IMG/VR virus record: IMGVR_UViG_3300044846_000945
Coordinates: 1-34,497 of that record
DNA length: 34,497 nucleotides
Source: a virus
Strand: one strand, 5' to 3'
Position numbers and translations under genes: made by a program. The notes under the pieces are model-generated. The model searched no databases and had not been told where the DNA came from. It worked only from the letters and a program-made list of their open reading frames with translations. Positions within the stretch are counted from its first letter, which is position 1, and each line of letters starts with the position of its first letter. Shown in pieces: positions 1-34,497 of this stretch.

Positions 1-72
1 CCCATTCAGCCATCCAGTTCAATGCACGGGTAATGCTATCAGATGCAGAGCGGCTTATTGACGCAAGGATAG
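1..72. repeat. Diverged repeat of the window ends (partner 34426-34497)
   Basis: Ungapped alignment of 1-72 with 34426-34497 gives 53 identical bases of 72. Most changes are at third codon positions; only four of 23 complete codons change amino acid. See findings. Confidence 0.85.
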
Positions 73-1201
73 AGCGTTCGCCAGCAGTCTTTAATTCTAC
101 CGTGCCAAAGGCTTCAGCAGTGCGCTTATCGTCGGCAAGCATCCGTGCGCCCAATACAGCCATGCGCTGCTCTTTGTCCTTCAGGGCTTCGCGCAATGTC
201 TTTAGGCCATCGCCCTTAAACTCAAGATAGCCAGCGTTGGCGGATGGGTCGGGGAATATCCACGCGCTCATTGAGCCGACTGAAAGCGTTGCACCTTCGG
301 GTAGTTGAACGCCAGCAACGTATGGTGTCGGCAGGCCAGTGAAGTGCAAGCCATGCTCATAGTCGGCGCTGTTGCGATAGTGAGCAAGGTTTGTGTCCAC
401 TAGGTCAAGCAAAGGTGGCTTTTGCACTGTTGCTGTTGCGCTGTTAGCCCCAAGGATAACAAACGGGATATATGACAATGTGCCACCGTTCCGTATCGGA
501 TAGACTTCGCTTTTAAGCGCATTGCTTTCATCCATAACGCGAACGCGATAACCTTTTTCCGTCAGGTCAAGGACGCGAAACTGCACAACCTCATTAGTTG
601 TAAATTCATCCTCTTGAACGTCTATGGTTTCTTTAAGCACAACCATTGTCAGCACTTGTGCGCCATTCTTATAACTAGTGCGCCAGTTGATAATGCTTTC
701 GGCGGTGTAATAGCGCAAGAATGGGCGAATGTTTAACGCCTCGGCAGCGGCAATAGTAATGTCGGTTGGTGCATTGGCTGGATAATCCAGCATGATGCCA
801 ACGCGGCCTACGGCTATTTGCTCCTCAACAACCTGTTCGCTAAACTCGCGCAAGTTATCGCCACTAAGCGTAATGTCATTGGCATAAGGCTCAATCGCAG
901 TCGGCAGTTTGTAAACTGGGTCTTTAGCAAATATCATGCCAGTAAAGGCGTCTAGGGTTCGTGCGCTGGCATTAAAGAAAGCGGCCCGTTCCTGATAGCT
1001 GATATATTCAATATCTGTCTGGCCTGTCAGCCGTGGCAGATAGTTGTTCGTATCAAACGACGGGTTGTAAAGGCTGCCAGTGTAGCGTTGGTTGCTAACA
1101 TAGTTCTGGATTAGAGCGTCACGCCCAGCTATTACATCGCGGCAACGCTTCCACTTAAAGCGGTTAGCGTCATATTCGGTGTTTGTGTTGGATACAGACA
1201 T
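1..1201 (-). CDS. Phage portal protein, DUF4055 family (N-terminal ~400 residues, runs off the window)
   Basis: The portal forms the dodecameric ring at the capsid vertex through which DNA is packaged and ejected. The frame is open from the ATG at 1201 to the left edge, giving 400 codons and no stop. The start MSVSNTNTEYDANR and the later stretch YISYQERAAFFNASARTL-DAFTGMIFAKDP fit the DUF4055 portal family as I know it. The ATG follows directly on the TAA of the large terminase (TAAATG), the usual terminase-portal order. The missing C-terminus is supplied by the fragment at 34127-34497; joined with a 23-24 residue overlap the protein would be about 499 residues, a normal portal length. The last residues visible here (ILASISRSASDSITR, then LNWMAEW) recur in diverged form at the other end. 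Confidence 0.85.
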   Translation of the reverse strand, partial: MSVSNTNTEYDANRFKWKRCRDVIAGRDALIQNYVSNQRYTGSLYNPSFDTNNYLPRLTGQTDIEYISYQERAAFFNASARTLDAFTGMIFAKDPVYKLPTAIEPYANDITLSGDNLREFSEQVVEEQIAVGRVGIMLDYPANAPTDITIAAAEALNIRPFLRYYTAESIINWRTSYKNGAQVLTMVVLKETIDVQEDEFTTNEVVQFRVLDLTEKGYRVRVMDESNALKSEVYPIRNGGTLSYIPFVILGANSATATVQKPPLLDLVDTNLAHYRNSADYEHGLHFTGLPTPYVAGVQLPEGATLSVGSMSAWIFPDPSANAGYLEFKGDGLKTLREALKDKEQRMAVLGARMLADDKRTAEAFGTVELKTAGERSILASISRSASDSITRALNWMAEW

Positions 1202-2437
1202 TTATACCCCAGAAATTTGAGCAAAGGAAACCGTTCCCCTACCAATACCATACTTATATGCAATAAGGTAGCCAATCGCATCGTTTAAGTGGTCAAAGCC
1301 AGCACTTTTATCCGGCTCACCGTTTTTAGCGTAAATTTGGCGCTCTAAGCACTCAATCAATGATGGGCATTTGTCAGGGTTTACAAAGAGCCTGCGCTCA
1401 CCATCTCGCAATATCATTTGGTTTACTGCCAGCACCCTGTCCTTGATGCTTGGGTTGCGGTTATGTGCCAGCACAGTGAAGCCAGCGGTTCGCAATAGTG
1501 TTATGTCTGACAAGCTTGCATTAACGCTCTTGGTGGCACTGCCGCTTGCATCTGGATAAATAAATATCTGATGCCCTGCATAGCGGTTGCGTATAATATC
1601 AATCATTTGTGGCGTATCACGCGCACCCGTTATCTCATCCACAAAATGCGGGACGCCATTACGCATGACACAAACTACTGCGCTCATGTTCATGACGTTG
1701 AAGTCCATGCCTATGTGTATAGGCTCACCAGCTACTGCCGTTTCAAAGGTCTGGTTAAGCTGCCTATCAAACTCTGCATAAATTGCGCCGCCAGTAAGGT
1801 TGACAAACTCACCATCTAAATATGCAGAAAGCAATGCGGGTGGATATGACGCCTGTAGGTTCTCAATGTATCCTTCAGGCAAATTGGCTGCGTTGTCTAT
1901 TGTTCGGGCCTTAAACAGCTTATAGCCAGCCCCGCCGTTCTTTACCCATCGGTCATAAACAAACCTAAAGCCTTCTGGTGTTGTTGCTACTGCAACAGTA
2001 TTGGGCAGCGTTCCCTTTTGACGATTACGGGCAATAACCTTGTTCCATAGGTCACGGGCCTTGTGAAGGGGCAGCGTGTCCAACTCATCCACCACGCTAT
2101 GCGCCACTTCGTAACCGACAATGCGCTCTGGGCGCTCCATTGTGCGGAAGATAATCTTTCCACGACCTGGAAATGATATGCAAGGCGAACCAGAACGCAC
2201 TATTTTGTGCGCGTAACCACGCCGCTCTAGCAATTCGGGGAACCGCTTAAATGCAATATCCTCTACCAGAGAATAGGTCGGCAGATAATAGGCAAGGTCG
2301 CAGTTAGGCTCTTGGATTTTAAGTGCCATTGTCCTTGCTATTGCAGCCGCCGTCTTCCCAGAACCAAAGCCGCCAACAAAGGCGGGGAATGGGTCAAGCG
2401 AAGTGGCGAAGGCTAATTGTGTTGGTGAAAGGGTCAC
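1202..2437 (-). CDS. terL: Terminase large subunit
   Basis: ATPase-nuclease motor that cuts and packages phage DNA. A Walker A motif GGFGSGKT lies near residues 22-29. A Walker B-like HSVVDELD comes around residue 115, with a coupling-type ATTPEG motif further on. The C-terminal RNase H-like nuclease shows acidic motifs in GMDFNVMNMS, YPDASG and DHLNDAIGYLI. Length (about 411 residues) is normal. I prefer the GTG at 2437, which overlaps the TAG of the small subunit by one base (TAGTG) and has GAG eight bases upstream; a TTG at 2443 in the same frame would add two residues. It lies in the operon terS-terL-portal. Confidence 0.93.
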   Translation of the reverse strand: MTLSPTQLAFATSLDPFPAFVGGFGSGKTAAAIARTMALKIQEPNCDLAYYLPTYSLVEDIAFKRFPELLERRGYAHKIVRSGSPCISFPGRGKIIFRTMERPERIVGYEVAHSVVDELDTLPLHKARDLWNKVIARNRQKGTLPNTVAVATTPEGFRFVYDRWVKNGGAGYKLFKARTIDNAANLPEGYIENLQASYPPALLSAYLDGEFVNLTGGAIYAEFDRQLNQTFETAVAGEPIHIGMDFNVMNMSAVVCVMRNGVPHFVDEITGARDTPQMIDIIRNRYAGHQIFIYPDASGSATKSVNASLSDITLLRTAGFTVLAHNRNPSIKDRVLAVNQMILRDGERRLFVNPDKCPSLIECLERQIYAKNGEPDKSAGFDHLNDAIGYLIAYKYGIGRGTVSFAQISGV

Positions 2438-2880
2438 TAACAAAACTCATGAATTGATATTGGCAATTCTTTGTTTGTTACCGTTGCGTTTTCGGTGGAC
2501 ACGCCAAACGCCAATCGCGCAATCTTTTGCGCCGTGTCTGCTACTGACGCAATTGACCTAAGTGTGGCCGCATCTGCCTTGCCGCTGTCCATCATCATTT
2601 GCGCCGCCTTAGCCCTCAAGGCACGGGCAAGCCTAATGTCCTCATCATTCCATTGTGCCAGTTGGACAGAGCGTTGCTCCTGCATTAAATCAAACGCGCT
2701 GTTCTGCACCTTCTCTGACGCCTGTTGCTTTTCCAGAGGCCAGTTGTTGCGCGATGATTGCTTGCGTATCGCCGTTTCGCTGACTTTATATTTTTTGGCC
2801 AGTTCTACGAACGTGACGCTATTAAACATATAGTCATATTTTAACGCGTCCCAATCAACCTTGCTCGTCATTGTCGTCAT
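2437..2880 (-). CDS. terS: Terminase small subunit
   Basis: DNA-recognition subunit that guides the large terminase to the packaging site. The 147-residue protein starts with a helix-turn-helix-like segment (FVELAKKYKVSETAIRKQSSRNNW, split around residues 24-47) followed by charged helices suited to oligomerisation. It is called mainly from that HTH plus its place directly ahead of terL. The ATG at 2880 overlaps ibrB by 26 bases; a second ATG at 2871 is equally possible and no strong ribosome binding site decides between them. Confidence 0.78.
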   Translation of the reverse strand: MTTMTSKVDWDALKYDYMFNSVTFVELAKKYKVSETAIRKQSSRNNWPLEKQQASEKVQNSAFDLMQEQRSVQLAQWNDEDIRLARALRAKAAQMMMDSGKADAATLRSIASVADTAQKIARLAFGVSTENATVTNKELPISIHEFC

Positions 2881-3523
2881 ACTCTTTTTTCAATTGAAGC
2901 TGGCGTTTCGTCACCCAAGCTTTTTGATATTCCGTGTTTGAGAACAGTTTGCTGAACCCAGTAATGTGCTTCAACCTTAGCAATTCATCCGGCTCCATGC
3001 CCAATTCATTGCATATGGCCTTATCTTCCCATCCGTTTTCCAGCATTGAGAATACCATATTTGACATACCTGTCACACTATGTTTTCCACGCGCCCTATT
3101 GTGACGCACCGTTGAGGCCATGCGGTCATTGATGTCTTTGTCAATCACAACAATGGGCAAACGCCCACAATTCCTCGCCAAAATGTCTGGATTGCTTTTG
3201 CAAGTGAAGTATCTGTGGAAGCCATCAACGATGATATATTTTTTTATCTCATCATCCCAAATTGTGACAACAGGCTGCGTATAGCCGTCATGCAAGATGG
3301 ATGTGTAAAGCAATCCCATCTCTGTCTTGGCAACGCTATTAGGGTTATAGTCGTTGGCCTGCACATCATTAATGTCCACCCATCGTATACGGTTTACAGG
3401 CTGCGTGTTGAGCGGGTGGCTTGCATCAATTAATGCCTTCAGTCCCTCTACCCAGTTTATTTTATCTGCTTCGGGCAGGGTGTTCATGTGGTCAATGACG
3501 CTCTGGCTTATGTTGTCAGTCAT
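2855..3523 (-). CDS. ibrB: IbrB-like ParB-domain protein
   Basis: A 222-residue protein with a ParB/sulfiredoxin-type domain. The core motif is VDGFHR at residues 99-104, followed by a basic RHNRARGKH at 140-148 and a helix-turn-helix-like stretch at about 165-186 (ICNELGMEPDELLRLK). Length, motif and direct linkage to a PP-loop/DUF3440 gene match IbrB. In Escherichia coli the IbrA/IbrB pair is known as an activator of prophage-borne immunoglobulin-binding (eib) genes; the biochemistry is unclear. Here the ATG overlaps the ibrA stop by four bases (ATGA), so the two are almost certainly made together. ParB folds of this class can hydrolyse nucleotides or DNA, so DNA handling is inferred, not shown. 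Confidence 0.8.
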   Translation of the reverse strand: MTDNISQSVIDHMNTLPEADKINWVEGLKALIDASHPLNTQPVNRIRWVDINDVQANDYNPNSVAKTEMGLLYTSILHDGYTQPVVTIWDDEIKKYIIVDGFHRYFTCKSNPDILARNCGRLPIVVIDKDINDRMASTVRHNRARGKHSVTGMSNMVFSMLENGWEDKAICNELGMEPDELLRLKHITGFSKLFSNTEYQKAWVTKRQLQLKKEYDDNDEQG

Positions 3524-4713
3524 TTTTGCAGTTCCTCAAGATATTGTGGCTTAATGTGCTTTAGCATTGCTTTGTCCCGCACCCTGTCACCAAGCTTGCC
3601 ACCCTTCCACTGCCTATAGGCAATAATTTGTGGCGTGTTTAAGAAGTTGCTAATCTTTACAAACTGATAGTCGTTCACCAGTATGCTTTTAATCTGCGCC
3701 TTATGCAGCACGTCAGCTTCGTGCATCTCATCATACAATATATCCATCTCTGCCCACTTTTTGCGGAACGCAATTTTGTGTTCTTCAATGGTTATCAGGT
3801 TCTCTGTTAGGTAGTCCCTATATTCCATCCAGCTTTTGAACATCGGTGGCAAAACGCTAATTGCCATTAGTTCCTCTTTTTGAATGTGAGAAGCCTGATT
3901 GATGCCCTTGGTTCTTTTCACCAGCGCGTTCCATGTGTCGTTTTCAATTTCCTGCAAAAAGAAAAGGCTGTGTATGGCAGTTTCATGGTTGAGGCTGGAA
4001 ACCCTCATGCGCTGCGGTGGTATGCCATAGCGGTAAAGTTCATCATATATCTTGCAGTATTCCCATCCATTATCGTGAATTGATTTCCACACGTCGGATA
4101 GCGACCAATCCCATATCGGATAAAATGTGTAATGGTGCTTGCTTTTGTTGAGTATCTTGCCCCACGTTATAGACTTATATGTTCGGTTGGTGGTCAGGCC
4201 AGCCAATCGGGTGGGACTTTCTTCAGCCCTTACGCCGGATACATAGCAAGCCTTTTTATCTGGATAATAATAATCCAGCACTGCCTTGAAAATGTCATTA
4301 GAACCAGATGACCACTCATGACATCCAAAAACATTTTCCTTGATTGAATTTGGCTCCTGCGGCCTCATCCACTCCTTGCCTTCTTCCCATGAATAAAGCC
4401 AAGGCTCATCTTGAGACAGGCTATTCGTAATCCTGATAGGCATTTGCAGCCAGATAGGCTCCACCCTTGGGTCTGCCATAGCATTACGCATATATTCAAT
4501 GACGTTGCGATATTCGCATTCTTGGTCAATGAATAGCATTTTAACGGGTAGCCTGCCCCGCTTTTCAGCGACGGCTAGGCATACTTGCATCGTGACGGTG
4601 CTATCTTTGCCACCAGAGTTGGCAATGATGATGTCGTCAAATTCATCAAATAGCTGCTCCATTCTTTCAAACGCCATATCCCAGACGTTTTTATTGGGCA
4701 GAAATATCTTCAT
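3520..4713 (-). CDS. ibrA: IbrA-like PAPS-reductase-family protein (DUF3440)
   Basis: A 397-residue PP-loop protein. The nucleotide-binding motif SGGKDS is at residues 33-38. The family adenylates or binds ATP/PAPS and includes PAPS reductase and DndC, the sulfur-activating enzyme of DNA phosphorothioation. The long region after the PP-loop domain, with IWDWSLSDVWK and RMRVSSLNHETAIHSL, is typical of the DUF3440/IbrA branch. It sits between the SET gene (4-base overlap) and ibrB (4-base overlap). No DndD, DndE, DndB or cysteine desulfurase gene is present in the window, so a complete phosphorothioation pathway is not encoded here. Its role may be regulatory, as for E. coli IbrA, or it may alter a nucleotide or RNA; the sequence does not decide. 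Confidence 0.85.
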   Translation of the reverse strand: MKIFLPNKNVWDMAFERMEQLFDEFDDIIIANSGGKDSTVTMQVCLAVAEKRGRLPVKMLFIDQECEYRNVIEYMRNAMADPRVEPIWLQMPIRITNSLSQDEPWLYSWEEGKEWMRPQEPNSIKENVFGCHEWSSGSNDIFKAVLDYYYPDKKACYVSGVRAEESPTRLAGLTTNRTYKSITWGKILNKSKHHYTFYPIWDWSLSDVWKSIHDNGWEYCKIYDELYRYGIPPQRMRVSSLNHETAIHSLFFLQEIENDTWNALVKRTKGINQASHIQKEELMAISVLPPMFKSWMEYRDYLTENLITIEEHKIAFRKKWAEMDILYDEMHEADVLHKAQIKSILVNDYQFVKISNFLNTPQIIAYRQWKGGKLGDRVRDKAMLKHIKPQYLEELQK

Positions 4714-5441
4714 TTATAAACCAATCTTGGGTCAGCTTTGTTGATTAATATCTGGTCTTGTGGCGCTTTGTCCCGCTCCATCACCCAGTATTTCCACTCT
4801 CCAGCGTAAAGATAATTATAAACGTATTTGCCCGTCATTTTGAACGTGTCTTGCGTTGCCGTCCTATTAATGAAGTCACACACCCAAACAAAATCGTCTT
4901 GGTTATCCCAATCAGCCTTTCGGGTATAATAATGAGGCATATAGGCCAAGGTCTTCGCAAAACGCCAATGCGCCTGCGATAGAAGGAACTGCGCCCTTTC
5001 CATTTCGGAAATAACGCTTGCATTTGAAATGAGCGCCTTCTTCTTGCCACCGCAAGCCATCGGCCCACAGTGACACATGAAGTCACGAAACAAAAATTGC
5101 TCTGTTTGCAGATAATCCATTGTTACCCACTCACCAGCTTCAATGTCCCTTAATGCCGTAAATTGCAGAAGCTTCATGTCAACGTGACAATTAGGCTCAC
5201 AGCGGTGCAAGACGCGGCCCATGAACCACGGGTCATGCAAATGCTTGTTGTCAGGCGTTGTAAGGCTGTGCAGCGTCATCTTGTCGGACAGGACACCAGA
5301 GAACCTAAAAAGCATTTCGCCCTTCTTAAAGGCTCTTAGGGTGGCTACACCTACGCCGCCGTCAAACTCTTTAATTTCAAAATCATGGGCGCTTGGCTCA
5401 TGGCTAAATGTTGGCACGATTTCATCGGGATAAAATCTCAT
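4710..5441 (-). CDS. SET-domain protein (putative protein lysine methyltransferase)
   Basis: A 243-residue protein whose first ~140 residues match the SET fold. GVGVATLRAFKKGEMLFRFSG (about residues 29-49, split here by length) resembles the SET N-terminal part. HRCEPNCHV at 79-87 stands at the NH-S-C-x-PN SAM-binding position. WVTMDY at 105-110 supplies the catalytic-type tyrosine, and C123-x-C125 with C130 is a post-SET-like zinc cluster. SET enzymes move methyl groups from S-adenosylmethionine to lysine. The remaining ~100 residues are rich in aromatic residues and not recognised. The canonical asparagine-histidine pair is changed (HRCEPN), so activity is not assured. It overlaps its neighbours by four bases on each side, next to a SAM decarboxylase-like gene. 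Confidence 0.75.
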   Translation of the reverse strand: MRFYPDEIVPTFSHEPSAHDFEIKEFDGGVGVATLRAFKKGEMLFRFSGVLSDKMTLHSLTTPDNKHLHDPWFMGRVLHRCEPNCHVDMKLLQFTALRDIEAGEWVTMDYLQTEQFLFRDFMCHCGPMACGGKKKALISNASVISEMERAQFLLSQAHWRFAKTLAYMPHYYTRKADWDNQDDFVWVCDFINRTATQDTFKMTGKYVYNYLYAGEWKYWVMERDKAPQDQILINKADPRLVYK

Positions 5442-5830
5442 TTGCGGAACACCTCCTCAAAGGAAATGTCAGTTGGGCCGAAGCAGTCTTTTACTGCGTC
5501 CAAAACCAAACCAGTTTCATATTCCTTGCAGGAAAAAACGTCCAGATATAGGTCACGGAATTTATCGTTGGTGTGGATTGTAATTGCGCTTGTCTCAATC
5601 AATTGCACCGCGCTTATTCCCTCTTCCTGCCCACCACCAAATCTGGCGATAAACGGCTCCCCATAGGCTACCATGTCAATGTCTTTCACTAGCTTTTTAA
5701 TGAACCTAGCAATGGCATCCATATCCAAAAGATGCTCGTTGCAGTGAACGGCGGTCAGCATAACGTGCTGTCCATAGTGCGGCACACCATCCCGAATGAT
5801 GCGCTTGTAGCTTTTAGTATCCTGTGACAT
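5438..5830 (-). CDS. speD: S-adenosylmethionine decarboxylase-like protein (SpeD family)
   Basis: A 130-residue protein of the small bacterial SpeD class, pyruvoyl enzymes that decarboxylate SAM for polyamine synthesis. Around the processing site it reads ETSAITIHT (residues 79-87). S81, H86 and C101 (in LDVFSC) have exactly the spacing of the pyruvoyl serine, processing histidine and catalytic cysteine of the Thermotoga enzyme (0, +5, +20). The residue before the serine is threonine rather than the usual glutamate, and alanine replaces the histidine after it, so the substrate could differ; some SpeD relatives are known to have become arginine or ornithine decarboxylases. The ATG at 5830 has GGAG at good spacing. 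It overlaps the ParB-like gene by 17 bases and the SET gene by four. Confidence 0.78.
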   Translation of the reverse strand: MSQDTKSYKRIIRDGVPHYGQHVMLTAVHCNEHLLDMDAIARFIKKLVKDIDMVAYGEPFIARFGGGQEEGISAVQLIETSAITIHTNDKFRDLYLDVFSCKEYETGLVLDAVKDCFGPTDISFEEVFRK

Positions 5831-6401
5831 TGAATGTCTCCGTGCAATATGGGCATATAACTTCTACGCCCTTTTCAGATTTATCGGCCTTCAAGCCTTC
5901 AATTTGCTTTCCCAAATCGACCGAAGCCTTGCCTACGTCATTTTCCGTTACTGACCGTCCATCATAACTTGGATTGTAAACTGGCTCATACCCGTCATTT
6001 AGAATGTCATCTAATTCAGCACTGGCAAAGCCGATGCTGTTCAAATCAAAATCTATGTTCGCCAATGCCAACAGTTGCTGCGAAAGGACTGCATCATCCC
6101 AATCTGCATTTAAGGCAATTTTGTTGTCAGCAATGACCAGCGCCTTTTGCTGCGCCTCACTCAAGCCACTTAGGACAATAACTGGGACATCCATTATTCC
6201 CAATGTCTTAGCAGCTTGAAGTCTGCCATGCCCTGCAATCACCGTGTTGGTGTCGCTAATTAATATCGGATTTGTCCAGCCAAATTCCTTTATGCTGGCC
6301 GCAATCTGACCTATTTGCTCACTGCTATGTGTCCGGCTGTTAGCTGCATACGGGATTAAATCCGTAACGCTGCGCTGTTCAATCTTTGGTGCTTCAATCA
6401 T
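5814..6401 (-). CDS. ParB N-terminal domain protein with C-terminal zinc-knuckle motif
   Basis: A 195-residue protein. Residues 8-95 match the ParB nuclease-like domain seen in many phages: LIPYAANSRTHS, then the active-site type motif GHGR at 57-60 and VIADNKIAL. The tail contains C183-P-Y-C186 followed by ETFNV, half of a zinc ribbon. In phages this domain is usually fused to or next to an adenine-specific DNA methyltransferase, and none is present here. AGAGG nine to ten bases before the ATG supports the start. It heads the cassette that runs through SpeD-like, SET, IbrA, IbrB and terminase. Function is inferred as DNA binding or nucleotide hydrolysis. Confidence 0.78.
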   Translation of the reverse strand: MIEAPKIEQRSVTDLIPYAANSRTHSSEQIGQIAASIKEFGWTNPILISDTNTVIAGHGRLQAAKTLGIMDVPVIVLSGLSEAQQKALVIADNKIALNADWDDAVLSQQLLALANIDFDLNSIGFASAELDDILNDGYEPVYNPSYDGRSVTENDVGKASVDLGKQIEGLKADKSEKGVEVICPYCTETFNVTGY

Positions 6402-6423
6402 TTTCGTAAGCCTCTATTTTGTT

Positions 6424-6744
6424 CTACCGCCCTTTGGGGCGACCTTTTGGGTTGCCTGATTGGCCAGCCTTGAAACGTGTATGCTTGGGCGGCCTGCCAT
6501 ATCCGATTTTGCCATCATCTTTACGCCCTTCTATTTCAATCAGTTTGGCAAGGTAGTGTTGGCACTTTAGCAAATCCTCAATGCCGTTTTTTTCACGATA
6601 GCGGGATAAATACTTTATGCAATTGCCTTGTAAATATCCTGCAAATGCTTCCGCAGACATCCACGCCTCCATTGCCTCCCAAGGCTGCACCTTTTTGGAT
6701 GCGTAATGGTTTCCGCCCACTTGATGGTCATTAGGGCGCGTCAT
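6424..6744 (-). CDS. DUF3310 family protein
   Basis: A 106-residue protein starting MTRPNDHQVGGNHY. The NHY motif, PWEAMEAW, GNCIKYLSRYREKNGIEDLLKC and HYLAKLI fit the DUF3310 family, widespread in phages and sometimes named a nucleotide kinase without firm proof. The C-terminal RFKAGQSGNPKGRPKGR is a basic tail like those of small terminase-type DNA-binding proteins. I use the ATG at 6744, which overlaps the end of the HTH gene by 14 bases and has AGGCGAG upstream, rather than the TTG 18 bases before it. Confidence 0.75.
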   Translation of the reverse strand: MTRPNDHQVGGNHYASKKVQPWEAMEAWMSAEAFAGYLQGNCIKYLSRYREKNGIEDLLKCQHYLAKLIEIEGRKDDGKIGYGRPPKHTRFKAGQSGNPKGRPKGR

Positions 6745-6949
6745 CGTCGTTCTCGCCTTCAAATGGGTCGTAACCTTTTAGCATTGCATCCACGGCGACC
6801 ATAATGGGTCCAGTGATATTAACCTTGCCAGCTTCCATCTTGCGGATTGTGGTGGCCCCTGTTGTCGGTGATAGGCGCAGTGCGTCTGCCATGTCAGTTA
6901 GACTGTAGCCTAAATACATTCTGGCCAGCTTCAGCTTTGCGGGTGTCAT
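6731..6949 (-). CDS. Helix-turn-helix DNA-binding protein (XRE-like)
   Basis: A 72-residue protein beginning MTPAKLKLARMYLGYSL. The pattern LTDMADALRLS...TIRKMEAGKVNITGPIMVAVDAML is a Cro/C1-type helix-turn-helix with the usual final W/M-E-x-G-K element. It is probably a transcription regulator of the early genes. The ATG at 6949 overlaps the stop of the DnaA-like gene by four bases (ATGA) and follows GGGCGGC; a longer frame upstream would overlap that gene heavily and is rejected. The C-terminus is acidic (EGENDDDAP). Confidence 0.7.
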   Translation of the reverse strand: MTPAKLKLARMYLGYSLTDMADALRLSPTTGATTIRKMEAGKVNITGPIMVAVDAMLKGYDPFEGENDDDAP

Positions 6950-7248
6950 GTTGCCGCCCTGCTCTTTTGCAACGCGTGGACAATAGTGCTGTGGTCGCGC
7001 TTCATAATCCGGCCTATCTCTGTGGTTGAGTAGCCCATGCCCCGAAACATTACAATGCACTCGCGCCTTGCTGCGACCAATGCCTTCAGCTTGCTTTTGC
7101 CCAAAATATCCTCAACCGTGTAATCATACAATCTAGCTATGGCGTCTATCCGCTCCATATTTAATTGCCGAGGCGTCATGCCGAGCGTGTCTACCAGAAC
7201 CTCCTCTGGCTTTTCTTCTTCCCACTTCAAGTCATCATTAAACATCAT
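6946..7248 (-). CDS. DnaA domain IV-like DNA-binding protein
   Basis: A 100-residue protein whose residues 31-95 match the C-terminal DNA-binding domain of bacterial DnaA: helix VEDILGKSKLKALVAARRE, then TEIGRIMKRDHSTIVHAL with the signature RDHST at 84-88. In DnaA this domain binds DnaA boxes; the ATPase domains are absent. It may recognise DnaA-box-like sites on phage or host DNA, or compete with host DnaA (inference). The start overlaps the mazG stop by ATGA. The first 25 residues are acidic and unique to this protein. Confidence 0.82.
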   Translation of the reverse strand: MMFNDDLKWEEEKPEEVLVDTLGMTPRQLNMERIDAIARLYDYTVEDILGKSKLKALVAARRECIVMFRGMGYSTTEIGRIMKRDHSTIVHALQKSRAAT

Positions 7249-7538
7249 GCGTCCTTCAAGAAAATGCCGTCAACCATGCGGCCCTTGCGGTGCTTGATTT
7301 CGTCATATGCGCCAGTAATGCAATCCTCAATGTGCATTCCGTTTTGCGCTGCCATAATGGTCAGCACCACAAACATATCACCGATGGCATCCGCAAATTC
7401 TATGTCGTTCTTTTTGCCAATGGCATTGGCTAGTTCGCCAGCCTCCTCAATAAGCTTAACGAATTGGCTCTTAAGGTCGCTACCTTCAATAAGGTTGCGG
7501 TCTTGCGCCCATTGGCGAATTAAATCTGCGTAAATCAT
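7245..7538 (-). CDS. MazG-like nucleotide pyrophosphohydrolase
   Basis: A 97-residue all-alpha NTP pyrophosphohydrolase of the single-domain MazG type. Metal-binding acids are visible as E31-E32-x-x-E35 (EEAGEL) and E47-x-x-D50 with D54 (EFADAIGDMFVVL). Such phage enzymes hydrolyse noncanonical or signalling nucleotides such as ppGpp or dUTP; the substrate cannot be read from the sequence. The ATG at 7538 follows the TAA of the previous gene without a gap (TAAATG). Confidence 0.82.
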   Translation of the reverse strand: MIYADLIRQWAQDRNLIEGSDLKSQFVKLIEEAGELANAIGKKNDIEFADAIGDMFVVLTIMAAQNGMHIEDCITGAYDEIKHRKGRMVDGIFLKDA

Positions 7539-7805
7539 TTATGCGTCCTCTTCTGTGCGGTAATCTTGAATTTGGCGTTCAGCAATTTCACGCCAATTAA
7601 CGTCACTCAAAAATGCTCTGGCATAATCGTATGCAAAACCAACAGCCTGTCCGTCAATGATTTCCAATGCTTCATCACGCATCATTTGTCCTAAATCATA
7701 AGCGTCGAGGTCATTTTTGCTGGCATAATCTACGCCATCAAACATCTCTATTCTCACGCGCCATGTGGCATAGTTTGTCCAGCCGTTATATGTCGTATCA
7801 GTCAT
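7539..7805 (-). CDS. Conserved phage protein, NGWTNYATW motif (DUF7249-like)
   Basis: An 88-residue acidic protein. It begins MTDTTYNGWTNYATWRVRIE; the NGWTNYATW signature and the following FDG are shared by a small phage and plasmid protein family (DUF7249 to my knowledge). Function unknown. It is preceded by one of the five start-associated hairpins (7824-7836) and GGGA before the ATG. Confidence 0.7.
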   Translation of the reverse strand: MTDTTYNGWTNYATWRVRIEMFDGVDYASKNDLDAYDLGQMMRDEALEIIDGQAVGFAYDYARAFLSDVNWREIAERQIQDYRTEEDA

Positions 7806-7823
7806 AATTATTCCCTTTCTAGC

Positions 7824-7836
7824 GAGGCCTTGCCTC
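7824..7836 (-). repeat. Start-associated hairpin 1
   Basis: GAGGC-AAG-GCCTC on the minus strand: a five-base-pair stem with a three-base loop ending 18 bases before the ATG at 7805. One of five GC-rich hairpins that sit just upstream of a ribosome binding site in this genome. Confidence 0.7.
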
Positions 7837-7839
7837 TAT

Positions 7840-8043
7840 TCATGCAAAAGTAAATTCATGCTCTTTGTAGCAATGTCCAAACCATCTTGGCGCTGGATTT
7901 TCGCTTATCAAGTCATGCAAGTATGCAAATTCCGCATTCCCATTTGCGTCAAATCTAAAGCATCTGGAATGGGCATGGTAATCTGCACCATCGCCAACCT
8001 CAATAAAAACACCATCGCGCAGTGTTGAAAATTTAACTAACAT
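7840..8043 (-). CDS. Hypothetical protein, 67 residues
   Basis: Starts MLVKFSTLRDGVFIEVGDGADYHAHSR. The ATG at 8043 has GGAG seven bases upstream and lies just after a start-associated hairpin. The frame stays open far upstream, but that part is antisense or out of frame to the next gene and is not used. The sequence is rich in histidine and aromatic residues (HAHSRCFRF, RWFGHCYKEHEF). I do not recognise the family. It lies between two genes with the same type of leader. Confidence 0.65.
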   Translation of the reverse strand: MLVKFSTLRDGVFIEVGDGADYHAHSRCFRFDANGNAEFAYLHDLISENPAPRWFGHCYKEHEFTFA

Positions 8044-8061
8044 AAACTTACTCCAAATGGC

Positions 8062-8074
8062 GAGGCCGAGCCTC
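8062..8074 (-). repeat. Start-associated hairpin 2
   Basis: GAGGC-TCG-GCCTC on the minus strand, followed by GCCATTTGGAG and the ATG at 8043. Same stem as hairpin 1 with a different loop, so base pairing is conserved rather than the loop. Confidence 0.75.
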
Positions 8075-8077
8075 TGG

Positions 8078-8506
8078 TTAAAAGTTAAAATCGCGGTAGG
8101 CTCTGCGTCCAGCGTAAGCATTGCTGCCCATTTCAAATGTCCCGCTGCCAACGCGCTTCCATTTGCGCCGCTCGTTGCCTTCTGCGTCCAGCCACTTACG
8201 CAAGCTAATCTTAATCTTGTGGCCGTCAGGGTCTTGATGGTAGCTGTAACGCTGTGTTTCTTGGTTCGAGCAATGTGCAACAAATCCGCCAGCATGGAAT
8301 TTAAGCTCATCTAAGTTTGTCAGAAGGCTTATGTCGCTTTGTAGCGTCATGGTTGTTGGCGTCTTTTTCACAATGGTAAAAGCTGCAACGTCTGTCCAGC
8401 CTGAAACACTAACGCCTTCGCCAATATCTAAGCTGCTTATAGCATCTGCGTCAGCGTTAATTTCCGCCGTGCGTTCTGCAATCCAAGGTCTGTTAATCAT
8501 TGTCAT
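8078..8506 (-). CDS. Hypothetical protein, 142 residues
   Basis: Starts MTMINRPWIAERTAEINADADAIS. AAGGA lies directly before the ATG at 8506; the second ATG at 8500 has better spacing and may be the real start. The C-terminal half is rich in charged and aromatic residues (RYSYHQDPDGHKIKI, AGRRAYRDFNF). Family not recognised. It is the first gene after the minus-strand promoter at 8551-8591 and carries hairpin 3 in its leader, which suggests early expression as a unit with the two small genes downstream. Confidence 0.65.
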   Translation of the reverse strand: MTMINRPWIAERTAEINADADAISSLDIGEGVSVSGWTDVAAFTIVKKTPTTMTLQSDISLLTNLDELKFHAGGFVAHCSNQETQRYSYHQDPDGHKIKISLRKWLDAEGNERRKWKRVGSGTFEMGSNAYAGRRAYRDFNF

Positions 8507-8519
8507 TTTCCTTAATGGC

Positions 8520-8533
8520 GGGGCATCGGCCCC
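8520..8533 (-). repeat. Start-associated hairpin 3
   Basis: GGGGC-CGAT-GCCCC on the minus strand, followed by GCCATTAAGGA and the start codon. The words around it (GCAACGAGGGGCCG before, GCCATTAAGGA after) recur at hairpins 4 and 5 on the opposite strand. Confidence 0.78.
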
Positions 8534-8550
8534 TCGTTGCTTACCCACTG

Positions 8551-8591
8551 TGATTAGGGCTGCTCAATTTATATGTCAAACACTTTTTTCA
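8551..8591 (-). promoter_or_regulatory. Promoter P1 with TGAAAAAAGT element
   Basis: On the minus strand: TGAAAAAAGT, then TTGACA (-35) and, 17 bases on, TAATCA (-10). The same upstream element and -35 spacing occur at 13748 and 14058 on the plus strand. It faces the genes at 8506 and below. Confidence 0.65.
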
Positions 8592-8596
8592 ATTAA

Positions 8597-8737
8597 TTAT
8601 GATTTTTGTCGTTTTGCGTGTTCAATGGCTTCCAATGCCCATGCCTCTGGCGCTCCTGCATAATTCCCCTTCGCCCAATGCTTGCGTATATCATCCATTG
8701 ATAGCTTGCCAGCTTGGAAGCGAATGAGGTCGCACAT
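8597..8737 (-). CDS. Small hypothetical protein, 46 residues
   Basis: ATG at 8737 to TAA at 8597: MCDLIRFQAGKLSMDDIR, then KHWAKGNYAGAPEAWALE. The frame is open back to a possible TTG 30 bases upstream with GGAG before it, which would give the N-terminus LAKTDGSAATN. The composition looks protein-like (balanced charge, W and Y present), and the gene fills the space between the helicase-loader-like gene and promoter P1. Function unknown. Confidence 0.55.
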   Translation of the reverse strand: MCDLIRFQAGKLSMDDIRKHWAKGNYAGAPEAWALEAIEHAKRQKS

Positions 8738-8759
8738 TAAGTTAGTCGCCGCGCTGCCG

Positions 8760-9284
8760 TCAGTCTTGGCCAATTTGAAGGCTGCTCCGTAACTCTGCTA
8801 GTTCTTCCGCTGTGACATACTCTTGTGGCGGCACATATTCGCGCTTGTGTATCTGCAACAGGTAACTCGCCCTCGCCCGTTTGCGTCTGCGCTCACTGCC
8901 TTCGGCCTGCACTACACTATCAATCTCGGCTGGCGTCGGCATGAATTTGCAAGTGCGGAGCAATTTTAGAAAGCCGCTGCGTAAATCGACCAACGGATAA
9001 ATGCGTAGGGTCATCCAGTATAGTTCAAGCCTCTCCGCTTCTTCGTCCACGCTGCGTTTTTGGTTCGCGGTGGCCAAGGATAGCTTGGCAATCATCACGT
9101 CCACCTGTTCGCGCTCTGGCATAGGTGGGCGCGGCCCATCCAAAAACTTCTGCAAAATCTCTGCCGACTTAGGCCCAATCGTCGGCTCGTCGTGGCTCAT
9201 CAACAGCGCGTCTAGCTTGGCTGGCAATAACGGCTCTGACCATTGCGTTGGTTGGTTCTGTGGTGCTTGCACTATTTCCTGCAT
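8760..9284 (-). CDS. Putative helicase-loader-like replication protein
   Basis: A 174-residue protein beginning MQEIVQAPQNQPTQWSEP. The middle has a helical region (LELYWMTLRIYPLVDLRSGFLKLLR) ending in CKFMPTPAEID, a pattern often seen in phage replication accessory or helicase-loader proteins that follow an initiator gene. The rest is basic (SERRRKRARASYLLQ). AGGA seven bases before the ATG supports the start, although it overlaps the initiator gene by 116 bases in another frame. The function is inferred mainly from position. Confidence 0.55.
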   Translation of the reverse strand: MQEIVQAPQNQPTQWSEPLLPAKLDALLMSHDEPTIGPKSAEILQKFLDGPRPPMPEREQVDVMIAKLSLATANQKRSVDEEAERLELYWMTLRIYPLVDLRSGFLKLLRTCKFMPTPAEIDSVVQAEGSERRRKRARASYLLQIHKREYVPPQEYVTAEELAELRSSLQIGQD

Positions 9285-9891
9285 TTTGCGTTCCTTTCGG
9301 TTCGTAAATATCCAGCCAGCCGTTGATTGTCGAACGGTCTAGCAATTCTGTAATGTTGTGTCCTGCTAGGTGCAGGGCTTCGAGTTTTTTGTAAGCCCTA
9401 GCTTTAGCCCTATCGGTCAATGGGCGCTTGCGCTGCTTACGCATTTCAACCCATCCCTTCCAAGCATCTATAGGCAACCAGACTGGATACCCCTCTATAA
9501 TTACAACTGGTTTATTATCTGTGTTTATATCTGGTATAGGTTTGCCCTTCTGGGCAACTTCATTTGCCCTTGTGGGCAAGTCGGCTTTTCCTATAGGGCA
9601 AGTGGGCGCATACCATTTTGTGCGGTCATAAGCAGACTTGTTATAACAGCCGCTAATAATCAAGCCGTCGTCCTCAAGCTTCGTCAAGGCCGTCCTAATT
9701 TGCTTCAAAGTCAAGTAGGGAAACAGGTCACCAAACGCTGCGATTGAGTTATAAGTCCAAACATATCCATCATAGCTATGCTTGTCATTTGCTGCGTTGC
9801 GCTCCGCCCACCACAAAATGTTCTGATATATGGTGGCGGCGTTCAAGCCAACTTGCTTTGCAATAATGGGGTCAAAGCTATGTCGGCTCAT
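9169..9891 (-). CDS. Replication initiator-like winged-helix protein
   Basis: A 240-residue protein. The N-terminal ~95 residues form a replication-type winged helix: VGLNAATIYQNILWW, then SIAAFGDLFPYLTLKQIRTAL, TKLEDDGLIISG and DRTKWYAPT. This arrangement is common in phage O-like or DnaD-like initiators. The middle is a linker, and the C-terminal half holds a basic helical segment (RKQRKRPLTDRAKARAYKKLE). Probably starts phage DNA replication. The ATG overlaps the stop of a 15-codon leader ORF by ATGA, suggesting translational coupling. Confidence 0.72.
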   Translation of the reverse strand: MSRHSFDPIIAKQVGLNAATIYQNILWWAERNAANDKHSYDGYVWTYNSIAAFGDLFPYLTLKQIRTALTKLEDDGLIISGCYNKSAYDRTKWYAPTCPIGKADLPTRANEVAQKGKPIPDINTDNKPVVIIEGYPVWLPIDAWKGWVEMRKQRKRPLTDRAKARAYKKLEALHLAGHNITELLDRSTINGWLDIYEPKGTQNAGNSASTTEPTNAMVRAVIASQARRAVDEPRRADDWA

Positions 9892-9935
9892 AACTCTGCC
9901 CCTTGCGTTACAGTTATGTTGAGTGTAGTAACCAT
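9888..9935 (-). CDS. 15-residue leader ORF coupled to the replication initiator
   Basis: ATG at 9935 reads MVTTLNITVTQGAEL and stops at 9888 with the A-TGA shared with the initiator ATG at 9891. It has the strongest ribosome binding site nearby (AGGAGG with nine bases before the ATG), while the initiator ATG itself has only AAGGGGC inside the leader ORF. The arrangement suggests that ribosomes load at the leader and re-initiate. It may be only a translation device rather than a functional peptide. Confidence 0.55.
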   Translation of the reverse strand: MVTTLNITVTQGAEL

Positions 9936-9967
9936 ATTGCGATGCCTCCTGTGTCTAGGCGTTGTAG

Positions 9968-10005
9968 GACGGGTGAGCGTTTTCTTGCCTTTCACGCTCC
10001 CCGTC
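9968..10005 (-). promoter_or_regulatory. Strong hairpin in the replication-operon leader
   Basis: GACGGG and GAGCGT pair with ACGCTC and CCCGTC: twelve base pairs with one bulged base and a 13-base loop. It lies between the DUF1064 stop (10051) and the leader ORF (9935). No T-run follows on either strand, so it is not a standard terminator; RNA processing or translation control is possible. Confidence 0.6.
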
Positions 10006-10050
10006 CACCCTGTAACCAACAATCCTGATTATTAAAAGCGTTTTTATTAA

Positions 10051-10395
10051 TTATCTAGTTTCGCGCAATTGGTGATGCGGGAATAGGGTGATAAAAACGG
10101 CACGACGCAAAGGCCAATCCCTAACAATGACGCCTTTTACATCTTCCGTAATCTGCGCCCCATTCTCAACATATTCAAAATCAGCCTTGTAGCCGACGCG
10201 CCTTCCGTTTGCGTGTTTAAGCTGGCGACCATTGATGACGAACCAATACTGCGGGTGGACAATAAGGTCACTTATCACTCCATCCGCTTGCAATGCGTGA
10301 AGCTCGTTGCACCTTATTGCCTCTCGCTTACTGTCATGAGTGTGGCCTTTAGCGCACTTCATTTTAACGGCGCGATATTTGCCGAAGCGCCTCAT
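10051..10395 (-). CDS. DUF1064 family protein (nuclease-like)
   Basis: A 114-residue basic protein starting MRRFGKYRAVKMKCAKGHTHD. The order SKREAIRCNELHALQADGVI, LIVHPQYWFVI, GYKADFEYVENG and ITEDVKG is the DUF1064 pattern; the D-F-x-Y and E-D-V-K-G residues resemble the D-E-x-K nuclease core. These phage proteins are thought to be small endonucleases, possibly Holliday-junction type, though this is not settled. It follows the small HTH gene by two bases and is likely co-transcribed with it. Confidence 0.75.
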   Translation of the reverse strand: MRRFGKYRAVKMKCAKGHTHDSKREAIRCNELHALQADGVISDLIVHPQYWFVINGRQLKHANGRRVGYKADFEYVENGAQITEDVKGVIVRDWPLRRAVFITLFPHHQLRETR

Positions 10396-10397
10396 GT

Positions 10398-10604
10398 TTA
10401 ATTTGGCAGCTTGGCTTGAACCAGACGGTCGAGCGCGTGTTTCGCGGCAAGGAATGCGCTTAGGGTTGGTTCACTGCGTTTGCTTTTCCAGTTGGATAGC
10501 GTGACGCGAGTAATGCCAGCCTCATTGGCAATCTGATAAGCCCTGATTTTGTGCGCCTTCGCCAGCGCGTAAAACTCTGAAATTGCCTGTGCTGTATAGT
10601 CCAT
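10398..10604 (-). CDS. Small HTH regulator (Cro/XRE-like)
   Basis: A 68-residue protein with KIRAYQIANEAGITRVTL followed by SNWKSKRSEPTL, a clear helix-turn-helix of the XRE type. It is the first gene of the leftward (minus) operon and lies opposite the rightward early operon, the position of a Cro- or repressor-type switch protein. No integrase accompanies it, so a role in lysogeny is not supported by the window. Confidence 0.78.
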   Translation of the reverse strand: MDYTAQAISEFYALAKAHKIRAYQIANEAGITRVTLSNWKSKRSEPTLSAFLAAKHALDRLVQAKLPN

Positions 10605-10695
10605 TTAACTTTTCTTTCGGTTGTTGATAAAAAACTCTTTTAATTTCCATTTTTCGTGTTTACAAGGGCTTTACAAAATAAAGAAGGCAAACACA
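10605..10695. promoter_or_regulatory. Divergent control region
   Basis: The 91-base gap between the leftward HTH gene and the rightward operon. It holds a direct repeat TTTACAA at 10659-10665 and 10670-10676 (11-base spacing, one helical turn). Either copy could be a -35 element or an operator half-site. AAGAAGG precedes the ATG at 10696. I could not fix the minus-strand promoter. Confidence 0.5.
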
Positions 10696-10899
10696 ATGAC
10701 ACAACCGAAATGCGCCGTTTGCGGCCATACCATGACTAAAACCTTTGAATGCTTGCCATGCGACTTTGTTGAAATGGCAATCAATGCTGGCGCTTGCCAC
10801 CCAAACTACGGTGAGCAGTTGGCTGAATTAATTGGTGACGTAATGACAGTCCGAGATTGGTCGGCGGAACCAATCCGCTATAAATTTCCACGTTTTTGA
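10696..10899 (+). CDS. Small zinc-finger-like protein
   Basis: A 67-residue protein starting MTQPKCAVCGHTMTKTFE with two CxxC pairs (CAVC and CLPC, 13 residues apart), a zinc-ribbon spacing. First gene of the rightward early operon. The ATG at 10696 has AAGG eight bases upstream; the frame extends further up, but that part covers the promoter region. Function unknown, probably DNA, RNA or protein binding. Confidence 0.68.
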   Translation: MTQPKCAVCGHTMTKTFECLPCDFVEMAINAGACHPNYGEQLAELIGDVMTVRDWSAEPIRYKFPRF

Positions 10900-10913
10900 T
10901 AGGGAGAACATCA

Positions 10914-11477
10914 ATGCCAATTCATAAAAAACTAAACGAAGCACGGTTGGCGTTTCACGCGCTGCCTCTCAAGAAGTCCGGCAACAATAAATTCGCTGGC
11001 TATAAATACTTTGAACTTTCCGACTTTCTCGTGCCAGCCCTTAAAATCTTTAACGATGTTGGCTTATGCGCCGTCGTAAGCTTTTCTGAAACTACGGCGT
11101 CAATGCACATTGTTGATGTTGAGGATGGTAGCCAAGTGATTATCCATAGCCCAATGGGTTCTGCTAATCTTAAGGGTTGCCATGAGATACAGAACATCGG
11201 CGCTTGCGAGACATATAGCACTCGCTATCTTTGGACGGCAGCCCTTTGCATTGTTGAGCATGACGCACTGGATGCAACAACAGGCAACAGCGAACCAGCA
11301 TCACGCGTTAAGCTTATCAGTGCCAGCCAGTTTGATGAATTGCAAAAGCTTGTCGATTACACCCGCACTGACTTGGCCTTGCTCTGCAAGCATTACAAAA
11401 TCGACGCGCTTGATGAATTGCCGGAAAGCCGCTTCGATGCTGTTAAGGCTGCTCTAGAAAAGAAAATCGAAGCATGA
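10914..11477 (+). CDS. erf: ERF family single-strand annealing protein
   Basis: A 187-residue recombinase. Hallmarks are the N-terminal helix KLNEARLAFHALPLKKSGNN, the FAGYKYFELSDFL strand, SPMGSANLKGCHEIQNIGAC and ETYSTRYLW, which fit the ERF core. ERF proteins anneal ssDNA for recombination and genome circularisation. GGGAG precedes the ATG at 10914; an upstream in-frame start at 10896 would overlap the previous stop and is less likely. It is grouped with HNH, NinB and SSB genes as a recombination module. Confidence 0.85.
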   Translation: MPIHKKLNEARLAFHALPLKKSGNNKFAGYKYFELSDFLVPALKIFNDVGLCAVVSFSETTASMHIVDVEDGSQVIIHSPMGSANLKGCHEIQNIGACETYSTRYLWTAALCIVEHDALDATTGNSEPASRVKLISASQFDELQKLVDYTRTDLALLCKHYKIDALDELPESRFDAVKAALEKKIEA

Positions 11478-12154
11478 CGGACATTGGACACAACCAGCCG
11501 CCGCCAGTTGACGCGATGGGCTTGCACGTTGAGGACTTGTTCCAACTAGTGTCGGACACCTTAGCTGGCGTTGATGCAGTTAAAAACGATGAGCAGGATG
11601 CCGCGCTTGATGGTCTACTTGATGATTTTCGCAAGGCGCGAAAAGACGCCGACGAGTATCGTGCAGCGGAAAAACGACCACATGATGAAGCGGCTAAAGC
11701 GGTGCAGGCAAAATGGAAACCGCTACTAGACCGCTGTGATATGGCAACAGCCGAGATTAAGGCAAAGCTGACACCATATCGCAATGCCAAGATTGCTGCG
11801 CGTGAGGAGGCTATACGCATTGCGCGTGAAACTGCCGAGCAAAATCAGAAGGCCGCACAGGATGCGCTTAGGCAATCAGATGACTTAGACGCCCGTTTTG
11901 CTGCCGAAGAACAACTTAAGCAGGCCAAAATCTTGACGGAGGCAGCAAACCGCGCTGACCGCTCCGCAACTGGTCTTAGGACTACATGGGTAGCACAAAT
12001 TACTGACCGCCGCGCTGCCCTAAATCACTATTTGCGCGAACAGCCAGAAATGTTTGAGCGCCTTATCCAAGACCTTGCGGACAAGGATGCGCGTAGCGAG
12101 GCAACTCGCCGCAACATTGCAGGAGTATCATTTATTCAAGAAAGGAAAGTTTAA
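11474..12154 (+). CDS. Coiled-coil protein, MTDIGHNQPP type
   Basis: A 226-residue, mostly helical, charged protein with long coiled-coil stretches (about residues 45-175: DDFRKARKDADEYRAAEK, then AREEAIRIARETAEQNQKAA). The N-terminus MTDIGHNQPPPV occurs in proteins next to recombinases in related phages. It overlaps erf by four bases (ATGA), so a role as partner of the annealing protein or an exonuclease-type factor is plausible but unproven. Confidence 0.65.
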   Translation: MTDIGHNQPPPVDAMGLHVEDLFQLVSDTLAGVDAVKNDEQDAALDGLLDDFRKARKDADEYRAAEKRPHDEAAKAVQAKWKPLLDRCDMATAEIKAKLTPYRNAKIAAREEAIRIARETAEQNQKAAQDALRQSDDLDARFAAEEQLKQAKILTEAANRADRSATGLRTTWVAQITDRRAALNHYLREQPEMFERLIQDLADKDARSEATRRNIAGVSFIQERKV

Positions 12155-12375
12155 TGTCACAAGTGGATAGAGTTTTATCGCACCTAAAATCTTATGGCAC
12201 AATCCAGCCCTTAGAGGCATGGCGCGACCTTGGCATTTATCGCCTTAGCGCAGTGATTTATGACTTGCGGAAAGAAGGCCATAAAATAGCGACCAAGCGT
12301 GTTGAAGTGGTCAATCGCTTTGGTGAAACTGCTTTGATTGCCCAATATAGTTTGGAGGTTGAAAATGCTGCCTAG
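12154..12375 (+). CDS. Winged-helix protein (HTH_39-like)
   Basis: A 73-residue protein with GTIQPLEAWRDLGIYRLSAV then IYDLRKEGHKI, the pattern of a small phage helix-turn-helix family in which the second helix carries R-L-S-A. Overlaps the previous stop by TAATG. Probably DNA binding; target unknown. Confidence 0.72.
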   Translation: MSQVDRVLSHLKSYGTIQPLEAWRDLGIYRLSAVIYDLRKEGHKIATKRVEVVNRFGETALIAQYSLEVENAA

Positions 12376-12697
12376 TCGCATCGCAAAGAAGCCGAAGCGC
12401 ACAGCGCGGTGGCGTTCACAGGGCCACCTAAATTTTATACGTTCATTCCATTGCGCTATCAATGGCTGTCAGGATATGCCAATTGAGTGCGCTCATGTGC
12501 GACTGGGTAGTGGTGCAGGAATGGGGCAAAAGCCAGACGATTGGCGCGTTGTTCCATTGTGCCGCCAGCATCATAATGAGCAGCATACAGTCGGTGAGCA
12601 AACATTCTGGAAAGGTATCGACATTGAGGGCTTGATTGAGGCGTTTTGCAAAGCCAGCCCGAAGGCGGCGGAGATAAAAGAGGCGCAAAAAAGATGA
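12365..12697 (+). CDS. HNH nuclease-like protein (DUF968/Ref type)
   Basis: A 110-residue basic protein starting MLPSRIAKKPKRTARWRSQGH. It has SFHCAINGC, ECAHVRLGSGAGMGQKPDDW, VVPLCRQHHNEQHTVGE and FWKGI, the arrangement of phage HNH proteins related to lambda Orf-region DUF968 and P1 Ref. The AH and QHHNEQH residues are the metal and catalytic set. GGAGG six bases before the ATG at 12365 fixes the start inside the end of the previous gene. Likely takes part in recombination with NinB and ERF. Confidence 0.82.
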   Translation: MLPSRIAKKPKRTARWRSQGHLNFIRSFHCAINGCQDMPIECAHVRLGSGAGMGQKPDDWRVVPLCRQHHNEQHTVGEQTFWKGIDIEGLIEAFCKASPKAAEIKEAQKR

Positions 12698-13068
12698 CGC
12701 AAACAGTTTGGCTTCGCGGTGAGTATCAAAGGCGATTAGCGCACCAGCTTATTGACAAGGCTCCAAAGGATGCTGTTGTTGCCGTCAGCGCAGCCAAGCG
12801 CAGTGATGACCAGAACGCAAAAATGTGGGCCATGCTGTCAGATATAAGCCGTGCAAAGCCAGAGGGCAGAGCGCATATACCGGAAGTGTGGAAGTGCATC
12901 TTTATGGCAGCACTGGGCCACGAAGTGAAATTTGAGATGGGCTTGGATAACCAGCCCTTCCCAATAGGGTTTAGGACATCAAAGCTAACCAAGCCGCAAA
13001 TGTCCGACCTGATTGAGTTTATCTATGCCTATGGCGCAAAAAACGAAGTGAAATGGAGTGAAACATAA
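12694..13068 (+). CDS. ninB: NinB-like recombination protein
   Basis: A 124-residue protein starting MTQTVWLRGEYQRRLAHQLI. The motif RSDDQNAKMWAMLSDIS and the closing SKLTKPQMSDLIEFIYAYGA are typical of lambda NinB (Orf), which binds ssDNA and SSB and can replace RecFOR functions. ATGA overlap with the HNH gene. It sits immediately upstream of SSB, a fitting partner. Confidence 0.85.
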   Translation: MTQTVWLRGEYQRRLAHQLIDKAPKDAVVAVSAAKRSDDQNAKMWAMLSDISRAKPEGRAHIPEVWKCIFMAALGHEVKFEMGLDNQPFPIGFRTSKLTKPQMSDLIEFIYAYGAKNEVKWSET

Positions 13069-13454
13069 TGCAGAATATCACAATATCAGGAAACGTAGGC
13101 AAGGACGCTGAATTGCGGGACACCCGCGACAGCAAGGTTCTAAGCTTTAATGTTGGCGTCAAGAACGGCTTTGGCCGCGATGCTGGAAGCGTTTGGTATC
13201 GTTGCAGCTTATGGGGCAAGGCAGCCGAAGCATTTGCTGGCAGTATCAAGAAAGGCACGAAGGTCTTTATCTCTGGCGAATTGACGCACGACGAATACGA
13301 GGGCAAGCCACAATTTAACGTCCGCGTTGGCAGCATTGATACAGGCGGCGCTAAGGGTGAGCCACGGCCATTAGATGCGTCCGTTGACCCATCAAAGGGT
13401 GACCACACATCTTGGGATAACGACCAAGACCTTGACGATGACGTTCCATTTTAA
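13068..13454 (+). CDS. ssb: Single-stranded DNA-binding protein
   Basis: A 128-residue OB-fold protein: ITISGNVGKDAELRDT, LSFNVGVKNGFG, WYRCSLWGKAAEAF, KGTKVFISGELTHDEYEGKP. It ends in the acidic tip DDDVPF used to bind SSB partners, as in bacterial SSB. TAATG overlap with ninB. It protects ssDNA during replication and recombination and probably loads NinB and ERF. Confidence 0.95.
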   Translation: MQNITISGNVGKDAELRDTRDSKVLSFNVGVKNGFGRDAGSVWYRCSLWGKAAEAFAGSIKKGTKVFISGELTHDEYEGKPQFNVRVGSIDTGGAKGEPRPLDASVDPSKGDHTSWDNDQDLDDDVPF

Positions 13455-13468
13455 GGCTGGAGGCAAGC

Positions 13469-13699
13469 ATGGCGAAAGGCTCACGGCTCAATTTGGAACA
13501 TAGGCGCAAACAGGAGCCTATGACCAACCGCATGGAATGGCTAGGTCATCAACATCATCAAGCGGTGGCAAAGGGTAGCAAGTTGCTACTTAAGGCACAG
13601 TTGACGACAGGACAGCACACACTGGACAAAGACCGTTTCGTGCAAACTGCTATCAATCATGGCTGGATATTGGCTATCCCAGAACGGTTGCTGGCATAA
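13469..13699 (+). CDS. Hypothetical protein, 76 residues
   Basis: Starts MAKGSRLNLEHRRKQEPMTN with GGAGG before the ATG. Basic, with several histidines (HQHHQAV) and no recognised domain. Last gene before a clear terminator, so it ends the ERF-NinB-SSB transcript. Confidence 0.65.
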   Translation: MAKGSRLNLEHRRKQEPMTNRMEWLGHQHHQAVAKGSKLLLKAQLTTGQHTLDKDRFVQTAINHGWILAIPERLLA

Positions 13700-13707
13700 G
13701 GAAAAAG

Positions 13708-13739
13708 GCGGGTTTGCATCGTGCATCCCGCTTTTTTTT
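13708..13739 (+). terminator. Rho-independent terminator after the recombination operon
   Basis: GCGGG (13708-13712) pairs with CCCGC (13727-13731), with an inner TGCA-TCG-TGCA pairing, followed by eight T. A textbook intrinsic terminator. Confidence 0.9.
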
Positions 13740-13747
13740 GTGCCTTA

Positions 13748-13788
13748 TGAAAAAAGTGCTTTACATATATATCGGGCAATTTTATATC
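13748..13788 (+). promoter_or_regulatory. Promoter P2 with TGAAAAAAGT element
   Basis: TGAAAAAAGT at 13748-13757, TTTACA at 13760-13765, 17 bases, TATATC at 13783-13788. Matches P1 and P3 in element order and spacing. It directly follows a terminator, so it restarts transcription for the 59-residue gene at 13829. Confidence 0.72.
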
Positions 13789-13791
13789 GGT

Positions 13792-13810
13792 GGGCAGGGG
13801 TAGATGCCCC
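13792..13810 (+). repeat. Start-associated hairpin 4
   Basis: GGGCA pairs with TGCCC (or GGGG with CCCC) around GGTAGA, followed by GCCATTAAGGAG and the ATG at 13829. The downstream word GCCATTAAGGA is identical to that at hairpin 3 on the other strand. Confidence 0.72.
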
Positions 13811-13828
13811 GCCATTAAGGAGAAAAAT

Positions 13829-14008
13829 ATGAATTTGACCGATACAGTTCGTAATGACATGGCCGCTAAAGGTTATGTCTACTACCGAAACACAAGAAAC
13901 TATCCAGCGCAAGGTGGGTATCGCAAAGTTTGCCGCAACATTGAGGATGAGGATTTCAGCAAGCTGATATTTGATGTTGATGCGTATAAAGCTCACGGCC
14001 ACGGATAA
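13829..14008 (+). CDS. Small hypothetical protein, 59 residues (own promoter and terminator)
   Basis: Starts MNLTDTVRNDMAAKGYVYYR with AAGGAG before the ATG. Rich in tyrosine and charged residues; no family recognised. It stands alone between terminators at 13708 and 14011 and has its own promoter and leader hairpin, the layout of a separately expressed accessory gene. Confidence 0.7.
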   Translation: MNLTDTVRNDMAAKGYVYYRNTRNYPAQGGYRKVCRNIEDEDFSKLIFDVDAYKAHGHG

Positions 14009-14010
14009 AT

Positions 14011-14049
14011 AATATGGCGGGTGGCAATGCGCTTCCCGCCATTATTTTT
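14011..14049 (+). terminator. Rho-independent terminator
   Basis: ATGGCGGG pairs with CCCGCCAT around a 13-base loop; AAT/ATT extends the stem and five T follow. Ends the 59-residue gene. Confidence 0.88.
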
Positions 14050-14057
14050 GCACAATA

Positions 14058-14098
14058 TGAAAAAAGTTGTTTACATATAAAAAGAGCGTTGCTAGTGA
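14058..14098 (+). promoter_or_regulatory. Promoter P3 with TGAAAAAAGT element
   Basis: TGAAAAAAGT at 14058-14067, TTTACA at 14070-14075, 17 bases, then TAGTGA, a poor -10. The upstream element and -35 are nearly identical to P2. Drives the chain of small genes from 14147. Confidence 0.65.
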
Positions 14099-14114
14099 TT
14101 AGATATTGCAACGA

Positions 14115-14127
14115 GGGGCCGCGCCCC
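14115..14127 (+). repeat. Start-associated hairpin 5
   Basis: GGGGC-CGC-GCCCC, preceded by GCAACGA exactly as at hairpin 3 and followed by GCCAATATGGAGAAA and the ATG at 14147. Confidence 0.78.
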
Positions 14128-14146
14128 GCCAATATGGAGAAAGTTA

Positions 14147-14503
14147 ATGATAGTAAATGTTTGGTATAAAGACCGCGAAGAAGGCTTGCAGCAAGTTGCG
14201 GCTGTCAACGCGCCTAGCCACCAGATTGGCTTTAAGCAGCACCCGCACGAAGATGCGCTTGAGTATGCGTTCGCACGGACACAAAACATTTTTGGCTCTT
14301 GGAGTATGCCAGAGTTTTTCCCAAACGGTGAGCGCAACGAAGATTACAGCGCCAACGTTACCGCAGCGCCTTTGATTAACGGACGCGGACACCGCTCTTC
14401 AATGGTGGGAGATATTTTTACCATTAGAGATGACGCGATGTATATTTTTGTTTGCGACGATTGTGGTTTCAAACTTGTTAGCCGCACGGAGTTGAGCGCA
14501 TGA
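14147..14503 (+). CDS. Hypothetical protein, 118 residues, with CxxC motif
   Basis: Starts MIVNVWYKDREEGLQQVAAV; GGAG lies before the ATG. The C-terminal MYIFVCDDCGFKLVSR holds a CDDC pair. The middle is rich in aromatic residues (FGSWSMPEFFPNGERNEDY). Family not recognised. First gene of a chain of about ten small early genes. Confidence 0.68.
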   Translation: MIVNVWYKDREEGLQQVAAVNAPSHQIGFKQHPHEDALEYAFARTQNIFGSWSMPEFFPNGERNEDYSANVTAAPLINGRGHRSSMVGDIFTIRDDAMYIFVCDDCGFKLVSRTELSA

Positions 14504-14769
14504 GCCATGCTGTTAATAATCTAGACGCTGCACGGCTTTTAATCGCCACCCTAACGGACGCAGACAAGCTAACGCTTTTGGGCGAACAACTTGAAGGGCC
14601 ATTGGGCTTTGAAAGTCAGGACGCGATTGACGCCATGTGCGTAGTTGTGGACGCCTACTGCATTGCCTTCGACGGCATTGAGGAAGCCATCACCAACAGC
14701 CTAACCGACCAATCAGACGATTATGATGGTGGCCGCTATGATTTTAATACGACAAGGGGAGTGAAATGA
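14500..14769 (+). CDS. Hypothetical acidic protein, 89 residues
   Basis: ATGA overlap with the previous gene. Starts MSHAVNNLDAARLLIATLTD; strongly acidic with helical stretches and a C-terminal DQSDDYDGGRYDF. The high negative charge recalls DNA-mimic or antirestriction proteins, but there is no motif to support such a call. Confidence 0.62.
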   Translation: MSHAVNNLDAARLLIATLTDADKLTLLGEQLEGPLGFESQDAIDAMCVVVDAYCIAFDGIEEAITNSLTDQSDDYDGGRYDFNTTRGVK

Positions 14770-14861
14770 CAAAGATAAGCAAGACGCAATTTTGGCTAGT
14801 CGCAATATGGCTGGCATTTATGATTATGATGTTTCTCACAGAAAGGCCCGAATGGTCATGA
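14766..14861 (+). CDS. Small single-span membrane protein, 31 residues
   Basis: ATG at 14766 to TGA at 14861. It reads MTKISKTQFWLVAIWLAF followed by MIMMFLTERPEWS. Residues 9-24 form one hydrophobic span flanked by a basic N-terminus. ATGA overlaps on both sides place it inside the gene chain, good evidence that it is translated. Function unknown. Confidence 0.65.
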   Translation: MTKISKTQFWLVAIWLAFMIMMFLTERPEWS

Positions 14862-14989
14862 TTAAGCCAGCACAAGCAGCCCCTATGGGCAAGAGCCACC
14901 GAGTATCATCGGACAGCGCATGGCCTTTGCGCGGTGCAGACGGAAAGACGTTTGCAGAGCGCCGCAAGGAACGGGAACAAAGCAAATGA
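14858..14989 (+). CDS. Small basic protein, 43 residues
   Basis: Starts MIKPAQAAPMGKSHRVSSDS at the ATG overlapping the previous TGA. The C-terminus KTFAERRKEREQSK is highly basic and helical. No family recognised. Confidence 0.55.
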   Translation: MIKPAQAAPMGKSHRVSSDSAWPLRGADGKTFAERRKEREQSK

Positions 14990-15555
14990 GCGAGTATGGC
15001 AAAATCCACACCGATGGGAGCCGCTCCGGTGGTCAGCCATTGGACGATAGCATTGAACAAAAAGCCTTTGCACTGATGAAACAGGTGCGCCGAGAACACC
15101 CAAACGCCCCTGACTACACTTCGTGCCACATTGCCATATGCCGCGCCATTGAACAGCACGAAGCTACTAAGCTGGAAAACGAGCAACTACGCCACGACCT
15201 TGAACGCCAAATGACGATAGCAAACGAGCATGTGGACGAAGTCGAAGCCTATAAGCAAAAGGTGTTCGATATAGCATCGGCTTATAATCAAATGGCATTC
15301 ACTGTCACTGAAACTGAACCACATCTATCAAATTATCGGGTTGTTATTGGGTTTGATAAAAGCGCGGATGCCTCCATGTGCCATGACCGCTTGGTGTCAC
15401 TCTTGGATTTTCTTAACCCGAAGCCAAAGCCTGACCCGTTAGTGGATGTGGCTAAAAGCTTGGGCTATTTCAACACCGTCGCGCAACATTGGGCTGGCGA
15501 TGTCCGCGCCGCACTGGACGCCCTTGGCTTTGAGATACGGGAAAAGGGGCAATGA
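14986..15555 (+). CDS. Hypothetical coiled-coil protein, 189 residues
   Basis: Starts MSEYGKIHTDGSRSGGQPLD at an ATGA overlap. Residues ~58-95 form a coiled coil (ATKLENEQLRHDLERQMT). The C-terminal part has LVDVAKSLGYFNTVAQHW and VRAALDALGFEIR. Family not recognised; the mixture of a soluble N-terminus and a coiled coil is common in phage early proteins. Confidence 0.65.
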   Translation: MSEYGKIHTDGSRSGGQPLDDSIEQKAFALMKQVRREHPNAPDYTSCHIAICRAIEQHEATKLENEQLRHDLERQMTIANEHVDEVEAYKQKVFDIASAYNQMAFTVTETEPHLSNYRVVIGFDKSADASMCHDRLVSLLDFLNPKPKPDPLVDVAKSLGYFNTVAQHWAGDVRAALDALGFEIREKGQ

Positions 15556-15722
15556 CAGAAAGTTATCGCCTAATCCAAGACGGGCAACCAGTCGCATGGG
15601 CAGAAGGTAGCAAGGCCTCTGCCGCAATCATGCACTATGCCTTCGTGTATGCACAAGATGGCCCTGTGACAATCCAGAAGAAAGTCAATGGACGCTGGAA
15701 ATTATGGAAAGAAAACGAATGA
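15552..15722 (+). CDS. Small hypothetical protein, 56 residues
   Basis: ATG at 15552 (ATGA overlap) to TGA at 15722. Starts MTESYRLIQDGQPVAWAEGS and ends WKLWKENE. The composition and the linked start and stop on both sides support a real gene. Beta-rich with a Trp-rich tail (NGRWKLWKE); function unknown. Confidence 0.68.
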   Translation: MTESYRLIQDGQPVAWAEGSKASAAIMHYAFVYAQDGPVTIQKKVNGRWKLWKENE

Positions 15723-15973
15723 CAAAAATACCTGATTGGGCGACCGCAACGCATAATGACATTGAGAAGGACGTGGAAGTTCGCCTAAATCCTGACGGCA
15801 CTATTGATGAAATTGTGATTGGCTTTGAAAGTGCCAGCTTTCACTTGGAGCAAATGGACGATGGGCAATTCTGGATTGGTGTGGCGTGGAAAGAAACCGA
15901 TGGGACAGACCGGATGCAGCACATTATGCTAACACAGCATGGCAAAAACATTTATCCAACAGTCTACACATAG
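15719..15973 (+). CDS. Hypothetical acidic protein, 84 residues
   Basis: Starts MTKIPDWATATHNDIEKDVE at an ATGA overlap. Beta-strand pattern (EIVIGFESASFHLEQMDDGQF), acidic. No family recognised. Confidence 0.65.
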   Translation: MTKIPDWATATHNDIEKDVEVRLNPDGTIDEIVIGFESASFHLEQMDDGQFWIGVAWKETDGTDRMQHIMLTQHGKNIYPTVYT

Positions 15974-15983
15974 GTCAAAGCTA

Positions 15984-16232
15984 ATGAACGAGCGACTGCG
16001 CCAATCAATAGAGCAGCTAACCAAAGACACCGCAGCCGAATGGCAATCAGGCTATGACGCTGGCATAGAAGCCGCCATCAATGCGTTGGAAGCCGACGCC
16101 AAGCTATGCGATTGCGCCGCGCTGGAAGAACGTGAATGTGGCTGTGGCGCATGGTGGGATTACAAAACAATTAGGGCAGAACGGGCGATTGAGATTGTCC
16201 GTGCATTAAGGGACAAGGCAAATGAACCATAG
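15984..16232 (+). CDS. Hypothetical protein, 82 residues, cysteine cluster
   Basis: Starts MNERLRQSIEQLTKDTAAEW. It has helices around a cluster CDCAALEERECGC that could bind zinc. The upstream ribosome binding site is weak; an in-frame start at 15939 is possible but would overlap the previous gene. Similar to small phage proteins with an AEWQSGYDAGIEAAI-type helix; function unknown. Confidence 0.65.
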   Translation: MNERLRQSIEQLTKDTAAEWQSGYDAGIEAAINALEADAKLCDCAALEERECGCGAWWDYKTIRAERAIEIVRALRDKANEP

Positions 16233-16458
16233 AGACAAGCGGAATATATTGGACGAATTGCGCCATTGGCGAGGCGTTGAAGATTACCGATTTGAAACGG
16301 GCGGCAAGCATAGAAAGTTTATCGTCAAAACAAAAGCTGGCAGCCGATTTATTACGCTGTCGATTTCAGCCTCTGACGGCAGGGCAGCGCAAAACCAAAT
16401 AAAGGATTTACGCAAGATGCTAACAGAATTGGGCGCAACACAGGAGCAAGGAAAATGA
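16222..16458 (+). CDS. Hypothetical basic protein, 78 residues
   Basis: Starts MNHRDKRNILDELRHWRGVE. The fold pattern YRFETGGKHRKFIVKTKAGS, then FITLSISASDGRAAQNQIKDLRKML, resembles a small HicA-like dsRBD fold: beta strands with GGKHRKF and a final helix. HicA toxins share the G-x-x-H element in such a fold, but no HicB is adjacent, so this is only a resemblance. Overlaps the previous gene by 11 bases. Confidence 0.62.
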   Translation: MNHRDKRNILDELRHWRGVEDYRFETGGKHRKFIVKTKAGSRFITLSISASDGRAAQNQIKDLRKMLTELGATQEQGK

Positions 16459-16631
16459 TGATTGAAATAGAAGCAACGGTTTTTAACGGAATTGTCTGCG
16501 CGTGTCTTAGGGATGCAGCGGAAACAGCGCAGTGGGCCATAGATAATGATGTCATTGATACCCGTGATGTCAAAGAGTATAAAAAAATCATCAAGGCGAT
16601 AGCGCGGGTGCTGGATTATATTGAGGATTAA
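16455..16631 (+). CDS. Small hypothetical protein, 58 residues
   Basis: ATG at 16455 (ATGA overlap) to TAA at 16631. Starts MMIEIEATVFNGIVCACLRD; helical. Its stop shares the palindrome TTAA (16628-16631) with the stop of the convergent metallophosphoesterase gene, leaving no room for a terminator between the operons. Confidence 0.65.
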   Translation: MMIEIEATVFNGIVCACLRDAAETAQWAIDNDVIDTRDVKEYKKIIKAIARVLDYIED

Positions 16632-17803
16632 CTTACTTCCAGCATTTCCGTCGTAATCATAACGCGGCCAACAGCGCCGAACCTTTTATGATACGTTATA
16701 GCCCATGCCGCCCTGTCAGCTATCCAGCCACCACGGGCGGCATAAGCGTCACGAGCAGCCAAAGTTGGATGCTGGACTACCGTGACACCATTATATTCCT
16801 TTTCGTCCCTGTGGTGGCGATGACCGCAATGTATCTCGCGGCGGGTAGTGCGCCCCCATTCTTGCGGAAACTGTGCTGCAAACAACAGCGGCAGGCTTTC
16901 ATTCTTGACCTTGTGGCCATGATGAATGCCTAGCATGGTGGTTCCCCATTCAAAGACATAAAATGGCAGGACGCTATCGTTGACAATGACGCGAGGCTCC
17001 TCCTCATAATGCACCGAGAACAAGTCAGCCAGCCAGCCAGCACTTTCTTCGTCATGGTTGCCTTCAGCGATAACCAGATGCACGTCTTGATGGCGCAGCA
17101 ATGACATGGCCACCATTGAGCGAATGACGCGGATTGCCGACTTGCGTATCTTGGGGAAACGGCTGTCAGCATCCAGAACGTGCTTTGACGCTGGCGTGAC
17201 AGGTGTCTTGCCATCCGTATGCAGGAAGTCGCCTTGGATATTGATAACTGCCGTGTGAGCCTTGGGGCTTTGTTCTATCATTTGTTGCAGTGCAGCAATT
17301 ATGGTGCGCTCTGCGATAGAGATATTCCAATCGCTGCCACCCTCTTTATGCCATGCCAGCATCCCAAGGTGATAATCAGTGAAGGTGTAAAGATTGCACA
17401 GATGCTCGTCAGATGACGCTGGGGCCGCGATAGGGCTGGCTGGGTCTATAGCGCCCTTAAAGCCATCCACCGCCTCTTGCATGGCGTCCAGCAAGGCTTG
17501 GTGCGTTAGCGATGCCTTTACCCATTGCCCTGATGGTTTACCTTCTTTGTTGTAGTATGTGGAAACGCCCTTAGCGACAAAGCCATCCGGCACAGGCCGC
17601 GTGAAGTCATGCTCTGGTGAATAGCCAGCCTTGGCTGCCTTTTTCTTGACGCAAATATAGGTCTCGCTTGCGCCGCCTATAGCCATTCCAAGCGCGGTGG
17701 ATGCCCCCCGTGCGCTGCCAAACCGTTCTATTGCTTCTAAAACTTCTTTTTGGCGCGGTGTGCAATAATCATATAAAGCAGGGTCAATTTTTAACGGGTG
17801 CAT
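16628..17803 (-). CDS. Calcineurin-like metallophosphoesterase with N-terminal HTH-like region
   Basis: A 391-residue protein. Residues 10-60 (CTPRQKEVLEAIERFGSARG) resemble a helix-turn-helix of the phage terminase-adjacent type. From residue 140 the dimetal phosphoesterase motifs appear in order: D143-x-H145, G191-D192, GNHD at 248-251, HHGH at 294-297 and GHRHH at 327-331. It probably acts on phosphodiesters or nucleotides, and a DNA substrate is suggested by the HTH-like part. It is the last gene of the rightmost minus-strand block, after the lysis genes. Confidence 0.82.
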   Translation of the reverse strand: MHPLKIDPALYDYCTPRQKEVLEAIERFGSARGASTALGMAIGGASETYICVKKKAAKAGYSPEHDFTRPVPDGFVAKGVSTYYNKEGKPSGQWVKASLTHQALLDAMQEAVDGFKGAIDPASPIAAPASSDEHLCNLYTFTDYHLGMLAWHKEGGSDWNISIAERTIIAALQQMIEQSPKAHTAVINIQGDFLHTDGKTPVTPASKHVLDADSRFPKIRKSAIRVIRSMVAMSLLRHQDVHLVIAEGNHDEESAGWLADLFSVHYEEEPRVIVNDSVLPFYVFEWGTTMLGIHHGHKVKNESLPLLFAAQFPQEWGRTTRREIHCGHRHHRDEKEYNGVTVVQHPTLAARDAYAARGGWIADRAAWAITYHKRFGAVGRVMITTEMLEVS

Positions 17804-17808
17804 GGCTA

Positions 17809-18030
17809 TCAGCCTTTCGGACAGTCTTGCTCACACAAACATATAAAGACGCTGTTGTGCTGCTCGACTTCAGATATTGTTTCAGACGTGTCTTGCTTGG
17901 CGTCGTAAGTGATTGGCTTGGCAATAGCGCAATAGCTATTTACGGGAACGGTCGAAACGGTCGCGCAGCCGTTCAGTGCGCTCAACGTCAGGAGTAACAA
18001 TGGCAGCTTCGCCAAGTGCAATTTGCTCAT
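17809..18030 (-). CDS. Rz1-like outer-membrane spanin lipoprotein
   Basis: A 73-residue protein with a lipoprotein signal: MSKLHLAKLPLLLLTLSALN then GCA, giving a lipobox LNGC with the cysteine near residue 22. The mature part has two further cysteine pairs and the ITYDAKQDTSETISEVEQHN pattern common to Rz1-like spanins of alphaproteobacterial phages. It starts inside the Rz-like gene (95-base overlap), the usual nested spanin layout. Acts with the inner spanin to fuse membranes at lysis. Confidence 0.78.
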   Translation of the reverse strand: MSKLHLAKLPLLLLTLSALNGCATVSTVPVNSYCAIAKPITYDAKQDTSETISEVEQHNSVFICLCEQDCPKG

Positions 18031-18148
18031 TGATAGCCTCGTTCATTTCTTTGATGGTATCTTGACGGCCCTGCCGCTTCCAACGATGCTCTACCCAAAA
18101 TCCCAACAATTTGTTTAGGACACCCAGTAAGGCCGTCAAGAGTTTCAT
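17936..18148 (-). CDS. Rz-like inner-membrane spanin
   Basis: A 70-residue protein beginning MKLLTALLGVLNKLLGFWVE, one membrane anchor, followed by a charged helix (RQDTIKEMNEAINEQIALGE) ending in RLRDRFDRSRK. Size, anchor, helix and overlap with the lipoprotein gene point to an i-spanin. The ATG at 18148 shares a TAATG with the holin stop. Confidence 0.72.
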   Translation of the reverse strand: MKLLTALLGVLNKLLGFWVEHRWKRQGRQDTIKEMNEAINEQIALGEAAIVTPDVERTERLRDRFDRSRK

Positions 18149-18327
18149 TATTCTGCCTCTGGTGCAGGGGCCTTGCTCATTACTGACCATACAGCAACGC
18201 CAATGGTTGCGACAGCGCCAGCCAGTGCTTCAGCCGTAGCGCCATCAATCAAGCCGCGACCAGCAATGTAGCCGAAGCCAGCAGCAGCGATGGTGCGAAT
18301 GACCCCAAACAATTTGTCTTTATTCAT
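18148..18327 (-). CDS. Holin (Pam3-gp28-like)
   Basis: A 59-residue protein beginning MNKDKLFGVIRTIAAAGFGY. It has two hydrophobic spans (about 8-24 and 35-52) joined by a short turn (RGLIDGATAE), with polar ends. The pattern matches the Pam3-gp28 family of small holins. GAGGAAA precedes the ATG at 18327. It releases the endolysin by forming lesions in the inner membrane. Confidence 0.82.
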   Translation of the reverse strand: MNKDKLFGVIRTIAAAGFGYIAGRGLIDGATAEALAGAVATIGVAVWSVMSKAPAPEAE

Positions 18328-18337
18328 GTCCGTTTCC

Positions 18338-18826
18338 TCACGCTTCATTGGTGGAAACTGCTCCACCACTCTTATAGACAGGCTTTCCAATAACAGGCTC
18401 ACCCTTTGGCCAGCGCGATGCTATCAGTCGGCTCTTGCCTAACTTCAACTCTTTTACAGCATTTTTCTGATTGCCACCAAGAACATAATAATGGCCAGCA
18501 TCTTCACCAACATAGAAGCCAACGTGTCCGCCACCTTCACGGTCAAAGACAAGAATAGCGCCAACGGCCAAGCGGTCACGCCGCAACAGCGAACCATAAT
18601 CAGCCCATGCCTTAGCCCTCATATAAAACTTAGGATATGGCAGACCGGCCTCTTTCATGCAGTGCGCCACAAAGACGCCGCACCAAGGCGTTTCATCATC
18701 GCGCCACCAAGCACCTAGCTTTTCAAGCCAGCCGATAATGATATTGTTGTGCTTTGGGCCACGCACTTCTTTCAAGCCATCAAAGCTTTGGGCCGTTCGC
18801 ACCCAGCGGGGAGTGGAATTGTTCAT
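18338..18826 (-). CDS. Endolysin, TIGR02594/CHAP-like
   Basis: A 162-residue protein. The active-site cysteine is in ETPWCGVFVAHCM (C49), and the histidine in GGGHVGFYVG (H101), with N119 in GGNQ completing a CHAP-like triad. TIGR02594 proteins are phage and bacterial peptidoglycan peptidases or amidases. I use the ATG at 18826; the upstream extension is only weakly protein-like. No signal peptide is visible, so it needs the holin beside it for release. Confidence 0.83.
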   Translation of the reverse strand: MNNSTPRWVRTAQSFDGLKEVRGPKHNNIIIGWLEKLGAWWRDDETPWCGVFVAHCMKEAGLPYPKFYMRAKAWADYGSLLRRDRLAVGAILVFDREGGGHVGFYVGEDAGHYYVLGGNQKNAVKELKLGKSRLIASRWPKGEPVIGKPVYKSGGAVSTNEA

Positions 18827-18891
18827 AAGGCTTGCCCTAGCAGATAATTTATTTATACACAACAAACTGGATTTTAACGAAAGGCAATGCG

Positions 18892-19035
18892 ATGAAATTA
18901 GCAGAATGGTTTGGCGTAGTCGGTGCAAGCTTGGCTGTGGCTATAAGCTGGAGCGTCAATAAAAGCATCCTATGGGCAATGGTCCACGGGCTATGCGCTT
19001 GGCTCTACGTCATCTATTACGCCATTTGGGGCTAA
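18892..19035 (+). CDS. Small two-span membrane protein on the opposite strand
   Basis: ATG at 18892 to TAA at 19035, 47 residues: MKLAEWFGVVGASLAVAISW, then VNKSILWAMVHGLCAWLYVI. Two hydrophobic spans with a short polar turn. GAAAGG eight bases before the ATG. It is the only plus-strand gene in the 18-kb late block and lies between the endolysin and the next minus-strand gene, whose stop it overlaps by three bases. Similar small membrane proteins occur in many phages; the function is unknown but could be a holin-like regulator or superinfection factor. Confidence 0.7.
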   Translation: MKLAEWFGVVGASLAVAISWSVNKSILWAMVHGLCAWLYVIYYAIWG

Positions 19036-19175
19036 CGCTTCCGACGCTTTTTCTTTGCTTCAGATGCAACCGACAAAGCTATGGCCACGGATTGCTTTTG
19101 GCTGTGGCCGCGCTTCATTTCGCGCTTAATGTTTTTAGATATGCTCTTTGGTGAGTAACCTTTAATCAACGGCAT
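19032..19175 (-). CDS. Small basic conserved phage protein, MPLIKGYS type
   Basis: 47 residues: MPLIKGYSPKSISKNIKREM then KRGHSQKQSVAIALSVASEA, ending in KKKRRKR. This PLIKG...KNI...MK.G...KQ.VAIALS pattern is a common small phage protein family of unknown function; its charge suggests nucleic-acid binding. AGGAG before the ATG at 19175. Confidence 0.78.
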   Translation of the reverse strand: MPLIKGYSPKSISKNIKREMKRGHSQKQSVAIALSVASEAKKKRRKR

Positions 19176-19184
19176 GACGCACTC

Positions 19185-19469
19185 CTACCACTTAACCTTG
19201 TCTGCCCAATATGCAGCCGACATTTTGCCCTTGGCAATATTCTCCGCATGACGCGCCTTGAATGATGCCCTACGCGCCTTGTCAGCTTTGCTTTCACCCT
19301 TGCGCGGCGGGGAACCAGAAACGCCCTGTTGACCAAACCGAATGGTTTTCACCTTATCGCCTTCCTTGGCCACAACCACATGGCTTTTGGTCGGGTGGCT
19401 TGGTGTGCGCTTAGGTTTGTTATAACCCTCAACGCCAACCTTCTTTAGTCTTGGGTCTTTAGCAGCCAT
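19185..19469 (-). CDS. Conserved basic phage protein, 94 residues
   Basis: Starts MAAKDPRLKKVGVEGYNKPK. The motif RTPSHPTKSHVVVAKEGDKV and KTIRFGQQGVSGSP is strongly conserved in phages of many proteobacteria and often lies near tail-fibre or structural genes. Function unknown; the FKARH...AYWADKVKW end is likewise conserved. TAATG overlap with the upstream gene. Confidence 0.78.
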   Translation of the reverse strand: MAAKDPRLKKVGVEGYNKPKRTPSHPTKSHVVVAKEGDKVKTIRFGQQGVSGSPPRKGESKADKARRASFKARHAENIAKGKMSAAYWADKVKW

Positions 19470-19777
19470 TATAGTGCGCCTAACTTTGTTCCGACAAAGC
19501 CCATCGCCGCCACGATGACGGCGAGGATAAACTTATCCACCCAACCAGATGTTTCCTTGGTTTTAGGTGCTGCCAATTCAAGTGCAGATAGGCGGTCATC
19601 AATCTTGGATATGGTCTTAAATGCACGTTCCAACGCTTCGGCTGTTTGCGTTTGCTGTTGCTCGACCAGTGCCAATTTAGTGATTGCTTCCGATAGTTTG
19701 TTGAGCGCAGTTTTTACTTCCACAACATCGCTGTGAAGCATCTCAAGTTTCAATGACAAGACATCTGGATTAGCCAT
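19469..19777 (-). CDS. Coiled-coil protein with C-terminal membrane span
   Basis: 102 residues. Residues 5-75 are a continuous heptad-like helix (LKLEMLHSDVVEVKTALNKL), and the last 22 (KFILAVIVAAMGFVGTKLGA) are hydrophobic. This resembles XhlA-like or spanin/holin accessory proteins that sit with lysis genes. No enzymatic domain. Confidence 0.68.
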   Translation of the reverse strand: MANPDVLSLKLEMLHSDVVEVKTALNKLSEAITKLALVEQQQTQTAEALERAFKTISKIDDRLSALELAAPKTKETSGWVDKFILAVIVAAMGFVGTKLGAL

Positions 19778-19790
19778 TAATGCAGCCTAA

Positions 19791-20258
19791 TCAAGCTTGT
19801 GGTGCTGTAGGCCAGACAACCTCAAATGGGTTGCTTTGCTCTGTTATGTCGCGCAGTGCATCGCGGTATGCTTGTTGCTCTGCGCTGATTGTTGCGTTTT
19901 TCTCTATGGCTTTTGTTACCCACCAATCACATTTATCAAGAAGCAGGTCGCGTTCAGCACGAACAATATCCCATTGTGCGCTAACCTTTGCTGCCGATGC
20001 GTCTGCGTCAAGGTCTGACACGATGTAGTTCTGCGTCCAGACGCCATCTATTAGAACGGCAGGGCCTTCCTCGCGAACTTGCGTTGCAGGGTCAAAGTAA
20101 GGCGGTGTTACTATCTGCTTCTTGTAGACGCCAAATTGTTCAACCTGTTCTGGCGTCAAGCGTCGGGCGTAGCAATAGTTATTCTCATCCCATTGCGTAG
20201 GCTCTACATCAAAGATGTGTCTGATAAAGGTGTCGCCTTGGGCTTGAACATACCACAT
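19791..20258 (-). CDS. Tail fibre assembly-like protein
   Basis: 155 residues. The C-terminal half VRAERDLLLDKCDWWVTKAI, then AYRDALRDITEQSNPFEVVW, is the hallmark of phage tail-fibre assembly chaperones and DUF4376-like proteins (R-x-x-L-L-x-x-C-D-W, Y-R-x-x-L-R-D, W-P). The N-terminal part is a small beta domain. It probably helps fold or attach the fibre encoded just upstream at 20569-22443. Confidence 0.78.
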   Translation of the reverse strand: MWYVQAQGDTFIRHIFDVEPTQWDENNYCYARRLTPEQVEQFGVYKKQIVTPPYFDPATQVREEGPAVLIDGVWTQNYIVSDLDADASAAKVSAQWDIVRAERDLLLDKCDWWVTKAIEKNATISAEQQAYRDALRDITEQSNPFEVVWPTAPQA

Positions 20259-20560
20259 TATTCTGCTTCCTTTGCTTCCCGCTTGGCTGTTACACGAATG
20301 ACGGCTGCGTCATACGCGTCTTGGTTGTCAATCTGCTCCCGTAATGCGGCCATGATAGAAACCACGTTCCCCATCTGTTTGCGTGTGGCGTCGAGGCGTT
20401 CTGCGACGTTCGCTGCAAACTCGTTATCCGTAGCGTTTGCCAAAAGATATTCAAAGTTCTTGCGGTCAAAGTCATAATGAAAATGCTCGACCTCACGGGC
20501 ATACATTGCGTCCGCAATTACGTCATATTTATATTCGTCACTAAGTTGGGTATAGTTCAT
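20258..20560 (-). CDS. Hypothetical protein, 100 residues
   Basis: Starts MNYTQLSDEYKYDVIADAMY; all-helical and acidic, with a charged C-terminus. TAATG overlap with the tail-fibre assembly gene. Lies between fibre and fibre chaperone, so a small virion or assembly factor is possible. Family not recognised. Confidence 0.65.
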   Translation of the reverse strand: MNYTQLSDEYKYDVIADAMYAREVEHFHYDFDRKNFEYLLANATDNEFAANVAERLDATRKQMGNVVSIMAALREQIDNQDAYDAAVIRVTAKREAKEAE

Positions 20561-20568
20561 GATGTGCC

Positions 20569-22443
20569 TTAGAAGTTATATGTTGAAGCGATGTCGTTAG
20601 CTGCGGCAGTAGGTAGCGTGGATGGATTAGGGTATATAGTGCCAAAGCCAGTTGCGCTATTAAAAGGGTAAGCGCGAATAAAAGGCGAACCAACATCACC
20701 TACCGCTAAAGTGTCTCCATTTGGTGAAAAGCAAGGTGAGTATGAACCAGTTGGAAGCGTTGCGGGGTTGGAGTATTTTGTGCCGAAACCAGCACCGCTC
20801 CAAGGGTAAGCAGTCACCGCAGGAGAGCCGCCATTTGTTACTGCTATAGCATCGCCCAATGGTGAAAACGCTACACCAAAGCCGGTTGATACTGGCAAAG
20901 TTGCAGGGTTAGCAAACTTAGTGCCAAAGCCTGAAGCAGACCAAGCATAGACTGTTACAAACGGCGTGGTTGAGTGTGCCATTGCAACGGCGTCACCCGC
21001 AGGACTAAAGGCAATGTTTTTTGGCGTCCCAGTTTGCGGGCCATTAGCAGGCAGAGTTGCTGGATTGGCGAATTTAGTGCCAAACCCTGAAGCACTTGTC
21101 CAAGCGTAAGCATTTATAAATGGTGAGTTGCTGTTAGATACAGCGACAGCAGTATCTAAAGGGTGGAAGGCTACCGCACGGGTTGCGCTAAAAGTAGCTG
21201 TTGCTGGGTTGCTGTATTTAGTGCCAAATCCAGTATTGCTATCCCATCGCCAAGCTTCAACGGTAGGTGTGAAGCTGCCGTTTACCGCTGCAATAGCATT
21301 TGATTGAGAGGAAAAAGTGGCGCAGGCTAAAGCGTTAGCGGGGGGTGATGCTGCATTTGCGTATCTAGTGCCATACCCATTTCCGCTCCATCTGTAGACA
21401 TCTAAGAAAGGGCTTGAATTACTTGCAAAAACTACCGCGTCCCCGCTAGGTGCGAAATCAATAGATAATGCGTTGCCGCTTATTGTGGTAACTGGGTTAG
21501 CATACCTAGTCCCAAAGCCAATTCCGCTGGTAAAAGGATAAGTATCTTGGAAAATGCCAGCATCAGCGTGTGATATAGCAAACACATACGGCGCAATAGG
21601 CACATCTTGAGTTAGATAGTTAGCCATCCATTTCGTCGCGGTGACCTTGATAGCCATTAACGTGTTATTAGGTGATACAGGCGCAGTGCCTGTCAGACCG
21701 GAGCCAAGAACCAACGTATCGCTATTAATCGCTACATTAACCGATGTGCCGCCGTTTTCCACTGTAAACAGAACCACCGTGCCAATTGAGAAAGGCACAC
21801 TGGCATTAGATGGAATTGTGTATATACGCGAGACACCATCAGACGCAGGATGGAATATCTGCTTGCCAGCATCGCCAATTACTAATGTGTAGTTGGCTGA
21901 TTGACTATTCTGCGGATAATTGACCGCGCTTGATGGCGGTGCGCTAGATACCCATGTTGTGCCGTCGCTGGTGAGCAAGTTGCCAGCAGTGCTTGGTGCT
22001 GGCCCAGCTTTTATGAGTTTGCCAGTTGTGCCATCATAAAGTGCAACGCCATTTGCAGTTGCGCTAGAAGGCCCAGTAACATCGCCATCATTGATGACCA
22101 GCCAGTTTGCGCCATCGACGGGAGTTACGCCTGTGTTGACTGTCTTAGCGACAAAACGGCGTCCAGAATAGCTAACGCTCTGACCAATTTGGTAAGTTGT
22201 TCCTGCGTTGTAATCGCCTTGATAGTTAGCAGCACCCGCAGCAATCGACGCAGAGGCGGCAGCAATCGCAGCGTCCGCATCAACGGCTGTTGCAAGGCCA
22301 TCCAAATAACTGGCTTGAGCATTAGCGTCAGTCGCAAATTCAGGCAGTGCCGCAACAAACGCATCAGCTTCAATCGCAAAATTGGTCGGGTCAGTTGACC
22401 GCGATGGTGGTGTGGGCAATGGCGTGATAGTTGGCGCTGGCAT
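20569..22443 (-). CDS. Tail fibre/receptor-binding protein with seven-bladed beta-propeller
   Basis: 624 residues. The N-terminus carries a helical Ala-rich attachment segment. Residues ~95-140 (YNAGTTYQIGQSVSYSGRRF...NWLVIND) resemble a carbohydrate-binding 5/12-type module. The C-terminal ~330 residues contain seven copies of a blade signature GFGTKYANP (variants GFGTRYANP, GYGTRYANA, GFGTKFANP, GFGTIYPNP), each followed by FSPxGDAxAV, a SPxxxAYxWS strand and the next GFGT. This WD40/NHL-like pattern predicts one closed seven-bladed ring, likely for host binding. The adjacent fibre-assembly gene supports the call. Confidence 0.8.
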   Translation of the reverse strand: MPAPTITPLPTPPSRSTDPTNFAIEADAFVAALPEFATDANAQASYLDGLATAVDADAAIAAASASIAAGAANYQGDYNAGTTYQIGQSVSYSGRRFVAKTVNTGVTPVDGANWLVINDGDVTGPSSATANGVALYDGTTGKLIKAGPAPSTAGNLLTSDGTTWVSSAPPSSAVNYPQNSQSANYTLVIGDAGKQIFHPASDGVSRIYTIPSNASVPFSIGTVVLFTVENGGTSVNVAINSDTLVLGSGLTGTAPVSPNNTLMAIKVTATKWMANYLTQDVPIAPYVFAISHADAGIFQDTYPFTSGIGFGTRYANPVTTISGNALSIDFAPSGDAVVFASNSSPFLDVYRWSGNGYGTRYANAASPPANALACATFSSQSNAIAAVNGSFTPTVEAWRWDSNTGFGTKYSNPATATFSATRAVAFHPLDTAVAVSNSNSPFINAYAWTSASGFGTKFANPATLPANGPQTGTPKNIAFSPAGDAVAMAHSTTPFVTVYAWSASGFGTKFANPATLPVSTGFGVAFSPLGDAIAVTNGGSPAVTAYPWSGAGFGTKYSNPATLPTGSYSPCFSPNGDTLAVGDVGSPFIRAYPFNSATGFGTIYPNPSTLPTAAANDIASTYNF

Positions 22444-23336
22444 TAGACAAGTCCCTCGACTTCAATAGAGCAATCAGAAATGCTTGGTGTGGATATTACT
22501 ATATTAAATTGCTTGTAAAAGCCATACACGACAGTTTCTGGTTTGTCATCCTCTCCGATAAATACAGTCGGGGTGGTGCGAATGTCCGCGAGCAGCTTTT
22601 GCACAGTGGAAACGCGATTGGTTTCAACCGTTACGTCATAGTCGGCGCGTTTACTGTATGCCCTTTGCTGAATAATAACATTGCCAAAATCATCGGTGGT
22701 TTTAATGGAATAATCTTGAATAGAAACGCTTGTGCCAAAGTTGGCAACGCCAAGCAAAGATTGCCGACCAATAACCATTTCGCCGCAAGCAGCCGTAGCT
22801 GCGCCTGCATCAATGGTTGCCGTGATACTAGCATTGTAATAGCTTGGAAGGTCTGTGAAAACCGCGTCCGTCAATTGGTATATGCCTTCAAAGAAATACG
22901 CATACCAATCAGCAATCAAGGTGTTGTCTTGGAGCGTTTTGGTTTCGTTATAGACCACGCCTTCAACTGGGTCAGTCATTACGACATTGACGGTGTTGCC
23001 AGCCATGCCAAAGAAAGCAACGGCATTAACAACTTGGTTCGGGTCAATGGTTACGACAATCGTGCCAGTGCGCGTTGATTGAGTGCTAATGACGTTATCA
23101 AACATCTTATAGCGGCCAATAGCGCCAATCACTGTCCATGTTGGCACGGTCTTTGCCGCACCAACGCTAGGTTGGTCAGTCGTGCTAGGCGATGCTACTA
23201 CTTGATAAAGTGTTGTGCCCTCGTAGCGTTGTGTTCCAGTAGTATAAGTGCCAGCCGTCCAAAGCGTTTCAGTAATAGCGACGTTGGAAGAAGTGAGCGT
23301 TGAAGGCGTGACAGGCTGTGGTGTTATTATTCTCAT
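22443..23336 (-). CDS. Distal tail/tail-tip protein (putative)
   Basis: 297 residues beginning MRIITPQPVTPSTLTSSNVA. Beta-rich. An N-terminal segment (LWTAGTYTTGTQRYEGTTLYQV) resembles a chitin-binding-like or baseplate module, and the rest has a jelly-roll-like strand pattern. It overlaps the tape measure stop by four bases and is the only gene between tape measure and fibre, so it is likely the tail-tip or hub adaptor. No recognised enzymatic domain. Confidence 0.62.
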   Translation of the reverse strand: MRIITPQPVTPSTLTSSNVAITETLWTAGTYTTGTQRYEGTTLYQVVASPSTTDQPSVGAAKTVPTWTVIGAIGRYKMFDNVISTQSTRTGTIVVTIDPNQVVNAVAFFGMAGNTVNVVMTDPVEGVVYNETKTLQDNTLIADWYAYFFEGIYQLTDAVFTDLPSYYNASITATIDAGAATAACGEMVIGRQSLLGVANFGTSVSIQDYSIKTTDDFGNVIIQQRAYSKRADYDVTVETNRVSTVQKLLADIRTTPTVFIGEDDKPETVVYGFYKQFNIVISTPSISDCSIEVEGLV

Positions 23337-26300
23337 GCTGCCCAATCCCTTGTGTCTGGCAATCCATCACCATCCCAACGGTTAAGCTGGTCAGATGTTT
23401 TTCCGGTATTCTTTGCAATCGCGAATAGGCCTGCCTGCATCTCGCTACGCATGTTCGCAATTTGAGTAGCCACGTTGCCACCACCCGAAAGGATTTCGGC
23501 AGTTTGCGCTGCGTTGTAAATGCGGCTTGCACCTGTTGCTTCCAACTCGGGGCCATTCTCGCCGACAATGCGAAGTCCGCCGCCGAAGTCGCCACCAGAG
23601 GCAAAGCCACGGACATTGAAATAATCGCCACCATATTGCTCGAAAGCATCTCGTATTGCTTCATCAACTGCTTCTGTTAATGCAGCAGCATCAAACCGCA
23701 GTGTAGTTTCGGCAATAGTCCTATCACGCTCCGCAATGGCGGTCTCCAAAGCCTTTATGGCGTCCACAACACTCAACGTGCTTTCATTGAGGGTGATAAG
23801 ACCATCAACCGATGCGTTTAGTGCGTCTAATTGGCCTTGTGCATATTCCTCAAGTGTTTTTGTCTGCACGATAGCAAGGTCAACCGCCCTCATGACATTG
23901 GCAATTTCGCGGTTATATTCTTCAGGCGTCAAGAATGTTTTGGCAGTGTCTAAATACCGTTGTGAAACGCCTATAAGTTGCGAGATAGCTTGCTCGTCAC
24001 CAGTGGCAGCTAATGCCGATACTTGTTCAAATCTTGCGCGTGCCGAACGATAAATCTGCTCTGGCGTCATAAGTTGTTCCGCAAGCGACGTGCGGAAGTC
24101 TTGCAGGCTGGACGCCAAATCCTTGAAACGCTCAATCGTTGATATGATAGCGTCGCTCTCACGTTCATAAGCTTCAATTAATGCGTCACGCGCAGTGTTG
24201 GCCTTCTCAATTGCAGCCTGATTAGCCTCCTCAATAGTCCGCAGGCGTTCGCGTTGATAGTATGCCTCAAGCGTTGCAAATTCTTCAGCAGTCGCGCCAG
24301 CACGACGGAATGTTTCAATGAGGCCAGCAAACTTCGTATCCAATTGACCAAGCGCAAAAGTTACGGGGTCAACACTAGCTTCCATTGCTTTGAATACGTT
24401 TTCAAAATTTACTGCGTCAGCTAAACGCTCCTCAAGGTCACCAAAGCCTTGAAGCAGTCTCTGCGTTCCTGCGCGAAGGCCACCAAGGACACCTGTGCGA
24501 ATAGCTTGGTCAATTGCATAGGAGATAGCTTCGGCTTCAGTCTCAAATGAAGTTGTGCCGCTACCCCTTGTGCGACCACGGCCAAGTGTATCAACCACAA
24601 ACTTGTCACCGCGCTGGCCGATTGAGATATTTATAGCGTTCGTAATTTCAGCGCCAAGAAGATTAGCTGCCTCGCTCAAGCCATTAACTACAGCGCCAGC
24701 CAGTGTGTTCGCCGCCTGCCTAAACTGCGAGTTGCTGCCCACAATCGCACCAACATCCAATCTGCCTGCTACAGCCGAAATAGTTGCAGACGATGATTTT
24801 GTCTTTTTCAACAGACCGCCGATAACGCCGCCTAGAATGCCGCCAGCGATTGCCCCTAATGGGCCACCGAATTTACCTAATGCTGCAAACGACTTACCAA
24901 CTACACCACCGAGCGCACCGCCTATTGAACCGCCTAATGCGCTACCGCCAGTCGCCCGTGCCGCAGCGCCGCCAACTCCTGCGAATGCACCAAGTTCTTT
25001 TAGGCTTGTGCCGAGGCCACCAAGCAAATCATTGAAAGTGCCTTTAATGCCTTCCAATGATTTACCAATCTCTGACATAAAATCAGGGAAGTTCTTTGTT
25101 AGAACATCCGACAGTTGCTTAATGCCATCACCGATGCTCCCACCGATAACGTCACCAATCATCTGCGCGCCATCTTGGGCAGTTTTCAGGTTTTGCTGAA
25201 GGACACGCGCCCTCTCTGCCTGTTGCAACTCACTGAACCGCGCCATTTCAATCATGGTTTGCTCAAGCTCTTTCATATCTGCTTGAACAATCGCCTTCAT
25301 GCGGTCTTCGTCTTCTTTGCTCCACGTAACGTTGATTTCAGCCTGCATAGCAAGAACAGTTTTAGCAAATTCTTCAGCTAACTTTTCGCCAGCCTCTTTA
25401 CCAGTTTTGCCAGCTTTGTCCTTGAGCGCCTTTTCCGTCCTGTCGTCAATGATGCCATCAGCCTTGCCAGCTAGACGGTCCATAGAAGCATTCATTACGC
25501 CATCAGCAAACGCACCACCCGTTGCGACCATCGCCGTTTTTGCTTCGCTAATAGATTTTTTAATCTCGCCAACGAATGCAGTCCCAGCCTTGTTAGCCGC
25601 GCCTGCATATTTGTTTTGTATCTCTGGAATATCAATGGTCGGCACTAGGCTAAGTGTCGGCATTTGCAGCAACGACAGAATTTTATTCGCCTGCGTCACC
25701 AACTTATTGATTGCGCCGATGGCCAAGTTAATCATGCCCTCAAGACCGCGAATGGTCGCATTGACGGCGCTAATTACAAGGTCGCCAAAAGCGGCGGGAA
25801 GCATATCCCATACCCTGATAATGCCCCTATAGGTTCCGACAAAGACGCCATATAATCCAGCCGTCAATTCAAACGCGGTCTCTGCAATGCCCGAAAATAA
25901 TTGGCTAAAGAAAGTGCCGATTGCGGAGAACACCCTTTGAAGGCCCAAGCCATCTGAAATGGTGTTCCAAACGCCTTTAATGACATCCATCGCCGTAATG
26001 CCGATAGGCCCAAGGTCTTTCATCTCCTTAGAGGTCAAGCCAAGGCTTTTGGCATATTCCTTTAGAGCACCGCTATCTTCGACCGAACTCTGGAAGCTTT
26101 TGAATGCGATAAATGCCGCCGCCGCCGCCGCCGCCGCCGCCAGCAACACAGGGTTGGTCAAAACAGCCATAGCCGCCGCCGAGGCCATGCCGAGCAATGC
26201 CCTAGCCAGACCGCCGACACCAATGCCAGCTTGCGCCATGATGCCGCCAATTTGCGAACCTTGCTGGATAAACACCGTCATTGGCTTCTGGCCGCTACTT

Positions 26301-26767
26301 AAACTGACAAAGACGTCGTTAAGTTGGTGAAACAAGTTCATGCTGTGGTGCGATGCCAGCTTGGACGAATTGCCCATGCCAGTAATACCAGTAGCAGCAC
26401 CACCAGACGCCCTGTCCGCATTACGTTCTGCAATCAGTAGCTGTGCGCCCAGTGAGCGTATCTCTTGCTGCAATTCAGCAGTTGGCGCTCTTGCCGCCGC
26501 CATGCGTATCTCAATGGCCCTTAGTTGCAGCGCCGACTTGCCAACAGTTTCCAGTTCATAGGAAAGGCTGTTGATGTATTTGACAGCATCAATGGTGGCT
26601 TTGTTAGACGTTTGCAGAGCAGCCGACATACGATTATTGGCTGCAATCATCCTGTCCATAGATGCAGAGGTGCGGCCAGCACTATTGGACATTTCCGCAA
26701 GGTCAGCGTCAGCCTTCCGCACATCGGTGCTGTCAACGCTAATCTTTAGGCTGGCAAGGTCGGCCAA
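23333..26767 (-). CDS. Tape measure protein (TTG start)
   Basis: 1144 residues. The N-terminal LASLKISVDSTDVRKADADL, then the coil MIAANNRMSAALQT, is typical of lambda GpH-like tail tape measures. Hydrophobic helices (for example LLGMASAAAMAVL and an Ala-9 run from a GCC repeat) alternate with long coiled coils and a Gly-rich helical region (GGSALGGSIGGALGGVVGKS). It sets tail length and takes part in DNA ejection; at ~1.5 angstrom per residue it predicts a tail of about 170 nm (inference). The only in-frame start is TTG at 26767, with GGGGA six bases before. Confidence 0.92.
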   Translation of the reverse strand: MADLASLKISVDSTDVRKADADLAEMSNSAGRTSASMDRMIAANNRMSAALQTSNKATIDAVKYINSLSYELETVGKSALQLRAIEIRMAAARAPTAELQQEIRSLGAQLLIAERNADRASGGAATGITGMGNSSKLASHHSMNLFHQLNDVFVSLSSGQKPMTVFIQQGSQIGGIMAQAGIGVGGLARALLGMASAAAMAVLTNPVLLAAAAAAAAAFIAFKSFQSSVEDSGALKEYAKSLGLTSKEMKDLGPIGITAMDVIKGVWNTISDGLGLQRVFSAIGTFFSQLFSGIAETAFELTAGLYGVFVGTYRGIIRVWDMLPAAFGDLVISAVNATIRGLEGMINLAIGAINKLVTQANKILSLLQMPTLSLVPTIDIPEIQNKYAGAANKAGTAFVGEIKKSISEAKTAMVATGGAFADGVMNASMDRLAGKADGIIDDRTEKALKDKAGKTGKEAGEKLAEEFAKTVLAMQAEINVTWSKEDEDRMKAIVQADMKELEQTMIEMARFSELQQAERARVLQQNLKTAQDGAQMIGDVIGGSIGDGIKQLSDVLTKNFPDFMSEIGKSLEGIKGTFNDLLGGLGTSLKELGAFAGVGGAAARATGGSALGGSIGGALGGVVGKSFAALGKFGGPLGAIAGGILGGVIGGLLKKTKSSSATISAVAGRLDVGAIVGSNSQFRQAANTLAGAVVNGLSEAANLLGAEITNAINISIGQRGDKFVVDTLGRGRTRGSGTTSFETEAEAISYAIDQAIRTGVLGGLRAGTQRLLQGFGDLEERLADAVNFENVFKAMEASVDPVTFALGQLDTKFAGLIETFRRAGATAEEFATLEAYYQRERLRTIEEANQAAIEKANTARDALIEAYERESDAIISTIERFKDLASSLQDFRTSLAEQLMTPEQIYRSARARFEQVSALAATGDEQAISQLIGVSQRYLDTAKTFLTPEEYNREIANVMRAVDLAIVQTKTLEEYAQGQLDALNASVDGLITLNESTLSVVDAIKALETAIAERDRTIAETTLRFDAAALTEAVDEAIRDAFEQYGGDYFNVRGFASGGDFGGGLRIVGENGPELEATGASRIYNAAQTAEILSGGGNVATQIANMRSEMQAGLFAIAKNTGKTSDQLNRWDGDGLPDTRDWAA
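26115..26138. repeat. GCC trinucleotide repeat, eight copies, in the tape measure gene
   Basis: Eight tandem GCC on the plus strand, read as GCG alanine codons on the coding strand, inside a hydrophobic segment of the tape measure protein. Confidence 0.9.
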
Positions 26768-26829
26768 AGTGGTTCCCCATTTATGTAGTCAAGATAACTT
26801 ATGCCTTTTTATAGCATAATCAGCAACGC

Positions 26830-27219
26830 TTAAACACCTCTACTTGCATTCAGTTTATTCGCAAAATCACTCATGGCCTGCGATACCTTGCGCCTGCGCT
26901 CTTCATCCATTGATTTAGACGGGAAATAAGGCGGTGGGCAGTTTGGTGCAGAAGCTTCGGCAAGCATGGAAGCATACTCACGCGACAAATCCCTAATGAC
27001 TTCCGCTTCCCAAGGCAGCAAAGAAATAGAACGGTTGGCTTGGTAGGCCCATAGGTCAATTTCATCTATAGCTACAGGGGCAGACATTGGCATTGGCTTG
27101 ACAGGGCCAACATCGAAAAGCATCCCTAGCAAATAGCTTCCGGCATGAACCGTGGGAAGCACTACACTCCCCACGGTTTCACGCCTTGGTCTCTTTTGCT
27201 TTTCTGGTATGGTGTTCAA
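26830..27219 (-). CDS. Tail assembly chaperone, second frame (GT-like C-terminal part)
   Basis: The visible ORF gives 129 residues from a TTG, but no ribosome binding site precedes it. Its frame is open 75 bases further up, reading AETIERLKLYIKQSAW, to a T6 run at the end of the upstream chaperone gene. It is therefore probably made only as the C-terminal part of a frameshift fusion. HAGSYLLGMLFDVGPVKP, then LWAYQANRSISLLPWEAEVI and CPPPYFP, fit the pre-tape-measure second frames seen in phages of this type. Confidence 0.72.
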   Translation of the reverse strand: MNTIPEKQKRPRRETVGSVVLPTVHAGSYLLGMLFDVGPVKPMPMSAPVAIDEIDLWAYQANRSISLLPWEAEVIRDLSREYASMLAEASAPNCPPPYFPSKSMDEERRRKVSQAMSDFANKLNASRGV

Positions 27220-27262
27220 CCACGCCGATTGCTTTATATAAAGCTTAAGCCGCTCAATCGTT

Positions 27263-27655
27263 TCAGCGAAAAAAGTTGGCGCGGTTGTTCACAAACTCCT
27301 GCGCTTGGTCTTTAATCCACGTCCATTCGGTGTAAACCATAAGCACGTTATCGGGCGTAGGCTCTAGGTCTTTGCCGTCCAACTGGAAGCCCGTCCAGCC
27401 AGTTGTAAGCTTAACCATTTCCTCAATGATTTCATTGCCGATACGTTCTGCATCAAGTTCAATGTTTTTCTTGCCCTTGCCCATGCGGTTAAGGATTGCT
27501 TGCTGTTTAGCTAGTTGAATTTTGCGATAGACCGAGCTGTCTTGGCCTAGCAGGGTGATTGTCATGCCCTTGATTTCTTCTTCCGTCTCCGGATGAATAA
27601 TCTGTAGCACTGCACCTTCTTCAGCCTTTACAGGCTTTAATTTGCTTAAATCCAT
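27263..27655 (-). CDS. Tail assembly chaperone, first frame (G-like)
   Basis: 130 residues beginning MDLSKLKPVKAEEGAVLQII. The N-terminal part GAVLQIIHPETEEEIKGMTI and the helical C-terminus (AERIGNEIIEEMVKLTTGWT) are typical of phage tail assembly chaperones located between tail tube and tape measure. It ends NRANFFR at a T-rich slip site. GAGGG nine bases before the ATG. A pseudoknot-capable sequence lies immediately upstream. Confidence 0.78.
   Translation of the reverse strand: MDLSKLKPVKAEEGAVLQIIHPETEEEIKGMTITLLGQDSSVYRKIQLAKQQAILNRMGKGKKNIELDAERIGNEIIEEMVKLTTGWTGFQLDGKDLEPTPDNVLMVYTEWTWIKDQAQEFVNNRANFFR
27264..27275 (-). promoter_or_regulatory. Putative programmed frameshift site of the tail chaperones
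   Basis: The coding strand reads AAC TTT TTT CGC TGA at the end of the chaperone ORF. A +1 shift on the second TTT (Phe tRNA moving to TTC) or a -2 slip on the T6 run (27269-27274) continues as GCT GAA ACG, the frame of the downstream ORF. That frame has an upstream TGA a few codons earlier, which confines the shift to this window. Confidence 0.65.
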
Positions 27656-27674
27656 TAGAAACTATCCCTCTAAA

Positions 27675-27728
27675 TATCCGGCTTTTTGTCTTGGGTAGGC
27701 AAGCCGGATAGTGATTTGCCTACCCAAG
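27675..27728 (-). promoter_or_regulatory. H-type pseudoknot-capable RNA element before the tail chaperone
   Basis: On the minus strand two inverted repeats interleave. Stem 1: 27728-27716 with 27702-27690, 13 perfect pairs. Stem 2: 27710-27703 with 27682-27675, eight perfect pairs. Loop 1 is ATCAC, no base separates the stems in the middle, and loop 3 is the A-rich ACAAAAA. The order is that of a classical H-type pseudoknot; otherwise the stems, whose linking loops are only 5 and 7 bases, can form one at a time. The ribosome binding site GAGGG lies about 6-10 bases further down. No T-run, so not a simple terminator. Confidence 0.68.
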
Positions 27729-27749
27729 TTCGTTTAGCTATTAAGCTAA

Positions 27750-28202
27750 TTATACCTTGATAATTGAGTTGTCGATTTCAAGCGTAACTTCAGCCATCGT
27801 GATGGCGTCAGCATTGCCGACATTGACCTTGTAGGACATAACTTGCGCGGTGAAATACTGGATTTCGCCGTTTACAAGCACAACCTTGACCGATACCTGT
27901 GCGTCAGCGCCAGCGGCAGCTTCAGCAGCATCTTGCAGAATGGTTTGGCCAGCATCGTCATCGGATACAGCCATAGTCAATGCTACCGAGCCATAGTTCA
28001 GCGAACCACGGCGCTTGGCGACAATGCCAGTAGCCAATGGCGTATGTGTAGCAAGTGCAGCTTCAGCGCCGAACGAAGGCAATTCAGCCAATTCGCCGCA
28101 AGCGGCCCAAGTAAGCGCACCAAAGCCCGTAGCGTTATAGCTGGCAGGAACGGCAGTTGAAACCGACACAATAGTGCCTACGGAAGAAACAATATCAGAC
28201 AT
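27750..28202 (-). CDS. Major tail tube protein
   Basis: 150 residues beginning MSDIVSSVGTIVSVSTAVPA. Beta-rich with KRRGSLNYGSVALTMAVSDD, VVLVNGEIQYFTAQVMSY and VGNADAITMAEVTLEID, the pattern of lambda V-like tail tube proteins in which the last strands carry a conserved E-V-T-L-E. Position between head-tail joining genes and tail chaperones supports it. GGAG precedes the ATG. Confidence 0.85.
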   Translation of the reverse strand: MSDIVSSVGTIVSVSTAVPASYNATGFGALTWAACGELAELPSFGAEAALATHTPLATGIVAKRRGSLNYGSVALTMAVSDDDAGQTILQDAAEAAAGADAQVSVKVVLVNGEIQYFTAQVMSYKVNVGNADAITMAEVTLEIDNSIIKV

Positions 28203-28262
28203 TTTAATTACTCCAATTGCAAATGGTTTGAGTGTTGTAACATTTTTTTATCACCACGTCAT

Positions 28263-28640
28263 CTATCTTAGTTGTCGCGTAATATCGTTGATGGTTACGC
28301 GCACCATGCCAGCCGGAGCCTGTTTCGACCATCCCTCAAACTCAAGCCTATAAATGTAAGGCAAGTTATTCGTAATCCATAGGACGTTACCAGTCGCCCT
28401 TGATATGGGGCCGAGGGCGCTGGATATAGTTGATGAACCACTTGCGTCTGTAGCCTCTGTGACATTACCGCTAGGGCTGCCAACGCTAGTAAACCAATTC
28501 GCTCTTGCACGGCCCGTATCAACAGGCGTTTTAAGCACAATGCCAGTCAGCAAGTCTAAGCATATCTTTCGCACTTCAGCGTCAGCGGTCTTGCTGGTCT
28601 TGGCCACAAAATTGCTTATGTCTAAATTAAAGGTGCTCAT
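28263..28640 (-). CDS. HK97 gp10-like head-tail/tail completion protein
   Basis: 125 residues. TPVDTGRARANWFTSVG at about 39-55 is the diagnostic P-x-D-T-G-x-x-R/A-x-x-W element of HK97 gp10-like neck proteins; the rest is beta-rich with YIYRLEFEGWSKQAPAGMVR. Probably acts at the head-tail joint. ATGA overlap with the upstream tail terminator. Confidence 0.82.
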   Translation of the reverse strand: MSTFNLDISNFVAKTSKTADAEVRKICLDLLTGIVLKTPVDTGRARANWFTSVGSPSGNVTEATDASGSSTISSALGPISRATGNVLWITNNLPYIYRLEFEGWSKQAPAGMVRVTINDITRQLR

Positions 28641-29032
28641 GCAAATGCGCGATAAGCAACACTAACGGGAATAACCCACCTATCGCCGGACACAAACGCG
28701 GCGGCTTGCGAAACGTTCTGGATTGTAACCGTGCAGTCGTCATAAACTAATCTAGCGCCGCGCTGAAATGCACCAGCTACAGTGTCGGCAACATCCCTGC
28801 CAGCGCCCTTGCCAGCGTCCATAGGCGCATAAACAAGCACCTGATAGATGCCGCCCAGTTCATCGCTTGAACCAGTGGCAATGCCTATAGGAATAGTTGT
28901 GCCTTGCAACAGGCTTTCAGATACATAAATCTGGCCAGCGACAGGTGTGAAGTTGCTGTTTTCCCAATGCGTCGGCAAATTAAGGGTATCTAATTGCGTA
29001 GCAAGCGCAGCGGCGATTTTGAAATTACTCAT
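28637..29032 (-). CDS. Tail terminator-like protein (DUF4128)
   Basis: 131 residues beginning MSNFKIAAALATQLDTLNLP. It has WENSNFTPVAGQIYVSESLL and YQVLVYAPMDAGKGAGRDVA, the usual DUF4128/GpU-like pattern. Such proteins cap the tail tube and stop its growth. The last residues RWVIPVSVAYRAF form the final strand. Overlaps its neighbours on both sides. Confidence 0.8.
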   Translation of the reverse strand: MSNFKIAAALATQLDTLNLPTHWENSNFTPVAGQIYVSESLLQGTTIPIGIATGSSDELGGIYQVLVYAPMDAGKGAGRDVADTVAGAFQRGARLVYDDCTVTIQNVSQAAAFVSGDRWVIPVSVAYRAFA

Positions 29033-29192
29033 CCAAACACTCCACGACTTGCATATCTATTGCCACTTTTTTGCCGTTATCCAGCCGGATTATATACGCA
29101 ATCACTTCGTCATGCGTGTCATATAAAACGCTGTCCATGATGCCACTATCCCATTGCGATGGGAAAAATACGCGCTGGCCTATAGGTATCAT
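29025..29192 (-). CDS. Small structural-region protein, 55 residues
   Basis: ATG at 29192 to TAA at 29025. Starts MIPIGQRVFFPSQWDSGIMD and continues DEVIAYIIRLDNGKKVAIDM. It overlaps the upstream stop by one base (TGATG) and the next start by eight. Beta-rich and protein-like; fills what would otherwise be a gap. Probably a small head-tail joining or decoration factor, not recognised. Confidence 0.7.
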   Translation of the reverse strand: MIPIGQRVFFPSQWDSGIMDSVLYDTHDEVIAYIIRLDNGKKVAIDMQVVECLDE

Positions 29193-29545
29193 CAATTAGC
29201 CCTTATCTGGCAAATATAAATGACATCCTCACCCGTAAGGCGAATAGGCTGCACATTCATTATTCTATATGTCGTGCCGTCTACAGTCGCCAAGCAACCT
29301 ACAGCGGGTCGTTCGCTTATCAGTTCAAGGATTAGGCGTATATCGCCAGCCTGAATTGTCGCGCCGTCTATGTCCTGCTTTTGATAAAGTGATGGGTAGC
29401 CCTTGGCGACAATCACTGTGTCCTCCGCATCGCCTACAGGCTCACCAGTTATAGGGTCTGTGCCGCTATAATCGGGAAAGATGATGGACACAGCTTCGCC
29501 ATATTTAGCAAGCAGCCGTGATGCTGTTTGCGCTTGGCTACTCAT
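29192..29545 (-). CDS. Head-tail connector/head closure protein (putative)
   Basis: 117 residues beginning MSSQAQTASRLLAKYGEAVS. A short N-terminal helix is followed by a beta barrel pattern (VSIIFPDYSG, TVIVAKGYPSLY, AGDIRLILE, TTYRIMNVQPIRLTGED), as in siphovirus stopper/head-closure proteins. The call relies on fold pattern and position between the DnaT-like adaptor and tail terminator. Confidence 0.68.
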   Translation of the reverse strand: MSSQAQTASRLLAKYGEAVSIIFPDYSGTDPITGEPVGDAEDTVIVAKGYPSLYQKQDIDGATIQAGDIRLILELISERPAVGCLATVDGTTYRIMNVQPIRLTGEDVIYICQIRAN

Positions 29546-30054
29546 GTGCGGATTGGCCTAACCACAGCGAACCCGCTTTCGGATGCCGAAAGTAGGTATG
29601 GCATAACCATACGGTTGACTAAGGGATAGCGTTGCGTTGGGTCTGAATAATTTTGATATTCAATCTCAATTACGTCAATCTTTTCGCGCTTTACCCGTTG
29701 CCCTTGGTCGGCAAGAAGCGTGTCGCCAGCGGCAGCCCGTAGCGCCATTTCAATGCAAGCATTTACAACCTGTGTTGGCACGACATTGCTGGCAAAGTTA
29801 AAGCCATCTACTACCACGTTATAACGCGGCCATGACAATCCCTGTGTCTCGCTAACACGGTTACCTTTCCATGCGGCGCGATATGTGGCTTCCAGATAAT
29901 CTGTAGCCTTGACCAATGATTGCTGCTTTATGGTGTCGCTTAGTTCCGTCCAGCCAGTTATGCCACGGTCAGTAACATAGCTATTCGCAGCCGAAACGCT
30001 GACATAGCTATTAGCATTAGGAAGCCCTGCACCTGTTTCGACTACGAACGCCAT
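29542..30054 (-). CDS. DnaT-like head-tail adaptor protein
   Basis: 170 residues. It starts MAFVVETGAGLPNANSYVSV and has ANSYVTDRGI, LVKATDYLEATYRAAWKGNR and GLSWPR, the signature of the phage family named DnaT-like ssDNA-binding protein (DnaT_2). In virions this family behaves as a head-tail adaptor attached to the portal; the name reflects weak similarity, not replication. ATGA overlap with the head-closure gene. Confidence 0.8.
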   Translation of the reverse strand: MAFVVETGAGLPNANSYVSVSAANSYVTDRGITGWTELSDTIKQQSLVKATDYLEATYRAAWKGNRVSETQGLSWPRYNVVVDGFNFASNVVPTQVVNACIEMALRAAAGDTLLADQGQRVKREKIDVIEIEYQNYSDPTQRYPLVNRMVMPYLLSASESGFAVVRPIRT

Positions 30055-30057
30055 GTA

Positions 30058-30336
30058 TCAATCCTTTTTAGGTCGGCCACGCTTTAATGGCTTCGACGGT
30101 GCTTCCTTGGTTTCATGCGCTATTGGCGCATCTTCTTCAGGTTCATCCACCGCCTCAAGTTCTACTTCAATTTCAAGTTCGGCAGCTTCTTCGACATATT
30201 CTTCTATGTCTAATTTTTGATGCACTGGTGTTCCGGCTGGAGCAAAAATAGCATCAATGATTTTATAGCCCTCTGCCTGCAACTTAGCTTTCCGTGCGGG
30301 GCTAATGGGATGCGGCTCATAAATGATTTTAGCCAT
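30058..30336 (-). CDS. Acidic protein with AT-hook-like tail, 92 residues
   Basis: Starts MAKIIYEPHPISPARKAKLQ at the ATG at 30336 with AGGA upstream. The middle is strongly acidic (EEYVEEAAELEIEVELEAVD), and the end LKRGRPKKD is an AT-hook-like GRP core. It lies between capsid and adaptor genes, where such small proteins occur in many siphoviruses. Function unknown; a minor head protein or decoration factor is possible. Confidence 0.68.
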   Translation of the reverse strand: MAKIIYEPHPISPARKAKLQAEGYKIIDAIFAPAGTPVHQKLDIEEYVEEAAELEIEVELEAVDEPEEDAPIAHETKEAPSKPLKRGRPKKD

Positions 30337-30359
30337 AAACAATCCTTATATAAAGGTTA

Positions 30360-30383
30360 GGGGCTGCCATTATTGACAGCCCC
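30360..30383 (-). terminator. Hairpin after the major capsid gene
   Basis: GGGGCTG pairs with CAGCCCC (inner CA/TG also pair) 12 bases after the capsid stop; only a weak T-rich stretch (TAACCTTTATAT) follows. May be a partial terminator or an RNA 3'-end stabiliser that lets capsid mRNA exceed its downstream neighbours. Confidence 0.55.
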
Positions 30384-30395
30384 ATTCCCTTATTA

Positions 30396-31367
30396 TTATG
30401 CGTCGGCGTCACCGATAGCAAGAACACCAGCAGTGTGCTTGATGGAGGTGGCAACCTTGTCCCAGTTGGAACCAGTGGCGAGTTCTGCGTCCGTTGGCGA
30501 CTTGCCGCCGTTGGCAACATCCCAGCTATAACCCTTAAGGGCCACGCCAAAGGTGTAATCGACCTGCATGGTGGTTTCGATACGGGTCTGACCGTTGCTG
30601 GTTTCGATGTTGCTGATAACGTCACCGCCGTCATAGACGATGGCTGCGCTATCTGCCAAGCCAAGAACCTTCGACTTGTTAGGAGTGCCAGCGGCATACA
30701 ACGCAGGAGCGTCAGTCACGATGACAGGACGGCCAAGGATGTCTACAACTTGCACGTTCTGTGCAACGAACAACTGTGCGCCGTTGGTCAGGTTCTGCGA
30801 AATCAGCTTGTGATACGCAGCGCCGTTCAGGACGTTTGCAACGATGCTTGACGAATTGTCACCGAACAAAGCGTTAGCAGAGTTCATCGTGCCATAGGTT
30901 ACAGCCTCATCAGCCGAAACGTCTACAGTCGTTGCAGCGCCTTGGTTGGCGATTGCAGCAACAAGAGCAGCGATTGCGGTGTTCAACTGGTCAGCCATCA
31001 AAGCTTCAGCAAAGTTACGCGATGCAACTTCAATGCCTTCCGAAGTAGGCTTCTGCAACCATGTAAGCTGCGAAGGCTCAAAGCGGATTGGGCCGAAACC
31101 ACCAGCAACCTTAACGCCGTTCAACTGAAGCTGCGTCAGGTCGGTTGCGCTTGCAGATGCTTGGTTTGCATAACGGTCAACGCGGCGCTGTGCGCTATGC
31201 ACGGCAGCGAAGAAGCTTTCCTGATAGAAGTCGCCGTCAAAGCCAGTTGTGGTCAAACGGATTGCGCCGTTTGATGCTGCGTTAAACTTCTCAACCATTT
31301 GAGCCAGTGTCTCAATGGTAGCTGGCATAACGTATTCGTTAAATACCTTCATTTGCGAAAGTGACAT
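30396..31367 (-). CDS. Major capsid protein
   Basis: 323 residues beginning MSLSQMKVFNEYVMPATIET. The order scaffold-capsid-adaptor, the size and features such as FYQESFFAAVHSAQRRVDRY, VKVAGGFGPIRFEPSQLTWL, VNGAAYHKLISQNL-like and VDYTFGVALKGYSWDVANGG fit a HK97-fold major capsid protein. C-terminal beta region VQVVDILGRPVIVTDAPAL is typical. It is expected to be the most abundant virion protein. Confidence 0.87.
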   Translation of the reverse strand: MSLSQMKVFNEYVMPATIETLAQMVEKFNAASNGAIRLTTTGFDGDFYQESFFAAVHSAQRRVDRYANQASASATDLTQLQLNGVKVAGGFGPIRFEPSQLTWLQKPTSEGIEVASRNFAEALMADQLNTAIAALVAAIANQGAATTVDVSADEAVTYGTMNSANALFGDNSSSIVANVLNGAAYHKLISQNLTNGAQLFVAQNVQVVDILGRPVIVTDAPALYAAGTPNKSKVLGLADSAAIVYDGGDVISNIETSNGQTRIETTMQVDYTFGVALKGYSWDVANGGKSPTDAELATGSNWDKVATSIKHTAGVLAIGDADA

Positions 31368-31379
31368 AATTCAAAATCC

Positions 31380-31973
31380 TTATGGTAAGTCGGGGAACAT
31401 ATTTTTAATTGCGTTTACCCGCTGCCCCTTATCGCCACCGAGGTTGCCCTTGGGTGCTATAAAAGTGCTGTTGCCATTACCGCCAGTGGCTCCACCACCA
31501 GAGTTCGCGGGTGCGGAAACGAAGTGCTTACCTTCATCGCCAGCGGCCCATTCAGCAATTGCTTCATTCAGCGGCTTTTCACCCATGAGTGCGGAGTATT
31601 GACCATTCTCTGCCAACAGCTTGGTTTGCGACTTTAACATGGCCTTCGCGGCAGCCATAAATTCGGTCTTGATACCAGCTTTTAGCATCGCATCGTTTAG
31701 CCCATTGTCGATTAAATAGGACTGCAACGCACCGTCTTTTTCAGCAATGGTGCTTGTCAGTGTTTCAATCGTCTTGGTGCTATCCTTGGTCGCTTTATCG
31801 AGTTGCAATTTAAGCGTTTCATTTTCAGTCTGAAGCGCAACAAAATCGTTTGGGTCTATCTCTGCACCTTTGGCTTTCGCCTTAGCAACTTTGATTTCAC
31901 CTAAAAGTTCGCGGTTTTTGCCACTAAGTGCTTCCACCGCTGCTTCTAACTCTGCTATCCGTTCTTCACTCAT
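31380..31973 (-). CDS. Capsid scaffolding protein
   Basis: 197 residues beginning MSEERIAELEAAVEALSGKN. A long coiled coil (residues 1-80) is followed by a helical middle and a Gly-rich linker (ANSGGGATGGNGNS), ending in a basic capsid-binding tail (GDKGQRVNAIKNMFPDLP). This and its position just before the capsid gene are typical of phage scaffold proteins. AGGA precedes the ATG. Confidence 0.83.
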   Translation of the reverse strand: MSEERIAELEAAVEALSGKNRELLGEIKVAKAKAKGAEIDPNDFVALQTENETLKLQLDKATKDSTKTIETLTSTIAEKDGALQSYLIDNGLNDAMLKAGIKTEFMAAAKAMLKSQTKLLAENGQYSALMGEKPLNEAIAEWAAGDEGKHFVSAPANSGGGATGGNGNSTFIAPKGNLGGDKGQRVNAIKNMFPDLP

Positions 31974-32073
31974 AGTTGTTTGTCCTCTGGACTAATGTTG
32001 CCCCACTAGGGCGGTTGATGCCTCGGCACAGCTTTGGCATAATTCTTTTATTATCACGGCGCGAACAATAATA

Positions 32074-33099
32074 CTATAGGCGAGATAACTGTTCTAACGT
32101 GAGCGGGTTGCCGCGTTGGTCTAATAACTGCGACAACGTAATCTTTCCAGAGCGCCATAATTGGGCTTTGCCCTTGCCGAGCATCTTGTCCGCAAATGAC
32201 GCTGGCTTGTTCTTTAGAAACTGGTCAAATGATAAATCCGCCGCAACTTGCCCATCCATGCTGGCACGGGTAGTTTGCGATATTTCCTTCGCGGCTGCTT
32301 CGCCCCGTATCTCGGCAAATGACTTTGTAATAGGCACGAAGCTTGAGCGACACGCCCAATGAGCGGGTGGCCCACCATCCCAAGGTATAGAGTGGCCGAT
32401 TGGCTTGAATTTAGGGAACGTCCATGTTTTGCCTGCACGGGCCATGCAAATGTTGCTAGTGCGGCTATCAAGGGTTGAAACCCATTGAACGGCCTTGATG
32501 ATGTCTTGGTTTTCCATCAAGCCAGCCATCCGCGCCTCATTCGCAATAGTTTGAACGCCCGTGCGTGTAATTGCCATTGCATCGCGCCGTGCCTTGGCAA
32601 GCGCCTGTGGGCCTTTGTCCGAACCGTTGCCAACAATGGCCCTAGCTATTTCTCTGTTTGTCTGCCCAAGCGTTACGCCGTTCTTAATGGCGCGTTCAAT
32701 GTCAAACCTTGCTGATTGGTTCAAGCGGCTAAACCAGTCCCGAATTGTTGCACCTTGTATAAGCGCCGACTTAGCGATTGTATCGACGACAGAGGCGGGT
32801 GGTATCACGGTATCTATGCCGATAGATACAAACGCACTTTGCAGGAATGATGCTTCGGCAGCGGCTAACTTAGATAGGTCAGGCGTTTGCAGCGACATAA
32901 TCGCCTTTAGTTCCTCAATCGCCTTGGTTAAACGCTTGCCCTTATATGTAGTAAGTTCATCGCCCCTCAATGCCTTTTCGATTTCAGCGGCTATTGCATC
33001 CAGTTGCTTATTGATGGCTGCATCCTGCCCACCGATAATGCGCTGCAAAAGCAGTTGCCGAATTATGATTAGGTCATGAAGTTGGTCGGATACGGTCAA
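32074..33099 (-). CDS. MuF-type head morphogenesis protein (SPP1 gp7-like)
   Basis: 341 residues. The C-terminal half has the MuF signature: AITRTGVQTIANEARM, WVSTLDSRTSNICMARAGKT, then IPWDGGPPAHWACRSSFVP. These include the C-x-x-x-x-G and H-W-x-C-R elements of the family. Such proteins bind the portal and are injected with or bound to DNA. The N-terminal half is helical. ATGA overlap with the upstream collagen-like gene; the order portal, fibre, MuF is a common minor-head arrangement. Confidence 0.87.
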   Translation of the reverse strand: MTVSDQLHDLIIIRQLLLQRIIGGQDAAINKQLDAIAAEIEKALRGDELTTYKGKRLTKAIEELKAIMSLQTPDLSKLAAAEASFLQSAFVSIGIDTVIPPASVVDTIAKSALIQGATIRDWFSRLNQSARFDIERAIKNGVTLGQTNREIARAIVGNGSDKGPQALAKARRDAMAITRTGVQTIANEARMAGLMENQDIIKAVQWVSTLDSRTSNICMARAGKTWTFPKFKPIGHSIPWDGGPPAHWACRSSFVPITKSFAEIRGEAAAKEISQTTRASMDGQVAADLSFDQFLKNKPASFADKMLGKGKAQLWRSGKITLSQLLDQRGNPLTLEQLSRL

Positions 33100-34124
33100 G
33101 GCGCAACTTTATTGACTGTTAGAATTATGGATGGTGTAACTGGTCTAACGGGTGCGGTTCGCGCTGGCAATCCTGCAATGTAAACCAATGCGCTAGGCGC
33201 AGACCACATTAACCGGAAGTATTCGTTTTTCTCAACCCGATAATAAAAATTCCATGCGGCAACAGCAGCGCCATTATAACTACCATGCTTTTTCGGCACA
33301 GTAATATCCGTGCAGCTATCAGGCTCCGCTACGCCATCGCGTGCAAGCCAGATGCTCACGTCATGCTCTTGGCTGTCAGAATTAAGCAACTGTGCGCTGA
33401 ATTGGATGTTATACAATCCACTTTCATTGAACACTACGCGCACATTATCTTCAATCGTTATGCCATAGTTTTCTAGAATTGTGTCAAATTCCATCGCCGT
33501 TGCAGTGTTTGCAGCGTGAGTTTGCGTTTGCAAGTCAACGGCGGATAGATAAACAGGCTTAGGAGTGCCACCACCAAAAGCAGCGGCTGTCCTAACCTTG
33601 GCAATAGGTAGTTCAATCTGAAACTCTTGCCCGTCAGTCAGGGTTATCCAGAAAGATGTTTCGTCACGCTGTTCCACCAATGCAATGCCGACACCATCAG
33701 CGCCATTGGAACCATTGCTACCATTACGGCCATCAATGCCATTGCGGCCATCGTTACCATTAGCACCGTCAGCACCATCTCTACCGTCGCGGCCACGCAA
33801 TGTATCACGGTTGATTTCAAACCAGATGTTGACCGCAAGCTGGATTTCCTCGTCTGTTGGTGGACGACCTTGTGGCCCTTGCTCTCCGTCTTTGCCGTCA
33901 ATGCCGTTCTCTGGCTGCGTGATGTTGTCTTGTAGCCAAGCGACAGCAACAGCTTTGATTTCTTCGTCAGTAACAGGAGGTGCATCTTTTCCAGCCTCAC
34001 CTTGTGGCCCAGTTTCACCTTGTGGCCCCGCTATCAATGTGCGTGACGCAGCGTCATTTACGCGTTGATTTAACGCAGCTACCGCCTCAACTAGCGAGGC
34101 GATGATTTCCTCGCTCACAGCCAT
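33096..34124 (-). CDS. Collagen-like fibre protein with C1q/TNF-like C-terminal domain
   Basis: 342 residues. A coiled-coil start (1-28) is followed by Gly-X-Y runs at 33-47, 74-88 and eleven triplets at 111-143 (GRDGRDGADGANGNDGRNG). Between them lie two related helical modules, PPVTDEEIKAVAVAWLQDN and RPPTDEEIQLAVNIWFEIN. The last ~150 residues have strands of a C1q/TNF-like trimeric jelly roll (YNIQFSAQLLNSDSQEHDVS, YFRLMWSAPSALVY). Predicts a trimeric fibre, probably on the head or neck given its place between portal and MuF genes. No ribosome binding site doubt at ATG 34124. Confidence 0.8.
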   Translation of the reverse strand: MAVSEEIIASLVEAVAALNQRVNDAASRTLIAGPQGETGPQGEAGKDAPPVTDEEIKAVAVAWLQDNITQPENGIDGKDGEQGPQGRPPTDEEIQLAVNIWFEINRDTLRGRDGRDGADGANGNDGRNGIDGRNGSNGSNGADGVGIALVEQRDETSFWITLTDGQEFQIELPIAKVRTAAAFGGGTPKPVYLSAVDLQTQTHAANTATAMEFDTILENYGITIEDNVRVVFNESGLYNIQFSAQLLNSDSQEHDVSIWLARDGVAEPDSCTDITVPKKHGSYNGAAVAAWNFYYRVEKNEYFRLMWSAPSALVYIAGLPARTAPVRPVTPSIILTVNKVAP

Positions 34125-34126
34125 GC

Positions 34127-34497
34127 TTACAAACCTAACCTAGCGCGGATACTATTCAGCAGACCATCATCCGGCACATTGTCTTGCGCTTCATCTGGAA
34201 TATCTTGGTCAAAGCTAGGGCCGCTATCATCTAGCTGCGCTTCATATTCCTCAAACTCCATAGTTGGCGGGATAAGTTCGCCGCGTTGCAAGTTGTCGAA
34301 TAAAACCGACAGTGGCATTGCATCGCCTTGGTATGCGCTCAAAAGAGCCGTTACCATTTGCGGTTGCATCCGTGCAGCGCCAAAGTCCGTGTTGAGATTG
34401 AAGACTGCCTCCTGTGGTGCGCCAACCCATTCGCACATCCAGTTAAGGCAACGCTCAATAGCGTCAGATGCCGAACGGCTGATTGAGGCAAGGATAG
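34127..34497 (-). CDS. Phage portal protein, C-terminal ~123 residues (runs off the window)
   Basis: The frame is open from the right edge and ends at TAA 34127. It begins ILASISRSASDAIERCLNWM and ends LNSIRARLGL. The first 23 residues repeat, with four substitutions, the last residues of the portal fragment at 1-1201. The remainder (WVGAPQEAVFNLNTDFGAAR, then LLSAYQGDAMPLSVLFDNLQ and RGELIPP) is a normal portal C-terminus with an acidic tail. Together the two pieces make one full portal. Confidence 0.82.
   Translation of the reverse strand, partial: ILASISRSASDAIERCLNWMCEWVGAPQEAVFNLNTDFGAARMQPQMVTALLSAYQGDAMPLSVLFDNLQRGELIPPTMEFEEYEAQLDDSGPSFDQDIPDEAQDNVPDDGLLNSIRARLGL
34426..34497. repeat. 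Diverged repeat of the window ends (partner 1-72)
   Basis: Partner of the repeat at 1-72, in the same orientation. Both encode the same portal segment. Confidence 0.85.

Follow-up and report, generated by a model that had tools for sequence, protein, structure and literature searches.

A five-gene phage cassette as a candidate variant of a modular tailoring system linked to DNA packaging

Introduction

Why would a phage keep genes for a lone ParB-domain protein, a SpeD-like enzyme, a SET protein, IbrA and IbrB side by side next to the genes that package its DNA? We addressed this question for 34,497 nt of phage DNA (the window), in which the five genes lie on the minus strand, just upstream of terS and terL (Table 1). 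The original prediction was that they may form one system, serving modification, removal of S-adenosylmethionine (SAM) or regulation of late transcription.

Table 1. Features of the cassette and of the adjoining packaging genes in the window.
Feature	Position	Strand	Description
ParB1	5814..6401	-	195 aa; lone ParB_N domain, conserved C-terminal CPxC tail; core component
SpeD-like pyruvoyl amino-acid decarboxylase (predicted)	5438..5830	-	130 aa
SET-FAK fusion protein	4710..5441	-	243 aa
BurB-like SET domain, aa 1-135	5037..5441	-	Predicted methionine (thioether) S-methyltransferase
FAK domain, aa 143-243	4713..5015	-	W.FAKTMP..PH.Y ... YKYW.M ... INRA; core domain
IbrA	3520..4713	-	PP-loop ATP pyrophosphatase (PAPS reductase / DndC superfamily) + DUF3440; SGGKDS motif
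IbrB	2855..3523	-	ParB-fold partner of IbrA; DGFHR motif
terS, terminase small subunit	2437..2880	-	PHROG 1206, 1.3e-11; start lies within IbrB
terL, terminase large subunit	1202..2443	-	Terminase_6N 1.5e-17, Terminase_6C 6.4e-17

Results

The coordinates confirm five open reading frames on one strand, as originally placed, with overlaps of 17, 4, 4 and 4 bases; the series runs on into terS (26-base overlap, start at 2880) and then terL (start at 2443). The family assignments were upheld by Pfam and PHROG matches: ParB_N (1.7e-6) and PHROG 620 (1.8e-55) for ParB1; PAPS_reduct (3.6e-13; 50.3 bits versus a cut-off of 22.5), DUF3440 (6e-9; 36.4 versus 25) and PHROG 2302 (1.3e-79) for IbrA; PHROG 2159 (3.9e-72) and a sub-threshold ParB_N match for IbrB; AdoMet_dc (9.3e-17; 61.8 bits versus 25) for the SpeD-like protein, placing it in that superfamily; and SET (1.7e-8). 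IbrB adjoins IbrA with a 4-base overlap, so that the two make up an IbrA/IbrB module both by family and by adjacency. The CP-C tail of ParB1 is kept in the related phage contigs L003/L004 and in the ParBs of phage Hendrix. The 'SET' gene proved to be a fusion, overlooked at first, of a SET domain and a separate conserved domain of ~90 amino acids, FAK.

The order ParB-SpeD-SET-IbrA-IbrB recurs in phage contigs L003/L004, L085 and L091, with amino-acid identities of 46-67% between the cassettes of the window and L003/L004. Comparison of L003 with L004 gave dN/dS values of ~0.05-0.13 across all five genes (IbrA 0.045, SET-FAK 0.054, SpeD 0.13), indicative of strong purifying selection. The cluster is, therefore, a real unit rather than a chance arrangement. 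Conserved order, purifying selection and transfer as a unit all bear out the proposal of one system, and a search of relatives for an absence of co-occurrence, or for inactivated SpeD or SET copies, produced nothing that overturned it. We regard it as almost certain that the cassette is one functional unit, and as likely that it is a tailoring or modification system.

The exact set of five genes did not hold up as the system itself. A core of ParB, FAK, IbrA and IbrB lies beside terminase genes in ~100 distinct IbrA loci, and SpeD/SET is one of many inserts. Within 4 kb of FAK, IbrA is present in 47 of the 49 distinct FAK loci, ParB1 in 46 and IbrB in 44; in contrast, IbrA is present at none of 31 distinct loci of free-standing SpeD (Fisher 3.7e-20 against the 47/49). 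The middle genes vary among relatives, being glycosyltransferase (GT)-, DNA-methyltransferase-, GNAT- or dioxygenase-like, SpeD or SET. They include a PHROG glucosyltransferase match (2e-8), a DNA methyltransferase (N6_N4_Mtase, 1.3e-9), a GNAT match (3.7e-5), class I methyltransferases (3.8e-10) and a gene with an invariant HxD...H dioxygenase-like motif. Two loci, L115 and L127, capture such an exchange: their IbrA proteins are 99.5% identical and their flanks 89-98% identical, whereas their inserts are wholly different (methyltransferase-methyltransferase versus GT-dioxygenase); the breaks fall within the 3′ portion of FAK and 10 bases ahead of IbrA. In the cultured Microbacterium phage Hendrix, a GT is followed by another GT-like ORF, a fusion of FAK with a methyltransferase, a GNAT, IbrA, IbrB, ParB, ParB, TerS-like and TerL. 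Comparison thus shows a slot between FAK and IbrA in which predicted small-molecule or group-transfer enzymes are freely exchanged. A class I methyltransferase that separates IbrA from IbrB in a SpeD-FAK operon was considered as a second methionine S-methyltransferase and rejected, having generic methyltransferase matches only.

FAK is a stand-alone gene in most relatives, and its fusions, including that of the window, are SET-FAK, SpeD-FAK and methyltransferase-FAK. The motif that follows YW in FAK covaries with the type of tailoring genes. The domain had no match in Pfam or PHROG. Its fold is predicted with confidence (pLDDT 90.6); the model had no significant match among solved structures (best Foldseek PDB E 0.43; VIA-align Z ≤3.9) and matched one viral model, A0A516LRX9 (4e-7). 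FAK genes on the bacterial chromosomes inspected gave no clue to function.

In both sequence and structure, the SET domain resembles BurB more than it does the lysine SET methyltransferases. It matched BurB at 2.6e-26 by phmmer and at 5.2e-28 in a profile search, where the next match, a histone methyltransferase, had 1.9e-6; a structure search (Foldseek) gave 1.2e-7 for BurB versus 1.2e-4 for lysine SET methyltransferases (VIA Z 10.2). BurB of Burkholderia thailandensis (PDB 9l4t, 9l4v) turns methionine into S-methylmethionine (PMC12542666). Its active-site Tyr124, His93 and His72 correspond to Y110, H79 and H58 of the window SET, which are kept in all relatives aligned. Two cofactor contacts of BurB, R133 and H138, vary within the family: the window SET retains them but L003/L085/L091 do not, which weighs against the assignment. 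Unlike BurB, the phage SET is fused to FAK and is partnered by a pyruvoyl SpeD rather than by the Burkholderia decarboxylase BurI. In Sphingomonas, a SET gene overlaps a gene for a PLP amino-acid decarboxylase. By homology, at ~40% identity, the SET domain probably makes S-methylmethionine.

The SpeD-like protein aligns with the pyruvoyl-forming catalytic residues S81, H86 and C101 in place, and so shares fold family and Ser/His/Cys with class 1b SpeD/AdoMetDC and its phage derivatives that act as ornithine/arginine decarboxylases (PMC9992855). Unlike class 1b SpeD/AdoMetDC, it belongs to a SET-linked clade (support 97/98) with its own motifs, lacks an adjacent spermidine synthase gene and scores below the NCBIfam SAM_DCase_Bsu equivalog cut-off (37 versus 75.65 bits), failing as a bona fide member. 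Its adenosine-pocket residues are also unlike those of classical SAM decarboxylases. Of the original statement that SpeD and SET both use SAM, the SET half fits a BurB-like enzyme; SAM as the SpeD substrate is probably wrong, given the low equivalog score, the BurB-like SET and the fact that SpeD homologues of phages frequently decarboxylate ornithine or arginine (PMC9992855). Plain supply of spermidine was set aside, as most relatives lack SpeD and SET and no spermidine synthase family was found in the cassette or the other window genes scanned. The motifs RFGxGxExG[ILV]S and H[ST]ND occur in all seven SET-linked SpeDs and in none of 67 others, and the QLIETSN motif of the free-standing group is missing from the SET-linked proteins, which points to a substrate that changed together with SET. 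We give S-methylmethionine an even chance of being that substrate. Another phage lineage has the SET-SpeD pair as well, there beside a PP-loop enzyme other than IbrA: an Asn-synthase-type PP-loop enzyme, SET and SpeD adjoin one another on viral contig L275, and likewise on Rhizobium plasmid p7. The link of free SpeD to PP-loop genes is weak (10/79 loci, all of one motif and apparently a single lineage).

The same modular DNA system might instead attach a polyamine-type mark, SpeD being an ornithine or arginine decarboxylase that supplies putrescine or agmatine and SET methylating this donor or another thioether. The window SpeD is ~50% identical to free-standing phage SpeDs whose best match is phiN3, the one true SpeD placed within the ornithine decarboxylase clade (PMC9992855), so that putrescine is a possible product. 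The private motifs of the SET-linked SpeDs and their lack of QLIETSN argue against this alternative, which we consider unlikely. Agmatine and putrescine do have precedents as donors in nucleic-acid modification, in agmatidine and putrescinylthymine.

Several features point to DNA as the target, which we favour on balance: the score of IbrA against DndC, the ParB folds, the DNA-methyltransferase-like alternates and the terminase-side position. The GT, dioxygenase and GNAT genes could also act on a protein or surface molecule. Indeed, lysine methylation is typical of classical SET proteins and the operon sits amid head and packaging genes, as would suit a lysine methyltransferase acting on virion or host proteins, with GT, GNAT and methyltransferase as other protein modifiers expressed with the late genes. 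However, the SET is nearest to a small-molecule S-methyltransferase, DNA-methyltransferase-like genes fill the same slot, ParB and DndC-like partners suggest DNA, and nothing in the cassette resembles a protein-target recogniser, making protein modification rather improbable.

IbrA and IbrB occur in 215 and 218 cultured-phage records, respectively, and most pairs examined there lack FAK. The window pair is clearly homologous to those of E. coli ECOR-9 and many phages, a PP-loop PAPS-reductase-like DUF3440 protein with a ParB-fold partner; unlike the plain pair, it shares a larger terminase-side operon with ParB1, FAK and enzymes that can be exchanged. Since IbrA and IbrB are annotated as co-activators of prophage genes in E. 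coli (PMC4490671), and free SpeD is a metabolic gene widely carried by phages (PMC9992855), IbrA, IbrB and ParB could regulate late transcription with SpeD and SET as passengers. Passengers, however, would not be expected to be fused to FAK, to be restricted to a single slot or to covary with the FAK motif, and we judge this quite improbable.

Dnd/Ssp phosphorothioation, too, combines a PP-loop ATP pyrophosphatase with a protein of the ParB superfamily, DndB (PMC10853773), and IbrA matches DndC in PADLOC (1.4e-7). A Dnd/Ssp-type sulphur backbone is nevertheless very improbable: IbrA scores far under the DndC equivalog cut-off (19.3 versus 290.4 bits), the cassette lacks DndD, DndE and a cysteine desulphurase, and its other accessory enzymes (glycosyltransferase, GNAT, SpeD and SET partners) would be left unexplained. 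IbrA likewise had no TilS or TiaS family match (TilS: Pfam and NCBIfam, E up to 0.1), sharing only the PP-loop superfamily with TilS; a coupling step by IbrA thus rests on superfamily membership, and only tentatively do we propose that it joins an amine to DNA.

The remaining option, removal of SAM by SET and SpeD so as to weaken those host restriction and methylation activities that depend on it, has a precedent in the SAM-degrading enzymes of phages and agrees with the textbook use of SAM by both families, but is scarcely credible, as most relatives lack SpeD and SET yet keep the remaining operon, with other SAM-using or unrelated enzymes in their place, late expression with packaging comes too late for shielding incoming DNA, and the window SpeD is an atypical SAM decarboxylase.

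Discussion

Modification, one of the roles first proposed, fits the cassette best. We suggest, with somewhat less than even confidence as regards the full SET-SpeD-IbrA mechanism, that it represents one form of a modular tailoring system tied to packaging, with phage DNA as the most likely target. The SET domain would S-methylate methionine with SAM, and S-methylmethionine, the smaller sulphonium amino acid that results, would be decarboxylated by the SpeD-like enzyme to 3-(dimethylsulphonio)propylamine. IbrB and ParB1, through their ParB folds, would hold the DNA while IbrA adenylates a position on it, probably a base carbonyl, which the amine then attacks before packaging, by analogy with the reaction of the PP-loop enzyme TilS on tRNA with lysine. 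FAK may present or recognise the particular donor; in other phages, donor or product would be glycosylated, acetylated, methylated or oxidised instead. Virion DNA would in this way come to bear a bulky mark that differs between phages and resists host nucleases. Taken whole, a plug-in DNA-modification platform in which SET and the pyruvoyl decarboxylase make dimethylsulphoniopropylamine and the PP-loop enzyme attaches it to DNA remains speculative and rather unlikely to be right in every part. If it is, the DNA would carry a permanently charged sulphonium base; to our knowledge, no nucleic acid is known to carry a base of that kind. The cassette would fit the phage base-hypermodification systems of a 2013 survey by Iyer et al., which reportedly predicted lysidine-like pyrimidines and marks from modified SAM derivatives. 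Our literature searches found no paper tying DUF3440/ParB to phage DNA modification.

A puzzling five-gene cluster thus becomes a testable general system, with a fixed core at the terminase genes and an exchange slot. Whole enzyme sets are swapped between near-identical phages, as expected in an arms race with host nucleases. IbrA and IbrB, long unexplained, gain a functional setting, FAK is a newly defined conserved domain without a family model, and a viral role is predicted for a BurB-type SET enzyme. Microbacterium phage Hendrix, being cultured, offers virion DNA for direct analysis. If the proposed chemistry is true, an unusual sulphur-containing amine on the phage's own DNA would help that DNA to evade bacterial defences.

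Organization and conservation of the cassette

It was originally observed that five genes lead directly into the packaging operon, and the ORF overlaps and family assignments confirm that this description was accurate. In the 34,497-base virus record the five ORFs overlap successively by 17, 4, 4 and 4 bases and are followed by terS (26-base overlap) and terL. In addition, the SET protein comprises two domains: SET occupies aa 1-135, and roughly 90 aa at the C terminus make up a second one, named FAK after its FAKTMP motif. The CPxC motif of ParB1, half a zinc ribbon, is conserved in relatives in the system and occurs in both tandem ParB copies of phage Hendrix.

Features of the window and of one compared virus contig
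Feature	Coordinates	Strand	Family or character
ParB1	5814-6401	-	ParB_N; C-terminal CPxC
SpeD-like	5438-5830	-	AdoMet_dc
SET-FAK	4710-5441	-	SET
IbrA	3520-4713	-	PAPS_reduct + DUF3440
IbrB	2855-3523	-	IbrB-type ParB
Large ORF	20569-22443	-	repeated GFGTKYSNPATLP-like units; resembles beta-propeller or fibre protein; among tail genes
ORF	33096-34124		collagen-like G-x-y repeats; close to right end of record
SpeD group of L277 (104-kb virus contig)	L277:3251-7122		SpeD amid a Rieske protein and three PP-loop-motif proteins, one weakly QueC-like

Searching IMG/VR with the window SET and IbrA returned an identical cassette (L002), divergent full versions (L003/L004, L085, L091) and a truncated version (L087). 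L003/L004 are 46-52% identical to the window in ParB, SpeD and SET-FAK and 64-67% in IbrA and IbrB; their cassettes hold the same position before terS/terL, and their terminases were recognised from the window sequences only with an iterated profile. Between L003 and L004, dN/dS was 0.05 for ParB, 0.13 for SpeD, 0.054 for SET-FAK, 0.045 for IbrA and 0.065 for IbrB, which shows neither SpeD nor SET to be in decay, and there was no indication of the inactivated copies that would have spoken against the five genes forming one system. These comparisons indicate that the five-gene cassette is a conserved unit.

SET and SpeD

The best solved relative of the window SET domain is BurB, a methionine S-methyltransferase of Burkholderia thailandensis (phmmer 2.6e-26). 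Profile search gave 5.2e-28 for BurB versus 1.9e-6 for the best histone methyltransferase, and structure comparison agreed (Foldseek, 1.2e-7 for BurB versus 1.2e-4; VIA Z 10.2). BurB produces S-methylmethionine, holding methionine by main-chain contacts, with Tyr124 in the active site (PMC12542666); the Burkholderia pathway then decarboxylates the product to DMSP-amine. In alignments, window Y110, H79 and H58 are kept at places equivalent to BurB active-site residues. Other BurB-type SETs appear in similar context: that of Eleftheria terrae (43% identical) belongs to a polyketide cluster, where its neighbours are an aminotransferase and an aldehyde dehydrogenase, and that of Sphingomonas paeninsulae overlaps a PLP amino-acid decarboxylase gene.

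Substrate change is known among phage SpeD homologues (PMC9992855). In the window SpeD the residues that form the pyruvoyl group (Ser, His, Cys) are conserved, the motif around them is unlike that of classical SpeD, and the protein scores below the equivalog cut-off for S-adenosylmethionine decarboxylase. By the residue roles of the Thermotoga enzyme, its adenosine pocket probably differs from that of classical SAM decarboxylases. SET-linked SpeDs form a single clade (support 97/98) marked by two motifs (7/7, versus 0/67 other SpeDs). Among its members are the SpeDs of Rhizobium plasmid p7 and of L275, a virus contig of 82 kb; in both, SpeD, a BurB-like SET and a PP-loop protein of the asparagine-synthase type are immediate neighbours. 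SET and SpeD thus travel as a pair, in two settings beside PP-loop ATP pyrophosphatases of different families. Neither IbrA nor FAK was detected in the examined stretches of p7 and L275. Such neighbours fit a pathway in which the pair would make an amine and the PP-loop enzyme would adenylate an acceptor and couple the amine to it.

The Rhizobium bangladeshense p7 (L271/L274, NZ_CP071625) is a phage-like 109-kb plasmid, which shares with its viral relative L275 the Asn-synthase-like protein, SET, SpeD, a 363-aa protein and two ParB proteins. The SpeD group of L277 is possibly another amine-coupling cassette.

A modular system

Among IbrA relatives (80 loci) the gene order is ParB1, FAK, variable genes, IbrA, IbrB, terS/terL, or alternatively ParB1 lies downstream of IbrB. 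An independent FAK-seeded search added 78 loci. After removal of near-copies, IbrA lay within 4 kb of FAK in 47 of 49 distinct loci, ParB1 in 46 and IbrB in 44, counts that depend on seeds and near-copy removal, IMG/VR contigs being partial; IbrA was near none of 31 distinct free-SpeD loci, versus 47/49 FAK loci (Fisher p 3.7e-20). More than 25 variable-gene combinations occur among 107 distinct IbrA loci, drawn from GT_c0 (PHROG glucosyltransferase match, 2e-8), MTase_c1 (N6_N4 DNA methylase), GNAT, class I methyltransferases, a dioxygenase-like family with invariant HxD...H, GT-like c5, SpeD and SET. FAK itself is fused to SET (window type), SpeD (L094, L217, L227, L238) or methyltransferases (L110, L120, phage Hendrix). 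In the IbrA tree the SET+SpeD type falls, together with truncated L087, into one clade, which is surrounded by types that carry a dioxygenase, methyltransferase or GNAT; several gains or losses of SpeD are needed, and the SpeDs of other operons belong to different subfamilies from that of the window. By these comparisons the system is modular, and the window cassette represents one of its versions.

Exchange of the inserts is seen directly in the loci L115 and L127, whose IbrAs are 99.5% identical. Their DNA is 89% identical as far as the 3' part of FAK and 98% identical from 10 bases ahead of IbrA to terL inclusive; no similarity was detected between the middles, two methyltransferases in one versus a glycosyltransferase and a dioxygenase in the other. 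L121/L125 and L102/L118 show the same kind of exchange. FAK likely contacts the donor or product, because its residues after YW follow the insert: the dioxygenase accompanies YWVMD in 9/9 and YWTMG in 1/41, and YWVME marks the SET/SpeD type. The FAK AlphaFold model is confident (pLDDT 90.6), with no significant match among PDB structures.

FAK-like domains without IbrA occur on bacterial chromosomes (Bacteroidales, Flavobacterium, Polaribacter and others; L174, L175, L180, L182-L185, L188), some adjoined, by eye, by ADP-ribosylglycohydrolase-like or DUF262-like genes. A second kind of IbrAB neighbourhood, in Fusobacterium, Streptococcus and Flavobacterium phages (L166, L170, L171), has IbrA/IbrB beside a helicase-like gene, not FAK.

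In a cultured relative, Microbacterium phage Hendrix, the system spans the genome ends: gp154 (GT_c0-like), gp155 (annotated glucosyltransferase), gp156 (FAK + class I methyltransferase), gp157 (N-acyltransferase), gp158 (IbrA), gp1 (IbrB), gp2 and gp3 (ParB), gp4 (Rnase E by annotation, at the place of terS) and gp5 (terminase large subunit).

Proposed function

In Iyer et al. 2013, lysidine-like and SAM-derivative base modifications are reportedly predicted in phages, so this kind of system was already anticipated. IbrA and IbrB were also known as a pair, annotated as prophage co-activators (PMC4490671). The FAK domain, BurB assignment, SET-SpeD pairing and cassette exchange were found in this analysis; no description of them was found in the library of papers searched.

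All functions are predictions from sequence. We argue that the target is probably DNA, because of the ParB folds, the DndC relationship, the DNA-methylase-like alternates, the fast insert exchange and the place beside terminase. SET would convert methionine to S-methylmethionine, and SpeD would take the part of the decarboxylase in the phage, turning this product into 3-(dimethylsulphonio)propylamine. Bound to DNA together with IbrB/ParB1, IbrA would use ATP to activate a DNA position for coupling, FAK may serve as a donor-specific adaptor or transfer domain, and packaging would follow directly.
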